Part shown: piece after piece, positions 1 through 64,000 of the stretch | How positions within the stretch are numbered: position 1 is the stretch's first letter | How the letters are laid out: the number at the start of each line of letters is the position of its first letter | From: Gammaproteobacteria bacterium | GTDB lineage: Bacteria; Pseudomonadota; Gammaproteobacteria; Xanthomonadales; Wenzhouxiangellaceae | DNA length: 64,000 nucleotides | Reading direction: 5' to 3' | Assembly: GCA_021772975.1 (NCBI GenBank) | Contig: JAJFKY010000022.1 | Coordinates: forward strand, 434,001-498,000 | Translations under genes and position numbers: made by a program | The notes under the pieces: generated by a model | Databases searched by the model: none | Told to the model about the DNA's origin: nothing | What the model saw: only the letters and a program-made list of their open reading frames with translations

Positions 1-459
1 GCCTACCCCGGCACCGCCGAACAGACCAACCTTACCGCCTTTGGCGAACGGACAGATCAAATCGATGACTTTAATGCCGGTTTCCAGCAACTCGTCACTG
101 GCGGCCTGGTCTTCGTAACTGGGTGGCTGACGGTGAATCGGCAGGTGTTTTTTGGCATTAACCGGACCAGCCTCATCCACCGGGCGGCCCATCACGTCCA
201 TGATGCGGCCCAGGGTTTCTTCACCTACCGGCACGGTAATCGGTGCGCCGGTGTCGCTGATCGGGCTGTTGCGGCGCAGGCCATCGGTGGAACCCAGCGC
301 AATGGTACGCACCACACCGTCACCCAACTGCTGCTGGACTTCCAGCATGATGTCGGTGTCATCCACTTCCAGCGCGCTAAATACCTTGGGTACGCTGTCG
401 CGTGGGAATTCCACGTCCACTACCGCGCCGATGATTTGTACGATTTTGCCTTTGCTCAT
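1..459 (-). CDS. atpD: F1 ATP synthase subunit beta, N-terminal part (truncated by window edge)
   Basis: Catalytic beta subunit of the F1 head, which makes ATP from ADP and phosphate at the cytoplasmic face of the membrane. About 153 N-terminal residues are visible, starting [18 protein letters not shown], a typical AtpD N-terminus. They run through the beta-barrel domain to the glycine-rich approach to the P-loop (FGGAGVG) at the window edge, so most of the nucleotide-binding and C-terminal domains lie outside. The start ATG at 459 is 19 nt after the stop of the lipoprotein gene at 479-1027, which sits unusually between atpG and atpD. It belongs to the minus-strand atp operon. Identity is certain; the end is simply not in the window. 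Confidence 0.97.
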
Positions 460-478
460 GATTGCTATTGCCTCGTCA

Positions 479-1027
479 TTACAGCGCGGTTGCGATACCG
501 CCACTGGTCTGGTTTTGCTGATTGTGGGTTAATTCGCGGACCGTCAGGTCGGCAAACTTTGCGTATAACTTGTCCAGGCGAGCTTCGGCACCGACCGGCT
601 CGCCACCGCGCTGGGTGTAATTGGCCTTGATCCGGAAGACCTGCTTGCTGTTGCCGGTATTGTCCAGCAATTCAATTTCACCGGTCATGTAGTCGGTGCT
701 GACACCGGTCCGGCTGCCGGAGCGCAGATACATTTCCAGCACCGTCACCCGCAGCACATCGGTGGCCACCTGATTGATCAAAGCACGTTTGTCCAGCCGC
801 TGATACAGCAGCCCGGACAGCCGTTTGGCTTCGCTTTGCGGTTGCTTGAGTATGCTGACGTCCTGCCAGTCCACCGTCACCCGGGCGAGCTGGATCGGAC
901 CATTCACATTCGGCTGGGCCGAGGTGCTGGCGACCGCTCGCTGGGGTACCCCCGGAGCCTGCAAAGCCGAGCACGCGGACAGCATGCCCAGCATGGCAAC
1001 AGCGGAGATGATGCGCAGACTGCTCAT
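479..1027 (-). CDS. predicted outer-membrane or periplasmic lipoprotein inside the atp operon
   Basis: A 182-residue protein with a short signal peptide ([19 protein letters not shown]) whose LSAC lipobox places the lipidated cysteine at residue 19. The mature part has no membrane segment and reads as one small mixed domain followed by a Gln/Asn/Thr-rich tail. I do not recognise a family with confidence. The start codon lies 2 nt after the atpG stop, and the stop lies 19 nt before the atpD start, so it must be cotranscribed with F1 genes. The usual proteobacterial order puts atpD directly after atpG, so this is an intruding gene. Nothing in the protein suggests an ATP synthase role. It may simply use the strong operon promoter. 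Confidence 0.85.
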
Positions 1028-1029
1028 CT

Positions 1030-1899
1030 TTATACCGCGGCCGCACCGCCGACAATTTCGGAAATTTCCTGGGTGATCGCCGCCTGACGGGCCTTGTTGT
1101 AGGCCAGGTTCAGATCATCGATCAGGTTCGATGCATTGTCTGACGCGCTCTTCATCGCCACCATGCGGGCAGCGTGTTCGCTGGCCAGGTTTTCCAGCAC
1201 CGCCTGATAAACCAGCGATTCGATATAGCGGGTCAACACGTCATCCAGCAACTCCCGGGCTTCGGGCTCGTAGATGTAATCCCAGTACTGCAACAACTCG
1301 TCGCTGTCCTCGGCGTCCGGCAAGGGCAGCAAGGGCGCCACCAGCGCCTGCTGGACCATGGTGTTGATAAAGTCATTATAAGCCAGCTGCAGGCGGTCAA
1401 TCTCACCGCTACGGTAACCGTCGAATACGGTTTTCATCACCCCGATCAGATCGGCTATCTGGGGCTTCTCACCAATACCCGAGGTGTGCGCCACCACCTG
1501 AATGCCGCTGAGATTGCGGAAAAACTGGCTGGCCTTGCGGCCAATGGTCACCACCTTGATCTCAACCCCGGCCTGCTGCTGGGTCTGCATATCCGCCAGG
1601 ATCCGGCGGAACAGGTTGGTGTTCAGACCACCGCACAAGCCACGGTCGGTGGAGATCACGATATAAGCCACGCATTTGATTTCATCACGGGTAACCGTGA
1701 ACGGATGTTTGTACTCCGGGTTGGCTTCCGACAAATGGCTGATCACCTGCCGGATCATACGCGCATAGGGACGCGATGACGCCATCAGTTCCTGCGACTT
1801 TTTGATCTTGCTGGCCGAGACCATTTCCAGCGCTTTGGTCACCTTGCGGGTGTTTTTTACGCTGCGAATCTTGCTGACAATTTCTCTTGCGCCTGACAT
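1030..1899 (-). CDS. atpG: F1 ATP synthase subunit gamma
   Basis: Central rotor shaft of F1, 289 residues, a normal length. The N-terminus [19 protein letters not shown] and the motif [13 protein letters not shown] are classic for AtpG. The C-terminal helix ends in [19 protein letters not shown], which inserts into the alpha3beta3 ring. It follows atpA and precedes the unexpected lipoprotein gene after only 2 nt. Part of the minus-strand atp operon. Confidence 0.98.
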
Positions 1900-1962
1900 G
1901 CTTTAGTTCCGAGTGCGGTTACCGTTGCCGATGGGTTGTGATTCAGTCAATGCCGGAGCCGC

Positions 1963-3510
1963 TTACCAGCTGCCGGTTTTTTTGAAATCGGCGATGGCGG
2001 CATTCATCTGCTTGGCCAGATCGTCGTTCCAGTCGCCGGTACTGTTAATGCTGTCCATGAAGTCGGCATGGTTGTTGGCCATAAAGGCGTGCATGGCAGC
2101 TTCAAACGGCACCACTTTGTCCAGCGCCAGATCATCCAGATAACCTTCGTTGGCCGCATACAGGCTGACCGCCATTTCGGCAATCGACAACGGGCTGTAT
2201 TGCGGCTGCTTCATCAATTCGGTCACCCGCTGACCACGCTCCAACTGCGCCCGGGTGGTTTTATCCAGATCCGAAGCAAACTGGGCAAAAGCCGCCAGCT
2301 CACGGTACTGGGCCAGTGCCAGACGCACACCGCCACCGAGTTTTTTGATGATCTTGGTCTGCGCCGCGCCACCTACACGCGATACCGACAGACCAGCGTT
2401 GATCGCGGGCCGGATACCGGCGTTGAAAAGGTCGGTTTCCAGGAAGATCTGACCGTCGGTGATCGAGATCACATTGGTCGGTACGAATGCCGACACGTCA
2501 CCCGCCTGGGTTTCAATAATCGGCAGAGCGGTTAATGAACCGGTTTTGCCTTTGACTTCGCCGTTGGTCAGTTTTTCGACTTCATCGGCGTTGATCCGCG
2601 CGGCGCGCTCCAACAGACGTGAATGCAGGTAGAACACATCACCGGGATAAGCTTCACGGCCGGGCGGACGGCGCAGCAGCAGTGACACCTGACGATAGGC
2701 CCAGGCCTGCTTGGTCAGATCGTCATAGATAATCAGCGCGTCTTCGCCACGGTCACGGAAAAATTCGCCCATCGCACAACCCGCGTAAGGGGCGATGTAC
2801 TGCATCGCGGCCGACTCTGAGGCACTAGCGTTAACCACGATGGTATGGTCCATCGCGCCATGTTCTTCCAGCTTGCGGACCACGCCCGCTACCGATGACT
2901 GCTTCTGGCCAACGGCAACATAAATACATTTGATGCCGGTGCCTTTCTGATTGATGATGGCGTCGATGGCCACCGCGGTTTTACCGGTCTGACGGTCACC
3001 AATAATCAATTCTCGCTGACCACGTCCGATCGGCACCATCGCATCAATGGACTTCAGACCGGTTTGCACCGGCTGGGATACTGACTGACGGGAAATGACA
3101 CCAGGCGCGACCTTTTCGATGGGCTGAAAGCTGCTGCTCTCAACCGGCCCTTTGCCATCAATGGGATTGCCCAATGCATCGACCACCCGACCCAGCAGGC
3201 CTTCGCCGACCGGTACTTCCAGAATGCGGCCGGTACATTTGACCGTATCGCCTTCGGAAATATGTTCGTATTCACCGAGTACCACCGTACCCACCGAATC
3301 ACGTTCCAGGTTCAACGCCAGGCCATAGGTATCGCCCGGGAATTCGATCATTTCGCCCTGCATCGCATCGGCCAGGCCATGAATACGGCAGATACCGTCG
3401 GATACGCTGACCACGGTGCCTTCGTTGCGCGCATCAGCGGCAACCTGCAGTTGCTCGACGCGTTGACGAATCAGTTCGCTGATTTCAGATGGGTTAAGTT
3501 GCGTTTGCAT
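1963..3510 (-). CDS. atpA: F1 ATP synthase subunit alpha
   Basis: Regulatory, nucleotide-binding subunit of F1. The chosen start gives [16 protein letters not shown], about 515 residues and the family norm; an AAGGA Shine-Dalgarno sequence lies 8 nt upstream. An upstream in-frame start at 3546 would add 12 residues without homology. The P-loop GDRQTGKT, the [20 protein letters not shown] region and the [18 protein letters not shown] signature are all present. It lies between atpH and atpG. Identity certain. Confidence 0.98.
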
Positions 3511-3598
3511 AGTGTCATTCCTTCCACAGCCGCTCTGCGGCTGCACGGTTTATTCAATTAACTGCTGTATTTATCTGCTGTACTTACTGACGGCTCAA

Positions 3599-4138
3599 TC
3601 AAGACCGTCCAATCTGCTGCGCCAGACGCTCCAGGCGCCCCCGTGCCGAACCATCAATGACCTGGTCTCCGGCCCGGATCACGGCCCCGGCCAGCAATTC
3701 CGCATCGATATCGACATTCAGATCGATATCGCGCCCAAACCGTTTGGCCAGACTGTCACGCAGACGCTGCTGTTGCTGCTCATCCAATGGCATTGCACTG
3801 GTTACCTGCACTTCCAGACGGTTTTCCGCCGCGGCACGCAGTTGCTCGTATTGCGCGGAGATTTCCGGCAATAACGGCAGCCGCTGATTATCCGCCAGCA
3901 CCCGCACCAGATTGGCGCCCGTCTCGGACAGGCTCTCGCCGGCCACGTCAATAATCAAATCCGCCAGCTGATCCTGCGGCATGCGCGGATGCCCGATCAG
4001 ACGCTCAATTTCGGCGTCGCTGGTGATCTGATTGAGCACCGCCAGATGCTGGCTGAATTCCGCCAGCTTGTGGTGCTGATGAGCATGCGCGAAAACCGCT
4101 TTAGCGTAGGGTCGGGCCAGAGTCGATAAGCCTTGCAT
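3599..4138 (-). CDS. atpH: F1 ATP synthase subunit delta
   Basis: Stator subunit (OSCP equivalent) linking the b-subunit stalk to the top of F1. It has 179 residues, starting MQGLSTLARPYAKAVF, the standard N-terminus. The conserved C-terminal stretch around GAVIRAGDQVIDGSARGRL is present. It starts one base after the end of atpF, so translation is probably coupled. Confidence 0.97.
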   Translation of the reverse strand: MQGLSTLARPYAKAVFAHAHQHHKLAEFSQHLAVLNQITSDAEIERLIGHPRMPQDQLADLIIDVAGESLSETGANLVRVLADNQRLPLLPEISAQYEQLRAAAENRLEVQVTSAMPLDEQQQQRLRDSLAKRFGRDIDLNVDIDAELLAGAVIRAGDQVIDGSARGRLERLAQQIGRS

Positions 4139-4139
4139 A

Positions 4140-4610
4140 TCAGACGCCTGCGACCAGTTCGTCGATCAGACGCGCATGCGTGCCGGCGTCGATTTCCTTG
4201 CCCAGAATCTTTTCCGCGCCCTTGACGCTTAGCGAGACCACTTCGGAGCGCAGTTTTTCGCGCGCCTGGCTGGCGGCCTGCTGAATATCAGCTTCGGCGG
4301 CCCGCACCTGGCGCTGACGCTCACCGACGGCATCGTCCTTGGCTTCGGACACGATCTGATTGCCCCGCACGCCAGCCTGGTCGATGATTTCGGTGGCCTG
4401 ATCACGGGCTTGGCCGATCAATACTTCGGCCTGTTGTTTGGCTTCGTCGAGTGCTTTTTCAGCACGGTCGGACGCAGCCAGACCTTCAGCAATTTTCTTG
4501 CGACGTTCTTCCAGCGCTGAGGTCAGCGGTGGCCAGATGAACTTCATGCAGAACCACACGAAGACCATCATCGCAATGGATTGCAGGATAAGTGTGAGAT
4601 TAATGTTCAC
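4140..4610 (-). CDS. atpF: Fo ATP synthase subunit b
   Basis: Peripheral stalk subunit, 156 residues. One N-terminal membrane helix ([20 protein letters not shown]) is followed by a long charged coiled coil rich in Ala, Glu, Lys and Gln. The conserved [21 protein letters not shown] segment lies at the membrane exit. A good Shine-Dalgarno sequence (AGGAGG) lies just upstream of the start. It sits between atpE and atpH, as usual. Confidence 0.97.
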
Positions 4611-4663
4611 ACGGCCTCCTAGCTATGGGTTAGTTTAATAATGGATGCTGCCTGATGGGCTAC

Positions 4664-4954
<291 letters not shown>

Positions 4955-4981
4955 TCAAGATGATTAATGATTACGGTTACA

Positions 4982-5256
4982 GGAACCTCTGATTGAATTT
5001 GCCATGCTCGCGAGCGAGTCTTTTTTGGATGCAGGGCAGTGTCTTTGTCAACGCAGGCATAGCTTGATCTACGTCAAGTTGGCAAAGTGCTGCGATGCGC
5101 CAAAAAAGGCCGCTCCCCGCAGGGGTTACGCCCGAAATTCGACAATACTGCGTTGCACTGCTTGGCAATAGCCCGGCTATTACGCTGCGCAGCGACGCCT
5201 TGTCTTGTCGAATTTCCTGCTGTAACGCGATCATGTCAAATTCAATCAGAGGTTCC
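4982..5256. mobile_element. MITE-like element with perfect 20-bp terminal inverted repeats
   Basis: A 275-bp non-coding element bounded by GGAACCTCTGATTGAATTTG at 4982-5001 and its exact reverse complement at 5237-5256. Inside is a second, imperfect palindrome centred near 5175: a 12-bp perfect arm (5134-5145 and 5205-5216, GAAATTCGACAA) and a core aatagcc-c-ggctatt at 5167-5181. The element ends 6 nt downstream of the atpB stop and fills the atpB-atpE gap. No target-site duplication is obvious. Open frames crossing it are by-products of the palindrome. The ends look like those of an insertion sequence that could mobilise it in trans, but the family is not assigned. Confidence 0.85.
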
Positions 5257-5262
5257 AAAAAA

Positions 5263-6309
5263 TTAGTGATGCTCGTGCGCCATCGACAGATAGACCACCG
5301 TCAGCATCATAAAAATAAATGCCTGCAGCAGAATCACGATGATGTGAAACGCGGCCCAGCCAAAATGCATCAATTGTCCGCCGGCGAATGCCAGGCCACC
5401 CACCAGCAGCAGCTCAATCAACAGCAGCAGCAGGGTGCGCTTGGTTGACAGTATGTTTTTCAGGTTCAGCCACAAAGTAACCGCGACCGTCACCGCGGCG
5501 GCGATATAGAACCAGCTGGGGATATGGCCATCATGGAACAGCGACTGCAGTCCTTCGGCCATCCAACCAGAGCCCGCTGCGAACACCAGCGCGATCAGAA
5601 TAAAAATCAGTTCGCCGGCATACAGATTGCCGAATAGACGCAAACCGAGCGATACCGGCTTGGCCAGCAAGCCAACCACTTCCAGCAGGAAGTTAAATAT
5701 CATCAGCGGCGGCCAGAATAATTTGGGTAAGCCCATCTCTTTGGGGTTGATCGGGTTCATGGTCAGTTCCGCCATAAAACCGCCTACACCTTTAATCTTG
5801 AAGCTGTAGTAAATGATCATCACAAACACCGCGATGGCCATACCCATGGTGGCATTCACATCGGTGGTCGGGACAACTTTCTGGTACTCGATGCCCACGC
5901 TGTGCGCCACCCATGGCAGCCAGTCGACCGGAATCAGGTCCATCAGATTCATGAAGAAAATCCACACGAACAGTGTGAGCGCCAGAGGGGCGATATATTT
6001 GTTGGTGCCGCGGAAAACGTCTTTGACATTGTTATCCACCCATTCCACGATGCTTTCAATCGCATTCTGAAAGCCGCTGGGCGTATCGGTGGTGGCTTTT
6101 TTGGCCACACTGCGGAACATAAATAAAAATACCAGACCCAGCAGCAGTGACCAGAACATGGTATCCACATGCACCGCCCAGAAACCCATCGCGGCGGCTT
6201 CTTCGGCGCCATGCGCAAAGCCCCAATGGCCATCGGGATGTCTGCCATAGGTCAGATTCTGCAAATGATGCTGAATGTATTCCGAAGCTGTCTGTGCTTC
6301 ACCGCTCAT
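5263..6309 (-). CDS. atpB: Fo ATP synthase subunit a, with extra membrane segment
   Basis: Stator channel subunit that carries protons to and from the c ring. The essential arginine is in [15 protein letters not shown], and the last helix [21 protein letters not shown] is intact. At 348 residues it is clearly longer than the usual 260-290. The extra length is mainly between GELIFILIA and WAAFHII, where 77 residues stand in place of about 14 in the E. coli protein. This insert (DNA about 5360-5590) contains two hydrophobic stretches ([15 protein letters not shown] and [20 protein letters not shown]), probably an added hairpin. It follows atpI and precedes the MITE-like element. Confidence 0.96.
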
Positions 6310-6342
6310 GCCGTTTCCTGTTGTCTAATACTCAATGGTCAC

Positions 6343-6753
6343 TCAAACCCGGCTCAGCAAACGTGCGCTGATGGCCAGATAACCCAGATGGGTCACCACA
6401 AATCCTATTAATAGCCAGGCTGGCGGCAACGCCTTCCAGCTGGTAAAGACCAATGCAAATAGCAATGCACAGATCAATAATTTGGTTACCTCGGCTGCGT
6501 ACAGCTGGCGCAATCTCAGGCCCGCGTTCAGAGGTGACGGCACCAGCAGTACACGGATTGCAAAATATGCATTGGGTAACAACGAAATGGCTGCGCCAAT
6601 CCCAAACGCGGTAACATCAGGCGATGCGCTCAGCAAGCCCGCAACCGTCAAGAACATCGCGCCAGCCGTCATAAAACCCAGCGTGCGGAGTATTGGTCGA
6701 GTTATGGGGATAGCAGGAAACGCTTTGCGCTGACCGGAGCTTGTCTGCTTCAT
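6343..6753 (-). CDS. atpI: ATP synthase assembly/accessory protein AtpI
   Basis: First gene of the atp operon: a 136-residue hydrophobic protein with four predicted membrane helices, consistent with AtpI, which helps assemble the c ring. I chose the ATG at 6753 because an AGAGG Shine-Dalgarno sequence lies just upstream and a plausible promoter lies at 6802-6831. A TTG start at 6792 would add 13 residues and leave almost no leader. Sequence conservation in this family is weak, so the assignment rests on position, size and topology. Confidence 0.85.
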   Translation of the reverse strand: MKQTSSGQRKAFPAIPITRPILRTLGFMTAGAMFLTVAGLLSASPDVTAFGIGAAISLLPNAYFAIRVLLVPSPLNAGLRLRQLYAAEVTKLLICALLFALVFTSWKALPPAWLLIGFVVTHLGYLAISARLLSRV

Positions 6754-6801
6754 GATCAGCCTCTGCAACCTGCTATCTATGCCGTTTACCAAATCGTTTC
6801 A

Positions 6802-6831
6802 ATTGTAACATTCCACTTTCCACCATGGCAA
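6802..6831 (-). promoter_or_regulatory. candidate sigma70 promoter of the atp operon
   Basis: On the minus strand TTGCCA (6831-6826) and TACAAT (6807-6802) are 18 nt apart, about 50 nt upstream of the chosen atpI start. Both hexamers are near consensus. It is the best match in the short gap upstream of atpI. Seen by eye only. Confidence 0.4.
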
Positions 6832-6961
6832 CGTCAATTGCATTTTTGCCGGGAAATCTTTCCTGGCAAGGCTTATATGGTTACCGGGCAGAAGATTATC
6901 AACGCTGTTTAATCGCGCTTCAGCAAGCCGATATCAGCCAGTGGTAAGGCTGCTTTCAGCC

Positions 6962-8110
6962 TCAATATCCCGCCTCCCGGTCTACTGCATACCGCAACGC
7001 TCGGCCAGCCTGCATCCTGCGGTAGTTTTCAGCGATCACCGCCGCGGCTTCCAGAGGATCGGTCAGGCTGGCGGTGTGATGAGTCAACTTGATCTTGGGA
7101 TGCCGCGCGAGTGGATGCTCATCCGGCAGCGGCTCAGTTCGGGTAACATCCAGGCAGGCACCGCTCAACTGGCCTGAATCGAGCGCGTTCAGCAGATCAT
7201 CTTCAATCAGATGCGCCCCCCGCCCTACGTTAATCAGATAGCTGCCCGGCCTGCATTGCGCAAACAGTCCGGCATTCAGGATATCTCTGGTTTGTCTGGT
7301 CAGCGGCAGCAGGCAGATCAAAACATCCGCCAGGCTCAACATCCGGGCCAAACCCGATGCGCCGCTGAAGATCTGAACCTCGTCATGGTCTGCAGCACAG
7401 GGGCTTGTAACGTGGGTGTCTATACTTTTAATTTGCCTGACCAGTTGTGGGTGTCCTGACTTTTCCTCTACTGGTTTTTCCGTTGTGAATGTCTTGACTT
7501 TGCCTGCCAGCAAGTTATGGCTGTCCTGACTTTTTCCCATGCTTATGGCTCCCGGATTATGGGTGTCCATATTCTTTTTGTTTTGATCGTTGGAAAGTTG
7601 TGGATGTCCTGACTTTTCCTGCTGCAAAAAGTTATGGGTGTCCTGATTTTTATGGGTGTCCTGATTTTTTTTGCGGCGCCAGGCCATGACTTTGTAGCCT
7701 CTGGGGATAAACGCACTGGCCGCGGCCTGGGCGAGTTGACCGTAGCCCAGTAAGCCGATGCTGAGAGCATGCTTGGGCCGGGCTGCCTGGAGCGGGATAA
7801 CCTGCTCCAGCAGATAACCGGTCATGCTGGCCGCCAGCCTGGGACCGCTGACGCGGGCTATCTCTACTGTCGCCGGCAGTTGCGGATCATTCAGAATGTG
7901 CTCGACGCCTGCTCCGAAAGAATGTACCACCCGCAGATTGGACAATTCCGCCAGACAATCCGCCGGCTGCTGCCACAACACCGCTAATCTGATGGCAGCC
8001 GGATCAGCCAGCTCAGGCCAGATACTGACCGGGATATCCGGCGCAAGCTGCCGCAGCGCCCTCTGCAATGGCTGCGGGTCGCGGGTGGGCATGACGATCA
8101 GGATAGACAA
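6962..8110 (-). CDS. 2-hydroxyacid dehydrogenase (GhrA-like glyoxylate/hydroxypyruvate reductase) with repeat-derived insertion
   Basis: NAD(P)-dependent D-2-hydroxyacid dehydrogenase, closest to GhrA: the N-terminal LSILIVMPTRDPQ, the VHSFGAGVEHIL segment, the nucleotide fold IGLLGYGQLAQA, ADVLICLLPLT, the INVGRGAHLIEDDLL arginine, the RTEPLP glutamate and the HHTASLT histidine are all conserved. The family is about 310 residues; this protein has about 382. The extra 90 or so residues lie after KVMAWRR, in the loop following the second Rossmann strand, and come from a DNA repeat array (7410-7672). They are hydrophilic, Lys/Gln/His/Asp-rich and low in complexity. The start is uncertain: the TTG at 8110 has a GGAA upstream and matches the homologous N-terminus; GTG 8173 and ATG 8092 are alternatives. 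The reading frame is intact, so the enzyme may still work. Confidence 0.85.
   Translation of the reverse strand: MSILIVMPTRDPQPLQRALRQLAPDIPVSIWPELADPAAIRLAVLWQQPADCLAELSNLRVVHSFGAGVEHILNDPQLPATVEIARVSGPRLAASMTGYLLEQVIPLQAARPKHALSIGLLGYGQLAQAAASAFIPRGYKVMAWRRKKNQDTHKNQDTHNFLQQEKSGHPQLSNDQNKKNMDTHNPGAISMGKSQDSHNLLAGKVKTFTTEKPVEEKSGHPQLVRQIKSIDTHVTSPCAADHDEVQIFSGASGLARMLSLADVLICLLPLTRQTRDILNAGLFAQCRPGSYLINVGRGAHLIEDDLLNALDSGQLSGACLDVTRTEPLPDEHPLARHPKIKLTHHTASLTDPLEAAAVIAENYRRMQAGRALRYAVDREAGY
7410..7672. repeat. array of eight degenerate 21-24 bp repeats inside a coding sequence
   Basis: Plus-strand consensus TTATGGGTGTCCTGACTTTT. Units start near 7410, 7444, 7482, 7513, 7556, 7597, 7631 and 7651, with irregular 0-20 nt spacers. 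On the coding (minus) strand they encode KNQDTH, KNQDTHN, KSGHPQL, KNMDTHN, KSQDSHN, KVKTFTT, KSGHPQL and KSIDTHV, so all three frames of the repeat are used. The two units read as KSGHPQL both carry GTTGTGG instead of GTTATGG; with the A the frame would contain TAA. The whole array stays in frame with the dehydrogenase on both sides. Confidence 0.9.
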
Positions 8111-8257
8111 GCAGGTTCCGAGTTTTCGAGTTTCGCTGAGTTTAGCCGAATCCTGTTGTGCAGGTTGCCACACCCACGCATTTCAATAAGAACTGTAAGA
8201 GCCCCTCGGGGGCGACCATTCCATCCATAACACTGCAACCTTACCCCGGCAGCTGGT

Positions 8258-8273
8258 TCAAATCAGAGGTTCC
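8258..8273. repeat. orphan copy of the MITE end sequence
   Basis: The stretch TCAAATCAGAGGTTCC shares its last 13 bases (AATCAGAGGTTCC) with the right end of the element at 4982-5256. No matching opposite end is seen nearby. It may be the remnant of a second copy, or chance. It lies about 20 bp upstream of the his promoter. Confidence 0.4.
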
Positions 8274-8291
8274 TTAGTTTACTCTGTTCTA

Positions 8292-8319
8292 TTGTATTAA
8301 CGCGTTAATACATTATAAT
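8292..8319 (+). promoter_or_regulatory. his operon promoter with embedded palindromic operator
   Basis: A consensus -10 TATAAT lies at 8314-8319 and a -35-like TTGTAT at 8292-8297, spaced 16 nt. The spacer holds the perfect 20-bp palindrome TGTATTAACGCGTTAATACA (8293-8312). A dimeric repressor bound there would block RNA polymerase. The first gene downstream encodes a TrpR-family DNA-binding protein, which makes it the obvious candidate ligand (inference). No histidine-rich leader peptide or attenuator was seen. Confidence 0.7.
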
Positions 8320-8347
8320 CAACTCCCCTGCTTAACCCATCGGCACC

Positions 8348-8671
8348 ATGAAGCTTAATCACGAACAACATCAGGAAGCACAGCAGCAAGGTGCTAACAG
8401 CCTGGCTGCAGCGCTGCGCAGATTACCAGACAGCCATTCGGTATTGGCGCTGCTGGATGATCTGTGTACGCCGGCCGAGCTGGAAGCCATTGTCGACCGC
8501 TGGCGGGTAGCGCTGCTGCTGGATGAAGGACATCACTACCGTGAGATTCATGATCTGACCGGCGTCAGTGTGACCACCATCGGCCGCGTGGCGCGTTTCG
8601 TGCAACAGGGTACCGGCGGCTATCGTCAGGCTATGGATTGCCTGCCCGACAAACCCTCAGGAAATCGTTGA
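8348..8671 (+). CDS. TrpR-family regulator of the YerC/YecD (HisR-like) type
   Basis: A 107-residue all-helical DNA-binding protein. The region DDLCTPAELEAIVDRWRVAL, then the helix-turn-helix YREIHDLTGVSVTTIGRVAR and the terminal GTGGYRQAM, match the YerC/YecD branch of TrpR-related proteins. Members of this branch have been predicted to control histidine biosynthesis genes. Here the gene is the first of the his operon, its stop lies 2 nt before the hisG start, and a perfect palindrome sits in the promoter. Autoregulation together with his-gene repression is the likely role (inference). The effector is unknown. The Shine-Dalgarno sequence is weak. Confidence 0.85.
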   Translation: MKLNHEQHQEAQQQGANSLAAALRRLPDSHSVLALLDDLCTPAELEAIVDRWRVALLLDEGHHYREIHDLTGVSVTTIGRVARFVQQGTGGYRQAMDCLPDKPSGNR

Positions 8672-8673
8672 TC

Positions 8674-9564
8674 ATGTCTAACCATCGCATGAAAATTGCC
8701 ATCCAGAAATCCGGCCGCTTGTCGGATGACTCACTGCAATTGCTGGAACGCTGCGGCATCCAGTTCGCCCGCAGCAAGGATAAGCTGTTCTGGTTTGGCC
8801 GGAATCTGCCGGTCGATCTGCTGCTGGTGCGTGATGATGACATCCCCAGGCTGTTATTGGACGGTGTCTGTGATCTGGGTATCTGCGGAGAGAATGTTAC
8901 TCGCGAGTGCCTGCTGGATCGGAGCGCCGCCAACACGGCGCTGACTGCCGAGGTAGCGCTGGATTTCGGTGCCTGTCGGCTGGCGCTGGCCATTCCGGAG
9001 CAGCACGCTTTTAGCGGCATTCAGGATTTGTCCGGCAAACGTATCGCCACCAGCTACCCCGGTCTGACCGGCGAATATCTGCAGCAACATGCTGTTCAGG
9101 CCAGCATTGTGGAGCTTTCCGGCTCGGTGGAAATCGCCCCCAGCATGGGTACCGCTGACGCCATCGTTGATCTGGTATCAACCGGCACCACCCTGCGTGC
9201 CAATCACCTGCGCGAGGTAGCGGAAGTGCTGATCAGCCAGGCCGTACTATACAGCGGCACACGCACCCTGGATGCTGAACTGAACCGGTTCAAAGCGCGC
9301 CTGATTCAACGTATTCAAGGTGTCCTGAAAGCCAAGGAAAGCAAGTATGTGATGCTGCACGCACCGAAGGATTCGGTACAGCGGATTGCCGATATTCTAC
9401 CGGCCGCCGAGGCCCCCACCGTATTGAGTCTGGATGGTCAGCCTGACAAGGTTGCTATCCATACGCTGTGTCGCGAGAACGTGTTCTGGGAGCATCTGGA
9501 AGAATTGCAGGCCGCCGGCGCCACCGCCGTATTGGTGCTGCCGGTGGAAAAAATGCTGGCATGA
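8674..9564 (+). CDS. hisG: ATP phosphoribosyltransferase, long form
   Basis: First step of histidine synthesis: ATP plus PRPP gives phosphoribosyl-ATP. It has 296 residues with the N-terminal MKIAIQKSGRLSDDSLQLL, the DLGICGENV and GSVEIAPSMGTADAIVDLVSTG motifs, and the C-terminal regulatory ACT-like domain that marks the long, HisZ-independent form (ends VLVLPVEKMLA). The ATG at 8674 has AGGAAA upstream. The end overlaps hisD by 4 nt (ATGA). Feedback inhibition by histidine is expected from the long-form family. Confidence 0.97.
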   Translation: MSNHRMKIAIQKSGRLSDDSLQLLERCGIQFARSKDKLFWFGRNLPVDLLLVRDDDIPRLLLDGVCDLGICGENVTRECLLDRSAANTALTAEVALDFGACRLALAIPEQHAFSGIQDLSGKRIATSYPGLTGEYLQQHAVQASIVELSGSVEIAPSMGTADAIVDLVSTGTTLRANHLREVAEVLISQAVLYSGTRTLDAELNRFKARLIQRIQGVLKAKESKYVMLHAPKDSVQRIADILPAAEAPTVLSLDGQPDKVAIHTLCRENVFWEHLEELQAAGATAVLVLPVEKMLA

Positions 9565-10880
9565 ACAGCGCACTGACTTTATCGGTTCGCGACTGGACCA
9601 GTCTGAGCGGGCAACAGCGCCGCGAGTTGCTGCAGCGGCCACAGTTGAGCCGCGCGGAAGATTTGCGCAAAGACGTTGCGCTGATCATCCAGGGCGTGCG
9701 CCGGTTTGGTGATCAGAGCCTGCTGAATCTGACCGAAAAACTGGATGGCGTAGTGCTGTCCTCGCTGGCGGTGGACGCCGGGCTTTGGGTTCAGGCGGAG
9801 CGGCAATTACCGGCTGAACTGATGGCGGCCATGCAACGCGCCGCGGGACGGATTCGCGGCTTTCACGCCCATGCCCTGCCACAACCCTTCAGCCTGGAAA
9901 CTGCTCCAGGGGTGCGCTGCGAGACTCAATACAGGCCGATTCAACGAGTTGGTCTGTATGTGCCGGCCGGTACCGCGCCACTGCCGTCCACCTTGCTGAT
10001 GCTGGCCCTGCCGGCGCAACTGGCGGGTTGCCGTGAGCTGATCGTTTGTTCTCCGCCCAACCAGGATGGCCAGGTTGATCCGGCGGTTCTGGCGGCTGCC
10101 CGCTTATGCGGTGTCACTCAGGTGTTTGCCGTCGGCGGGGCACAGGCTATCGCGGCCATGGCCTTTGGCACGCAATCGATTCCCAAATGCGACAAGCTGT
10201 ATGGTCCCGGCAACCGCTGGGTCATGGAAGCCAAGCAACAGGTCAGCATTGACCCGCAGGGCGCCGCGATTGATATGCCGGCCGGGCCCTCGGAAGTGAT
10301 GGTTATCAGCGATGGCGGTTGCCCGGCTGACTGGATAGCCGCTGATCTGCTGTCACAGGCCGAACATGGCCCGGATTCACAGGTGGTCCTGGTCACAACC
10401 CAAGCCAACCAGCTGCCGGCCATTGAGCAGGCTATTAACCAATTGCTGGAACAACTGCCGCGTGCTGATACCGCCCGCGCCGCACTGGCTAACAGCATGG
10501 CAATCGTGGTGCCTGATCTGCAACAGGCACTGGAGGTCAGTAACCAGTATGCACCGGAGCATCTGATTCTGGCCACCGACAACGCCCGGGACCTGGTGGC
10601 CGGCGTGACCGCCGCCGGCTCGGTATTCGTCGGTTGCCACACCCCCGAATCACTGGGTGATTATTGCAGCGGCACCAACCATGTGCTGCCGACGGCCGGC
10701 TGGGCACGCAGTTACGGCAGCCTGTCCACTAGCGACTTTATGACCCGCATGACGGTTCAGGAGGCCACCGCTTCCGGGCTGCGGGCGATAGGTCCGGATG
10801 CGATTGTGCTGGCCGAACACGAACAGCTGGAAGCACACGCCCTGGCGGTGCGTTTGCGCCTGGCCGCGGAAGCGCACTGA
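9561..10880 (+). CDS. hisD: histidinol dehydrogenase
   Basis: Last two steps of the pathway: histidinol to histidine with two NAD+. It has 439 residues. The signature QAEHGPDSQVVLVTT, the PAGPSEVMVISD loop, KLYGPGNRWV and the zinc-site region QYAPEHLIL are present. The start overlaps the hisG stop by 4 nt and the stop overlaps the hisC start (TGATG), so translation is coupled along the operon. Confidence 0.97.
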   Translation: MNSALTLSVRDWTSLSGQQRRELLQRPQLSRAEDLRKDVALIIQGVRRFGDQSLLNLTEKLDGVVLSSLAVDAGLWVQAERQLPAELMAAMQRAAGRIRGFHAHALPQPFSLETAPGVRCETQYRPIQRVGLYVPAGTAPLPSTLLMLALPAQLAGCRELIVCSPPNQDGQVDPAVLAAARLCGVTQVFAVGGAQAIAAMAFGTQSIPKCDKLYGPGNRWVMEAKQQVSIDPQGAAIDMPAGPSEVMVISDGGCPADWIAADLLSQAEHGPDSQVVLVTTQANQLPAIEQAINQLLEQLPRADTARAALANSMAIVVPDLQQALEVSNQYAPEHLILATDNARDLVAGVTAAGSVFVGCHTPESLGDYCSGTNHVLPTAGWARSYGSLSTSDFMTRMTVQEATASGLRAIGPDAIVLAEHEQLEAHALAVRLRLAAEAH

Positions 10881-11959
10881 TGTCGGCCCAGTTGCTGGAA
10901 AAGCTGGCGCGTCCGGAGTTACTGGCGATGCAGGGCTACAGCTCAGCACGCATGGAAGCGGGCCCGGCCCCGATTGTTCTGAATGCCAATGAAAACCCCT
11001 GGCCCCCGGCCTGCGACTGCGACCCGGACTGGCGGATCAACCGTTATCCACCCCCGCAACCCGTGACGGTAGTGCAGCGTCTGGCGCAAATTTATGCCAT
11101 CCCCGAGCAACGGTTACTGATTACCCGCGGCAGCGATGAAGGCATCGATTTACTGGTGCGTGCGTTCTGCCGGGCGGGCGTAGACAGCATCAGCTATTGT
11201 CCGCCCACCTTCGGCATGTACGCGGTCAGTGCCGCGATTCAGGATGCCAGACTGGTGGCCATACCGCTGCTGCAGGATAACCAATGGGCATTGGATCTTG
11301 AGGCTTTGGTCAGAACCAGAGCCAAGCTGGTTTTTCTTTGCCGCCCGAATAACCCCACCGGACATATGCTGTCGATCGATACGCTTCAGCAACTGTGTAA
11401 GCGGCTCACGGATCAGGCACTGGTGATCGTGGACGAAGCCTACATCGAATTTGCCGATCAGCCCGATGCATTGACTGAACTCGCGCGCTTCCCCAATCTG
11501 GTGGTGTTACGTACCTTGTCGAAAGCCTGGGGCATGGCCGGGTTACGCTGCGGAGCAGTCATCGCGGCGCCGGAAATCATCCGGCTGTTGCGAAAAATCA
11601 TGGCGCCCTACCCCTTATCCATCGCCACGCAGGAATTGGTTGGTCAGGCTCTGAGCGAAGCAAACGTAGCGCAAATGCGGCAGCGTGTCAGGCTGTTGCG
11701 GCAGGAGCGCGAACGGATTAACCATCGCCTGAGCGGAATGGCCTGCATCCATACCTGCTGGCCAAGTCAGGCCAATTTTTTATTGCTGAAAGTGGCGGAT
11801 GCCGGTCATCTGTGCTCGGCGGCTGCCCACGCCGGCATTCTGATTCGCAACCAAAGCAGCCAGCCCGGCCTGGCTGACTGTGTGCGCATCAGCATCGGCA
11901 CACCGGCGGAAAATAACAGCCTGCTGGCATTTTTAGCTACCTATCAGGAGCCGGCATGA
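10880..11959 (+). CDS. hisC: histidinol-phosphate aminotransferase
   Basis: PLP-dependent transamination of imidazole acetol phosphate to histidinol phosphate. It has 359 residues, a class I/II fold. The motifs NANENPWPP, RGSDEGIDLLVRAF, CRPNNPTG, VDEAYIEF and the lysine site RTLSKAWGMAGLRCG are all present. It overlaps hisD by 1 nt and hisB by 4 nt. Confidence 0.97.
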   Translation: MSAQLLEKLARPELLAMQGYSSARMEAGPAPIVLNANENPWPPACDCDPDWRINRYPPPQPVTVVQRLAQIYAIPEQRLLITRGSDEGIDLLVRAFCRAGVDSISYCPPTFGMYAVSAAIQDARLVAIPLLQDNQWALDLEALVRTRAKLVFLCRPNNPTGHMLSIDTLQQLCKRLTDQALVIVDEAYIEFADQPDALTELARFPNLVVLRTLSKAWGMAGLRCGAVIAAPEIIRLLRKIMAPYPLSIATQELVGQALSEANVAQMRQRVRLLRQERERINHRLSGMACIHTCWPSQANFLLLKVADAGHLCSAAAHAGILIRNQSSQPGLADCVRISIGTPAENNSLLAFLATYQEPA

Positions 11960-13035
11960 GCGGCCAGACCAAATATCTGTTCATTGATCGCGACGGCACC
12001 ATTATCGAGGAGCCGGATGATTTTCAGATCGACCGGCTGGACAAGCTGAAACTGATCCCGGATGTGATTCCGGCACTGCTGAAACTGCAGGCAGCCGGCT
12101 ATCAGCTGATTATGGTCAGCAATCAGGATGGCCTGGGTACGGACAGTTTCCCGCAGGAAGATTTTGACGGTCCGCATCAATTGCTGCTGTCGATTCTTAA
12201 TTCACAGGGCATCGGGTTTGCCGCCGAGCATATCGATCCGCACTTTGAGCATGACAACGCCCCGACCCGCAAACCGGGCATCGGCATGCTGCTGCCGTAT
12301 CTGCAATCCGGCGAGATGGATTTTCAGCGCAGCGCGGTGATCGGCGATCGCCAGACCGACCTGCAACTGGCCGAAAACCTGGGGGTCGCCGGTTATCGGC
12401 TGGCGCCCGGGCATTACGACTGGCCCGGCATCGTGCACCAGTTACTGGATCAGCCACGCACCGCTCGCATCAGCCGCAAAACCAACGAAACGGACATTCA
12501 GATTGCCATCGATCTGGATGCCAGCGGGCCGCTCAAGATTCATACCGGCATCGGCTTTTTTGATCACATGCTGGAACAGCTGGCCCTGCATGGCGGCTTT
12601 GCCGCCGATATTCATGCCGTCGGCGATCTGCATATTGATGAGCACCACACGGTGGAAGATATTGCTCTGGCGCTGGGCCAGGCGCTGGATCAGGCGTTGA
12701 GCGACCGGCGCGGCATCGGCCGCTATGGGTTTGTATTGCCAATGGATGAAGCCCAGGCCAGAGTGGCGGTGGATTTGTCGGGACGGCCCTATTTTGTGCT
12801 GGACGGAAGCTTACCGGACACCCGCGTCGGTGGCCTGAGCACCGAAATGGTCAAGCATTTTTTTCACTCGCTGGCGCAAACCCTGCGGGCCGCGATCCAT
12901 ATCCATATTCAGGGTGATAACAGCCATCATCAGGTGGAAGCGATGTTTAAAGGCGTGGGCCGCGCTTTGCGTCCGGCATTGCGCAAAGACGCCGCCAGTC
13001 AAAGCGGCATCCCCAGCAGCAAGGGTTTGCTGTGA
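11956..13035 (+). CDS. hisB: bifunctional histidinol-phosphatase / imidazoleglycerol-phosphate dehydratase
   Basis: Two-domain enzyme, 359 residues. Residues 1-165 are a HAD phosphatase with the nucleophile motif FIDRDGTIIEEPDDF and the IGDRQTDLQLAENLG segment. The rest is the dehydratase with the HTGIGFFDHMLEQLALHGG and DEHHTVEDIALALGQAL metal sites. The fused form is typical of gammaproteobacteria. It overlaps hisC and hisH by 4 nt each. Confidence 0.97.
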   Translation: MSGQTKYLFIDRDGTIIEEPDDFQIDRLDKLKLIPDVIPALLKLQAAGYQLIMVSNQDGLGTDSFPQEDFDGPHQLLLSILNSQGIGFAAEHIDPHFEHDNAPTRKPGIGMLLPYLQSGEMDFQRSAVIGDRQTDLQLAENLGVAGYRLAPGHYDWPGIVHQLLDQPRTARISRKTNETDIQIAIDLDASGPLKIHTGIGFFDHMLEQLALHGGFAADIHAVGDLHIDEHHTVEDIALALGQALDQALSDRRGIGRYGFVLPMDEAQARVAVDLSGRPYFVLDGSLPDTRVGGLSTEMVKHFFHSLAQTLRAAIHIHIQGDNSHHQVEAMFKGVGRALRPALRKDAASQSGIPSSKGLL

Positions 13036-13643
13036 ACCGCCAGGTGGTACTGATAGACAGCGGCGGTTACAACATCGGCTCGGTCAAAGCCGCTCTGCAG
13101 CGCCTGGGCGTCAATGCTGAGTTAAGCACTGACCCCGACCGTATCAGCGCTGCCTCGCATGTGATTCTGCCGGGCGTCGGGGCAGCCGGCCCGGCCATGC
13201 AGAAGTTGCGTGCACTGCAACTGGATCAGCTGATTCCCAGCCTGCAACAGCCGGTGCTGGGTATCTGCCTGGGCATGCAGCTGATGTACCAGCATGCCGA
13301 GGAAGCCGACACCAGTTGCCTGGGTATCTTTTCCGGCACCGTCAAACGCATGCCTGCCCAAGTCGGCATACGCATTCCGCATATGGGCTGGAACCAGCTG
13401 GAATGGCAGATTGCCAGTCCGGCTTCCAGCGCACTGGCGAAGGCCATGCCGGCTCCGGCCTGGATGTATTTTGTACACAGTTTTGCCGCGCCGGTGACCG
13501 CTCAGACACTGGCGACGGCGAGCCACGGCGGTGCATTCACCGCGATTGCCCGGCACCGCAATTTCCTGGCCGCCCAGTTTCACCCCGAACGCTCTGCCCT
13601 GGCCGGGCAGGCTCTGCTCAGCTACTTTCTAAGGGCTTATTAA
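13032..13643 (+). CDS. hisH: imidazole glycerol phosphate synthase, glutaminase subunit
   Basis: Class I glutamine amidotransferase that supplies ammonia to HisF. It has 203 residues. The nucleophile cysteine lies in LGICLGMQLM, and the triad His and Glu in AAQFHPERS. The oxyanion region LPGVGAAGPAM is present. It overlaps hisB by 4 nt and hisA follows after 4 nt. Confidence 0.97.
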   Translation: MNRQVVLIDSGGYNIGSVKAALQRLGVNAELSTDPDRISAASHVILPGVGAAGPAMQKLRALQLDQLIPSLQQPVLGICLGMQLMYQHAEEADTSCLGIFSGTVKRMPAQVGIRIPHMGWNQLEWQIASPASSALAKAMPAPAWMYFVHSFAAPVTAQTLATASHGGAFTAIARHRNFLAAQFHPERSALAGQALLSYFLRAY

Positions 13644-13647
13644 GACT

Positions 13648-14391
13648 ATGATTATTTATCCCGCGATCGACATCATCGATGGCCAGTGCGTGCGCCTGCG
13701 ACAGGGCGATTTTACTCAACAGACCACCTATGACATGAGCCCGCTGGCACTTGCTCAGGAATACGCCAACGCCGGCGCGGAATGGTTGCATATCGTTGAT
13801 CTGGACGCCGCTCAGGCCAATGGCAATAACAACCTGGACAGCATTGCCGCCATTGCTGAAACCGTGGCTATCAAGATACAGACCGGCGGCGGGGTCCGCA
13901 GCGTAGCGGATATCGAGCAACGACTGGCAGCCGGCATCCAGCGGGTGGTGATTGGCAGTATCGCGGTTGAGCAGCCGGATACATTCTGCAGCTGGCTCAA
14001 CCAGTTCGGCGCCCAGCACATCGTCGCCGCACTGGATGTCGAGCGCCATGCAGACCGCTGGTTGCCGGCGGTGCGTGGCTGGCAGCAGATTACCGACCGG
14101 GATTTTTTTGATTTACTGGCACAGCTAAACCAGGCCGGCTTAACGCATTTACTGTGTACTGATATTGGTCGCGACGGGATGCTGCAGGGACCCAACGTTG
14201 AGCTATACCGGCAACTTCAGCAAAAATTCCCCGAGCTGATGATCCAGGCCTCCGGGGGCGTAGATGCATTGGCCAATATCACTACCCTGCGACAACATCA
14301 AATAGCCGGGCTGATTATCGGCAAAGCCCTGCTGGATGGCCGTTTTGATTTGCGCGCCGCACTGCAGTTAGCCGAACCCTCCGGCGCATGA
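13648..14391 (+). CDS. hisA: ProFAR isomerase
   Basis: TIM-barrel enzyme that opens the ribose ring of ProFAR to PRFAR. It has 247 residues. The N-terminal [20 protein letters not shown], the IQTGGGVRS phosphate loop and the [12 protein letters not shown] loop with the catalytic Asp are standard. It overlaps hisF by 4 nt. Confidence 0.97.
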
Positions 14392-15161
14392 GCCTCGCCC
14401 GCCGGATTATTCCATGCCTGGATGTTCGGCATGGACAAGTCGTTAAAGGCGTACGCTTCCGTGATCATCAGATCGTCGGGGAAATTGAGGAACTGGCGTT
14501 GCGCTACCGTGATCAGGGCGCCGACGAGCTGGTGTTTTACGACATCACCGCCAGCCCGGAACAGCGCAGCGTTGATATCGGCTGGATTGAACGGATCAAC
14601 CGGGTGATCGATATTCCGTTCTGCGTGGCCGGCGGTATCCGTTCGGTAGCCACTGCCGACGCGGTACTCAACGCCGGCGCTGACAAGATTTCGCTGAATT
14701 CCCCGGCGCTGGAAAACCCGGACCTGATCGATCAGCTGGCGCGGCGGTTTGGTGATCAGTGCATCGTTATCGGTATCGACAGCATCGCCGAAGATAACGG
14801 TTTTCAGGTGCGCCAATATACCGGTGACCCGGATAAAATGCAGGCTGCCCGACGCAGCACGTTTGACTGGATGCACGAGGTGCAGCAACGCGGCGCCGGT
14901 GAGATTGTATTGAACTGCATGGATGCGGACGGGGTGCGCAGCGGCTACGCCATCGAGCAATTGCAGCAGGCACGCCGGCATTGCCAGGTGCCATTGATCG
15001 CATCGGGTGGCGCAGGGCTGATGCAGCACTTTGCCGAGGTGTTCCAGCAGGCCGATGTGGACGGCGCACTGGCCGCCAGTGTGTTTCACAGCGGCGAGAT
15101 CGAAATTCCATCATTAAAGACCTGGCTACACAGCCGCCAGATAACGGTTAGAGCAGCATGA
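14388..15161 (+). CDS. hisF: imidazole glycerol phosphate synthase, cyclase subunit
   Basis: TIM-barrel partner of HisH. It uses the channelled ammonia to make imidazole glycerol phosphate and AICAR. It has 257 residues. The N-terminal [19 protein letters not shown], the CVAGGIRSV loop, [13 protein letters not shown] and IASGGAG are diagnostic. It overlaps hisA and hisIE by 4 nt each. Confidence 0.98.
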
Positions 15162-15793
15162 CTATTGAGTATGAATTTGAGGGCGACAAACTCGCCTGGG
15201 AAAAAGGCGATGGCTTACTGCCCGCCATCGTGCAGCACGCCGACAGCGGCAAGGTGCTGATGCTGGCCTATATGAATGCAGCGGCTCTGCGGCAAACCCT
15301 GGCTACCGGCCGGGTGACGTTTTACAGCCGCGGCCGCCAGCAGCTATGGCGGAAAGGCGAGACCTCCGGCAACACGCTGGCCCTGATTGCCATCCAGGCC
15401 GATTGCGATCAGGACACCCTGCTGATCCAGGCGCGCCCCGCCGGGCCGGTCTGCCATCGTAATACCCCCACCTGCTTTGGTGATCAGGCCTGGCCCGGAC
15501 ACGCCTTTATCGGGCAACTCGATCAGCTTATCCAGCAGCGTAAAACTGCAGACACGGATACCAGCTATACCGCCCGACTGCTGGCGGAACCGCTGCCAAG
15601 GGTGGCGCAAAAAGTGGGAGAAGAAGGCGTGGAAACCGCCTTGGCGGCGGTCACGGGAGACTCATCTGAACTGCTCTCGGAAGCCGCTGATCTGCTCTAT
15701 CACCTGCAGGTGCTGCTGGCCCGCAGCGGCCTGACGGTGGCGGCATTAAGCAATACCCTGCAACAGCGGCATAGTGGCCAGCCAGCTGCCTGA
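15158..15793 (+). CDS. hisI: bifunctional phosphoribosyl-AMP cyclohydrolase / phosphoribosyl-ATP pyrophosphatase
   Basis: Also called hisIE; steps 2 and 3 of the pathway. It has 211 residues. The N-terminal HisI domain shows [30 protein letters not shown] and the metal-binding [12 protein letters not shown]. The C-terminal HisE domain shows [14 protein letters not shown] and [14 protein letters not shown]. Last gene of the operon. The hairpin at 15811-15844 follows after 17 nt. Confidence 0.97.
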
Positions 15794-15810
15794 CAATACC
15801 GGCAGCCATT

Positions 15811-15844
15811 AAAAAACCCCTTCCGGAAATTAATCCGGAAGGGG
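15811..15844 (-). terminator. rho-independent terminator between convergent genes
   Basis: An 11-bp perfect stem (CCCCTTCCGGA / TCCGGAAGGGG, loop aattaa). On the minus strand it is followed by TTTTTT, so it terminates the CsgG-like gene. On the plus strand it lies just after hisIE but lacks a U-tract, so it works less well in that direction. Confidence 0.85.
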
Positions 15845-15901
15845 CAACTGGTAATAATTTATTATCGTTATTATTCGTTGCGCGGCCAAACTACTGCATG
15901 G

Positions 15902-16897
15902 CTATTGCACCGCCACCGCATATTGCGAAGACACCCACCCGGTGCGGCCCTGAGCATCACGGATCTGCACCCAGCCATCGGCGCGTCCCAGCACATCCAC
16001 GATGGTGCCCGAGGTCAATGAGAATTGCGCCGGGTTACTGGTGCCGGGACCACTGCGCACATTCAGAGAGTTGGCGGTGATCACCACCCGCTCGCCGGTA
16101 CCGCTGACGGAACTGCTGGCAGCCGCGGCCGGCTGTGCACTGCCGCCGACATGATAATAATTGCTGGGGGTTTTGGTGATGACGTAATCAACGGCTTTGT
16201 TGATCACATCGCGCAGGGCTTTTTCGCGTGGCGTGTTTTTCCAGCCTGACAGTGCGCCGCCAAGCCCCACCGAACCGGTATAACCGCCCAGTGCGCCGCC
16301 GACATTGAAGTCACGCGCGGTACCTTCCACGCTGGTGGCTGACAGAATACGACTGGTGCGGGCATCGATAATGCGCAGGTCTATGGCCATATGCGCGGAG
16401 CGTGAACCGCCGGCAATGGCGCCCAATACGCCGCCACCGAAGCCACCCACACCACCTTGTACGCCACCGGAATTGTCATCGAACTCAGTGACCGCGGCGA
16501 CCACCAGTAATTCAGCGCCTTCGATTTCACCGATGGCGGCAGCGGTATCCTGGCGGATACGGCCACTGGCGCCGAGATCCTGTTCATACAGCACGTCGTC
16601 CAGGCTTTCGCGTTCCAGCACGATAAACCGGTTGGAGTTAAACAAAGCCGTGGTCAGCATATCGGCCATTCCATCACCCAACTGCGGATTCCACCAGTTG
16701 CGTGCATCCGCTGCCTTGTTTTCAAAGCGGGCCACGGCAATGCGTGCCTTGGGACCATTGTAGGCCTCGGCCTGGGCATCAGCAATCGATTGACTGGAGC
16801 CTTCGCGGACGTTGGTGGTGGTCCCGGTTGCCGGGCAACCGGTCAGAAAAGCCACGGATAAAGTAAGCAGGATCAAACCTAGACGATTTAATTTCAT
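15902..16897 (-). CDS. CsgG/HfaB-family lipoprotein with C-terminal SH3b domain
   Basis: A 331-residue lipoprotein. The signal peptide MKLNRLGLILLTLSVAFLTGC ends in an LTGC lipobox. The middle is a CsgG-like domain (ARIAVARFENKAADA, GMADMLTTALFNSNRFIVLER, a Gly-rich loop around GGVGGFGGGVLGAIAGG, then IDLRIIDARTSRIL). The last 65 residues are a bacterial SH3 domain with NSLNVRSGPGTSN and GWVQIRDAQGRTGWVSSQY. CsgG proteins form outer-membrane export pores or anchor at the outer membrane; the SH3b suggests peptidoglycan or glycan contact. No curlin genes are nearby, so an amyloid-export role is not supported here. An upstream ATG at 16933 is in frame, but the start chosen has GGGG upstream and a clean signal peptide. 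Confidence 0.85.
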   Translation of the reverse strand: MKLNRLGLILLTLSVAFLTGCPATGTTTNVREGSSQSIADAQAEAYNGPKARIAVARFENKAADARNWWNPQLGDGMADMLTTALFNSNRFIVLERESLDDVLYEQDLGASGRIRQDTAAAIGEIEGAELLVVAAVTEFDDNSGGVQGGVGGFGGGVLGAIAGGSRSAHMAIDLRIIDARTSRILSATSVEGTARDFNVGGALGGYTGSVGLGGALSGWKNTPREKALRDVINKAVDYVITKTPSNYYHVGGSAQPAAAASSSVSGTGERVVITANSLNVRSGPGTSNPAQFSLTSGTIVDVLGRADGWVQIRDAQGRTGWVSSQYAVAVQ

Positions 16898-17077
16898 GAT
16901 AACCCCGTCGGTTAGTTGTTTTATATTCAGCATTCAAGGATAAGATGCGGGATTTTTATTATCCGGTTAGCAACGGTTTACTGGTACCGGCCCGGTGATT
17001 CCCGTCGGGCCATTATAAGAGCAAACCGGCTCGGCGTAAAAACGGCCGTGTAAGAAATCTACCCGGTGTGTTGCCAG

Positions 17078-18070
17078 TTATTCGCTCGATTGGCCGAAAC
17101 GGCCGCGAGCATGCTTGCGTGTCAGGTCCAGGGCAGGACCTACCGGTACAATCCCGTTGGGATTGATGGTGGCGTGACTTTGATAGTAATGCAGCTTGCA
17201 CGACTCGATATCGATGGTCTCGGAAATACCGGGCACCTGATACAAATCACACAGGTAATCTGACAGGTTGGGATAATCAGCAATACGCCGGACATTGCAT
17301 TTGAAATGCCCGAAGTAAACCGGATCAAACCGCACCAGAGTAGTGAATAAGCGCCAGTCTGCTTCGGTCAGTGTATTGCCCACCAGATAACGCTGCTCCG
17401 ATAACCGCTGCTCCAGCATATTCAGTGTTTCAAACAGTTCCACCACAGCCGCTTCATAGGCTTGCTGAGTGGTGGCGAAGCCCGCCTTGTAGACACCGTT
17501 ATTGATGCGACTGTAGACCACCTCGTTAATGGCGTCGATGGATTCACGCAGTGGTTCAGGATAATAATCTCCGGGTGCCGCACCTAAGCCGTCAAACGCA
17601 GTGTTGAACATGCGGATGATCTCGGAGGATTCATTATTAACGATGGTGGCTTGTTTTCGGTCCCACAGCACCGGCACGGTTACCCGCCCGGTATAGTCCG
17701 GCTTTGCCCGGGTATAAATCTGATGCAGATATTCGGCCTGGTGGAGGATATCGGGCACTACGCCGCGGCCAGGTTCAAAGCTCCAGCCAGATTCACCCAT
17801 ATAGGGATTGACGATCGCCACACTGATCAGACCCCGCAGCTTTTTCAGCCGGCGGAAGATCATGGTGCGATGTGCCCACGGACAGGCCAGACTCAGATAC
17901 AGATGGTAACGACCAGGCTCCGCCTTGAAACCCGCTTCGCCGCTCGGGCCGGCACTGCCGTCAGCTGTTACCCAATTCCGGAAGCTGCTGGCCTGACGCT
18001 TGAATTTACCGCCATGCTTGTCCGTGTCATACCATTGGTCATGCCATTGGCCGTCAATCAGTAAACCCAT
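17078..18070 (-). CDS. yqjG: glutathionyl-hydroquinone reductase (Xi-class glutathione transferase)
   Basis: Cytoplasmic enzyme of the YqjG/ECM4 family that reduces S-glutathionyl-hydroquinones with glutathione. It has 330 residues, the family norm. An N-terminal thioredoxin-fold part carries the catalytic cysteine in SLACPWAHRTMIFR. The NPYMGESGWSF segment, NNESSEIIRMFN (glutathione-gamma-glutamyl site) and the helical C-terminal domain with TEADWRLFTTLVRFD match the family. It stands alone and is probably monocistronic. Confidence 0.93.
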   Translation of the reverse strand: MGLLIDGQWHDQWYDTDKHGGKFKRQASSFRNWVTADGSAGPSGEAGFKAEPGRYHLYLSLACPWAHRTMIFRRLKKLRGLISVAIVNPYMGESGWSFEPGRGVVPDILHQAEYLHQIYTRAKPDYTGRVTVPVLWDRKQATIVNNESSEIIRMFNTAFDGLGAAPGDYYPEPLRESIDAINEVVYSRINNGVYKAGFATTQQAYEAAVVELFETLNMLEQRLSEQRYLVGNTLTEADWRLFTTLVRFDPVYFGHFKCNVRRIADYPNLSDYLCDLYQVPGISETIDIESCKLHYYQSHATINPNGIVPVGPALDLTRKHARGRFGQSSE

Positions 18071-18164
18071 GTCTGCCTTATCATCCGCTGAAGTCAGCCT
18101 GCAAGTTTAGCAGCTTAACGCGGCTATTTATTGCCTGCCCCCGCGCGGCGATTATTGCCGAGCG

Positions 18165-20555
18165 TTATTGCGTTGATGTGGTCAGGGTCAGGGTGTGTCG
18201 GGGCGGACCCGGTAAAAACGGCGTCAGGCTGCCATCCAGCCAATCGTTATGCAGCGAGCGGTAATAAGGGGACAGCGGATGGCCGCTCTGTCCAGCGGGC
18301 ATCACCATATAACCCTGCGCTTCAAAACCCGGCGAAACCGCCATTCGCTGGGACTGCCCGGCACCCGTACGATACACACGTGGCATATCATTATCACCGG
18401 CCATCGGCACCGGCCGCATATTCAACCACCAGCCCAGCAGGCGATTGGCGCGGCCGATGGGGTGGGTCATATTCAACGGGTTGATTTGCCCCCAGCTGCG
18501 TTGCCGCAATTGCGCGGGACTGTCGGCCAGCGAATCCAGCTGAGTCAGCAGGTAGCTGTCCCAATCCGGATAACCGGCATCCAGCAAGTGCATGGGCCGC
18601 TGCTGCAGAATTTTCCAGACCGGTCCTTCCGCCTGACGGGTGCCGGTAAACCCGCTCCCGCCAGCCGCACACTGCCGGGTCAGGCTGCGCATCAGATCGG
18701 TTTTGACGCGCTCACGAAATTCACGCACCAGCCGGTAACCGATCGCATCGGCAGCCGCATGCTCACCACTGGCCTGGAGGTGTTCATACACGGCCTGGCG
18801 CAGCGGGCTGGACGCGGAGCTATCCAGCAGATTCAACATCAGATCGCGCCAGCGCGCCAGGAAAAGCCCCCGCTGATCCCATTGGATAGCGTGCATATCG
18901 GCCACCGTGGCGGGTTGCCGCAGATTATCCAGAGCGGTTTTAATCTGCCGCGCACGCGCACCCAGGTCGACCTGCCCATAGCCGATTACACTCAGCGCGC
19001 GGCCGTCGGTCTGGCGATTATTGGCGGTCCACAGCTGACCCTCCGCCGGATTGATGATGACCGGGTAATCAGCCGCCGGCAGCCAGCCCGGCCAACTGCG
19101 GTCAGCGATTCTCCAATCCAGCGGCAGGCGTGATTCATGACTGTTATGACGTAATGGAATACGCCCCATGATGGTCCAGCCGATATCGCCATAACGGTCG
19201 CCGACGATCAGGTTCTGAGCCGGAATGCTGGCCAGAGGCGCCAGCTCAATGGCATCACTGACCCGCCGGGCATGCTCCATCGGCAAAAAACCCGGGGCGG
19301 TAAAAAACTGATCGGTATGCGCCACCCAGCGCCAGGCCATCAATGCCTGGTCAGCATGTTCGGACCGGGCCGGTTCGATAACCGGACCCCAGCGGGTCTT
19401 GCGGATATCAATATCTACCGCCTCGCCGCCGTTGACCTGAATGGTTTCCGTCTCGATTTTAAAAGCTTCGCTGCCTTCCGGCGTGCGGTAATAACCGGGC
19501 TGGCCAGCTTCCGGCTCCACCCGGATCAGGTCCAGCCAGTCACCATAGCTGTTGGTGAATCCCCAGGCGATATGAGTGTTGCTGCCGACCACCACAAACG
19601 GCATACCCGGCAGGCTGACACCATTGATATCCAGTGGCGCGCCGTTCAGCGCCGTGCTCAATATCCGTAACCGGTACCAGATATGCGGCACACTCAGCCC
19701 CAGGTGCATGTCATCAGCAACCAGTGCCGCACCATTAGCGGAACGCTCACCCATCAGCGCCCAGTTATTGCTGCCGATCACCAACTGCTCATCGTTGTGC
19801 ATCGCCAGCGCAGGTCCTGCCGGGCTGTCCGGCAAGCTCGGCAAAGCACGGATATTCAGTTGTTGCGGACCGGGTATGGCGGCCTGCGGCCAGGCAGGCC
19901 CATGCAACGGGGCATCCCAGCTGGTGCCGATCGGCGCCAGAAAATCGAATACCGGTTCACTGAAACAGCCGGCCAGCCAACCCAGTTGGTATTCGCGCCG
20001 CGCATCATTGGACTGCAGCCTGAAATACATGGCCGCCAGCACCAGGGCACTGTCTTCCGACTGCCAGGGCTGGGCCGTTGCGCCCAGCAAGGTGTACTCG
20101 AAAGGTTGTGCCCCGAGCGCCTGCAGACCGGCGTTGACACCATCCGTATAGGCATCCAGCAAGTCACGATATTGGCCGGTGATAGCGGTCAACGCCTGCC
20201 GTGCGCGCTGGCGCATCTGATGTGGGCGCTGGCGGCGATCAACCGCCAGCAACGATTGCCCGAACAAAGCCGCCAGCTCGCCAGCGGCATAGCGGCGATT
20301 GAGGTCCATCTGGAAAAAGCGATCCTGGGCGTGCACAAAGCCGGTGGCATAAGCCGCGGCCAGCCGATCCGGCGACTCGATGGTGACCACGCCCAGCCTA
20401 TCGCGTTGAATGCTGACGTTTTGCTGCAGATCGGCCAGCGCCAGTGTGCCATCCAATTGTGGCAGGCTGCTGCGCAACCATAGCCAAAGCAGGCTGACCG
20501 TCAGCACCGCCAGAATCGATACTATCCATAAACTGCGCTTTAAGAAGCGGGGCAT
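18165..20555 (-). CDS. penicillin-acylase-family (S45) amide hydrolase
   Basis: N-terminal-nucleophile hydrolase precursor, about 796 residues. A membrane anchor or signal helix (LWIVSILAVLTVSLLWLWL) is followed by the small-subunit region (GFVHAQDRFFQMDLNRRYAAGEL). The autocleavage site has the catalytic serine in VIGSNNWALMG, followed by DDMHLGLSVPHIWYRL and the oxyanion asparagine region. Family members cleave acyl-amides such as beta-lactams and acyl-homoserine lactones in the periplasm. The start at 20555 (MPRFLKRSLWIV) is preferred because a start at 20612 would overlap the terminator at 20611-20635. Substrate unknown. It lies about 0.8 kb from the NRPS accessory genes, so a peptide-tailoring role is possible but not shown. 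Confidence 0.9.
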   Translation of the reverse strand: MPRFLKRSLWIVSILAVLTVSLLWLWLRSSLPQLDGTLALADLQQNVSIQRDRLGVVTIESPDRLAAAYATGFVHAQDRFFQMDLNRRYAAGELAALFGQSLLAVDRRQRPHQMRQRARQALTAITGQYRDLLDAYTDGVNAGLQALGAQPFEYTLLGATAQPWQSEDSALVLAAMYFRLQSNDARREYQLGWLAGCFSEPVFDFLAPIGTSWDAPLHGPAWPQAAIPGPQQLNIRALPSLPDSPAGPALAMHNDEQLVIGSNNWALMGERSANGAALVADDMHLGLSVPHIWYRLRILSTALNGAPLDINGVSLPGMPFVVVGSNTHIAWGFTNSYGDWLDLIRVEPEAGQPGYYRTPEGSEAFKIETETIQVNGGEAVDIDIRKTRWGPVIEPARSEHADQALMAWRWVAHTDQFFTAPGFLPMEHARRVSDAIELAPLASIPAQNLIVGDRYGDIGWTIMGRIPLRHNSHESRLPLDWRIADRSWPGWLPAADYPVIINPAEGQLWTANNRQTDGRALSVIGYGQVDLGARARQIKTALDNLRQPATVADMHAIQWDQRGLFLARWRDLMLNLLDSSASSPLRQAVYEHLQASGEHAAADAIGYRLVREFRERVKTDLMRSLTRQCAAGGSGFTGTRQAEGPVWKILQQRPMHLLDAGYPDWDSYLLTQLDSLADSPAQLRQRSWGQINPLNMTHPIGRANRLLGWWLNMRPVPMAGDNDMPRVYRTGAGQSQRMAVSPGFEAQGYMVMPAGQSGHPLSPYYRSLHNDWLDGSLTPFLPGPPRHTLTLTTSTQ

Positions 20556-20610
20556 CTGGTCCCTCCGGTGTCCTGAACTGTCCGTCACTATAGTGCAATT
20601 GATGGCGCAC

Positions 20611-20635
20611 AAAAAAGGGCAGCCGAAGCTGCCCT
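20611..20635 (-). terminator. rho-independent terminator downstream of the 173-aa exported protein gene
   Basis: Stem GGGCAGC / GCTGCCC with a tight TTCG loop on the minus strand, followed by TTTTTT. It lies 23 nt after the stop at 20658 and separates this gene from the acylase downstream. Confidence 0.92.
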
Positions 20636-20657
20636 GATATAAGTTGCAGGTCAGTGC

Positions 20658-21179
20658 TTACTGAAAGCGATAACCAAAGCTGATACCTCGACGGTTATTA
20701 CCATACCGGCCTCTGACCACGCCCTTGCGCTGTCCGTAACCATAACCGTCGTGATGCTGTACCCGACGCTCGGCTTTGGCATTAAGCAGACCGCCGACAT
20801 CATTAAAAGCGTACTTCACCGGATGCAGGTCGGGTATCCGCGCCTTATGACCGTAGTGGGCATTAGGATAGTAGCTGGAATATTCGTGCAGCCGGTAGAA
20901 ACGGGCCTCCACTCTTTCATACGAGGCATACAGTTCGCGGAAACCTGCACCGCGTTCAACCAGATAACAAAAATCCGCGGTTGCCCGGGCAAAACGACGG
21001 GCCGCTTTATTCAGCTTGCGGGAGCCAGAAACATATTGAATGTCTTTGGCATACGCCTTGGCTGCATAATCCAGTTCCGCCGCTGCCTGCTGCAAACGAT
21101 AGTTGCCGCCATAGCCGCCGGCAAACGTGGTGATTGAAAACAGTGCCAATATAGCAATTAATACGATTCGGGCTTTCAT
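20658..21179 (-). CDS. small exported protein of unknown function
   Basis: 173 residues. A classical signal peptide (MKARIVLIAILALFSITTFAGG) is cut probably near residue 20. The mature part is helical and rich in Ala, Arg and Tyr (QQAAAELDYAAKAYAKDI, NKAARRFARATADF). It ends in a basic, Gly/Arg/Tyr-rich tail (YGYGQRKGVVRGRYGNNRR). No family is recognised. It is a single gene with its own strong terminator. A periplasmic or secreted location is likely. Confidence 0.8.
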   Translation of the reverse strand: MKARIVLIAILALFSITTFAGGYGGNYRLQQAAAELDYAAKAYAKDIQYVSGSRKLNKAARRFARATADFCYLVERGAGFRELYASYERVEARFYRLHEYSSYYPNAHYGHKARIPDLHPVKYAFNDVGGLLNAKAERRVQHHDGYGYGQRKGVVRGRYGNNRRGISFGYRFQ

Positions 21180-21314
21180 AATCTACTCCTACTCTATTGC
21201 GAGTGGGGCCAGTTTATAAAAGCACCTATGAACTAAGGCTTAATTATTTCTGAATCGATAATTAACGGGGTTATGCCTGCGCGATGCCACCGTGCGTGCC
21301 GGCGACCTTGGCCG

Positions 21315-22163
21315 CTAAGCTGCTGGTCCGGCAGCCAGCCGTGACTGTTCCACCAACCGGGTATTGGCCGGCAGGACAATACTGCACATCGTATTCAACC
21401 ACACAAAGCACAACGCCTTATATTGAATAAAGTGCTTGAAGCGAAACTCCAGCACCCCGTCGGTATCACTGCAGTCGGCAATTTCAAAAATACTGATGGG
21501 CGCGGTCAGGCCACAGCGCATCACTTTGGAAAGCGCCTCTTTGACCGTCCACAGACCCGTCACCAGCTGCAGCTGGCTATACCCACTCAGTTGAGCGACC
21601 AGACGCTGCTCCTGCTCAGTGACCTGCTCATGCAGTGTTTTTACATTTGCGCCGTCAATATTTTCAGTATCAATCGCCATCGGATGTGCCCCCGGATAGG
21701 CAATCGCGGCCGTCACCGAAGCAGCATGACTGAGACTGACCTCAAGCGCTGGATTGTCAGGACACCACAGCAACGGCTGTCTGAAAATACCGGAGTCCAC
21801 CCTGATACCCGGCTGCGGCTGCCGCGGACATAAAACAGTAGTGGCCTGCTTGGCGGCGTAGCGGCCACGCAGATAATCATCAGCTCGTTTGCGATGGGCA
21901 TAAGCCTGCAGGCGCTGCCATTCATGCGGATGCAGAAAGCTTTGCGCATGCTGCCTCAGCTCATCCGCACCGGTAGTCGTCAGACATAAGCCGGCCAGAT
22001 AAACCTGATCAGTGCGCTGCAGTTCCAGCTGCTTGAGAAAAACGGCGCCTGGTCTATCAGCGGGCAGTTGCTCAGGCGCCAGTTCTGAGCTCTGTTCTGG
22101 TTTCTGTTCTGGCCCCTTGCTAGCATTCAAATCTGAATTGACTTTATTCATCCCGGATGTCAT
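21315..22163 (-). CDS. Sfp-type 4'-phosphopantetheinyl transferase
   Basis: Moves 4'-phosphopantetheine from CoA to the conserved serine of carrier domains and so activates the NRPSs of this cluster. It has 282 residues. The family motifs are present: VSLSHAASVTAAIA, PMAIDTENI (magnesium ligands) and LWTVKEALSKVMRCGL. The first 45 residues are a Glu/Pro/Gln-rich extension; a second ATG at 22151 is an alternative start. It is the last gene of the run TauD-TEII-TEII-PPTase, 22 nt after the preceding gene. Confidence 0.93.
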   Translation of the reverse strand: MTSGMNKVNSDLNASKGPEQKPEQSSELAPEQLPADRPGAVFLKQLELQRTDQVYLAGLCLTTTGADELRQHAQSFLHPHEWQRLQAYAHRKRADDYLRGRYAAKQATTVLCPRQPQPGIRVDSGIFRQPLLWCPDNPALEVSLSHAASVTAAIAYPGAHPMAIDTENIDGANVKTLHEQVTEQEQRLVAQLSGYSQLQLVTGLWTVKEALSKVMRCGLTAPISIFEIADCSDTDGVLEFRFKHFIQYKALCFVWLNTMCSIVLPANTRLVEQSRLAAGPAA

Positions 22164-22184
22164 TGCGTCTTTACCGCCAACGGT

Positions 22185-22973
22185 TTATCGGCTGTCGGCA
22201 TTGGCGGACCTGAGTACAGCATCACGGGGAAATAATTTTTGCTGTATCTCAGCTAGCATGCGCTGCTCATGCGAGTGCAGAAAAAAATGATCTCCCGGTA
22301 ACACTCTGAGGTCAAAATCCGCCTGAGTATACTGTCTCCACTGCTCAACATCAGCGACCGGCACGCGGGTGTCCTGATCACCGCAATAGGCAGTGATCGG
22401 GCACCTGACCTGCAACCCCTGCTGGTTGCGATAATCAGCACAGGCAAAAAAATCAGAGCGAATGACCGGCAACGCGTACTCCAGCAACTCTTTATTTTCC
22501 AGCACTTCCTGCGGCATGCCATTTAATTCCACCAAGGCCGCCAGAAATTGCCGTTCCGGTAATTGGTGAATGGGATCCGGATCACTGACGTGCGGCGCGT
22601 AAGCACCCGATACGAACAGATGCTCGGGCGCCTGGCCATGCTCGGCGCCGAGCTGGCTGGCCAGCTCATAGGCAATCAATGCCCCCATGCTATGACCAAA
22701 AAAAGCAAACGGTTTATCCAGCCGTGGCAGTATCGAAGCCATCAAGGATTGTGACATTTGTTTGATATTCGGTATTAACGGTTCGCTGATACGTGCTTCA
22801 CGACCGGGATATAAAATGCCGATGACCTCTACTTCTTGCGGCATATGACCCGGCCAGTTGCGGAACACCGCCGGCCCGGAACCGCCATAGGGGAAGCAAA
22901 ATAATCTCAGCCTGGTTGCTGATGGTTTTTTGAACGGCCTGAACCAGCTCTGATTGATTACCGCATGCTGCAT
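22185..22973 (-). CDS. type II thioesterase (first of two)
   Basis: Stand-alone alpha/beta hydrolase that frees NRPS carrier domains from wrong or stalled acyl groups. It has 262 residues. FCFPYGGSGPAVFRNWPG at the N-terminus, the nucleophile elbow FFGHSMGALIAYELA, the Asp region around YCGDQDTRVP and the His in LPGDHFFLHSH match the GrsT/SrfAD family. GGAG lies upstream of the ATG. It lies between the second TEII gene and the PPTase gene. Confidence 0.95.
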   Translation of the reverse strand: MQHAVINQSWFRPFKKPSATRLRLFCFPYGGSGPAVFRNWPGHMPQEVEVIGILYPGREARISEPLIPNIKQMSQSLMASILPRLDKPFAFFGHSMGALIAYELASQLGAEHGQAPEHLFVSGAYAPHVSDPDPIHQLPERQFLAALVELNGMPQEVLENKELLEYALPVIRSDFFACADYRNQQGLQVRCPITAYCGDQDTRVPVADVEQWRQYTQADFDLRVLPGDHFFLHSHEQRMLAEIQQKLFPRDAVLRSANADSR

Positions 22974-23056
22974 ACCTACTCCATGTGTTACGAGACTTTT
23001 CTGACGCGAATCATCGCGGTAACTTTACCCGAATCGGGTCTATTCAATGTTATCCG

Positions 23057-23827
23057 TTAACCTGATGCGCTATCCGACAAGCCGGATAATTCAGCATTGA
23101 TGCTTGCCAGGATGTCCTGTTCGCGATCATGAATGAAAAAATGCCCGCCCGAAAATACCTGCTGAGTAAATCCGGCGGCAGTATATTGCTGCCATGCCTC
23201 AACCCTGGCCAACCGTGCCCGGGGATCATCCTTACCGGCGAATGCGGTCAGCCCGCAAGCCAGTTTGGTCCCGGACTGAGGCTGATAGTTTGCGCAGGCA
23301 GCGAAGTCATTACGGATAATCGGCAGCGCATATTCCAGCAATCTGTGATTGGCCAGTATAGCGTCAGGCATTCCCCGCATGCCAATCAAAGCGGTCAGAA
23401 ACTGCTCGTCAGACAAATGATGAATCGGCTTTTCAACCGGGTAATGTGGCGCCGTGGCGCCGGCTACAAATAAATGTTCAGGATGGATATTGTGGCTGTC
23501 CGCCAGCCTGCGGGCCAATTCAAAACTGAGCAATGCGCCCAGACTGTGGCCGAACAAAGCAAAGGGTTTTTCGAGATACGGCAACATGCCCGGCAACATG
23601 GCTTCTGCCAGTTGTTCAATATCAGGCACCAGCGATTCCATACTGCGGGATTCGCGGCCGGGATAGAGGATGCCGATAGCTTCGATCGAATCGGATAGAC
23701 GTTCCGGCCAGTGCCTGAATATGCCTGGGCCGCTACCCCCGTAGGGGAAACAGAACAAGCGGACTTCAGCCTCCGGGCGTGGCATGAAGGCCCTGTACCA
23801 GGCAGGCTTTCCAGTATCTGTTTTCAT
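23057..23827 (-). CDS. type II thioesterase (second of two)
   Basis: A paralogue of the neighbouring TEII. From the chosen start (MKTDTGKPAWYR, AGGTGG upstream) it has 256 residues. LFCFPYGGSGPGIFRHWP, the nucleophile ALFGHSLGALLSFELA, FAGKDDPRARL and SGGHFFIHD are present. The two copies differ clearly, so the duplication is not recent. Two TEIIs in one cluster may serve different blocked intermediates, such as carrier proofreading and monomer release (inference). Confidence 0.95.
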   Translation of the reverse strand: MKTDTGKPAWYRAFMPRPEAEVRLFCFPYGGSGPGIFRHWPERLSDSIEAIGILYPGRESRSMESLVPDIEQLAEAMLPGMLPYLEKPFALFGHSLGALLSFELARRLADSHNIHPEHLFVAGATAPHYPVEKPIHHLSDEQFLTALIGMRGMPDAILANHRLLEYALPIIRNDFAACANYQPQSGTKLACGLTAFAGKDDPRARLARVEAWQQYTAAGFTQQVFSGGHFFIHDREQDILASINAELSGLSDSASG

Positions 23828-23937
23828 TCTGATTCCACCTGGATAAGTTGTCCGCAATCCATGCCGCGATCACATCCTTAAGCAATACCCCAAAACCCGT
23901 AATGCCAGCCGGTTGCCGGATCAATCTGAGCGTTGCC

Positions 23938-24915
23938 TTAATTGACCCCACCGTGGGCACGCGCCATTCCCACCAGCACCTTACGCGTGCCTGTATAAGG
24001 CCTGCGGCCATGGGTGAACAGCATATTATCCAGCAGTAACAGATCATGCATTTGCCAGGCAAAGGCAAACTGCAGGTCCTGATAAACCTGACGGATATGG
24101 GTCAGCGCATCCGGGCTTATCGCACCACCATCGCCAAAATAACTGTTGCGTGGGAGATGTTCTTCCCCCATCGCGCCGAGCAGGCTGGCCTGTGTTTCCG
24201 CATTCAGATTACTGATATGAAACAGATGCGCCTGATTAAACCACACCAGCTCATCGCTGACCGGATGGCGCTGAATGGCTGCGTTGATCTGCCTGGTGCG
24301 CAAACCATTGTTATCCAGCCATTCATATTCGATCTGATTATTGTTACAGAACTGTTCCACTACCGCCTTGTTGTCGGTTTGAAATACTTCAGTCCAGGGT
24401 AAGTCCACATCGCCGTAATTTCTGACATACATAACCCCGCGTTGGGCAAATTCCTCACGCACCGCAGGATCGATGGCCTGATAAACACGCCGGCTGTCGG
24501 CGAGCGGCGTTTCACCACCGCTGTCAGCGGGCAGCATACACACAAACCCGATTCGCAACGGCCACTGATTTGAGTAGGCATTTTCATTATGCTGCGGAAT
24601 GGTTTCCTCGGCATGATATTCAGTGGCGGTATATATATTTGCTTTTAATTCAGTCCGCGGAGTTGAGCGATAAGTATAATTAATCAATTCTTCGGAAAAT
24701 ATTTTTTCCAGCACACTGCCGAATTGTTTACTGCTCATCACTTTTAAACCACGCACCAGTAAAGCTCCATGTTGCTGGAGCAATTGCTCGAGATAGGCAT
24801 GATTCCGGGCAGCCCAATCGGTAATTTTTTCACCACTGGTGGTCACATTCAGCAGGATCTTATGACCCGCTATATCTTCCAGCTCATGGGTGTTTATATT
24901 TTTGTCGTCATGCAT
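23938..24915 (-). CDS. Fe(II)/2-oxoglutarate-dependent hydroxylase, TauD/SyrP-like
   Basis: 325 residues. The metal-binding HxE is in PQHNENAYSN, the distal His in LLLDNMLFTHGRRPY, and the 2-oxoglutarate arginine in GTRKVLVGMARAHGG. CMLPADSGGETPLADSRRVY is the conserved TauD segment. The HxE variant and overall pattern resemble SyrP-type enzymes, which hydroxylate an amino acid (often the beta carbon) attached to a carrier domain. It is the first gene of the accessory run and probably acts on one of the NRPS-bound residues. GGAGAG lies about 9 nt before the ATG. Confidence 0.88.
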   Translation of the reverse strand: MHDDKNINTHELEDIAGHKILLNVTTSGEKITDWAARNHAYLEQLLQQHGALLVRGLKVMSSKQFGSVLEKIFSEELINYTYRSTPRTELKANIYTATEYHAEETIPQHNENAYSNQWPLRIGFVCMLPADSGGETPLADSRRVYQAIDPAVREEFAQRGVMYVRNYGDVDLPWTEVFQTDNKAVVEQFCNNNQIEYEWLDNNGLRTRQINAAIQRHPVSDELVWFNQAHLFHISNLNAETQASLLGAMGEEHLPRNSYFGDGGAISPDALTHIRQVYQDLQFAFAWQMHDLLLLDNMLFTHGRRPYTGTRKVLVGMARAHGGVN

Positions 24916-25992
24916 GACTGATGGCTCTCCGTATCTATCTGGCCGGTTATGGATATTGCATGGCTTGCTGCTGACTCAATGCCTAAATCAGACCGGCGGT
25001 TCCGGGCTGGATTTGGCCTGGAATTATGGCATAAACCCAGGGCTTTCACAGCCTGATGCTGACAGCTCCGGGCGGAGTTTCCGGGCTTATCGGGAACCTG
25101 ACAAATCAGCACCATCAGCAGCATTGCGGATTTTCTCAAGCAACCGTTGAGCGGTTTGATTCCAAAACCCCACACTGGCGGCAAAGTCTTTTATATCAAT
25201 AGGTTGACGGTTTCTCGGCTGTTGCCGGCCAGCCTGTAGCCCGGCATCACCGCCTGGCCCGTGCGGTTATTGAACCCGACGGCTGGTGCGCTGATAACTG
25301 GCTGCGCGCTATGCTAAAGTATTAGCCGCGCATCGGCTTGTTATTCACTCCGGCATCAGCATCCTGCAGCTCCCCAGCGGTACTGTTGAGCATCATCATT
25401 GCGCTGATATTGATGCGCGCGGGCAGCGTTCTCAGGCAGCATGCCAGCGTTGCTTAACAACTATCTAACATCGTTTTGCAATATACGTTTATCCGCTCGC
25501 TTAAAACGGCCGGATGACATGCAAATCGCAGTGACTTGGCGGGCTGTTTATGGTAGAGTACGAAGCATACAGGACGTGAGTAAAAAAACACGGAGGTTAT
25601 GGTAAAAATACCCTGGAACCCTCGTTCCAAACCATCCCCTCCATCCCGGATAGTATGCGATCTGTTTGACTGGAAACCTGCCTCTGCAGGCATGCCGTCA
25701 ATACGCGGTTAACATCTATTGCGCGCATGCAGCTGCCGGGACCTGGCTTTCAACCACGCTCTGATATCAGTTCACGGCCGGATACATTTTATCAACCGCC
25801 GGGACTGCATAAGCTTGTCCGTTAAACAGGCACATAATAAAAGAAAAAATTGTAACGATTAGAGCGCATGAATTCAGACCCTATTTCACCAGTCGATTCG
25901 GCCGGCAGCAGGATGTTTTTAAACCATCCGCTGATGGTGGTTCATGGCTGCCCCATCACTGACTTATCCGCCCGCTCAATGAGGCTATCGGG
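24916..25992. other. 1.08-kb intergenic region between divergent cluster genes
   Basis: No convincing gene. It should hold the promoters for the minus-strand hydroxylase run and the plus-strand desaturase. I see an A/T-rich patch at about 25840-25862, a short hairpin (TGGAAC-cctc-GTTCCA, 25614-25629) just after a GGAGG at 25592-25596, and a 40-codon protein-like stretch at 25203-25325 (VARHHRLARAVIEPDGW within it) with no start codon that may be a gene remnant. None is strong enough to call. Confidence 0.5.
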
Positions 25993-27003
25993 ATGACAGC
26001 AGGTATAGGTCTCGGCCCTGAAACCAGAACGGCTGAGGAAATTGAAAAAGCCAGTCCGTTTTTTATCCGGCAACTGAGAAATATTCCCGAATTGCGTTCC
26101 GCCAAAGCAAAATTCTGCGGGCCCAATTTAACCGACACCATCGGCGTTGCACTGTTATGCTGGTTTCAACTGGCGGCACTGGGAGCCACTGCGTTACTGG
26201 CGGCACAGTCAACCTCTGGGTGGTTGGAAATAGTACTGTATTTATACGTGATTATTTTTTCTGCTCGCGCCCTGCGCGGATTGGAAGGCATGTTTCACGA
26301 AGGCAGCCACCGGCTGTTTCACCGTTCGATGAAAATCAATGACCGGCTGACCAACCTGGTTGGCGGCGCGGTGTTTGGTAAATCGGTACAAGCCTATCGC
26401 CCGCCGCACTGGGGGCACCATCGCTATCTGGGCAGTAAATCAGAAGCCGACCGCACCAATTATGATCGTCGGCAATACGCCGGTCTTAATCGCTCCAGTC
26501 GGATAAAATATGTACTCGGTATCGTGCAGCGCTATCCGCTGTTTCTTTGGGACTGGTTGATCGATGTCAAAAGCAGCCGCTATCGGACCACGCTGTTGCT
26601 TGCCTGGCATCTGAGCGTAACCGCCCTGCTGGTGATTTTACTGGGCTGGTCCCAGACTCTGCTGGTCATGAGCATGACCATCTGGCTACCCATGCTGCTG
26701 GTGCTGCCCGCCTTGAGAATGATCGGCGAAGCGGAAGAACACCCGTATGAAAAAGTCCCCTGCAGTGATTATGGTCCTCAGATTACCTTTGCTGCTACAC
26801 TCAATAATGTAGGCATCCTGCAGCAGATGTTCATTCACCCGTTTGGTGACTGCTGGCATATTGTGCATCATCTTATTCCGACCTGCCGTCAGATTCGGCA
26901 AAGAGCGATTCATAAACTGCTGCTGGAGCATAGTCCGATATACCGGCAATCCATATTGAGCAGGACACGTATCCTGGAAGAAGAACGCAGATATGCCAAA
27001 TGA
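25993..27003 (+). CDS. membrane fatty-acid desaturase-like di-iron enzyme
   Basis: 336 residues. The histidine boxes of the membrane desaturase/hydroxylase superfamily are clear: FHEGSHRLFH, HWGHHRYLG and HIVHHLIP. Hydrophobic segments at about 50-95 and 205-245 would cross the membrane. The start has GAGG 8 nt upstream. Such enzymes desaturate or hydroxylate acyl chains or small aliphatics; in an NRPS cluster the substrate could be a lipid tail or a monomer (inference). The end overlaps the next gene by 11 nt. Confidence 0.85.
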   Translation: MTAGIGLGPETRTAEEIEKASPFFIRQLRNIPELRSAKAKFCGPNLTDTIGVALLCWFQLAALGATALLAAQSTSGWLEIVLYLYVIIFSARALRGLEGMFHEGSHRLFHRSMKINDRLTNLVGGAVFGKSVQAYRPPHWGHHRYLGSKSEADRTNYDRRQYAGLNRSSRIKYVLGIVQRYPLFLWDWLIDVKSSRYRTTLLLAWHLSVTALLVILLGWSQTLLVMSMTIWLPMLLVLPALRMIGEAEEHPYEKVPCSDYGPQITFAATLNNVGILQQMFIHPFGDCWHIVHHLIPTCRQIRQRAIHKLLLEHSPIYRQSILSRTRILEEERRYAK

Positions 27004-27697
27004 GCTTAGCGTCGCAACCGCTGTAAAAAATCAATTCCCTAAGCTGCAAATAGCCGTTATCACCGGCGAGTTGCCAGCCACCACTCCAGACCCTGCACGG
27101 ACCAGCGCCGCCATCAATGCATTGCGGGATACTGCGCTGCGACAGCTTAAAACCGAGGCCGGACGCTTCGAGCATCTCAGCCAGCATCCGCATGTGGCTG
27201 CCTGGCGGCAGGCCTATGCCAGCTTCGGCGTCAAAGCAAAGCGGCACCCGCCTACCCATGAAGCGCTGGCTAAACGGTTACTGAAAGATCAGGGCTGGCC
27301 GGAGATCAATCCAATCGTGGATATCTATCTTGCCAATCAGGCACAGTGGCTGTTACCCCACGGTGGTTATGACAGCGATTATTTGAGCGGTGATCTGTGT
27401 CTGCGGCTGGCGGGCAGCGGATTGACCTTCACCGCGCTGGGCAGCGACGAGGCTGAAGCGGTGCCCGAAGGTGAAATCATTTACACCGATGAGGCGCGGG
27501 TCCTGACCCGCCGCTGGAATTACAGGGATTGCCATGCCACCCGCATTCGCGCCGCTACGCAGCGCTTCTGGCTGGCGATTGAATCGCCCGATTCAGCATT
27601 GATCGCGCCGGATATTATCCGCCAGGCCGGCGCCAGTCTGGCTGACAAACTGGACCGCACCCTGGGTGCATCGGTTGCGCTCAGCGTGATTGGCTGA
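26993..27697 (+). CDS. B3/B4 tRNA-editing-domain-like protein
   Basis: 234 residues. The pattern WRQAYASFGVKAKRHPPTHEALAKR, then INPIVDIYLANQAQWLLPHGGYD and YTDEARVLTRRWNYRDCHAT, matches the stand-alone B3/B4 family related to the editing domain of phenylalanyl-tRNA synthetase beta. Family members are thought to hydrolyse mischarged aminoacyl-tRNA. It starts inside the desaturase gene (11-nt overlap), so the two are made together. Its presence in the cluster could protect translation from an amino-acid analogue made here (inference). No function is proven. Confidence 0.8.
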   Translation: MPNELSVATAVKNQFPKLQIAVITGELPATTPDPARTSAAINALRDTALRQLKTEAGRFEHLSQHPHVAAWRQAYASFGVKAKRHPPTHEALAKRLLKDQGWPEINPIVDIYLANQAQWLLPHGGYDSDYLSGDLCLRLAGSGLTFTALGSDEAEAVPEGEIIYTDEARVLTRRWNYRDCHATRIRAATQRFWLAIESPDSALIAPDIIRQAGASLADKLDRTLGASVALSVIG

Positions 27698-27754
27698 CTC
27701 TGCGCAACCGGCCCCGGGTTCAAACCGGCAGCACTGCTTCAGCCGTGGTGCGGC

Positions 27755-28966
27755 TTACAGCAACATACCGGCAATGTCATCCAGACTGCTGAAAAATTTA
27801 TCGATATCCGCCGTGCTGGTATAAAAATAGGCTGAAGCCCTTAGCACCTGACCCTGCCCGACGGCATCGATATACGGCTGGGCGCACAGGTGTCCGTTGC
27901 GGCACATGATGCCGAAAGAATCACTCAATACCCGGGCAAAATCATCCAGGTTCTCCATACCGGCAATACTCAGACTGATGACCGCACCGCGATCCAGCCC
28001 TGGATCCGGGTTGATCACCTGCAGATAATCACGCTGCAGGGCCTGCTCCAGCATATAGCTGCCCATGGCTTTGTCTTCCTGCTCCAGATTGTCAAAGCCG
28101 AGCTGATTAAGGTAATCGATGGCGGCACTCAACCCGTAAGCACCGGCAATGTGAGGGGTACCCGCCTCAAACCGATGGGGTATTTTTCTTAACCGGTAAT
28201 CTCCCAGCTCTACCCAGTCGACCATGCCGCCACCCAGATGGTTGACTTTGAGCTGCTGCAGATATTCCTGGCGACCATACAGTACGCCGATACCGGTCGG
28301 ACCCAGCATCTTATGTGCCGAAAATGCCATGAAATCAATATTCAGATCAGTGACATTGATACGGCGATGCGGCACTGACTGGGCGGCGTCAACCAGCACT
28401 ATGGCGCCTGCCTGCTTGGCCAGCTTCACCATCTTTTCCAGCGGTATATACACCCCGGTGACATTCGAACAGTAGGTGATGGCAACCACCCTGGGCGAGG
28501 TCTGTAATAAATTCTGATAGTGCTCCCAGTCAATTTCGCCCTGTGCGCCGAATTTGACAAACTGAGTGTTACCCTGACTCAGCCAGGGCAGCATATTGGA
28601 ATGATGTGAATCAGAAAACACCACTAGGTTGTCTTCCGGCGTCAACTCCAGCCCGGCCGCCACCAGGTTGATGGCTTCGGTGGTGTTGCGCACGAAAACC
28701 ACCTCATTGCCGTGGCAACCAATCAGCTCGGCGACTTTGTAACGGGCCTGTTCATAGCGATTGGAAACCTCCTCAATCGCATAGTGTTTGCCACGGTGAA
28801 TATTGGTGGAGACCCCGAGATAATATTCCTGCAGCGCCTCTACCATGGCGCGCGGTTTCAGGCTGGTGGCCGCATTATCCAGATAAGTGATCGGTGAATC
28901 GTCCAGCTGCTTGGACAGACCAGGAAAATCCTGTTTAAATTTTTCCTTATGTTGCTCAGCAAGCAT
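27755..28966 (-). CDS. SufS-like class V aminotransferase / cysteine desulfurase
   Basis: 403 residues from the chosen start (MLAEQHKEKFKQDFPGL, GGAG upstream). PLP is held by the lysine in FSAHKMLGPTGIGVLYG. The persulfide-forming cysteine of the SufS group is present in RNGHLCAQPYID. SHHSNMLPWL and DAAQSVPHRRI are typical. It is the last gene of the NRPS operon and overlaps the ligase gene by 11 nt. No other Suf gene is present, so it is probably not general Fe-S housekeeping. Sulfur delivery to the peptide or to the acid activated by the ligase is the natural guess (inference). Confidence 0.9.
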   Translation of the reverse strand: MLAEQHKEKFKQDFPGLSKQLDDSPITYLDNAATSLKPRAMVEALQEYYLGVSTNIHRGKHYAIEEVSNRYEQARYKVAELIGCHGNEVVFVRNTTEAINLVAAGLELTPEDNLVVFSDSHHSNMLPWLSQGNTQFVKFGAQGEIDWEHYQNLLQTSPRVVAITYCSNVTGVYIPLEKMVKLAKQAGAIVLVDAAQSVPHRRINVTDLNIDFMAFSAHKMLGPTGIGVLYGRQEYLQQLKVNHLGGGMVDWVELGDYRLRKIPHRFEAGTPHIAGAYGLSAAIDYLNQLGFDNLEQEDKAMGSYMLEQALQRDYLQVINPDPGLDRGAVISLSIAGMENLDDFARVLSDSFGIMCRNGHLCAQPYIDAVGQGQVLRASAYFYTSTADIDKFFSSLDDIAGMLL

Positions 28967-30257
28967 GGGTTTCTCCAAACACAGCGGGGCTGGTGACGTC
29001 AGATTTGGTGGCATGAAATTTCCCGGAACGTTCGGTGGCGATATAACTCAGTTTTTCGGCACTGATCGAGAAACTGTCCCCCAGCGCCTCCCGCAGTCTG
29101 TCCAGCACGGCCTGCTCATCGCCTTCCTGATAGTGCTCATTGACGATGACTTTAAGTACCAGATTATCTTCATCCAGTTGGTGGCACTGGTATTGATCCA
29201 GCCAGTCAGGCGCACCCACCAGTTGATCAATGTCGTAAGGCGAGTGGATATATCTGCCCTGGCGTTTGATGAAATTCATCATCCGGCCTTCCATTACCGC
29301 CAGCGGCAGTTTATTTCCACATGGACAGGCTTCCTCCAGCAGGCGTACCGCATCGGCGGTTTTATAGCGGATGTGGGGCAGCGCGCCATTATCCAGGCTG
29401 GTGATATACAGCTCGCCCACCTCACCGGGTTGCGCGCTGCGGCCAGCGCGGATAACTTCCAGAAAAAATGAATCGGTATTCAAGTGCAAGCCGCCATGTG
29501 GGCACTCCAGCGCCAGCCAGCCCATTTCGGAAGAAGCCAGCAACTGTGTTAAAGCCACTTTACCGTCAAAGGCCTCAGCAATCTGACGGCGACTATACTG
29601 GGTTGGGCTGGTATAGGTGCCCATTACTGGCGCTTCCGGCAAACTGATTCCCCGCTTGCGTGCATGCCTGACCAGAAAGGCAAAATGGGTCGGGTCGATG
29701 TAGTAAAGATCGGGCTGGTAATTACAGGTTTCTTCCAGCGCCCGCTCAATCAGTTCGTCGGAGGTGGTCAACAAGTCGTGATAAACCGGCAGCACCAGGG
29801 TACCGTCGGATAACAACCGATCTTCCATCGTGCTGTTGGGGTTGGCGCATTCAACATCCGAACAGTTGGGCGCGGCATAGCGGCAGGTTTTGCGGGCGTG
29901 ATTAAAAATGGCCTGCTCGATAGCCGGGTTGACCCGCGCACATTTCATCGCGCGGTTAAGCAACAGCATACCGACCTCTACCGTTATCAGGCGCTCACCG
30001 GTTGTGCCGGAGCTTTGGCTGCGGGTCAGCCGGATATCATTCGGTTTGTAGCCCTCCGCCAGCACGCCCAGCGGAAAATTTTTGCGGTAATCTTTTTTTT
30101 CCGTATACGGCAGTTTCATCACATCCGCGATATTGTGAATATCGCTGGGATGGGTGCCGGCACCATCCAGATGCTTGCGGTAAAAAGGGACTTTTTCATA
30201 GCAGTAGTTCAGCTCTTTCTTAAACTTTTCAAAGCTGGCTTGCTGATTGTTTAGCAT
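28956..30257 (-). CDS. PaaK-like adenylate-forming ligase
   Basis: 433 residues, ANL superfamily, phenylacetate-CoA-ligase branch. YEKVPFYRKHLDGAG is the usual PaaK-like N-terminus and SQSSGTTGE is the P-loop. ELYITSLDNGALPHIRYKTAD carries the adenylate motif. Cysteine pairs (CRYAAPNC, CPCGNK) may bind metal. The enzyme would activate a carboxylic acid as an acyl-AMP for transfer to CoA, a carrier domain or sulfur. It overlaps NRPS-B by 7 nt and the desulfurase gene by 11 nt. It may load the carrier of the NRPS-B module with the dead A domain, or work with the desulfurase (both inferences). Confidence 0.88.
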   Translation of the reverse strand: MLNNQQASFEKFKKELNYCYEKVPFYRKHLDGAGTHPSDIHNIADVMKLPYTEKKDYRKNFPLGVLAEGYKPNDIRLTRSQSSGTTGERLITVEVGMLLLNRAMKCARVNPAIEQAIFNHARKTCRYAAPNCSDVECANPNSTMEDRLLSDGTLVLPVYHDLLTTSDELIERALEETCNYQPDLYYIDPTHFAFLVRHARKRGISLPEAPVMGTYTSPTQYSRRQIAEAFDGKVALTQLLASSEMGWLALECPHGGLHLNTDSFFLEVIRAGRSAQPGEVGELYITSLDNGALPHIRYKTADAVRLLEEACPCGNKLPLAVMEGRMMNFIKRQGRYIHSPYDIDQLVGAPDWLDQYQCHQLDEDNLVLKVIVNEHYQEGDEQAVLDRLREALGDSFSISAEKLSYIATERSGKFHATKSDVTSPAVFGETHAC

Positions 30258-33200
30258 AATGACCTCTGATTAAGATTATCGGTAAATGCCGGTATGCCAT
30301 CGATACTCAGAAAAGCTCGTATGGCGGCAGCCAGTTCCGTTGCTGATGGTTCAACCAGCATGGAAAAATGATTACCGCTGATCGACTGACGGCTGACCGT
30401 GGCCGGCGTTAATGTCTGCAGTGCCGCCAGGTAGTCCTGGCTGGGAATCACCGCATTGGACTGACTGGCATGCAGCAATAAAATATCCCCGGCAATCGTT
30501 TTGTCCGGTCGATAGGCTTCGGCTATACGTGTCTGCAGGGTGTAAATCTGATTGAGCTTATCGGCGAAGCTGTCAATTTCCCGGTCACTTAACTGTACAG
30601 TTGCCGATGAACCGTCCCCGTCGGCAGTTGGTTCCGCAACCGACAGGCCGTGCCTGGTCTGTTCAATCCTGCTGTACTGCTGACGGATATTCTCAACCAG
30701 CTCAAGCCGCTGTACCGTTTCAACCGGGTCCGACTCGCCGGCTCTCTCAGGCAGCATGTCCGGAAACAATACGCTATCGAGCAGGATCAGCCTGGCTTCA
30801 TGCCCGGCTGCGTTTAACGCCGCCACCATCTCAAAAGCCACCAAACCGCCATACGAATGACCGGCCAGATAATATGGCCCGGATGGCTGTTGCGTCAGCA
30901 GTTCAGTCATAAAGCACTCTACTGTTTCCGCCAGGCTGGCATGCGGGGGCTGATCTCCGGTGATGCCGCGATGCTCGAACGCACTGACATTAAATGCCCC
31001 GCTGGCGGCTTTCGCCAGATCGATAAATGCAACGCTCAGGCCACCCACACCCGGCACGCAATACAGCGTTTTTAATTCGCTCGCGTGTGCCTGCAGGGCA
31101 GTCAGGCTGCTGTCATCGGCTCCGTCCAGAGATGATTGCGCGTCAATGCGCGCCGCCAGCTGGCCCAGTCGCGGGCACTCAAACACATCTTTGACCTGGA
31201 TATTAATTGCCTGCTGCTGGCGCAGAGTATCCACCAGTTTAATAGTCAACAGCGAGTGTCCGCCCAGCTCGAAAAAATTATCCTCGCTACCCACCTGTGA
31301 CTGTTTCAGCAAGTCCTGATAAATACTGGCCAGTTGCCGCTCGGTAGCTGTACGCGGCGCAATATAGCGCTGCCGGCAGCTGCTCCAGTCAGGGCTCGGC
31401 AAAGCCTGGCGATCAATTTTTCCGCTGGCGGTTAGCGGGAATTCAGCCAGCAGCATAATCACCGCGGGCACCATGTAATTTGGCAATTGCCTGCGCAGCG
31501 CCGCTTTCAGGTGGTCCTGGGTCATCCCGGCATCGGCTCTGACATGCGCGACCAGCTGCTGCCCCAGTTCACTATCCAGCACCTGCACCAGCGCCTGATG
31601 CACACCGGGCTGGCGCTGCAACTGACTCTCCACTTCGCCCAGCTCAATGCGCAGACTGCGCAGTTTGACCTGATGATCAATACGTCCTACAAACTCGATC
31701 TTGCCGTCTTCAACGCGCCTGACCAGATCACCGCTGCGATACAGCCGGGCACCGGGTTGCGAGCTATTGAAAGGGTCCGGGGTAAAGCGTTCCGCGGTCA
31801 GGCCGGGACGATTAAGATAGCCGCGCGCCAGATGCACGCCGCCCAGATACAGCTCTCCGATCACGCCCACCGGTACCTGTGCACCATACGTATCCAGCAC
31901 GTGCGCCTGGGTATTGCACAACGGCTGTCCGATGGTAATCCTGCGCCCGGGCAGAATCTGCTCGGCACTGGCTACCACGGTGGTCTCGGTCGGGCCGTAA
32001 CCATTAATCAGATGATATTTTCTGGCCCATTTCCAGGCGGTTTCACGCTCGCAGGCTTCCCCGGCAACCGCCAGCATCCGTAAGGCATAATCGCGCTCGA
32101 TATCCAGATGTTGCAACAGCGCGGCCGGCAGCACGGCATGGGTAATGCGCCGCGCAACCAGATAATCAGCCAGCAGTTCGGCGGACAGTCTTTCCCGCTC
32201 GCTGGTCACATACAACGTGCCGCCGTGCGCCAGTGCCATCACCCATTCCAGGGTAGTGGAATCAAAACCGATGGAAGCAAAATGCAGGACTTTACTGGCG
32301 TCCGTAACGCCCAGTTGCCGGGCCTGGAAAACCGTCAGATTGATCAGACCCGCATGGGTTAAGGCCACGCCCTTGGGTTTACCGGTCGAACCCGACGTGT
32401 AAATAACGTAGGCCAGAGATTGATCGCTGACGCCCGCCTTTGCGGGTGGGATATTATCTTCCCCGGCAGCATCTGGGGCGGCCCCGGAAACCTCCAGCAG
32501 GGTATAAGGATTGGTGTCCGAAGCCTGCCCCGCCGGCGCCAGCCTGTCGCTCAGGGACTGCTGAGTCAGCAGTACTTTGACCCCCGCATCGGCGAGCATA
32601 TAGTCGATCCGCTCATTGGGCAGATCAGGATCGATGGGCAGATAGGCCGCACCGGCTTTCATCACCGCCAGCATGGCAATGACCATTTCCGGTGAACGCT
32701 GCACGCACAGGCCCACGATGGTTTCGGCATCGACCCCCTGTCCGGACAGATAATGCGCTAATTGATTCGCACGGGTATTCAGGGTTTGATAACTGAGCCG
32801 GATATCTTCAAACACCAGCGCTGTCTTAGCCGGGTTTTGTGCTGCCTGCTGCTCAAATAACTGATGCACACCGCCTAGCTGTGGCGCCGGCACACGGGTG
32901 TCATTCCAGCCAGCCAGCTGCTGGGCCTGTGCGCCGGTGACCAGCGGGTATGCCGCAACTGCCTGATCAGGATTGTCCACGATCTGCCGCAGTAACAGCT
33001 CAAAGCTGTCTGACAGCCGGGCAATCGTCTCATCGTGGAATAAGTCGGAGCAGTAATTCCAGCTCAGTATCAACCGCCCGGACATTTCCGTGACCGCCAG
33101 TTCTAAATCAAACTTGGCAATGTTGTAGGTCTGCCGAACTGATTCCAGGCTTAACCCGGACAGCTCCAGATTGCTGCGCTCATCATTACGCAATGCAAAC

Positions 33201-36200
33201 ATAATCTGAAATATGGGACTGTGGCGCAGGCTGCGTTCCGGCTTCAGTTCTTCCACCAGCATTTCAAACGGTATGTGCTGGTGGGTAAAGGCATCCAGGA
33301 TCGTCTGCTTGCCGGCGGCCAACACGTCAGCGAAGCTCGCGTCATCAGTAAAGCGGTTGCGCAGTGCCAGCATATTGACAAAAAAGCCGATCAATTGCTC
33401 GGTGTCGGTATGGGTGCGGCCGGCGATCGGCGTGCCCATAACCACATCCTGTGTATTGCTGTAACGGCTGACCAGTAGGGCAAAAGCCGTCTGCAGAAAC
33501 ATAAACAGAGTCACGTCCTGAGCCTGACACAAGGCATTGATTTCAACCGTCAGCGCAGGTGCTACCGCGCGCTGCATTAACCTGCCGGTAAAGCTTTGTG
33601 CGGCCGGACGCGGATGATCGAGCGGCAGACTGTGCACCGGCGGCAGATCAGCTAGCTGCTGCTTCCAGTAACCCAGTTCACCCGCCAATACCTCGCCCTG
33701 CAGCCAGTCACGCTGCCACTGCGCATAGTCGGTATATTGCACCTCCAGCGGCGCTAAGGGATTATTCTCAGCCCTGATGAAAGCCTGATAGAGCAGCTTC
33801 AATTCACGGAAAAACACCCCCAGCGACCAACCATCGGAAGCAATATGATGCATGTTGGCCAGCAGCACATGCTCCTCATCATGCAGCTTGAGCAATTGCA
33901 CATGCAGCAGTAAATCCTGACTTAAATCAAAGATCCGCTGCGCGTGCGCGGTAGCCAGACGTTCAACTTCAGCCTGCTGATGCGGCTCATCCAGATGGCT
34001 TAAATCGATGCTTTCCAGCGGAGTCTGGAAAGCGGTGGTGATCATCTGGAAGGTCTCGCCACCACTGGCCTCAAAATGGCTGCGCAGCACTTCATGACGC
34101 TCGATAATGGAATGCACGGCCTGACGCAGCGCGGTAATATCCAGGCCACCGCGCAAATGATACGCCATCGGAATATTGTACTGACTGCTGCTGCCTTCCA
34201 GGTGATCCACAAACCATAGCCGCTGCTGAGCAAACGACAAACGCAACCGCTGAGTGCGATCAGCGCGTTCGATCTCGGGCACTACCAGCGCATCCTGATG
34301 AACCTCCAGGGCCGCCGCCAGGGTGCGGATGGTGGGCTGCTCGAACAATGTCCGCAGCGGTACTTCCACCCCCAGTTGCTGACGAATCTGGCTGACCAGC
34401 CGGGTAGCCAGCAGCGAATGTCCGCCCAGTTCAAAAAAGTTGTCCGCAACGCCCACCTGCTCCAGACCCAGCAGTTGCTGCCAGATCTCACACAGTTTGG
34501 CTTCAGCGGGATTATTCGGCGCCACATAACGACGTTTAAGCACCGCGCTTTCGCCCGGTCTGGGCAGCGACCGTCGGTCAATCTTGCCGCTGGCGGTCAG
34601 GGGCATGCTGTCCAGCAGAACGAACAGCGCAGGCACCATATAAGCGGGCAGACTCGCGCCCAGACTGTGTTTATAGCTGCTGATCATTGCTGTTCTGGCG
34701 GCCTCACTGAGATCATCCACTGAAGCCGCCGTGATACCCAGCGGTACAACATACGCGGCCAGTTGCTGATCATTGCTATCGGTGGCAATGGCAATGACCG
34801 CGGCGGACTTGATATCCGCATGGCTTGTCAGCTGGCTTTCAATCTCACCCAGCTCCACCCGGAAGCCTCTTATTTTGACCTGATCATCTGTTCTGCCGAT
34901 AAATTCGAGCTGACCATCCGGCCGCCAGCGAACCATATCGCCGGTTTTATAAATCCGCTGACCACTGCTGCCGGGCAACTCGCTGATAATAAAACTCGCG
35001 CTGTTTAATGCTTCAGCGCTGATATAGCCGGCACTGATGCCCTGACTGCAGATATACAGCTCTCCGGCCACGCCCCTCGGCACCAGTTGCCGCTGTTCAT
35101 CCAGGACATACAGGCAGGTATTGTGCATCGGCCTGCCGATCGGCACCGGACCGGCGGCGGCGGAGATATCGGCGGGCAGCGGATATAAGCTGCAGCCCAC
35201 CGTGGTTTCCGTCGGGCCATAATGGTTATACAATTGCGCCCGCGGAAACTGGCGCGCCAACCGCCTGGCCAGGGCATAATCGAGCTGCGCCCCGCCGATA
35301 ACAAAGCTGTGCTCGGCCGGCAGCGGCGGCTGCCCATCCAGCAATGCCAGCAGACCGCTGACATGCATCGGGGTCATCCGCAGCAGATAATCCGCCGCCG
35401 CCGGTTGCTTCAGCGTCTGCGCCAGGCTTTCCAGTTCGTCACCACCGGGCAGCAGCTCTACATAGCCACCACTCAGCAGCGGCAGATACAAAGCGGGTAC
35501 GGTAATATCAAATCCGTGCGAAGTGACCACCAGTGAGCCGGCCAGCCCGTGCTGATAATAAGCGCCCAGCGCATACCCGCAGTAATCACTTAATCCCCGG
35601 TGCGTTATCCGCACGCCTTTGGGCGTGCCGGTTGAACCTGAGGTGTAAATCACATAGGCCACATGCTCGGCGATATCCGGCAGCGGGACGTCGCTGTGAT
35701 CATGCGCATACTCATCCAGCCAGTCGGCGCTGCTGACACACTCATCCAGCAGCAGTATGTCGACCTGTGACAGTGGTATGTTATCCAGCAGATTGGCGGT
35801 CAGCAGGACCGTGTCAAGCGCGGCATTCTGAATAATATAGCTGAGCCGTTCGGTAGTGTTGGATAACTCCAGCGGTACATAGGCGGCGCCTGATTTCATC
35901 ACCCCCAGCAACGCCACCAGCAGTTCGATGGAACGTTCAACATAAATCCCCACGTAGTCGCCGACGCCGATCTCCTGCTCCGCCAGATAGCTGGCCAGCC
36001 GGTCGGCTTTGGCGTTCAGCTCCTGGTAGGTAATGCTTGTATCCTGCGACCTGGCGGCGACCTGGTCAGGGGTATGATTGACCTGTTGCGCAAATAAATC
36101 ATGCAGCCGGATGTTGCCGAGTTCGTCGTTGCGCTCGCCCTGGCCATAACTCAACAGACTCCGGGTACTGTCTTTGCTGAGCATCGGCAACTGCTGCACG

Positions 36201-39200
36201 GCCTGCTCGGGCGAGGTCACAATACTGCTCAGTAGAGCGCTAAAGTTAGCCGCCATCTCAGCGATGGAATCCGGCTCAAATAAGTCAGATTTATAACTCC
36301 AGCTCAATTGCAGCCTGCCGTTGGCGGCGCTCACCGACAAATCCAGGTCAAACCTTACCGCGGTGGTTTGCTGCGGGATCATGGTCAGTGACAGATCCGG
36401 CAGGCCGGCTATTCTCTGCTCTATATTCTGCAGCACGAATTTAACCTGGCAGATCGGATTACAGGCCAGATCACGCTCCGGTTTTAATCTCTCCACCAGC
36501 ATTTCAAACGGAACGTGCTGATGGGTAAAAGCATCCAGAATCGTTTGCTTGTTGCTGGCCAGCAGTGTCTTGAATGAGGCGGCTGGATCAATGCTGGCGC
36601 GCAATGCCAGGGTGTTGATAAAAAACCCGATCAGCGCCTCGCTATCGCTGTGCGTGCGGCCTGCGATCGGTGTCCCCATGACAATGTCACGCGCATGACT
36701 GTAACGGCTCAACAGCAGCGCAAAAACGGTCTGCAAAAACATGAACAAGGTCACATCCTGCCGGCTGCAGAACTCATCGATGGCAGCGGTCAGCGGCTGC
36801 TCGATCACATGCGAATAAATCTTGCCGGTAAAACTCTGCTGCGCAGGGCGTGGATGATCCAACGGCAGGCTGTGTACCGGCGGAATACCAGCCAGTTGCC
36901 GCAGCCAGTAATTCAACTGCTGTTCCAGCACTTCACCCTGCAGCCAGTCACGCTGCCAGTGGGCATAATCGGCGTACTGCACCGGCAACGGCGGCAGCGG
37001 GTTATCGCGCTGCTCGCTGAAGGCCCGGTACAAAGCACTCAGCTCCTGGAAAAATAACCCCATCGACCAGCCGTCCGAAGCAATATGATGCATGGTGGTC
37101 AGCGCGACATGCTCGGTCTCCGACAGTTTGAGCAAGCGCATGCGCAGCATCAGATCGCGGCTCAAATCAAACGCGCGCCGGGCTTCATCGTCCGCCTGAC
37201 GGTGGACCTGCTGCTGTTGCTCGGCGGCATCCATGCTGCTGATATCCAGCAGCTCCAGTGGCAGGCTGAAGTCCTGTTGAATGACTTGGTAAACTTTGCC
37301 ATCCTGCTCGTTAAAATGGGTGCGCAGCACTTCATGCCGCTCAATGATGGTCTGCACCGCCTGAGTAAGCGCCGCCACGTTCAGTGGTCCGCTTAAGCGG
37401 TATATCATCCGCATGTTGTACTGGGTGCTGCCGCCCTCCAGCTGATCAATAAACCACAGCCGCTGCTGGGCATAGGACAACTGCAGCCGGCCGCCGCGGG
37501 ACACGGTTTTAATGGGCGGTAATACCACTGCTTCCTGATGCGCATCCAGCACCGCCGCCAGCGCGGCCACGGTCTGCTGCTCGAACAGCACGCGCAGTGG
37601 TATTTCAAGCTCCAGCCGCTGACGGATCTGGCTGATCAACCGGGTGGCCAGCAGTGAGTGGCCGCCCAGTTCGAAGAAATTGTCATCGATTCCCACCTGC
37701 TCGACGTTCAGCAGTTCCTGCCAGATTTCACACAACGCCGTTTCGATGGCATTGCGCGGCGCGCTGTATTGCTTTCTGATCAGCGCATCAGCATCCGGGG
37801 CAGGCAGTGACTCGTAATCAATTTTGCCATTGCGCAGCAAGGGCATGGCTGCCAGCAGCACGAACACCGAAGGCACCATATAATCGGGCAATTGCAGCTT
37901 CAGATGGGCTCGATAGTCGGCCATCAGGGCATTGCGCGTCGCCTGGTCAGTGCTATCAGGGTGCTGCTCGGGTACCACATAGGCCAGCAACTGCCTATCG
38001 CCGGCCTGCTGCCGGTTGGTCTGCACCGTGACCGCGGCATGTCGAACGCCTTTGGCCATCGCCAGCTGACTTTCAATTTCACTTAATTCAACCCGGAAAC
38101 CCCGGACTTTGACCTGATTATCGATACGGCCGATAAAGGCCAGTTTGCCGTCCGGCAGCCAGCGCGCCAGATCACCGGTCCGGTACAGCCGGTCGCCGGC
38201 TACAAAAGGACTGGCAATAAAACGTTCCCGGCTCAGTTCCGGCTGTTTGATATAACCGCTGGTGACGCCCTCACCGCCGATATACAACTCCCCGCTGACA
38301 CCTATCGGCACCGGCTGCATGGCGGCATCCAGGATATACATGCGACGCCCGCTCAGAACTTCGCCGATCGGAATCGATACCCGTTCCAGGTCGGCTGGCG
38401 AAAGTCTTTGGATGGCTGCGGTGATGGTCACTTCAGACGGGCCATAGACATTCATCAGCTGGCAATGCCGGAATAGATCGTGCGCCTGCCAATGCTCCAG
38501 AACTTTGTACGGAAAAGCTTCCCCGCCGGAAATAATCAAACGCAGACAGGTCAAGCGCCCAAACTGCTGATTGTCCCGGTCCGCGTCCACCAGCACCTGA
38601 ATATAACTGGGCGGCAAATCCGCCACCGTGATCTGATGCTGATCGACATAAGCGAACAATTCCTCCGCCGACCAGATGTCGTCACCGCGCAAATACAATG
38701 ACGCACCGGTAATCAAGGCAATAAAGACCTGCTCCTGGGCGATGTCGACCGACAAGGAAGCGAACTGAATGGTGCGGTCCGACTCGGTCAGGGCATTAAA
38801 GTCCCGGATATTCTGACAGTGGTAGCTGAAGTCGCCATGATAAATCGGCACGCCTTTGGGCACCCCGGTGGAACCTGACGTGTAGGTCACATACACCAGA
38901 TCCTCGGGGGTGACGCCGGTTTGCTCCATGCCGGGGTTTTGCGCCGCATAGCCGGCCAGCAAATCCGCATCATCCAGACGCGCCACCGGTTTGCCGGTGG
39001 CGGCACATTGCCCGGCCAGCGTTGCCGAGCTCAGAATCATCCGCAACTCACACTCGTCCGCCATGTAGCGCAAACGTTCCGCGGGGGTAGCGGGGTCGAG
39101 CGGTACATACACGCCGCCAGCCTTCAATACGCCCAGGATTCCGACGATCAGTTCGATGCCGCGCTCAATCACAATACCGACCATCACACCAGGCTCGATA

Positions 39201-42200
39201 CCCTGCTCCAGCAGCCAGTGCGCGACCCGGTTGGCCTGCTCGTTCAACTCACCGTAACTGAGCTGCCGGCCTTCGCAATAGACCGCCAGCGCGCTGGGCG
39301 TGCGCTCGGCCTGCGCTGCAAATAACTGATGCACGCATTGATCTTTGGGATAGCAGGCAGTGGTATCGTTCCAGCCCCGCAGCAGTTGCTGCCGCTCCGC
39401 TTCGGCCAGCACCGGCAAAGCCGCTATTGTCGCTTCGGGTTGCGCCACGATACCTTCCAGCAGAACCTGGAAGTTGGCTGCCATTCTGGCGATGGTGTCA
39501 GCCAGAAATAAGTCCGTGTCATAGCTCCAGCCGATCACCAGCCGGTCATCGGTTTCACTGATGCCCAGTTCCAGATCAAACTTGATGATGCTGTGCTCAC
39601 GCGCCACCGAACCCAGCTCCAGACCGCCCATCCGGGGCTGGCCCTGATCTTTGTTCTGCAATACGAACAAAATCTGAAATATGGGGCTGTGCCGCAGGCT
39701 GCGTTCCGGCTTAAGCTCTTCTACCAGCATTTCAAACGGAACATGCTGATGAGTATAGGCATCCAGAATGGTCTGCCGGTTAGCCTTCAGCACCTGCTGG
39801 AAGCTGGCGCTGGCATCCACCCGGGTGCGCAGTGGCAGGGTATTAACAAAAAATCCGATCAGCGCTTCAGTATCGGTATGGGTACGGCCCGCCAGCGGCG
39901 TACCCATGACAATGTCGGTCTCGTTACTGTAGCGGCTGAGCAGCACCGCGAAAGCGGTCTGCAGCAGCATGAACAAGGTGACATCCTGCTGTTGGCAGAA
40001 CTGCTTGATCGCGGTGGTCAGCGCTGGCCCGGCCACCTGGTAATGGGTCTTGCCGATAAAGCTCTGCTCACGCGGCCGGGGCCGATCCAGCGGCAGAGCA
40101 TGCACCGGCGGTATGTTGGCCAGCTGATTGGTCCAATAGGCCAGCTGACCAGCCAGTACTTCACCCTGCAGCCAGTCCCGCTGCCACTGCGCATAATCGA
40201 CGTATTGCACCGCCAGCGGCGCCAGTGGATTGGCCTGACCAGTGCTGTAGGCGGCATATAACTCGCTTAATTCACGGAACAAAATGCCCATTGACCAGCC
40301 GTCCGAGGCGATGTGGTGCATATTGCTCAGCACCACATGCTCCTGCGCGGACAGCTTGAGCAGTTGGATGCGCAGCATCAAATCCTGGCTCAGATCAAAC
40401 ACCTGCTGCGCATCTTCGGCTGCCCGGCGCTGCACTTCCTGCTGTTGCGCGGCGGCGTCGAGCGCCGTCAAATCAATACTGCGCAGCGGCACGCTAAAGT
40501 CCTCGCTGACCAGTTGGTAGGCTTCCCCGGAGCGCTCATAAAAGCATGTGCGCAGAACTTCGTGGCGTTCTATGATCGTCTCCACAGCCTGCCGGAAAGC
40601 CGGTTCATCAAACGCCCCATGCAAACGATAGGCCATCGGCATGTTGTACTGGCTGCTGCCGCCTTCGAGTTGATCAATAAACCATAAGCGCTGCTGGGCA
40701 AACGACAGCGCCAATCGCTGACCGCGATCACAGGTTTCAATCGGCGGTAGCAGCACCTCGTCGGCGTGCCCAGCCAGCACGGTGGCCAGAGCTCGCACGG
40801 TTGGCTGTTCAAACAGTGTCCGCAGCGGCAATTCAACGCCCAGCTGCTGGCGAATCTGGCTGATCAGTCGGGTGGCCAGCAGTGAATGTCCGCCCAGCAG
40901 AAAGAAATCATCCTCCACGCCGACCCGCTCCAGGCCGATCAGATCCTGCCAGATCGCGCACAGGCTTCTTTCCAGATCATTATCCGGCGCAAGGTAGGTT
41001 TCCACCGCCTGGCCATGGGTCAGTGCGCAGGGCAGCGCGGCGGTATCGAGCTCACCATCAGCCGTTTGCGGCCATAGCTCGATGAACACCATCAGCGCAG
41101 GCAGCATATAAGCCGGCAGACGGGTTTTCAGCGCGCTCTGCAGTTCCTGCAACAGCGCCTGTTGGTCCTGCTCCGGCAGCATCGGTTCCACATAGGCCAC
41201 CAGGCAGGTCCGGTTATCGGCATCCGGCTGCGCCAGCACCAGCGCTTTAGCCACCGGTGACAATTCGTTCAGGCGGGCCTGTACCTCCGGCAGGCTGACC
41301 CGCTGCCCGCGAATAATGACCTGGCCGTGCTGGTAATCAACCGTTTCCAGCTGCGCCGGGCCGTCCCCGGGCGCTGGCCGCCAGCGTGCCCATTGGCCGG
41401 TCCAGCGCAATTGTTCACCGGGCCGGAACGGGCTGGCGGTCAGCTGCTCCAGCCTGACAGCGGGATCACGGGCGAGCCAGCGGCCGGCAACATAGACCTG
41501 CCCGGTAACACCAACCGGAACCGGTTGCAGGCACCGATCCAGCAGATACACCGAGGTATGCCATCGCTGTCTGGCCAGCTGGCGGTTAATGCTGATGGGA
41601 TAAAGCCCGAGCGGATTGAAGCGCTGAATCTGATGCCATCTGCTGCGATCAGCGTCGTAAGCCGGACCGGTGACATGCCAAAGCTGCTCCGGACCGGCCT
41701 GCTCCAGGACTGCCCGCAGCGCTTTCGCATCAACCCGGCCACCACTCAGCACCAGTTGCCGGCAGCCGGCAAAAGCGTGTGCCGCGGAGTTAGCCAGTTC
41801 GGTGAACACCGGCATATCCAGCAGTATGATGTCGGCGCTTTTAACCGCGCCAGCCAAAGCCGCTGCATTGACGTCAGGCTGATACTCGAAACAGCCACCG
41901 CCCAGCAGCGTGGCCAGCAGACTGAAAGTGATGGTTTCCGGACTGCCACCGCCCAGACTGATCACCCGCGTGTGCGCATCGATCAGAGGGTAATCAGATT
42001 CCTGCAACAGCGCCGCCAGCTGCTGGTGCTCGATATCAATGCTCCGCCAGTCGCCCTGTTGATCACTGACCGGCAGACTGCAGGCCAGGTAATCACCGGC
42101 GCCGATCAGGCCGTCGGGATTATGCTCCGGCTGAGCGCTCAGCCGCATCTCCACGGCTTCGCTGTCCAGGTTCCAGATGGTCGTACTGGCTGAATCCAGC

Positions 42201-44146
42201 GATTCACTCAGCCCTGTGGTACTCAATATCAGCCGCAGTGGCAGCCGCGCCGCCAGCTCCTGAGCAACAGGCGGGTCCAGCGGCACCCAGGCAGCGCCGG
42301 CCTTGAGTACCGCCAGTTGACTGATAACACGCAACAGACCGGGTTCCAGCACAATGCCCACCAGCTGTTCCGGCTGCAGACCGTGCTCCCGCAGACTGTA
42401 GGCCAGACGGTTGGCCCGGTTATTAAGCGCCTGATAGGTCAAGCACTGATCGGCATGCCGGATAGCGACTGCCTGAGGTTGCCGGAGCGCCTGTTGCTCG
42501 AACTGCTGATGCAGGCCGGGGCTTGTTATCCTCGCGTCGCTCGGCGTCCAGGCATCGCGGCCACTCCATGCGGTCAGCATGTGCTCGGTCTCGGCCGCTT
42601 CCAGCAGGGGCAACTCGCTGACCAGCCGGTCCGGATTATCCAGCATGCCGTGCAACAGCCTGCTGAAACTGTCCGCCAGGCGAACGATACTGGACTCAAC
42701 AAATAAATCGGTGTTGTAATTCCAGGCCAATGCCAGCCGGCCTTCGCTCTCTACCGCGAACACCTCCAGATCAAACTTGATGATATGGTGGCCGCGCCGC
42801 ATCGGACGCATCCGCAAATCGGTCAGCTGCAGTTGACTCTGTTCGTTGTTCTGCAGCGCAAACAATATCTGGAATATGGGGTTATGGCTTAAACTGCGTT
42901 CCGGTTTAAGCTCTTCCACCAGCATCTCGAAGGGGATGTGCTGATGCGCAAACGCATCCAGAATGGTCTGCTTGTTGGCCTGCAATACCGCTGCAAAGCT
43001 GGCGTTATCATCAAAATGAGTCCGTACCGCCAGGGTATTCACCAAAAACCCGATCAATGCTTCAGTGTCACCATGGGTACGCCCCGAAATCGGCGTGCCC
43101 AATACAATGTCACGCTCGTTGCTGTAGCGCTGCAGCAAAGTGGCAAAAGCCGTCTGTAGCAACATAAACAGGGTGACATCCTGGCGCCGGCACAACGCTT
43201 TGATGCCGGTGGTCAGACTGCTGTCCAGCAGCTGAGAATAAACGTTGCCGGTAAAGGTCTGCTGCGGCGGGCGTGGTTTATCCAGCCACAGATTATGCAC
43301 CAGCGGGACCCCGGCCAGCTGTTGCTGCCAGTAATCCAGCTGCTGTTGCAGCACCTCACCCTGCAGCCAGTCACGCTGCCATTGCGCATAGTCACTGTAT
43401 TGCACCGGCATCGGCGGCAATGGATTATCCCGGCCCGCGCAATAGGCCTGGTATAACTGACTCAACTCCTGAAAAAACACCCCCATGGACCAGCCATCCG
43501 AGGCTATATGGTGCATGGTGGTCAACACCACGTGCTCGGTTTCCGACAGCTTCAGCAGCTGCATCCGCAACATCAGGTCAACGCTTAAATCAAATGGCCG
43601 CTGCGCCTCGGCGCTGGCCAGACGCTGGACCTGCTGTTGCTGACCGGCCTCATCCAGGCCGCTCAGATCAACGCTTTCCAACGGCAGAGTAAATTCCTGT
43701 GTAACAAGCTGACAAGGCTCACCAGCCTGCTCACTGAAGCAGGTCCGCAACACTTCGTGCCGGGCAATAATGCTGTGAATGGTCTGCTTGAATGCCGCCA
43801 CATTCAGGCGGCCACTCAGCCGATAGGCCATGGCGATGTTGTACTGGCTGCTGCCGCCTTCCAGTTTGTCGATAAACCACAACCGCTGTTGCGCAAACGA
43901 GAGCACCCTGGGTTGCTGGCCGGTCAGTTTGCTGATCGCCGGGACGTTATGGCTCGGCCGCCGGGTGTTTTCGGCCGGCAGGTTGGTCAAAGTGCGGATG
44001 ATGGCCTGCTTGTGCTGCCTGATTTCGCTGATCAGACCGGCATCGAAAATATCTTTACGGCCGGTAAATACCAGCTCGCCATCTTCCACGCTAAGTGCAC
44101 CACCAGCCTGCAGAACCTGTTTGATTACGGCATTGGCGGACATCAT
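30251..44146 (-). CDS. nonribosomal peptide synthetase B (four modules, terminal thioesterase)
   Basis: 4631 residues. Order with approximate DNA positions: TubC-like docking domain (44146-44000); C1 43910-42560, degenerate A1 42540-41050, T1 near 40890; C2 40730-39390, A2 39380-37820, T2 near 37660; C3 37480-36150, A3 36140-34580, T3 near 34420; C4 34250-32910, A4 32900-31420, T4 near 31250; TE 31080-30330. All four C domains keep HHIASDG and all T domains GGHSL. Pockets read by eye: A2 D-I-E-D-I-G-V-I-T, acidic, suggesting a basic residue; A3 D-I-P-L-V-G-H-V-G, unassigned; A4 D-S-L-V-A-A-G-V-V, unassigned. A1 lacks catalytic motifs. The start overlaps the NRPS-A stop by 4 nt. No epimerase, so its residues are presumably L. 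Confidence 0.95.
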   Translation of the reverse strand: MMSANAVIKQVLQAGGALSVEDGELVFTGRKDIFDAGLISEIRQHKQAIIRTLTNLPAENTRRPSHNVPAISKLTGQQPRVLSFAQQRLWFIDKLEGGSSQYNIAMAYRLSGRLNVAAFKQTIHSIIARHEVLRTCFSEQAGEPCQLVTQEFTLPLESVDLSGLDEAGQQQQVQRLASAEAQRPFDLSVDLMLRMQLLKLSETEHVVLTTMHHIASDGWSMGVFFQELSQLYQAYCAGRDNPLPPMPVQYSDYAQWQRDWLQGEVLQQQLDYWQQQLAGVPLVHNLWLDKPRPPQQTFTGNVYSQLLDSSLTTGIKALCRRQDVTLFMLLQTAFATLLQRYSNERDIVLGTPISGRTHGDTEALIGFLVNTLAVRTHFDDNASFAAVLQANKQTILDAFAHQHIPFEMLVEELKPERSLSHNPIFQILFALQNNEQSQLQLTDLRMRPMRRGHHIIKFDLEVFAVESEGRLALAWNYNTDLFVESSIVRLADSFSRLLHGMLDNPDRLVSELPLLEAAETEHMLTAWSGRDAWTPSDARITSPGLHQQFEQQALRQPQAVAIRHADQCLTYQALNNRANRLAYSLREHGLQPEQLVGIVLEPGLLRVISQLAVLKAGAAWVPLDPPVAQELAARLPLRLILSTTGLSESLDSASTTIWNLDSEAVEMRLSAQPEHNPDGLIGAGDYLACSLPVSDQQGDWRSIDIEHQQLAALLQESDYPLIDAHTRVISLGGGSPETITFSLLATLLGGGCFEYQPDVNAAALAGAVKSADIILLDMPVFTELANSAAHAFAGCRQLVLSGGRVDAKALRAVLEQAGPEQLWHVTGPAYDADRSRWHQIQRFNPLGLYPISINRQLARQRWHTSVYLLDRCLQPVPVGVTGQVYVAGRWLARDPAVRLEQLTASPFRPGEQLRWTGQWARWRPAPGDGPAQLETVDYQHGQVIIRGQRVSLPEVQARLNELSPVAKALVLAQPDADNRTCLVAYVEPMLPEQDQQALLQELQSALKTRLPAYMLPALMVFIELWPQTADGELDTAALPCALTHGQAVETYLAPDNDLERSLCAIWQDLIGLERVGVEDDFFLLGGHSLLATRLISQIRQQLGVELPLRTLFEQPTVRALATVLAGHADEVLLPPIETCDRGQRLALSFAQQRLWFIDQLEGGSSQYNMPMAYRLHGAFDEPAFRQAVETIIERHEVLRTCFYERSGEAYQLVSEDFSVPLRSIDLTALDAAAQQQEVQRRAAEDAQQVFDLSQDLMLRIQLLKLSAQEHVVLSNMHHIASDGWSMGILFRELSELYAAYSTGQANPLAPLAVQYVDYAQWQRDWLQGEVLAGQLAYWTNQLANIPPVHALPLDRPRPREQSFIGKTHYQVAGPALTTAIKQFCQQQDVTLFMLLQTAFAVLLSRYSNETDIVMGTPLAGRTHTDTEALIGFFVNTLPLRTRVDASASFQQVLKANRQTILDAYTHQHVPFEMLVEELKPERSLRHSPIFQILFVLQNKDQGQPRMGGLELGSVAREHSIIKFDLELGISETDDRLVIGWSYDTDLFLADTIARMAANFQVLLEGIVAQPEATIAALPVLAEAERQQLLRGWNDTTACYPKDQCVHQLFAAQAERTPSALAVYCEGRQLSYGELNEQANRVAHWLLEQGIEPGVMVGIVIERGIELIVGILGVLKAGGVYVPLDPATPAERLRYMADECELRMILSSATLAGQCAATGKPVARLDDADLLAGYAAQNPGMEQTGVTPEDLVYVTYTSGSTGVPKGVPIYHGDFSYHCQNIRDFNALTESDRTIQFASLSVDIAQEQVFIALITGASLYLRGDDIWSAEELFAYVDQHQITVADLPPSYIQVLVDADRDNQQFGRLTCLRLIISGGEAFPYKVLEHWQAHDLFRHCQLMNVYGPSEVTITAAIQRLSPADLERVSIPIGEVLSGRRMYILDAAMQPVPIGVSGELYIGGEGVTSGYIKQPELSRERFIASPFVAGDRLYRTGDLARWLPDGKLAFIGRIDNQVKVRGFRVELSEIESQLAMAKGVRHAAVTVQTNRQQAGDRQLLAYVVPEQHPDSTDQATRNALMADYRAHLKLQLPDYMVPSVFVLLAAMPLLRNGKIDYESLPAPDADALIRKQYSAPRNAIETALCEIWQELLNVEQVGIDDNFFELGGHSLLATRLISQIRQRLELEIPLRVLFEQQTVAALAAVLDAHQEAVVLPPIKTVSRGGRLQLSYAQQRLWFIDQLEGGSTQYNMRMIYRLSGPLNVAALTQAVQTIIERHEVLRTHFNEQDGKVYQVIQQDFSLPLELLDISSMDAAEQQQQVHRQADDEARRAFDLSRDLMLRMRLLKLSETEHVALTTMHHIASDGWSMGLFFQELSALYRAFSEQRDNPLPPLPVQYADYAHWQRDWLQGEVLEQQLNYWLRQLAGIPPVHSLPLDHPRPAQQSFTGKIYSHVIEQPLTAAIDEFCSRQDVTLFMFLQTVFALLLSRYSHARDIVMGTPIAGRTHSDSEALIGFFINTLALRASIDPAASFKTLLASNKQTILDAFTHQHVPFEMLVERLKPERDLACNPICQVKFVLQNIEQRIAGLPDLSLTMIPQQTTAVRFDLDLSVSAANGRLQLSWSYKSDLFEPDSIAEMAANFSALLSSIVTSPEQAVQQLPMLSKDSTRSLLSYGQGERNDELGNIRLHDLFAQQVNHTPDQVAARSQDTSITYQELNAKADRLASYLAEQEIGVGDYVGIYVERSIELLVALLGVMKSGAAYVPLELSNTTERLSYIIQNAALDTVLLTANLLDNIPLSQVDILLLDECVSSADWLDEYAHDHSDVPLPDIAEHVAYVIYTSGSTGTPKGVRITHRGLSDYCGYALGAYYQHGLAGSLVVTSHGFDITVPALYLPLLSGGYVELLPGGDELESLAQTLKQPAAADYLLRMTPMHVSGLLALLDGQPPLPAEHSFVIGGAQLDYALARRLARQFPRAQLYNHYGPTETTVGCSLYPLPADISAAAGPVPIGRPMHNTCLYVLDEQRQLVPRGVAGELYICSQGISAGYISAEALNSASFIISELPGSSGQRIYKTGDMVRWRPDGQLEFIGRTDDQVKIRGFRVELGEIESQLTSHADIKSAAVIAIATDSNDQQLAAYVVPLGITAASVDDLSEAARTAMISSYKHSLGASLPAYMVPALFVLLDSMPLTASGKIDRRSLPRPGESAVLKRRYVAPNNPAEAKLCEIWQQLLGLEQVGVADNFFELGGHSLLATRLVSQIRQQLGVEVPLRTLFEQPTIRTLAAALEVHQDALVVPEIERADRTQRLRLSFAQQRLWFVDHLEGSSSQYNIPMAYHLRGGLDITALRQAVHSIIERHEVLRSHFEASGGETFQMITTAFQTPLESIDLSHLDEPHQQAEVERLATAHAQRIFDLSQDLLLHVQLLKLHDEEHVLLANMHHIASDGWSLGVFFRELKLLYQAFIRAENNPLAPLEVQYTDYAQWQRDWLQGEVLAGELGYWKQQLADLPPVHSLPLDHPRPAAQSFTGRLMQRAVAPALTVEINALCQAQDVTLFMFLQTAFALLVSRYSNTQDVVMGTPIAGRTHTDTEQLIGFFVNMLALRNRFTDDASFADVLAAGKQTILDAFTHQHIPFEMLVEELKPERSLRHSPIFQIMFALRNDERSNLELSGLSLESVRQTYNIAKFDLELAVTEMSGRLILSWNYCSDLFHDETIARLSDSFELLLRQIVDNPDQAVAAYPLVTGAQAQQLAGWNDTRVPAPQLGGVHQLFEQQAAQNPAKTALVFEDIRLSYQTLNTRANQLAHYLSGQGVDAETIVGLCVQRSPEMVIAMLAVMKAGAAYLPIDPDLPNERIDYMLADAGVKVLLTQQSLSDRLAPAGQASDTNPYTLLEVSGAAPDAAGEDNIPPAKAGVSDQSLAYVIYTSGSTGKPKGVALTHAGLINLTVFQARQLGVTDASKVLHFASIGFDSTTLEWVMALAHGGTLYVTSERERLSAELLADYLVARRITHAVLPAALLQHLDIERDYALRMLAVAGEACERETAWKWARKYHLINGYGPTETTVVASAEQILPGRRITIGQPLCNTQAHVLDTYGAQVPVGVIGELYLGGVHLARGYLNRPGLTAERFTPDPFNSSQPGARLYRSGDLVRRVEDGKIEFVGRIDHQVKLRSLRIELGEVESQLQRQPGVHQALVQVLDSELGQQLVAHVRADAGMTQDHLKAALRRQLPNYMVPAVIMLLAEFPLTASGKIDRQALPSPDWSSCRQRYIAPRTATERQLASIYQDLLKQSQVGSEDNFFELGGHSLLTIKLVDTLRQQQAINIQVKDVFECPRLGQLAARIDAQSSLDGADDSSLTALQAHASELKTLYCVPGVGGLSVAFIDLAKAASGAFNVSAFEHRGITGDQPPHASLAETVECFMTELLTQQPSGPYYLAGHSYGGLVAFEMVAALNAAGHEARLILLDSVLFPDMLPERAGESDPVETVQRLELVENIRQQYSRIEQTRHGLSVAEPTADGDGSSATVQLSDREIDSFADKLNQIYTLQTRIAEAYRPDKTIAGDILLLHASQSNAVIPSQDYLAALQTLTPATVSRQSISGNHFSMLVEPSATELAAAIRAFLSIDGIPAFTDNLNQRSLC
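30330..31080 (-). other. type I thioesterase domain ending NRPS-B
   Basis: The alpha/beta hydrolase shows LYCVPGVGGLSVAF, the nucleophile serine in LAGHSYGGLVAFEM, the Asp in LILLDSV and the His in SGNHFSMLVEP. It releases the finished peptide by hydrolysis or ring closure. Which of these cannot be told from sequence. Confidence 0.93.
41050..42540 (-). other. degenerate, probably inactive adenylation domain (module 1 of NRPS-B)
   Basis: The A1-A2 part is recognisable (LTYQALNNRANRLAYSLREHG, VLKAGAAWVPLDPP). The A3 P-loop YTSGSTGxPKG is replaced by LACSLPVSDQQGDWRSI, A5 YGPTE by TGPAYD, A7 YRTGDLARW by LRWTGQWARWRP, the A8 hinge by a shortened HGQVIIRGQRVSLPEVQ, and the A10 lysine motif NGKxDR by DGELDT. 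The frame is open throughout, and the flanking C and T domains are intact. Adenylation is not expected. Confidence 0.88.
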
Positions 44147-47100
44147 AGCTTGATACTCACAGTGCTTTCGTCGTCTTGCAGTCTGGATAGGTTCTCCTGC
44201 GACTGCCGGACATCCATCAGGGTGTCGATACTCTTGCCCAGCTCGGCTATGGTTGGCTGGGCAAACAATGCTTCCAGCGGCAGCTCGACCGCGAATGCCT
44301 GTCGAATCTGATTGATCAGACGGGTTGCCAGTAATGAATGGCCGCCCAGCTCAAAGAAATTGTCATGTATGCCTACCTGCTCAAGTTGCAACAGGCGGGC
44401 ATAGATCGCCGCCAGTTGCTGCTCGATGTCATTGCTGGGCGCCACGTACCGTTGCCGGTAGTCATCCCAGGCCGGTGACGGTAATGCCTGCCGATCCAGT
44501 TTGCCATTGGCGGTCAACGGAAATGATTCGAGCACGACTATCGCCAGCGGCACCATGTAACCCGGCAGGCTCTGCCGCAGGGCAGACTTCAGCGTCTGCT
44601 CACTCACCGCGGATTCGGCTGCCACGTAAGCCACCAGCTGCTGACCCAACTCGCTGTCCAGCACCTGTACCAACGCCTCCTGCACCCCCGGCTGCTGCTC
44701 TAACTGGCTGGCCACTTCACCCAGCTCAATCCGGAAACCGCGGACTTTGACCTGATCATCGGTGCGGCCGACATATTCAATACTGCCGTCACTGCGGTAG
44801 CGTGCCAGATCACCGGTGCGATACATGCGTGCACCCGGGCGGGCGCTGAACGGGTTGGGCATAAAGGCCGCCGAGGTCAACAGCGGGCGGGTCAGATAAC
44901 CCCGCGCCAGACCCTGACCAGCCAGGTACAGTTCGCCGGTCACGCCCACCGGAACCTGACGCAGTTCCGGATCGACGATATAAGCCTGAGTGTTGCCGAT
45001 GGGATTGCCGATCGGAACGCTGAGGTGTTCCGGCTGGTTACGGGGGATCGGGTAACAACAGGCAAAAGTGGTGCTCTCGGTGGGCCCATAGCCATTGATG
45101 ATCCGCACCTGTTGATCGACTGCATACAGGCGCGCCACATGCGCGGCGGATACCGCCTCACCGCCGACCGCGAGCTGTTTCAGTCCGGACAGGCATTCGG
45201 CGGATTCTTCGATCAGGGCATTAAACAACGCGGATGTCAGCCACATGCTGTTGACCTGATGCGCCGCAATGACACGTTTGAGCGAGCCGCTATCGGGCAC
45301 CGCTACGGGCAATAAAATACAGCTGCCGCCGTGCAGCAACGGCCCCCAGATTTCCAGGGTCGAAGCATCAAAGGCAACCGGCGCCGCCTGCAGCATACGC
45401 ATACTGCTATCGAATTGCAGGTAATCAACGCCGCACAGCAGGCGGCGAATGTTGGCATGGCAGACACCAACGCCTTTGGGCTGCCCGGTGGAACCTGAGG
45501 TATAGATCACATAGGCCAGGTTATCGCCGCTGACACCAGATGCTGGATTGCTGTCCGGATATTCCGCCAGTTCATCAGCCAGTGCGGTCAACTCCAGGGT
45601 GTTGACCGGCAACGCTTCCGTCATGGCCGTATCGCCAGCGCTCAGCAGCAATTTGATATCCGCGTCAGCGAGCATGAATTCCAGGCGTTCCAATGGATAG
45701 TCAGGGTCCAGCGGCACGTAAGCGCCACCCGCTTTGAGAATGGCCAGCAGCGCGATGATCAGTTCCGGACGGCGCGGCATACACACCCCGACACAGGTCT
45801 CGCTAGTGACACCCTGCGCCAGCAGATAATGCGCCAGCCGGTTGGCACGCTGGTTAAGCTGTGCGTAACTGAGGGTCTGTTGATCCATAATCACCGCGGG
45901 CGTATCAGGTGTGAGACTGACCTGACGCTCGAACAGTGCCTGCACGCTGGCTTCCGCCGGCAGCTCAGTCCGGGTCGCATTCCATTGCTGCAACTCGGTC
46001 TGCTCGGCCGGACTTAACAGGCTCAACTGCTGCAGCGGCTCGCTGGCGGCATGGCTGATGGCGTCCAGCAACAGCTGATAATGCGCCACCAGGCGTTGCA
46101 TGCTGGCGGCATTAAAACGGTCTGCATCGTAATACATCCGGATTTGCAGCTGCTCATCCGAGAGCGCCACAATCAGGGTTATCGGGTAATGCGTCTGCTC
46201 CTCAGCCTGGGCGTCGATGACCTTCAACATCGCTGGCCGGGCAGTGCCGGACGGTGCCTGATGGGGTTGTGGCACCGGATAGTTTTCAAACACCAGCAGC
46301 GATTCAAACAACGGTGCGCCAGCCGCTATAGCACTGCATTGCTGAATATCAGTCAACGCCAGATAGCCATATTGCTCACGCTGCAGGTGAGCCTGCTGGA
46401 CCTGTTGCAGAAATGCCGTGACCGGCAGATCCCGCGCGATGCTCATGGCCACCGGCAGGGTATTGATCAGCGGACCGATAATGTCACCGACACCACTCAG
46501 CTCAGCCGGCCGGCCGGACACGGTGGTGCCGAAACCCACCTCGGTTTCACCGCTGTAACGGCTTAGCAGTAATCCCCAGCCGGCCTGCAGGAGCGTATTC
46601 AAAGTCACCCTCTGCTGTTTGCAGAACTGCTGCAGCCGGTCGCTGGCCGCAACCGTCAAATGAGTTTCCAGTTCAGCTTGCCTGCCAGCCGCGCGGCGTG
46701 CGCTGGTGTCACCAAACAGCAGCGGCGTGGGCGCGCTCAGATGCTGCAGATGGCCGCGCCAGAAACTGCGTGCCTGCTGCTCATCCTGTTGCCGCAGCCA
46801 GGCGATGTAATCAGCAAATTCCACCTCCGGCCTGAGTGTTACCGGCTGCTCAGCCACCTGGCCCTGATAGGCGCTGAGCAAATCGCGGAACAACAGCGGC
46901 GACGACCAGCCATCCATCAGCGCATGGTGGTGGCTCCATAAAAAGCGGCATTCAGCGTTCCCCAGGCTGACCAGATAAGCACGCATCAAGGGCGCCTGCG
47001 AGGGCTCGAAACCCTGCCGCCGGTCAGCCGCCAGCAGTTCCTGCCAGTGACTTTGCTGCTGATCGGCGGATAACTCGGACCAGTCGTGTTCCTGCCAGGG

Positions 47101-50100
47101 CAGGACTGCGTGGTCCAGTACCAGTTGCAGCGGTTGCTCACCGTCCAATCCGACAAATACCGTTCTCAGGATGCGATGACTATCCAGTAACTGTTGCCAG
47201 GCGCGCCGGAAAGCCGCGCTATCCAAGTCCTGCAGGCGCAGTCCGAGCTGGATCACGTAGTGACCGGATTGCGCGGCGGCCTGAGAGTGAAACAAAGTGC
47301 CCTGCTGGACTGAAGACAGCGGGTAGATGTCGTCGATCGCGTCGCCGCGCTCAAGCTGTAACAGGGTTGTTAACTGATCCAGTTCGGTCTGAGTGAGTCG
47401 GCATAACGGATAATCCGAGGGCGTACGGCCGACGTTGCCCGGCTGGACGCAATGCCTGATCAACTCCGACAAAGCGGCCAGATAGCCGCTGCAGAATTGC
47501 TCGATGGCGGTGTCGCTGTAGCATTCGCTGCTGTACTGACAATTGACCTGCAAGCGCCCTTGCGACACGCTCGCCACCACGCTCAGCAACTCGGCGCGGG
47601 TCTGATCCTCGGCCTGGTTAGCGCCGCTGCCTTCCGGCGCCAGATCAAATGCCGCACTACCGCCGGTGTGTTGAAACTGGCCCAGATAATTAAAGCTCAA
47701 GGCCACTGGCACAGCCGGCTGCAAGCTGCTTCTGACCTGTTCATCAGCATGCAGATAACGCAACAGACCGTAACCGATACCCTTGTTGGGAACCGCACGC
47801 AGTTGCTCCTTGACGCTCATTAACAGCTGGCCCATTAACGACTCGTCCATGCTCAGCTGGCCTGGCTCAATGTTGTCCGGCTGGCGCAGAGTGAGCGGAT
47901 ATCTGGTGGTGAACCAGCCGACCGTACGGGCCACATCCAGACCTTCGCCCAATAACTCACGACCGTGGCCTTCCATATCCAGACTCACGCTATCGGTCTG
48001 CGCCCAGCGCGAGTAACTCAGCAACAGAGCGGCCAGCAGCAGATCGTTGATCTCGGTGCGATAGGCCTGATTAACCTGACGCAACAACTGCTCGGTGGAT
48101 GCCGCAGGTAACTGCACGCTATGCACCCGGCTATGCCGCACCAGGTTGCCACCCTCACGCTGCTGGTATAACGGCCGAACCTGCGCCGCCTGCCGTTGCC
48201 AGTACTCCAGCTCGGCAGCCAGCAGACCGCCGGTGACGCACTGCTGCAGATGCTCCGACCAGGCCTGGAAGGAATGTGTCTTGGCAGGCAGCGCCAGTGG
48301 CCTGGATTGCTCCAGCTGCTGATAGCCCAGGCGCAGATCTTCCTGCAGAATTCGCCATGAAATACCATCCACGGCCAGATGGTGAATGACCAGCAACAGC
48401 CGGACCTCAGCATCCGGCAGGCGCACCACGCAGGCCCGCATGAGATTGCCGGAGCTCAGCTCCACGCTGCTATGAATCTCAGCGCAGATGCGCTGCCAAT
48501 GAGTACGGGCCAGGGCGGGCGGGTAGTCGGATAAATCCACTTCACGCAGGACCGCGGGACCGGCTTCCGCGGCTATCGCCTGCGCGCTCCAGTCACCATC
48601 GGGGTAGTACAGCCGCAAGGCATCATGCTGGCGCAGCAAGGCATCCAGAACCTGCCGCAGAGTTTGCCCATCCACGTCTGCCGGCAGCCGGAACAGCATC
48701 GACATATTCCAGTGCTGCGGCGTGCTGAAATCGGCGGCGGCAAAGCGGCGCTGAATCGGCGTCAGCGCCACCGGGCCGCTGATCAGACTTTGCTCCGCCG
48801 CAGCCTGCTGTGCCTGACCGGCGGTACGCGCCAGCGCGCGCACCGTCTGATGGGTAAATACATCGCGTACGGTCAGTGCCAGACCGGCCTGACGGGCGCT
48901 GGATACCAGCTGGATACTGATAATCGAATCACCGCCCAGTTCGAAGAAATTATCGCTGACGCCAACCTGCGCCACACCCAGCAATTGCTGCCAGATGGCG
49001 CACAGCTGTGTCTCCGCGGGGGTCTCCGGTGGCACATAATGCTGCTTGATTAAGGCGTCTTCACCGGGCGCCGGCAAGGCTTTTCTATCGATCTTGCCAC
49101 TGGCGGTCAACGGCATCCGGTCCAGCAGCATAAACAGCGTCGGCAGCATATATTCCGGCAACCGCTGCTGCATATACTCCTTATAACCGCTGAGCAGTGC
49201 CTGCCTGGCATCCGCCGTCAGCATGGCAACCGACTCGACCGTCAGGCCAACCGGAACAATGTAAGCCGCTAGTTGTTGTTTACCCGACTCATCGCCTACC
49301 GCAACAACCGCGGCTGAGCGGATGCCGGCCTGCTGATTCAGGCAGTTCTCAATTTCTCCCAGTTCAATCCGGAAACCCCTCAGTTTGAGCTGATCATCGG
49401 CACGCCCGATAAACTCCAGCTGGCCGTCCGGCAGCCAGCGCACAATATCGCCGCTCCGGTACAGCAACTGACCTGGATTAGCCGCGAACCGGCTGGGCAC
49501 AAAACAGGCCCGGGTGAGTTCCTCATCGTGCAGATAGCCAAGGCTGACGCCCTGACTGCCGATATACAGCTCACCCGGCACGCCCGGTGGGGCCAGCTGA
49601 CCACGCTGATCCAGCACGTATAAACAGGTGTTGGCCATCGGCCTGCCGATCGGCACCGCGCCGCGGTGAGAACCGTTTAATTCCGCTGGGCTGATGGCAT
49701 GCAGCGCACAACCCACGGTGGTTTCGGTGGGACCGTAATGATTGTAATAGCTGGCCCGCGGGAATTTTTCCGCCAACCGGCTGGCCACCGCATAGGTCAA
49801 CTGCGCCCCACCGATCACAAACACATGCTCAGCCTGGGAGGCTGCGGCATCGCCCAGCAATACCAGCAGACCGCTGACATGTACCGGCGTCATGCGCAGC
49901 AGATAATTGGCTGCATCAGCCTGCTGCAGGACCTCAGCCAGGCTTTCCAGCTCGATATCAGGCGGCGCTAATTCAACGTAATCACCCCGCAGCAGCGGCA
50001 GATACAGACTCGGCACGGTGATATCAAAAGCGTGCGAAGTGACGACCCAGGCGCCGTCCAGCCGGGGTGCATAGTATTCATCCAGTGCGAACGCACAATA

Positions 50101-53100
50101 GTCGTTCAGGCCCCGATGGGAAATTTTTACCCCCTTGGGCTGACCGGTTGAGCCGGAGGTGTAAATCACATATGCCAGACGATCGATATCCGGCTTATGC
50201 TCCGCATGGCTGGGATTACCCTGATGCTCGAGCGACAGGCGCTGTCGGGTTTTCAGTTCATCCAGGCACAGCAGCGCGATATGCTCCGGCGCTTTGGCCC
50301 GCAATGCTGTCTGGGTCAGCAGCAGACCGGCTCCGGCATCGCTGACCAGCTTGGCAATCCGCTGTGCCGGATAACCCGGGTCGATGGGCACATAAGCGGC
50401 GCCTGCTTTGAGCACCGCCAGCAGACTGACCAGCAACTGTGGTGAACGCTGCATACAGATAGCCACCAGACTGCCAGGACCAAGCTGTTGGCCAAGCAGG
50501 TAGTGGGCCAGCTGGTTAGCCCGGGCATTGAGTTGCGCATAGCTCAGTATCTGTTCGGCACTGACTACCGCGCTGGCCTCCGGATTGCGTGCCACCTGAG
50601 CTTCAAATTGCTGGTGAAAATACTGCTCCCGGGGATACTCAAGCGTAACTCCGCTGGATGCCCGCAGCAGCCGTTGCTGTTCGGACTCATCCAGCAGCGC
50701 CAGATCACCTACCGGCAACCGCGGCTGGCGGATGATACCGTCAAGCAATACCGCGAAACTGGCGGATAAGCGCTCGATCCTTGCCGGGGCAAATAAATCG
50801 GTGTTGAATGTCCAGTTTAACTGCAGTTGTTCAGCGCTCTCGGCGACCAGCAATTGCAGATCGAATTTGATCACGTTGACACCGTCCACCGTCATGCCGG
50901 TAATCGACAGATCGGGGATCTCGATACTCCCGATGGCATTGTTCTGGACCGAAAAACTGAGCTGATAAACCGGACTGTGCTGCAGCGTCCGTTCCGGCTG
51001 AATGCTTTCCACCAGCATTTCAAAAGGAATATGCTGGTAGTTGTAGGCATCCAGAATGGTCTGCCTGTTGGCGCTCAGAACTTCGTCAAAAGGGCTTGCC
51101 TGATCCAGCCTGGTGCGCAGTGCCAGACTGTTGACGAAAAATCCGATCAGCGCTTCGGTGTCGCTGTGGGTGCGACCGGCAATCGGCGTACCGATAACAA
51201 TATCCTGAGCGTTGCTGTAACGGCTGATCAAGACCGCAAACGCAGTCTGCAGGAACATGAACAGGGTGACATCATGGGTCCGGCAGAAAACATGGATAGC
51301 GTCGCTCAGCGCTGCATCCAGAAACTGGTTATGGATGCGGCCGGCAAAGGTCTGTTCCGGCGGACGCGGGTAGTCCAGCGGCAAACTGTGTACCGGCGGT
51401 ATATCGGCAAGCTGCCGGCGCCAGTAGCTCAGCTGCTGTTCCAGCACTTCGCCCTGCAGCCAGTTGCGTTGCCATTGCGCGTAATCGACGTACTGCAACG
51501 GCAGTGCCGGTAAAGGGTTGTCCTGGCCGAGATGACAGGCCTGATACAGGGCGCTGATTTCCTTGAACAACAGGCCCAGCGACCAGCCGTCAGAGGCAAT
51601 GTGATGCATGTTGGTCAGCAATACATAATCATCATCCGCCAACCGCAGTAACTGCATGCGCAGCAGCAGATCACGGCTGAGATCAAACGGCCGGGTGGCA
51701 TCAGCTATCGCCAGACGCCGGATTTCCCGGTTTTGCCGGGCAGCGTCAAGCTGGCTCAGGTCGTGGCTTGCCAGGCTTGCGCTAAATTGCTCCCTGATCA
51801 CCTGCGTGACTTGACCGGCCTGTTCCACGAACCGGGTCCGCAGTACCTCATGCCGCTCTATGATCAGGTACAGCGTTTGTTCAAGCGCTTGAATATTTAA
51901 TGCACCCCGCAGCCGATAGGCCATCGGCATGTTGTATTGGGTCCCGCCACTTTCCAGCTGATCAATAAACCATAAGCGCTGCTGGGCGTAGGATAATTGC
52001 AGTGGTCCAGCGCGTTCGGCTGGGGTGATGTCGGTCAGCACGGTGACGTTGTGATGCTCGGGAAGCGCCGCCGCCAGACCCGCTATTGTCTGCTGTTCGA
52101 ACAGCACCCGCAAAGGCAATTCAACCTCCAGTTGCTGCCTGATCTGACTGATCAGACGGGTAGCCAGCAGTGAATGACCACCCAGGGCAAAGAAATTGTC
52201 TTCGATACCAACCCGCTCCAGTCCGAGCAGTTGCTGCCAGATACCGCACAACAGGGTTTCGGTGGCATTGCGTGGTGCGGCATAGACCTGCTGGTAATTG
52301 GCCCGGTCGGGTTTGGGCAATGCCTGGCGATTGAGTTTGCCGTTCGCGGTCAGCGGCAGAGCGTCCAGCAACAGGACCGCCATGGGCACCATATAGTCGG
52401 GCAGCACTTCACTTAATGCGGCTTTGATCTGCGCCTCGCTTAACTGCCCGTCGCTGACCACATAAGCAGCCAGCTGCTGTCCGGACTCGTCGGTGAACGG
52501 CTGGACCACCGCCTGTTCGATACCGGCTTGCTGCTGCAGCTGATATTCGATTTCCCCCAGTTCGATACGAAAACCACGCACTTTGACCTGATGGTCCGAG
52601 CGCCCCATATACATAATGTTGCCATCCGGCAGCCAGCGCGCCAGATCACCGGTTCTGAACAAGCGTTCAGACGGATCATTGGCATACGGGTTACGGATAA
52701 ACCTGGTCTGGCTGAGTTCTTCATTGTGCAGGTATCCGGCGGCCAGACCCGCGCCGGCCACACACAATTCACCCACCACGCCAACCGGCACCAACGCCTG
52801 CTGCTGGTTCAGGATGTAGACTTTGGAATCATCAATGGGCCGGCCAATCGGTACCGCGAATTCTTCCGCTGCTTCGCCACCGGCTTCCGCCTCCATGCCG
52901 ATGCGTTCGCGCAGCGCGAAGCTTGCCCCCTGCTCGATAAATTCCGCGGCGATACTTAACTGGTCTTCCAGCACCGCAATCAGATCTTCCCTGCTGGTGG
53001 TCGGATTAAACAGCACCACCCGGAACACCGCCAGCGGTTGATCACCATGCCTGCTGTCCACGATGGTAGTCCGGGAAACAAATGACCGCCCCCTGAGAAA

Positions 53101-56100
53101 CTGCTTGTTCTGAATCAGTTCAACCGCTGCATTGATTTCCTCGGTATCCGTCTGATTGAACCGCGTAACTGACTGATGGCGTAAGCCGGATGGTATATAG
53201 CGGTAATTAACGATGTTGATATCGCTTCTACCGACCAGCTGAAAATAACCGGAGCGCTCAATCAGCTGTTTGAAGTAACGCGTCTTTTCCATGCTTTGAT
53301 GAATCAGCCAGGCGTAACCCTGGCGGGAAAACAGATGCAGACTGGCGTGCACCATCAGCGAATGCGCCGGCCGTGAACCCTCCAGCGTGAACTGACCCAT
53401 ATCAAAGCTGCCCTGCTGGGCCTGATATTTCGCGTTGGTGGAGGTGGCGAACGCACTTTGCGTGTCTTTATACAGACACAGACTGATGCCCTGCGGCAGG
53501 AAGAACTGCTTATGCGGGCACAGCGTAATGGAATCGGCCTGCTCGATACCGCGCAATATATGCCGGTATTTTTCCGAGAACACAAAAGCACTGCCCCAGG
53601 CGGCATCGACATGAAAATGGATTTGATACCGGCTGGCGATTCTGGCCATTTCATGCAGCCGGTCTACCGTGCCGGTTTCGGTCGCGCCACCCATGCCGAC
53701 GATGGCGATAACAAACTGCTGCTTGTTCCGGCACTCGATGACACAGCGCTCCAGATCCTCGATCGATACTTTCTGATCCGAATCCTGCTCGGGAATGATG
53801 ATGTTGCTTTCGCCGATACCCAGTAATGAGGCGGCTTTCTTAATCGAATAATGCGCCAGCCGGGAACCGATGATCACCGCCTGCCGGTAACCCAGCTGCT
53901 GCAATACACTGCTGACGCCCTGTTGGACAATCTGCTGCTTGCTGACGCCGCACTGGATCAGGCCTTTGTTGCGCGCACACCATAAAGCGGTGATGTTGGA
54001 TGAGGTGCCCCCACTGGTGATAACCCCGAAGGCATGCCCGGGATCCTGGCAATACTGATCATAAAATTCCGCCGGCTGCCGGTAAAACAGACGATGCAGT
54101 ATCGCCAGCACCTGGCGCTCCAGTAAGGTAACGCTCTTGGAGGTTTCTATTTTGACCAGGTTCTGATTCAGATGAGTAATCAGCTTGCCGAATTCGGGCA
54201 CAAAATTCGGCAGCGCGGATGTCATATGCCCGACAAACAAATCCGAGGAGACGTTAATCGCATACGGCAGCACGTCAGCTTTCAGATAGTCAACGTAAGC
54301 ATTCATGCTGACCGGCTGGGACGGCATATCGCTATCACTGAAGCCGGCATACAGTTCGCTCAGGTTGACATCCGGCCGGGTCACACTGGCGGCTGGCAGT
54401 ATGGCTTGTTTTTCCAGGTTGATGCTGGCGCCGTCGCGATTAAAAATATCACTGTCATCGGCGTAGAAATACTTGAGAATATCGTCGTATTCCAGCAGGT
54501 CCACCGGGTAGTAAGTAACGTCCGCGGATACCTCACTGGAACCATACAGATTAATCAGCCTGGCCTGCGGCAGCCTGGCGCAGGCCTGCCGGACCGCCGC
54601 CAGCGGCAACGTTTCACCACTGCTGATGATGTATCGCAGCCGTCGCAGTGTGCTTACCTGCTCGGTTTCCAGCAATAATTTCAGCAGCGAGGGCACCAGC
54701 GTGATTCTGGATATTTTATGTACCGCCAGTGTGCTGATCAAAGCATCAACGTCATTAACGTCGTCATTTGATAACAGCGTCAAGGCAATACCGGCCGCTA
54801 ACGGCTGAAAAATTTCCGCTATGTGATCGACAAAACTGATTGAGGTTTTCTGACAGAAAACCTCGCCCGATTTAATCGGGAATTCACGCGCCAGCCAGTT
54901 GACGCGATTAACCATCCCGCGATGCAACCCGACAACCCCTTTGGGTTTGCCGGTAGAACCCGAGGTGTAAATAACATACGCCGGCTGATCACCGACAGCG
55001 GATATCTGGGCCGGATTAGCCGTGCTCAAGCTGTGCAGCAATGCATGTGTATCCTGGGTATCCAGACACAGCACCTGCTGACCGCTCAGTGGTAAGCGTT
55101 CCAGCAACCGGCTGTGGGTGAGCAGCATACCCGCGCCGCAGTCCTGCAGCATATAGCTCACCCGCTCCGCCGGATAGGCCGGATCGACCGGCACATAAGC
55201 AGCACCGGCTTTTAATACCCCCAGCACAGCGACAATCATTTCCACCGAACGCTCGGTGCACACCGCAATCAGTGCGCCCTGTTTAACACCCTGGGCGCGC
55301 AGATAGTGCGCCAGCCGGTTGGCGCTCTGATTCAATCTCCGGTAGCTGATCTGGCTGCGGTCGAATCTCAGCGCGATGGCATCGGGTGTTTTTTCCACCT
55401 GCCGTTCAAATAACTGGTGCATGCCGTGCCGCACCGGATAGTCGGCCGTGCTGCCGCCCCATTCCAGCAGCAATTGCTCGCGCTCGGCATCGCTGAGCAT
55501 ATTCAGACTGTGAATACCCTGCTCAGGCGTGCTCAGAATGCTGCTGAGTAAGATTCGAAAATGCCCGGCCAGGCGCTCTATGCTGGTGGGCAGAAATAAC
55601 TGCTGGTTATAAATCCAGGCCAGTGAAATTCCGTCGTCGCGTTCCTCCGCAAACAGCTCCAGATCAAACTTGCTGATGGTATGTGGCTGCTGCAGCAGAT
55701 TAAATTGCAGCCCCGGCAGATCAGGCCGGCTTGGCCGGTTATTCTGCATGGTGAAGAAAATCTGGAAGACCGGACTGTAGCGTAAACTGCGCTCCGGTTT
55801 GAGTTTCTCCAGCAGCATTTCAAAAGGAATGTGCTGGTGGGTATAGGCATCCAGAATAGTCTGCTTGTTGACTGTCAGTGCCTCAGTAAAACTGGGGTTG
55901 CCGGCAAATTGATTGCGCAGCACCAGGGTATTGACAAAAAACCCGATCAGCGCCTCGGTATCACCATGGCTACGGCCGGCAATCGGCGTACCCATGACGA
56001 TATCCTGCTCGTTGCTGTAACGGCTGATCAATAGCGCGAAGGCCGTCTGCAGGAACATGAACAGCGTGACATCCTGCTGCCGGCAGAATTGCTTGATGGC

Positions 56101-59100
56101 CTGCTGCATCTGTTGATCAAGCAGCAGGTGAAAAACTTCACCGCTGAAGCTTTGTTCCGGCGGACGGGGTTGATCCAGGGGTAAACTGTGCACCGGCGGA
56201 ATATCCGCCAGTTGCGTTTGCCAGTAGGCCAGTTGACGCGCCAGTACCTGGTCACGCAGCCAGTCACGCTGCCATTGCGCGTAATCGGCATACTGCACCG
56301 TCAAGGCCGGCAAAGGATTATCCCGGCCGGTGCTGTAAGCCTGGTAAAGCTCACGCAATTCGCTGAACAACAGACCCATTGACCAGCCGTCGGAAGCAAT
56401 ATGATGCATGCTCAGCAACACCACGTGTTGCTGGTCGGCAAGTTTGAGCAGTTGTACCCGCAGCATCAGGTCACGGCTCAGATCGAAAGGCCGCTGGGCT
56501 TCCAGCGCGGCCCGCCGCTGAACTTCAGTGCTTTGCTGCGCTGCTTCCAGACCACTTAAATCAATGTTTTCAACTGGCGGACTGAACTCCTGCCGGATGA
56601 CCTGACAAGGTTCACCAGCCTCTTCAATAAAGTGCGTGCGCAGCACTTCATGCCGCTCAATAACACCGGCTACCGCCCGTTGCAAGGCGGCCGTATCGAG
56701 TGAACCGGTTAAGCGATAAGCCATTGGCATGTTGTACTGACTGCTGCCGCCTTCCAGCCGGTCAATAAACCACAGCCGCTGCTGAGCATAGGACAATGCC
56801 AGTGGCTGATCGCGATCAGCCGGCTCAATCCGCGTCAGTACCCATTCGTCCTGGTGATCCAGCAGCGCCGCCGACAAACCACGGATGGTGGGTTGTTCAA
56901 ACAACTGCCGCAACGGCAGCTCGACCTGCAAAGTTTCCCGAATCCGGCTGATCAGGCGGGTGGCCAGTAAAGAATGGCCACCCAGGGCAAAGAAATTGTC
57001 GTCGATGCCGACCTGTTCGAGCTGCAGTTGCTGCTGATAAATCCGCGCCAGTTGCTGTTCGGTGTCATTCCGCGGCGCTACATATTGCTGCCGATAGTCG
57101 TCCCAGACCGGCGCCGGTAATGCTTTGCGGTCCACCTTACCGTTGGCCGTCAGCGGGAAACGCGCCAACCTGATAATTGCCAGAGGCACCATATAATCAG
57201 GCAAGCTGCGCTGCAGGGCAGTCTTTAATGCCCGCTCGCTGAGCGGGTCGTCACTCATGACATAGGCGACCAACTGCTGTCCCAGCTCACCTGTCAGCAC
57301 CTGTACGATCGCCGCTTCCACACCCGCCTGCAGTTCCAGTAGACTCTCAATCTCACCCAGCTCAATCCGGAAACCGCGAATCTTCACCTGATGATCAACA
57401 CGGCCCATGTAATCAATCTGGCCGTCCGGCCGATAACGGGCCAGATCACCGGTCCCATAGAGTCTTGCACCGGTCTGCCCGCCATACGGATCAGGTACAA
57501 AGCGTTCCGCCGTCAGTCCCGGGCGGCCCAGATAACCCCGCGCCAGACCCAGACCACCCATATACAACTCGCCGACCACGCCGACCGGAACGCGTTGCAG
57601 CTGTGCATCCAGAATATAAGCCTGACTGTTGGCCACCGGTCGCCCGATGGCCGGCGTGTCATCAGCACCAGCCGGCACCCAGCAGCCGGTTGAATAAGTG
57701 GTGTCCTCGGAAGGCCCATACAGGTTATACAAACGTTCGATGGAGCTGTGCTGATAGACTTTCTCCACCGTTTGCCGACTCAGTGCCTCACCCGCCAGAT
57801 TGACCACCCGGACACTATCCGGCAATGCTTTCACGCTGACCATCGCTTCGATGGCCGAAGGCACGGTGTTAACCAGGCTGACCTGGTCCCACTGAGCAAA
57901 CTCCAGCAATGACAAGGCGCTTTCCGTCAGCACCACCTGACCACCGGTACTCAATGGTACAAATAACTCATACACCGACAGGTCAAAGCAAATCGAGGTC
58001 GATGCCAGCACTCCGCGCAGCGCCTCCGGAGTAAACTGCCGGGCAGCCCAGGCCAGCATCGCCACACAACTGGCATGGCTGATGGCCACGCCTTTGGGCA
58101 GGCCGGTAGAACCCGAGGTATAGATCACATAGGCCAATTGCTGCGCGGCGATGACCAGCTCGGGATTGCCGCTCGGATAGTCATCCAGAGGCAGCTCACT
58201 GAGGCTGATGACGGTTAATCCATCGCCACTCAATGGTGCCCCCAGACTGAGTGCGCCATCAGTCAGCAAACAACTGGCCTGTGCATCGCGGAGCATGAAC
58301 TCCAGACGCTCGGACGGGTATTCCGGGTCTAACGGAACATAGGCCGCACCGGCTTTCAATATGGCTAGCAGCACGACCGGTAACTGCGCACTGCGCCGCA
58401 TGCATACCCCGACCCGCTGCTCCGCGCCAATTCCCTCGGCCAGCAGATAATGCGCCAGCTGATTGGCGCGGGCATTCACCGCGGCATAATCAAGCCGCTG
58501 ATCACCGGCAACCACCGCAATCGCTTCCGGACTCAGCGCCGCCTGCTGCTCGAACAAGTGCTGAACCGCACTTCCGACCGGCAGTTCAGCCGTGCTGTCA
58601 TTCCAGCCGTCCAGCCTGGCCTGCTCTGCCGCCGGCAGTATCGGCAGCGCCACCAGCGGTTGATCGATATCCGCCAGGACCGCTTCCAGCAGCACCTGAT
58701 AACTGGCCGCCAACCGCTCCACGCTGGCGGCCGCAAATAAGTCCGTGTTGTAGTTCCACGCCAGCACCAGGCCATCCTCACGCTCGATCGCAAACAGCTC
58801 CAGGTCAAACTTGATAATGCTGTGCTGTGGCGGGACCAGGCGGCTGGTCAGGCCCTCAAACCGCGCTTCGCTCTGCTCGGTATTCTGCAGTGAAAACAGA
58901 ATCTGAAAGACCGGGCTGTGGCGCAGATTGCGCTCTGGCTGAACTTCCTGCACCAGCATTTCAAAGGGAATATGCTGATGGGTATAAGCTTCCAGTATGG
59001 TCTGCTTATTGGCCAGCAGCACCTGCCTGAAACTGCCGTGTTGATCAAACCGGCTGCGCAATACCAGCGTGTTGACGAAGAAACCGATCAAGCCTTCTGT

Positions 59101-62100
59101 TTCGGCCTGGGTGCGCCCGGCGATGGGCGTGCCGATAACAATATCCTGCTCATTGCTGTAGCGGCTGAGCAATGCCGCAAAGGCGGTTTGCAACAGCATA
59201 AACAGGGTCACATCGTGACGCTGGCAGAGTGTTTTCACGGCCGCCAGCACTTCGCCATCCAGGCGCTGCAGATAGCGTTGGCCGTTAAACGTCTGCTGCG
59301 CCGGACGGGGCTGATCAAGCGGCAGACCGTGCACCGGCGGCAGCTCCGCCAGCTGCCCCTGCCAGTACGCCAGATGCGCAGCCAGCACCTCGCCCCGCAA
59401 CCATTCACGCTGCCACTGGGCGTAGTCAGCGTATTGCACCGGCAACGGCGTCAGTGGATTATCACGGCCCTGCAGGCAGGCGGCATACAGCCTGCTCAAT
59501 TCGGCAACGAACACCCCCATCGACCAGCCATCAGAGGCAATATGATGCATGTTGCACAGCAACAGATGCTCTTCATCAGCCAGTTTCAGCAGTTGTACCC
59601 GCAGCATCAGGTCGCTGCTGAGATCAAATGGCTGCCCGGCATCAAGTGCGCTCAGGCGTTGTATTTCCTGCTGTTGAGCGGCGCTGTTCAAATCGCTTAA
59701 ATCATGCCGTGGCAGCGGCACCGAAGCGTCCGCGTTAATCACCTGGCGGGCTTCGCCGGCCTGGGCGATAAACCGGGTCCGCAAGACCTCATGACGTTGC
59801 ACCAGCATGCCCAGAGACTGTTGCAGCGCGGTTGGATTGAGCGGCCCGTTTAGTTCGTAGACCATCGGCATGTTGTACTGACTACTGCCGCCTTCCAGCT
59901 GATCGATAAACCATAGCCGCTGCTGTGCGTAAGACAGCATTAACGGCTGGCTGCGATCAACCGGCTCGATGCGCGGCAATACCAGCTCGTCCTGATGCGC
60001 CCGCAATACGGCCGCCAGGGCACGCACGGTCGGATGTTCAAACAGCTCACGCAGTGGCAGTTCGGTGTCCAGCACCTGGCGCACCCGGCTGATCAGACGA
60101 GTGGCCAGCAGCGAATGCCCGCCCAGTTCAAAAAAGTTATCGTCGATGCCCAGCTGATCTACCGGCAGCAGTTCGGTAAACAACGCCGCCAGTTGCTGCT
60201 CGATCGGATTGCGCGGCGCGACATACTGCTGCAGATAGTCTTCCCAGATCGGCGTGGGCAGTGCCTGACGATCCACCTTGCCATTGGCGGTCAGCGGAAA
60301 TGCGGGCAGCACGACAATCGCCAGGGGAATCATATAACCGGGCAGTTGCCGTCGCAGCGCGGTTTTCAAATCGGCTTCGGTGACCGCTCCGGCGGCGGCT
60401 ACATAAGCCACCAGCTGCTGGCCTTGTTCGCTCTCCAGTACCTGCACCAGCGCCGCGTCTACGTCCGCCTGTGCTTCCAGCCGGCTTTCGATCTCACCCA
60501 GTTCAATCCGGAAACCACGCAGTTTAACCTGATGGTCTACGCGCCCCATAAATTCAATCTCGCCATCCGGACGGTAACGCACCAGATCGCCGGTCCGGTA
60601 CAGCCGCGCACCCGGCTGGCCGCTGAATGGATCAGGCACAAAACGCTGTGCGGTTAATGCCCGCCGGTCCAGATAACCACGCGCCACCCCGATGCCGCCC
60701 AGATACAATTCGCCCACTACCCCGACAGGCACCTGATTGCCGGCGTCATCCAGCACATGGGTATGCGTGTTGCCGATAGGTTTGCCGATCGGCACCGTGC
60801 TGTCTGACTCGGCAATCGCGGTAACCGGAAAATAACTGGAGAAAGTGGTGACTTCAGTCGGTCCATAGACATGCAGCAAATGCTCGGGTCCACCGGCCGC
60901 CAATACCTGCCTGACAATGTGCGCGTCACAACGCTCGCCACCGTACAGCACCACCCGCAGGGATTGGAAGGCATCAGCGGCGTACTGAGCGATCTGGTTG
61001 AACAGGGCGGTGGTTAAAAACGTCACCGATATACCCTGCTGCCGCAGGGTCAAGCGCAACTGTTCCGGATTGAGCAGCGCGTCTCTGGGCACACCCACCA
61101 GACGCGCGCCATTCAGCAGCGCGCCCCAGATCTCGAAAGTTGCCGCGTCAAACGATACCGTTGATGCCTGTGCAATACGATCGCTGCTGCTGATCTCGAT
61201 ATAGTGGCAGTTTTTAACCAGCCGGATAACCGCCTGATGGGTTGCACAGACGCCTTTCGGCTGTCCGGTGGAACCCGACGTATAGATAATATAGGCCAGA
61301 CTCTGACGGCTGTTAGCCGTGCTGAGATTATCGACCGGATAGCCGGCCAGCAAAGCTTCCCAGTCATTCAGGTCGATGATTTCAGCCTGCAGCTCAGCCG
61401 CTGCCTTCTGCGTCGCGCTGCTCAACAGCAAACGCACCTGCGCATCAGCGAGCATAAATGCCAGCCGCTCGGGTGGGTAATCCACGTCCAGCGGCACGTA
61501 TACGCCACCGGCTTTGACAATGGCCACAAACGCTACGATCAGCTCAACGCCGTGCGGCAGACACACCCCCACTCTTTGCTCCAGTTCGACCCCGCGCTCA
61601 CGCAGATAGTGCGCCAGTTGATTGGCGCGCCGGTTGAGTTCGCGGTAACTCAGCGAGTGCCCGCCCATGCTGACCGCCACGGCGTCCGGCGTGGCGCTCA
61701 CCTGCTGTTCAAACAGTTCCTGCAGACCGGCCTCGGCAGGCAGCTCGGTGTGGGTGGCATTCCAGCTTTGCAGGTTCATCCGGGCCTGCCGGGACAACAC
61801 CGGCAAGGCCGCCAGCGACTGCTCGGGATGAGCCAGGATGCCTTCCAGCAAGACCTCGTAACTGTCCGCCAGCCGTTCGATACTGGCCGCTGCGAACAGT
61901 TCGGTACTGTAGTTCCAGGACAACAGCAGGCCAGCATCCCGCTGACTGGCGGACAACTCCAGATCAAACTTGATGATGTGGTGCTCGCGCCTGACCGAAC
62001 TGAGCCGCAGGCCGGGAAAATCCGGTTGCGCGTGCACGTTGTTCTGCAGCGTAAATAAAATCTGGAAGATCGGGCTGTGATGCGGCGTACGTTCGGGTTG

Positions 62101-64000
62101 CAGCTCTTCCACCAGCATTTCAAAAGGAATGTGCTGATGGGTATAAGCGTCCAGGATCATCTGCCGATTGGCCGCCAGCAGCTGTAAAAAGCCCGGATTG
62201 CCGGACAATTGGCTGCGTAATACCAGCGTGTTGACAAAAAAGCCGATCAGCGGCTCACAATCACCGTGGTTGCGGCCTGCAATGGGCGTGCCGATGACAA
62301 TATCCCGCTCATTGCTGTAGCGGCTGAGCAGTAGCGCAAAAGCGGTCTGCAAAAACATGAACAGGGTAACGTCGTGCTGTTCGCAAAACCGACCGACCGC
62401 CTCGGTCAGTGATTGACTCAGGCGGTGCTGATAAATCCTGCCGCGGTAACCGGGCCGGGCCGGGCGCGGATGATCCAGGGGCAAACCATGCAGCGGTGGA
62501 ATACCCGCCAGCTGACGGCGCCAGTAGCTTAACTGCTGCGCCAGCACTTCATCCCGCAGCCAGTCGCGCTGCCACTGGGCATAATCAGCATATTGCAGCG
62601 CCAACGGGGTCAGCGGGTTTTCGCTGCCCTCGCTGTAAGCCTGATACAACAGGCTCAATTCCCGGAAAAATATCCCCAGCGACCAGCCATCGGCGACAAT
62701 GTGGTGCATATTGCTTAACACCACGTGCTCGTCAGCCGCTAATCGGATCACCTGCACCGACAACATCAGATCCTTACTGAGATCAAACCGGCGCTGAATA
62801 TCAGCGGCCAGCAGGTGCTGCAGCGCCTGCTGGCGATCCATTTCCTCAAGTTCACTGAGATCGATAATCTCCAGCGGCACGGCGAAATCGGATTTGATCA
62901 CCTGATAGGTTTCGCCTGCGCTGACCACGAAGTGGGTACGCAGAACCTCATGCCGGGCAACCATGCTATCCACGGCCTGCCGGAAGGCTGCCTGATCAAG
63001 GCGACCACTCAGCCGGTAAGCCAGGGGCATGTTGTACTGGGTGCTGCCGCCGTCCATCTGGTCGATAAACCACAGCCGCTGCTGGGCGAAAGACAGCCGC
63101 AATGGCTGCTCGCGATCGGCACGCCGGATGGTCGGCAACACCAGCTCACCGTGATGCGCCTGCATGGCCGTCGTCAAGCCGCGAATGGTGGGCTGCTCAA
63201 AAAACTCACGCAATGGCAACTCGACATCCAGTTGCTGACGAACCTGACTGATCAGCTGAGTCGCCAGCAATGAATGTCCGCCCAGGGCAAAGAAATTATC
63301 ATCGATCCCAACCTGCTCAAGCTGTAGCAGGTCCTGAAAAATCTTCGCCAACTGCTGTTCGGTCGCGTTGCGGGCCGCCACATACTGCTGCCGATAATCA
63401 TCCCACACCGGCTCCGGCAACAATGGACGATCCACCTTGCCATTGGCATTGAGCGGGAAAGATTCCAGCAGCATGATCACCAGCGGCATCATGTAGGCCG
63501 GCAGTGCTTGCTGCAGCGCGGCCTTCAGCGTGGCTTCGCTCAAGTCTGAACTACCGGCCACATAAGCCACCAGTTGCTGGCCCAATTCACCGTCCAGCAC
63601 TTTCACCAATGCCATGGCAACCCCGGGCTGTTCTTCCAGCCGGCTTTCGATCTCACCCAGCTCAATCCGGAAACCGCGCATTTTGATCTGATGATCACGG
63701 CGGCCGACATAATCGATACTGCCGTCATTGCGGAATCGCGCCAGATCGCCGGTCCGGTACAGCAACGCGCCCGGCGAAGTACTATGCGGATGGGGAATAA
63801 AGGTCGCCGCGGTCAGTGCATAGCGGCCCAGGTAACCGCGTGCCAGCCCCAAACCACCCAGAAACAGTTCCCCCACCGCGCCCATCGGCGCCGGGCGCAG
63901 ATCCGCATCCAGAATGTAGGCCTGGGTGTTGCCGATCGGTTTGCCGATCGGCACCGCGGTGGCATTTTCAGCGATGCTTTCGATGGGAAAGTAACTGGCG
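44143..64000 (-). CDS. nonribosomal peptide synthetase A (5' end outside window)
   Basis: More than 6600 residues, open to the window edge. Order and approximate positions: A1 (C-terminal half) to 63420, T1 near 63275; C1 63100-61800, A2 61790-60270, T2 near 60105; C2 59950-58640, A3 58620-57120, T3 near 56975; C3 56830-55490, A4 55480-52340 split by a PLP decarboxylase (54500-52865), T4 near 52180; C4 52010-50660, A5 50650-49080, T5 near 48925 (GGDSI), E 48790-47440; C5 47420-46040 of the type that follows epimerases (YPLSSVQQGTLF, HHHALMDG), A6 46010-44500, T6 near 44335. Pockets by eye: A2 D-A-F-F-L-G-V-T-F (Ile/Val-like), A3 D-L-Y-N-N-A-L-T-Y (Gly/Ala-like), A4 V-D-A-T-I-S-L-A-D (beta-Ala), A5 D-I-P-L-V-G-H-V-G (unassigned, made D), A6 D-A-L-W-A-G-G-T-F (Val-like). 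No TE; the chain passes to NRPS-B. Confidence 0.96.
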   Translation of the reverse strand, partial: ASYFPIESIAENATAVPIGKPIGNTQAYILDADLRPAPMGAVGELFLGGLGLARGYLGRYALTAATFIPHPHSTSPGALLYRTGDLARFRNDGSIDYVGRRDHQIKMRGFRIELGEIESRLEEQPGVAMALVKVLDGELGQQLVAYVAGSSDLSEATLKAALQQALPAYMMPLVIMLLESFPLNANGKVDRPLLPEPVWDDYRQQYVAARNATEQQLAKIFQDLLQLEQVGIDDNFFALGGHSLLATQLISQVRQQLDVELPLREFFEQPTIRGLTTAMQAHHGELVLPTIRRADREQPLRLSFAQQRLWFIDQMDGGSTQYNMPLAYRLSGRLDQAAFRQAVDSMVARHEVLRTHFVVSAGETYQVIKSDFAVPLEIIDLSELEEMDRQQALQHLLAADIQRRFDLSKDLMLSVQVIRLAADEHVVLSNMHHIVADGWSLGIFFRELSLLYQAYSEGSENPLTPLALQYADYAQWQRDWLRDEVLAQQLSYWRRQLAGIPPLHGLPLDHPRPARPGYRGRIYQHRLSQSLTEAVGRFCEQHDVTLFMFLQTAFALLLSRYSNERDIVIGTPIAGRNHGDCEPLIGFFVNTLVLRSQLSGNPGFLQLLAANRQMILDAYTHQHIPFEMLVEELQPERTPHHSPIFQILFTLQNNVHAQPDFPGLRLSSVRREHHIIKFDLELSASQRDAGLLLSWNYSTELFAAASIERLADSYEVLLEGILAHPEQSLAALPVLSRQARMNLQSWNATHTELPAEAGLQELFEQQVSATPDAVAVSMGGHSLSYRELNRRANQLAHYLRERGVELEQRVGVCLPHGVELIVAFVAIVKAGGVYVPLDVDYPPERLAFMLADAQVRLLLSSATQKAAAELQAEIIDLNDWEALLAGYPVDNLSTANSRQSLAYIIYTSGSTGQPKGVCATHQAVIRLVKNCHYIEISSSDRIAQASTVSFDAATFEIWGALLNGARLVGVPRDALLNPEQLRLTLRQQGISVTFLTTALFNQIAQYAADAFQSLRVVLYGGERCDAHIVRQVLAAGGPEHLLHVYGPTEVTTFSSYFPVTAIAESDSTVPIGKPIGNTHTHVLDDAGNQVPVGVVGELYLGGIGVARGYLDRRALTAQRFVPDPFSGQPGARLYRTGDLVRYRPDGEIEFMGRVDHQVKLRGFRIELGEIESRLEAQADVDAALVQVLESEQGQQLVAYVAAAGAVTEADLKTALRRQLPGYMIPLAIVVLPAFPLTANGKVDRQALPTPIWEDYLQQYVAPRNPIEQQLAALFTELLPVDQLGIDDNFFELGGHSLLATRLISRVRQVLDTELPLRELFEHPTVRALAAVLRAHQDELVLPRIEPVDRSQPLMLSYAQQRLWFIDQLEGGSSQYNMPMVYELNGPLNPTALQQSLGMLVQRHEVLRTRFIAQAGEARQVINADASVPLPRHDLSDLNSAAQQQEIQRLSALDAGQPFDLSSDLMLRVQLLKLADEEHLLLCNMHHIASDGWSMGVFVAELSRLYAACLQGRDNPLTPLPVQYADYAQWQREWLRGEVLAAHLAYWQGQLAELPPVHGLPLDQPRPAQQTFNGQRYLQRLDGEVLAAVKTLCQRHDVTLFMLLQTAFAALLSRYSNEQDIVIGTPIAGRTQAETEGLIGFFVNTLVLRSRFDQHGSFRQVLLANKQTILEAYTHQHIPFEMLVQEVQPERNLRHSPVFQILFSLQNTEQSEARFEGLTSRLVPPQHSIIKFDLELFAIEREDGLVLAWNYNTDLFAAASVERLAASYQVLLEAVLADIDQPLVALPILPAAEQARLDGWNDSTAELPVGSAVQHLFEQQAALSPEAIAVVAGDQRLDYAAVNARANQLAHYLLAEGIGAEQRVGVCMRRSAQLPVVLLAILKAGAAYVPLDPEYPSERLEFMLRDAQASCLLTDGALSLGAPLSGDGLTVISLSELPLDDYPSGNPELVIAAQQLAYVIYTSGSTGLPKGVAISHASCVAMLAWAARQFTPEALRGVLASTSICFDLSVYELFVPLSTGGQVVLTESALSLLEFAQWDQVSLVNTVPSAIEAMVSVKALPDSVRVVNLAGEALSRQTVEKVYQHSSIERLYNLYGPSEDTTYSTGCWVPAGADDTPAIGRPVANSQAYILDAQLQRVPVGVVGELYMGGLGLARGYLGRPGLTAERFVPDPYGGQTGARLYGTGDLARYRPDGQIDYMGRVDHQVKIRGFRIELGEIESLLELQAGVEAAIVQVLTGELGQQLVAYVMSDDPLSERALKTALQRSLPDYMVPLAIIRLARFPLTANGKVDRKALPAPVWDDYRQQYVAPRNDTEQQLARIYQQQLQLEQVGIDDNFFALGGHSLLATRLISRIRETLQVELPLRQLFEQPTIRGLSAALLDHQDEWVLTRIEPADRDQPLALSYAQQRLWFIDRLEGGSSQYNMPMAYRLTGSLDTAALQRAVAGVIERHEVLRTHFIEEAGEPCQVIRQEFSPPVENIDLSGLEAAQQSTEVQRRAALEAQRPFDLSRDLMLRVQLLKLADQQHVVLLSMHHIASDGWSMGLLFSELRELYQAYSTGRDNPLPALTVQYADYAQWQRDWLRDQVLARQLAYWQTQLADIPPVHSLPLDQPRPPEQSFSGEVFHLLLDQQMQQAIKQFCRQQDVTLFMFLQTAFALLISRYSNEQDIVMGTPIAGRSHGDTEALIGFFVNTLVLRNQFAGNPSFTEALTVNKQTILDAYTHQHIPFEMLLEKLKPERSLRYSPVFQIFFTMQNNRPSRPDLPGLQFNLLQQPHTISKFDLELFAEERDDGISLAWIYNQQLFLPTSIERLAGHFRILLSSILSTPEQGIHSLNMLSDAEREQLLLEWGGSTADYPVRHGMHQLFERQVEKTPDAIALRFDRSQISYRRLNQSANRLAHYLRAQGVKQGALIAVCTERSVEMIVAVLGVLKAGAAYVPVDPAYPAERVSYMLQDCGAGMLLTHSRLLERLPLSGQQVLCLDTQDTHALLHSLSTANPAQISAVGDQPAYVIYTSGSTGKPKGVVGLHRGMVNRVNWLAREFPIKSGEVFCQKTSISFVDHIAEIFQPLAAGIALTLLSNDDVNDVDALISTLAVHKISRITLVPSLLKLLLETEQVSTLRRLRYIISSGETLPLAAVRQACARLPQARLINLYGSSEVSADVTYYPVDLLEYDDILKYFYADDSDIFNRDGASINLEKQAILPAASVTRPDVNLSELYAGFSDSDMPSQPVSMNAYVDYLKADVLPYAINVSSDLFVGHMTSALPNFVPEFGKLITHLNQNLVKIETSKSVTLLERQVLAILHRLFYRQPAEFYDQYCQDPGHAFGVITSGGTSSNITALWCARNKGLIQCGVSKQQIVQQGVSSVLQQLGYRQAVIIGSRLAHYSIKKAASLLGIGESNIIIPEQDSDQKVSIEDLERCVIECRNKQQFVIAIVGMGGATETGTVDRLHEMARIASRYQIHFHVDAAWGSAFVFSEKYRHILRGIEQADSITLCPHKQFFLPQGISLCLYKDTQSAFATSTNAKYQAQQGSFDMGQFTLEGSRPAHSLMVHASLHLFSRQGYAWLIHQSMEKTRYFKQLIERSGYFQLVGRSDINIVNYRYIPSGLRHQSVTRFNQTDTEEINAAVELIQNKQFLRGRSFVSRTTIVDSRHGDQPLAVFRVVLFNPTTSREDLIAVLEDQLSIAAEFIEQGASFALRERIGMEAEAGGEAAEEFAVPIGRPIDDSKVYILNQQQALVPVGVVGELCVAGAGLAAGYLHNEELSQTRFIRNPYANDPSERLFRTGDLARWLPDGNIMYMGRSDHQVKVRGFRIELGEIEYQLQQQAGIEQAVVQPFTDESGQQLAAYVVSDGQLSEAQIKAALSEVLPDYMVPMAVLLLDALPLTANGKLNRQALPKPDRANYQQVYAAPRNATETLLCGIWQQLLGLERVGIEDNFFALGGHSLLATRLISQIRQQLEVELPLRVLFEQQTIAGLAAALPEHHNVTVLTDITPAERAGPLQLSYAQQRLWFIDQLESGGTQYNMPMAYRLRGALNIQALEQTLYLIIERHEVLRTRFVEQAGQVTQVIREQFSASLASHDLSQLDAARQNREIRRLAIADATRPFDLSRDLLLRMQLLRLADDDYVLLTNMHHIASDGWSLGLLFKEISALYQACHLGQDNPLPALPLQYVDYAQWQRNWLQGEVLEQQLSYWRRQLADIPPVHSLPLDYPRPPEQTFAGRIHNQFLDAALSDAIHVFCRTHDVTLFMFLQTAFAVLISRYSNAQDIVIGTPIAGRTHSDTEALIGFFVNSLALRTRLDQASPFDEVLSANRQTILDAYNYQHIPFEMLVESIQPERTLQHSPVYQLSFSVQNNAIGSIEIPDLSITGMTVDGVNVIKFDLQLLVAESAEQLQLNWTFNTDLFAPARIERLSASFAVLLDGIIRQPRLPVGDLALLDESEQQRLLRASSGVTLEYPREQYFHQQFEAQVARNPEASAVVSAEQILSYAQLNARANQLAHYLLGQQLGPGSLVAICMQRSPQLLVSLLAVLKAGAAYVPIDPGYPAQRIAKLVSDAGAGLLLTQTALRAKAPEHIALLCLDELKTRQRLSLEHQGNPSHAEHKPDIDRLAYVIYTSGSTGQPKGVKISHRGLNDYCAFALDEYYAPRLDGAWVVTSHAFDITVPSLYLPLLRGDYVELAPPDIELESLAEVLQQADAANYLLRMTPVHVSGLLVLLGDAAASQAEHVFVIGGAQLTYAVASRLAEKFPRASYYNHYGPTETTVGCALHAISPAELNGSHRGAVPIGRPMANTCLYVLDQRGQLAPPGVPGELYIGSQGVSLGYLHDEELTRACFVPSRFAANPGQLLYRSGDIVRWLPDGQLEFIGRADDQLKLRGFRIELGEIENCLNQQAGIRSAAVVAVGDESGKQQLAAYIVPVGLTVESVAMLTADARQALLSGYKEYMQQRLPEYMLPTLFMLLDRMPLTASGKIDRKALPAPGEDALIKQHYVPPETPAETQLCAIWQQLLGVAQVGVSDNFFELGGDSIISIQLVSSARQAGLALTVRDVFTHQTVRALARTAGQAQQAAAEQSLISGPVALTPIQRRFAAADFSTPQHWNMSMLFRLPADVDGQTLRQVLDALLRQHDALRLYYPDGDWSAQAIAAEAGPAVLREVDLSDYPPALARTHWQRICAEIHSSVELSSGNLMRACVVRLPDAEVRLLLVIHHLAVDGISWRILQEDLRLGYQQLEQSRPLALPAKTHSFQAWSEHLQQCVTGGLLAAELEYWQRQAAQVRPLYQQREGGNLVRHSRVHSVQLPAASTEQLLRQVNQAYRTEINDLLLAALLLSYSRWAQTDSVSLDMEGHGRELLGEGLDVARTVGWFTTRYPLTLRQPDNIEPGQLSMDESLMGQLLMSVKEQLRAVPNKGIGYGLLRYLHADEQVRSSLQPAVPVALSFNYLGQFQHTGGSAAFDLAPEGSGANQAEDQTRAELLSVVASVSQGRLQVNCQYSSECYSDTAIEQFCSGYLAALSELIRHCVQPGNVGRTPSDYPLCRLTQTELDQLTTLLQLERGDAIDDIYPLSSVQQGTLFHSQAAAQSGHYVIQLGLRLQDLDSAAFRRAWQQLLDSHRILRTVFVGLDGEQPLQLVLDHAVLPWQEHDWSELSADQQQSHWQELLAADRRQGFEPSQAPLMRAYLVSLGNAECRFLWSHHHALMDGWSSPLLFRDLLSAYQGQVAEQPVTLRPEVEFADYIAWLRQQDEQQARSFWRGHLQHLSAPTPLLFGDTSARRAAGRQAELETHLTVAASDRLQQFCKQQRVTLNTLLQAGWGLLLSRYSGETEVGFGTTVSGRPAELSGVGDIIGPLINTLPVAMSIARDLPVTAFLQQVQQAHLQREQYGYLALTDIQQCSAIAAGAPLFESLLVFENYPVPQPHQAPSGTARPAMLKVIDAQAEEQTHYPITLIVALSDEQLQIRMYYDADRFNAASMQRLVAHYQLLLDAISHAASEPLQQLSLLSPAEQTELQQWNATRTELPAEASVQALFERQVSLTPDTPAVIMDQQTLSYAQLNQRANRLAHYLLAQGVTSETCVGVCMPRRPELIIALLAILKAGGAYVPLDPDYPLERLEFMLADADIKLLLSAGDTAMTEALPVNTLELTALADELAEYPDSNPASGVSGDNLAYVIYTSGSTGQPKGVGVCHANIRRLLCGVDYLQFDSSMRMLQAAPVAFDASTLEIWGPLLHGGSCILLPVAVPDSGSLKRVIAAHQVNSMWLTSALFNALIEESAECLSGLKQLAVGGEAVSAAHVARLYAVDQQVRIINGYGPTESTTFACCYPIPRNQPEHLSVPIGNPIGNTQAYIVDPELRQVPVGVTGELYLAGQGLARGYLTRPLLTSAAFMPNPFSARPGARMYRTGDLARYRSDGSIEYVGRTDDQVKVRGFRIELGEVASQLEQQPGVQEALVQVLDSELGQQLVAYVAAESAVSEQTLKSALRQSLPGYMVPLAIVVLESFPLTANGKLDRQALPSPAWDDYRQRYVAPSNDIEQQLAAIYARLLQLEQVGIHDNFFELGGHSLLATRLINQIRQAFAVELPLEALFAQPTIAELGKSIDTLMDVRQSQENLSRLQDDESTVSIKL
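47440..48790 (-). other. epimerization domain in NRPS-A
   Basis: Shows PVALTPIQRRF, IHHLAVDGISWRIL (catalytic His), MEGHGRELL (catalytic Glu), GWFTTRYPL and NYLGQF, the standard E motifs. The preceding carrier has GGDSI and the next C domain is of the D-accepting kind, so all three parts agree. It is the only E domain in the window and predicts a D residue from the A5 module. Confidence 0.93.
52865..54500 (-). other. PLP-dependent decarboxylase domain (PanP-like aspartate 1-decarboxylase) nested in an adenylation domain
   Basis: About 545 residues inside A4 of NRPS-A, between motif A5 (NLYGSSEVSADVTYYPV) and the strand before A6 (VPIGRPIDDSKVYIL). The insert has the group II decarboxylase landmarks in order: SSDLFVGHMTSALPNFVPEF, VITSGGTSSNITALWCARNK, FHVDAAWGSAF with the PLP aspartate, LCPHKQFFLPQGISL with the Schiff-base lysine, FTLEGSRPAHSLMVHASLH, DINIVNYRYIPSG and VFRVVLFNPTTS. 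These match PanP, which makes beta-alanine from aspartate. Both the N- and C-terminal parts of the family are present, so the domain looks complete and active. Confidence 0.92.

Follow-up and report, generated by a model that had tools for sequence, protein, structure and literature searches.

A probable IS5-type MITE between atpB and atpE, and the recurrence of its inner hairpin in elements with unlike ends

Introduction

The window analysed here (the whole stretch of 64,000 nucleotides, from a genome of the family Wenzhouxiangellaceae) contains an ATP synthase operon in which a strongly palindromic sequence of 275 bp (positions 4982–5256) separates atpB from atpE. The ratio of the products of these two genes matters at this site, and the locus raises the question of whether the palindrome is an ancestral regulatory element of the operon, a mobile element inserted into it or an inserted element that was later recruited to set gene expression. 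A transposase needs to recognise only the ends of a MITE, which is why these elements are usually classified by them.

Structure of the element and its position in the atp operon

The outer 20 bp of the element, read directly from the sequence, form perfect terminal inverted repeats (TIRs; 4982–5001 on the plus strand and 5237–5256 on the minus strand), embedded in longer inverted arms of 31 nt (4982–5012 and 5226–5256; 94% complementary). The most frequent form of the TIR, on the basis of the family comparison below, is GGAACCTCTGATTTAATC; the atp copy has GGAACCTCTGATTGAATT on both sides. A preliminary description had placed such an element, with an imperfect inner hairpin of 83 bp, 6 nt beyond the atpB stop codon, and we confirmed the coordinates and arms of the element and the presence of this hairpin at 5134–5216 (arms of 15 nt, 93%). 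That description overlooked a second large hairpin, supported by folding and alignment (5012–5115, plus strand; hereafter referred to as arm A), and a mini-hairpin of 9 nt, CCCGCAGGG, lying between the two large hairpins (5116–5124). The module containing the inner hairpin (5132–5218, plus strand; hereafter referred to as arm B) was recovered in a genome scan with the covariance model R1 described below, with a score of 85.4 bits and an E-value of 4.4e-21, the atp copy itself being one of the 24 arms used to build the model. In the minimum-energy fold of the plus strand, the TIR stem closes on arm A, the mini-hairpin and a branch (5125–5226) containing arm B. The tip of arm A displays, by eye and on the minus strand, a CTTG-stem-loop-stem-CTGCG-like box, so that arms A and B may both belong to one type; model R1 gave no match to arm A in the own-family loci searched.

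The strong folding expected of the transcript was borne out by prediction. The folding energy of the plus strand was −148.8 kcal/mol, versus a shuffled mean of −87.6 (z −14.6), that of the minus strand, which is the atp sense strand, was −133.6 (z −9.4), and none of the 200 shuffled sequences folded as well as the element on either strand.

Both genes lie on the minus strand: atpB (ATP synthase subunit a; 5263–6309), with its stop codon at 5263–5265 and a product matching Pfam ATP-synt_A, and atpE (subunit c; 4664–4933), with a product matching ATP-synt_C. The spacer of 329 nt between them consists of six T residues in the sense orientation (5257–5262, minus strand), the element of 275 nt and the remaining 48 nt of the atpE leader (4934–4981, minus strand). 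This leader is intact after the insertion, including its ribosome-binding region (AACTGGAGTAAGC), which resembles that of relatives in the junction comparison. An ORF of 93 amino acids on the minus strand crosses the element and matched no Pfam family; another, of 102 amino acids, lies near the atp copy on the strand opposite to atpE. A simple scan of the atp sense strand of the element detected no terminator-like or promoter-like site. One terminator-like site was found within the element on the other strand (5006–5019), and the two such sites found in the region, versus 1.1 expected, were not above chance. A search of positions 4600–5600 against Rfam gave no match up to an E-value of 1.

A repeat family and an empty site in the sister genome

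The preliminary description had called the element MITE-like and had proposed a search for further copies, the lack of which would count against that term. The blastn search of the genome itself (3.74 Mb in 24 contigs; E-value 1e-3) returned 49 matches, partial and inverted ones included, corresponding to 23 copies of 98 to 316 bp with both ends defined and four more partial copies. The sister genome, the sole genome of the same genus searched, gave 10 matches, corresponding to eight bounded copies and one partial copy. No match was found in 58 of the other 59 relatives, the remaining one (G004) having weak internal matches only. A TIR pattern with up to three mismatches matched the genome 46 + 42 times, versus 1 + 1 times for a reversed control pattern. 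With one mismatch allowed across the 61 genomes, the pattern gave 30 + 28 matches in the genome itself, 13 + 11 in its sister and seven single matches in four others. Two of the sister copies (L078 and L068) were letter-for-letter identical to L147 and L172, on contigs of the MAG OFTM154. No match to the element was found in plasmid or in phage records.

The same description had proposed a check for an empty site in a close relative, and conservation of the sequence at the same site in distant relatives would have suggested an ancestral element. Sequences matching atpB were found in 47 of the 61 genomes, and the junctions were compared in the best 11 of these 47 (the genome itself, its sister and nine further relatives). 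The element was present at the junction in its own genome only, and the atpB–atpE spacer of the sister is 51 nt long, with neither element nor scar, indicating that the element was inserted at this site and is not ancestral. The very strong fold, at a place where product ratios matter, is what would be expected of an ancestral regulatory RNA kept for the atpB/atpE ratio. Its absence from the junctions of the sister and nine other relatives among the best 11 of 47, and the occurrence of 30 further copies of the family elsewhere in the two genomes, make this explanation hardly credible.

The 31 bounded copies of the two genomes have features of a transposed family. None lies wholly within an ORF of at least 90 amino acids, and nine are partly overlapped by ORFs of 92–146 amino acids, which were taken for spurious. 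Relative to the neighbouring genes, 17 copies were codirectional, seven convergent and seven divergent, on the basis of crude gene calls, with the atp copy set by hand. The 4-mers flanking the copies on the left and right agreed at 82% of positions and were identical in 15 of the 31 copies, versus an agreement of no more than 41% at 12 other shifts. The flanks corresponded to YTAR in 15 (left) and 16 (right) of the 31 copies and to YWWR in 25 on each side; a YTAR target duplication is typical for IS5. The atp copy itself is flanked by TACA and AAAA, with no target duplication, and the copy nearest to it is 82% identical only, so recent movement is not seen. Passages in PMC10969869 describe target duplications as fading with age.

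Several copies bear traces of rearrangement. Arm B is inverted inside the otherwise normal elements L019 and L078, i.e. the hairpin has been flipped in place. Two fused TIRs alone, forming an exact or imperfect palindrome of about 27 bp, were found at four places in the genome and four in the sister, two of these eight places having an exact 4-bp duplication; in these remnants the interior has been lost. Towards the inside, the TIRs (GATTTAATC and GATTAAATC) form a near-direct repeat of 9 bp, so slipped replication across the hairpin could leave a scar of this kind.

Within the window, a lone TIR with two mismatches, followed outward by TTAG, lies at 8256–8273 (minus strand), upstream of a small ORF (8348–8671), and is probably half a MITE with its other end gone. 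In L027 (about 1502–1900), the left end of a MITE continues into AAAGCATAGACACCC repeats, about 1.5 kb from a contig end, and another mobile element has possibly been inserted in this MITE. The motif GACACCC, which recurs beside a MITE end in L027, also belongs to a region of the window (7443–7672) with six diverged copies of a 25-nt repeat; the region lies inside a minus-strand ORF (6962–8173) that looks like a putative 2-hydroxyacid dehydrogenase, and in its translation the motifs DTH and SGHPQL recur.

Insertion sequences with the same ends

The 18-base TIR was found in at least 104 stretches of genome contigs, some of the single matches being possibly due to chance. The matches listed included two complete insertion sequences, one in an Arenicella MAG (L137, 3792–4927; 1136 bp) and the other in a Clostridiales MAG (L161, 4501–5723; 1223 bp), encoding transposases of 312 and 327 amino acids with scores of 336 and 322 bits, respectively, both above the cut-off of 140 for the IS5 family (NF033581). 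In each, one end matched the TIR exactly; the other matched it over the outer 10 bp only in L137 (five mismatches in 18) and had three mismatches in 18 in L161. Also among the matches listed were MITEs of about 160 bp in Sedimenticola MAGs, with the same ends as the family described here.

Insertion sequences with the same ends, for which the preliminary description had proposed a search, thus exist in these two MAGs and were not found in the genome itself or its sister. The transposase family PF01609 had no match in these two genomes or in G004, versus nine of 14 control genomes positive, and a protein search of four genomes with the L137 transposase, run with no positive control, found nothing. 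This negative result is based on one Pfam family and one protein in draft assemblies of 24 and about 60 contigs, and draft assemblies can lose insertion sequences.

Nine contigs of Caproicibacter fermentans (L162, L165, L176, L181, L188, L189, L196, L198 and L204) were among the matches listed, with the TIR about 100–120 bp from where the available sequence stops. Such a pattern would be expected of an assembly interrupted by a multi-copy insertion sequence with these ends. In several other MAGs (L155, L166, L185, L194 and L214), a 27-bp palindrome, GGAACCTCTGATTWAATCAGAGGTTCC, ends a different element of 150–165 bp, the other end of which is GGAAGCTCTGAATAA.

The element is less than 500 bp long, with perfect TIRs of 20 bp, 23 bounded copies in the genome, no transposase gene and an empty site in the sister. 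The term MITE-like is upheld by the genomic copies, the TIRs, the apparent 4-bp duplication of the family, the empty sister site and the occurrence, in other bacteria, of complete insertion sequences that share these ends. We consider the atp element to be an old copy of a non-autonomous MITE of the IS5 type that apparently no longer moves, with a probability of about 0.85. The points that weigh against this reading are the lack of a target duplication at the atp copy, the failure to find a transposase for the family in the genome or its sister, the imperfect second ends of both insertion sequences, the low identity of the nearest other copy and the ORFs that partly overlap nine of the copies. 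An IS5-type transposase acting in trans, and since lost, would have moved the element into the atp operon after the species split.

The hairpin within elements with unlike ends

Arm B was aligned from 15 copies of the family, five Sedimenticola copies and four copies from G004. The inner boxes, CTGCG and CGCCTTG, are invariant or nearly so and the outer stems are quite different, with a covariation of 0.41, versus 0.14 for shuffled and no more than 0.18 for slid structures. The covariance model R1 was built from these 24 arms, and the genome itself is counted in each survey; the E-values are rough, with no decoy control. Matches were obtained in 46 of 101 genomes (16 of 43 genera) among the relatives at an E-value of 1e-3, in 72 of 274 genomes (59 of 222 genera) across the class at 1e-4 and in 56 of 398 genomes (30 of 213 genera) across the phylum; 32 of these last 56 are from outside the class, a single family accounting for 31 of the 32.

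In 73 loci chosen because they matched R1 or had been used to build it, the matches formed 22 clusters at 80% identity. The outer 8 bp of these clusters are Watson-Crick paired in 171 of 176 cells, versus 61 on average and 80 at most for shuffled partners, and the 22 outer 8-mers are all different. Neighbouring arms less than 60 bp apart are head to head in 29 of 30 cases, and the arm is often found elsewhere in elements of about 150–350 bp, commonly as a head-to-head pair.

The ends of the elements surrounding the hairpin differ between lineages. In G016, the eight places read comprise seven elements of 285–292 aligned bases (98–99% alike) and one interrupted, and the ends are TATTAACCCGGCACG; in G022, the elements are about 271 bp long, with ends CTAGTGGTCCTTCAACC and nine paired copies. 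Loose clustering of 23 hand-picked TIRs gave eight types. IS5-like ends are common to several genera (the family described here, L269, L310 and L321), and many other hairpin elements have CTAG/TA flanks, reminiscent of IS630-type targets. No complete insertion sequence for CTAG-type ends was identified in G022, where two unpaired ends look like a truncated copy and a chimera, and the G022 element had no match in plasmid records. An element of this genome (L331, 2523–2680) has CTAGTGGTCC at one end and CCGGGTTAATA at the other and seems to be a chimera of two end types.

These features bear on the possibility that it is the arms themselves that move, in the manner of REP sequences mobilised by a RAYT transposase, with the TIRs secondary. 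The existence of single-arm elements with arm B (L310, L321, L269 and Sedimenticola), the occurrence of this arm with unlike ends and its inversion in L019 and L078 are consistent with such mobility. A scripted check of 45 loci, the family described here included, found no enclosing inverted repeat in 11, which likewise fits such mobility; one was found in the other 34, or plausibly in 30 of 45 once those of L319, L278, L260 and L273 had been discounted, and in four of seven loci outside the class. These enclosing repeats argue against the arms as mobile unit, as does the apparent 4-bp duplication of the family described here directly outside the TIRs, a sign that the TIRs are the substrate of a DDE transposase. 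Mobility of the arms in their own right is thus quite improbable.

We tentatively propose, as a reading with clearly less than even chances, that MITEs of Pseudomonadota widely share the inner hairpin as a DNA module of conserved structure that has no name so far, consisting of paired hairpins of about 85 nt and serving as a portable transposition helper or host-factor site. It would be a head-to-head pair with fixed loop boxes and freely varying stems, able to function with two or more unlike kinds of transposon end (IS5-like and CTAG/TA-flanked). It might act in the form of a cruciform or of a hairpin in single-stranded DNA, and would have been exchanged between the ends of different transposons. 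In the reading preferred here for the atp element itself, the arms would act at the DNA level: in single-stranded or supercoiled DNA they would form hairpins or cruciforms, and this folding would draw together the two ends of so short an element.

No description of the hairpin core was found in the literature searched or in Rfam; most subscription papers and ISfinder lay outside the scope of this search, and the core may therefore have been described. A search of five loci against Rfam gave a single match, below the gathering score and outside the element of L158. Of three TIR strings sought in paper texts, only the shortest occurs, in 18 papers, none of them on mobile elements as judged by title.

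Conservation of the hairpin at the RNA or DNA level

The strong covariation could also reflect selection of the family as a folded RNA (a small RNA or a stabiliser of mRNA), with one strand working. In favour of this possibility, the strand on which arm A comes first folds better than the other in 28 of the 31 copies; in the atp copy, this better-folding strand is antisense to atp, which argues against it, as does the lack of a match in Rfam.

Selection for an RNA structure can be examined through the mutations at paired sites, by comparing G-U with A-C. In 22 full-length copies (two duplicates, seven short copies and the two with a flipped arm B being omitted), there were 16 G-U versus 19 A-C private mutations (P = 0.74), and 32 versus 24 when all variants were considered (P = 0.35). 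The consensus contains seven G-T pairs. The 22 arms less than 80% alike gave 62 G-U versus 49 A-C (P = 0.25). Over 114 arm places, mutual copies included, the count of 305 G-U versus 189 A-C would favour RNA selection; it was set aside, being dominated by copies of one another. The private mutations and the diverged arms suggest that the strand difference was inherited from the founder copy, and RNA selection, as proposed from this difference, was rejected because it failed both tests. In the diverged arms, there was an excess of A-C over G-U at the outermost 12 positions (21 versus 2) and 10 positions (16 versus 2), which was read as a conserved C-A mismatch of the stem, since the counts at the first eight positions were 2 versus 2.

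The mutation patterns, judged from sequence comparison, thus give no clear sign of RNA selection. We regard selection of the family as a folded RNA as decidedly unlikely, and a DNA-level role of the arms in mobility is therefore preferred, albeit unproven.

Possible consequences for the atp operon

The preliminary description had suggested that the fold could stabilise the atpE end, block readthrough or alter subunit ratios. One possibility is that the element was recruited after insertion to set atpB and atpE levels, through RNase III cleavage or protection of the atpE message. Its perfect 20-bp stem is compatible with such a function, and the bases of the atpE start region are predicted to be unpaired with a mean probability of 0.54 when the element is present, versus 0.42 without it. 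The papers found on atpB–atpE concern chloroplasts or mycobacteria, as judged by title. Passages in two papers (PMC10969869, PMC2649163) describe transcribed MITEs as acted on by RNase III, including the Correia elements of Neisseria, which are bound or cut. However, a neutral spacer accounts for the same facts and a single genome represents the species, so recruitment appears unlikely, if less so than selection as a folded RNA. Most probably, the element adds 275 nt of transcribed spacer to the operon and is tolerated there. By analogy with the transcribed elements cited, our best guess is that the atp message may be processed by RNase III: the long stem would be a substrate, and cleavage would part the atpB and atpE messages, leaving the atpE leader untouched.

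Significance and comparison with known systems

The finding in the atp operon is a MITE insertion, ordinary in kind. What is noteworthy is that part of the interior keeps its structure in many genera, unlike the ends, which vary; should this conservation reflect selection, short mobile elements would have a further working part that has gone unrecognised. The operon also provides a natural experiment, since the atpB–atpE spacer contains a fold of 275 nt in one member of the sister pair and lacks it in the other.

The closest likeness, judged on the ends only, is to the IS5 family (NF033581), with which the element shares the outer ends GGAACCTCTG and the family, apparently, a 4-bp target duplication, often YTAR or YWWR. 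Unlike IS5 insertion sequences, the element has no transposase; its interior consists of a core of two hairpins, and one of these arms is also found in elements with unlike ends.

By description, the family may also be likened to the Correia (NEMIS) elements of Neisseria, which are short, bounded by inverted repeats, provided with a conserved core and, according to the passages already cited (PMC10969869, PMC2649163), bound or cut by RNase III when transcribed. In contrast to these elements, the family appears to have a 4-bp target duplication and the element lacks a promoter-like site within it. The exact IHF consensus was found in none of 33 element rows, two of which were duplicates.

Long hairpins are described for other MITEs, in passages on Thiomargarita (PMC4853749) and on the QMITEs of Coxiella (PMC5896051). 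QMITE1 and QMITE2 resemble the element by description, as palindromic MITEs with very stable predicted folds, and relatives of QMITE2 are reported there in other bacteria (PMC5896051). Finally, REP, BIME and REPIN sequences (PMC2817692) are short intergenic hairpins that are conserved and alternate in orientation, whereas the arm described here is about 85 nt long, with fixed inner boxes and varying stems, and often lies within long TIRs.
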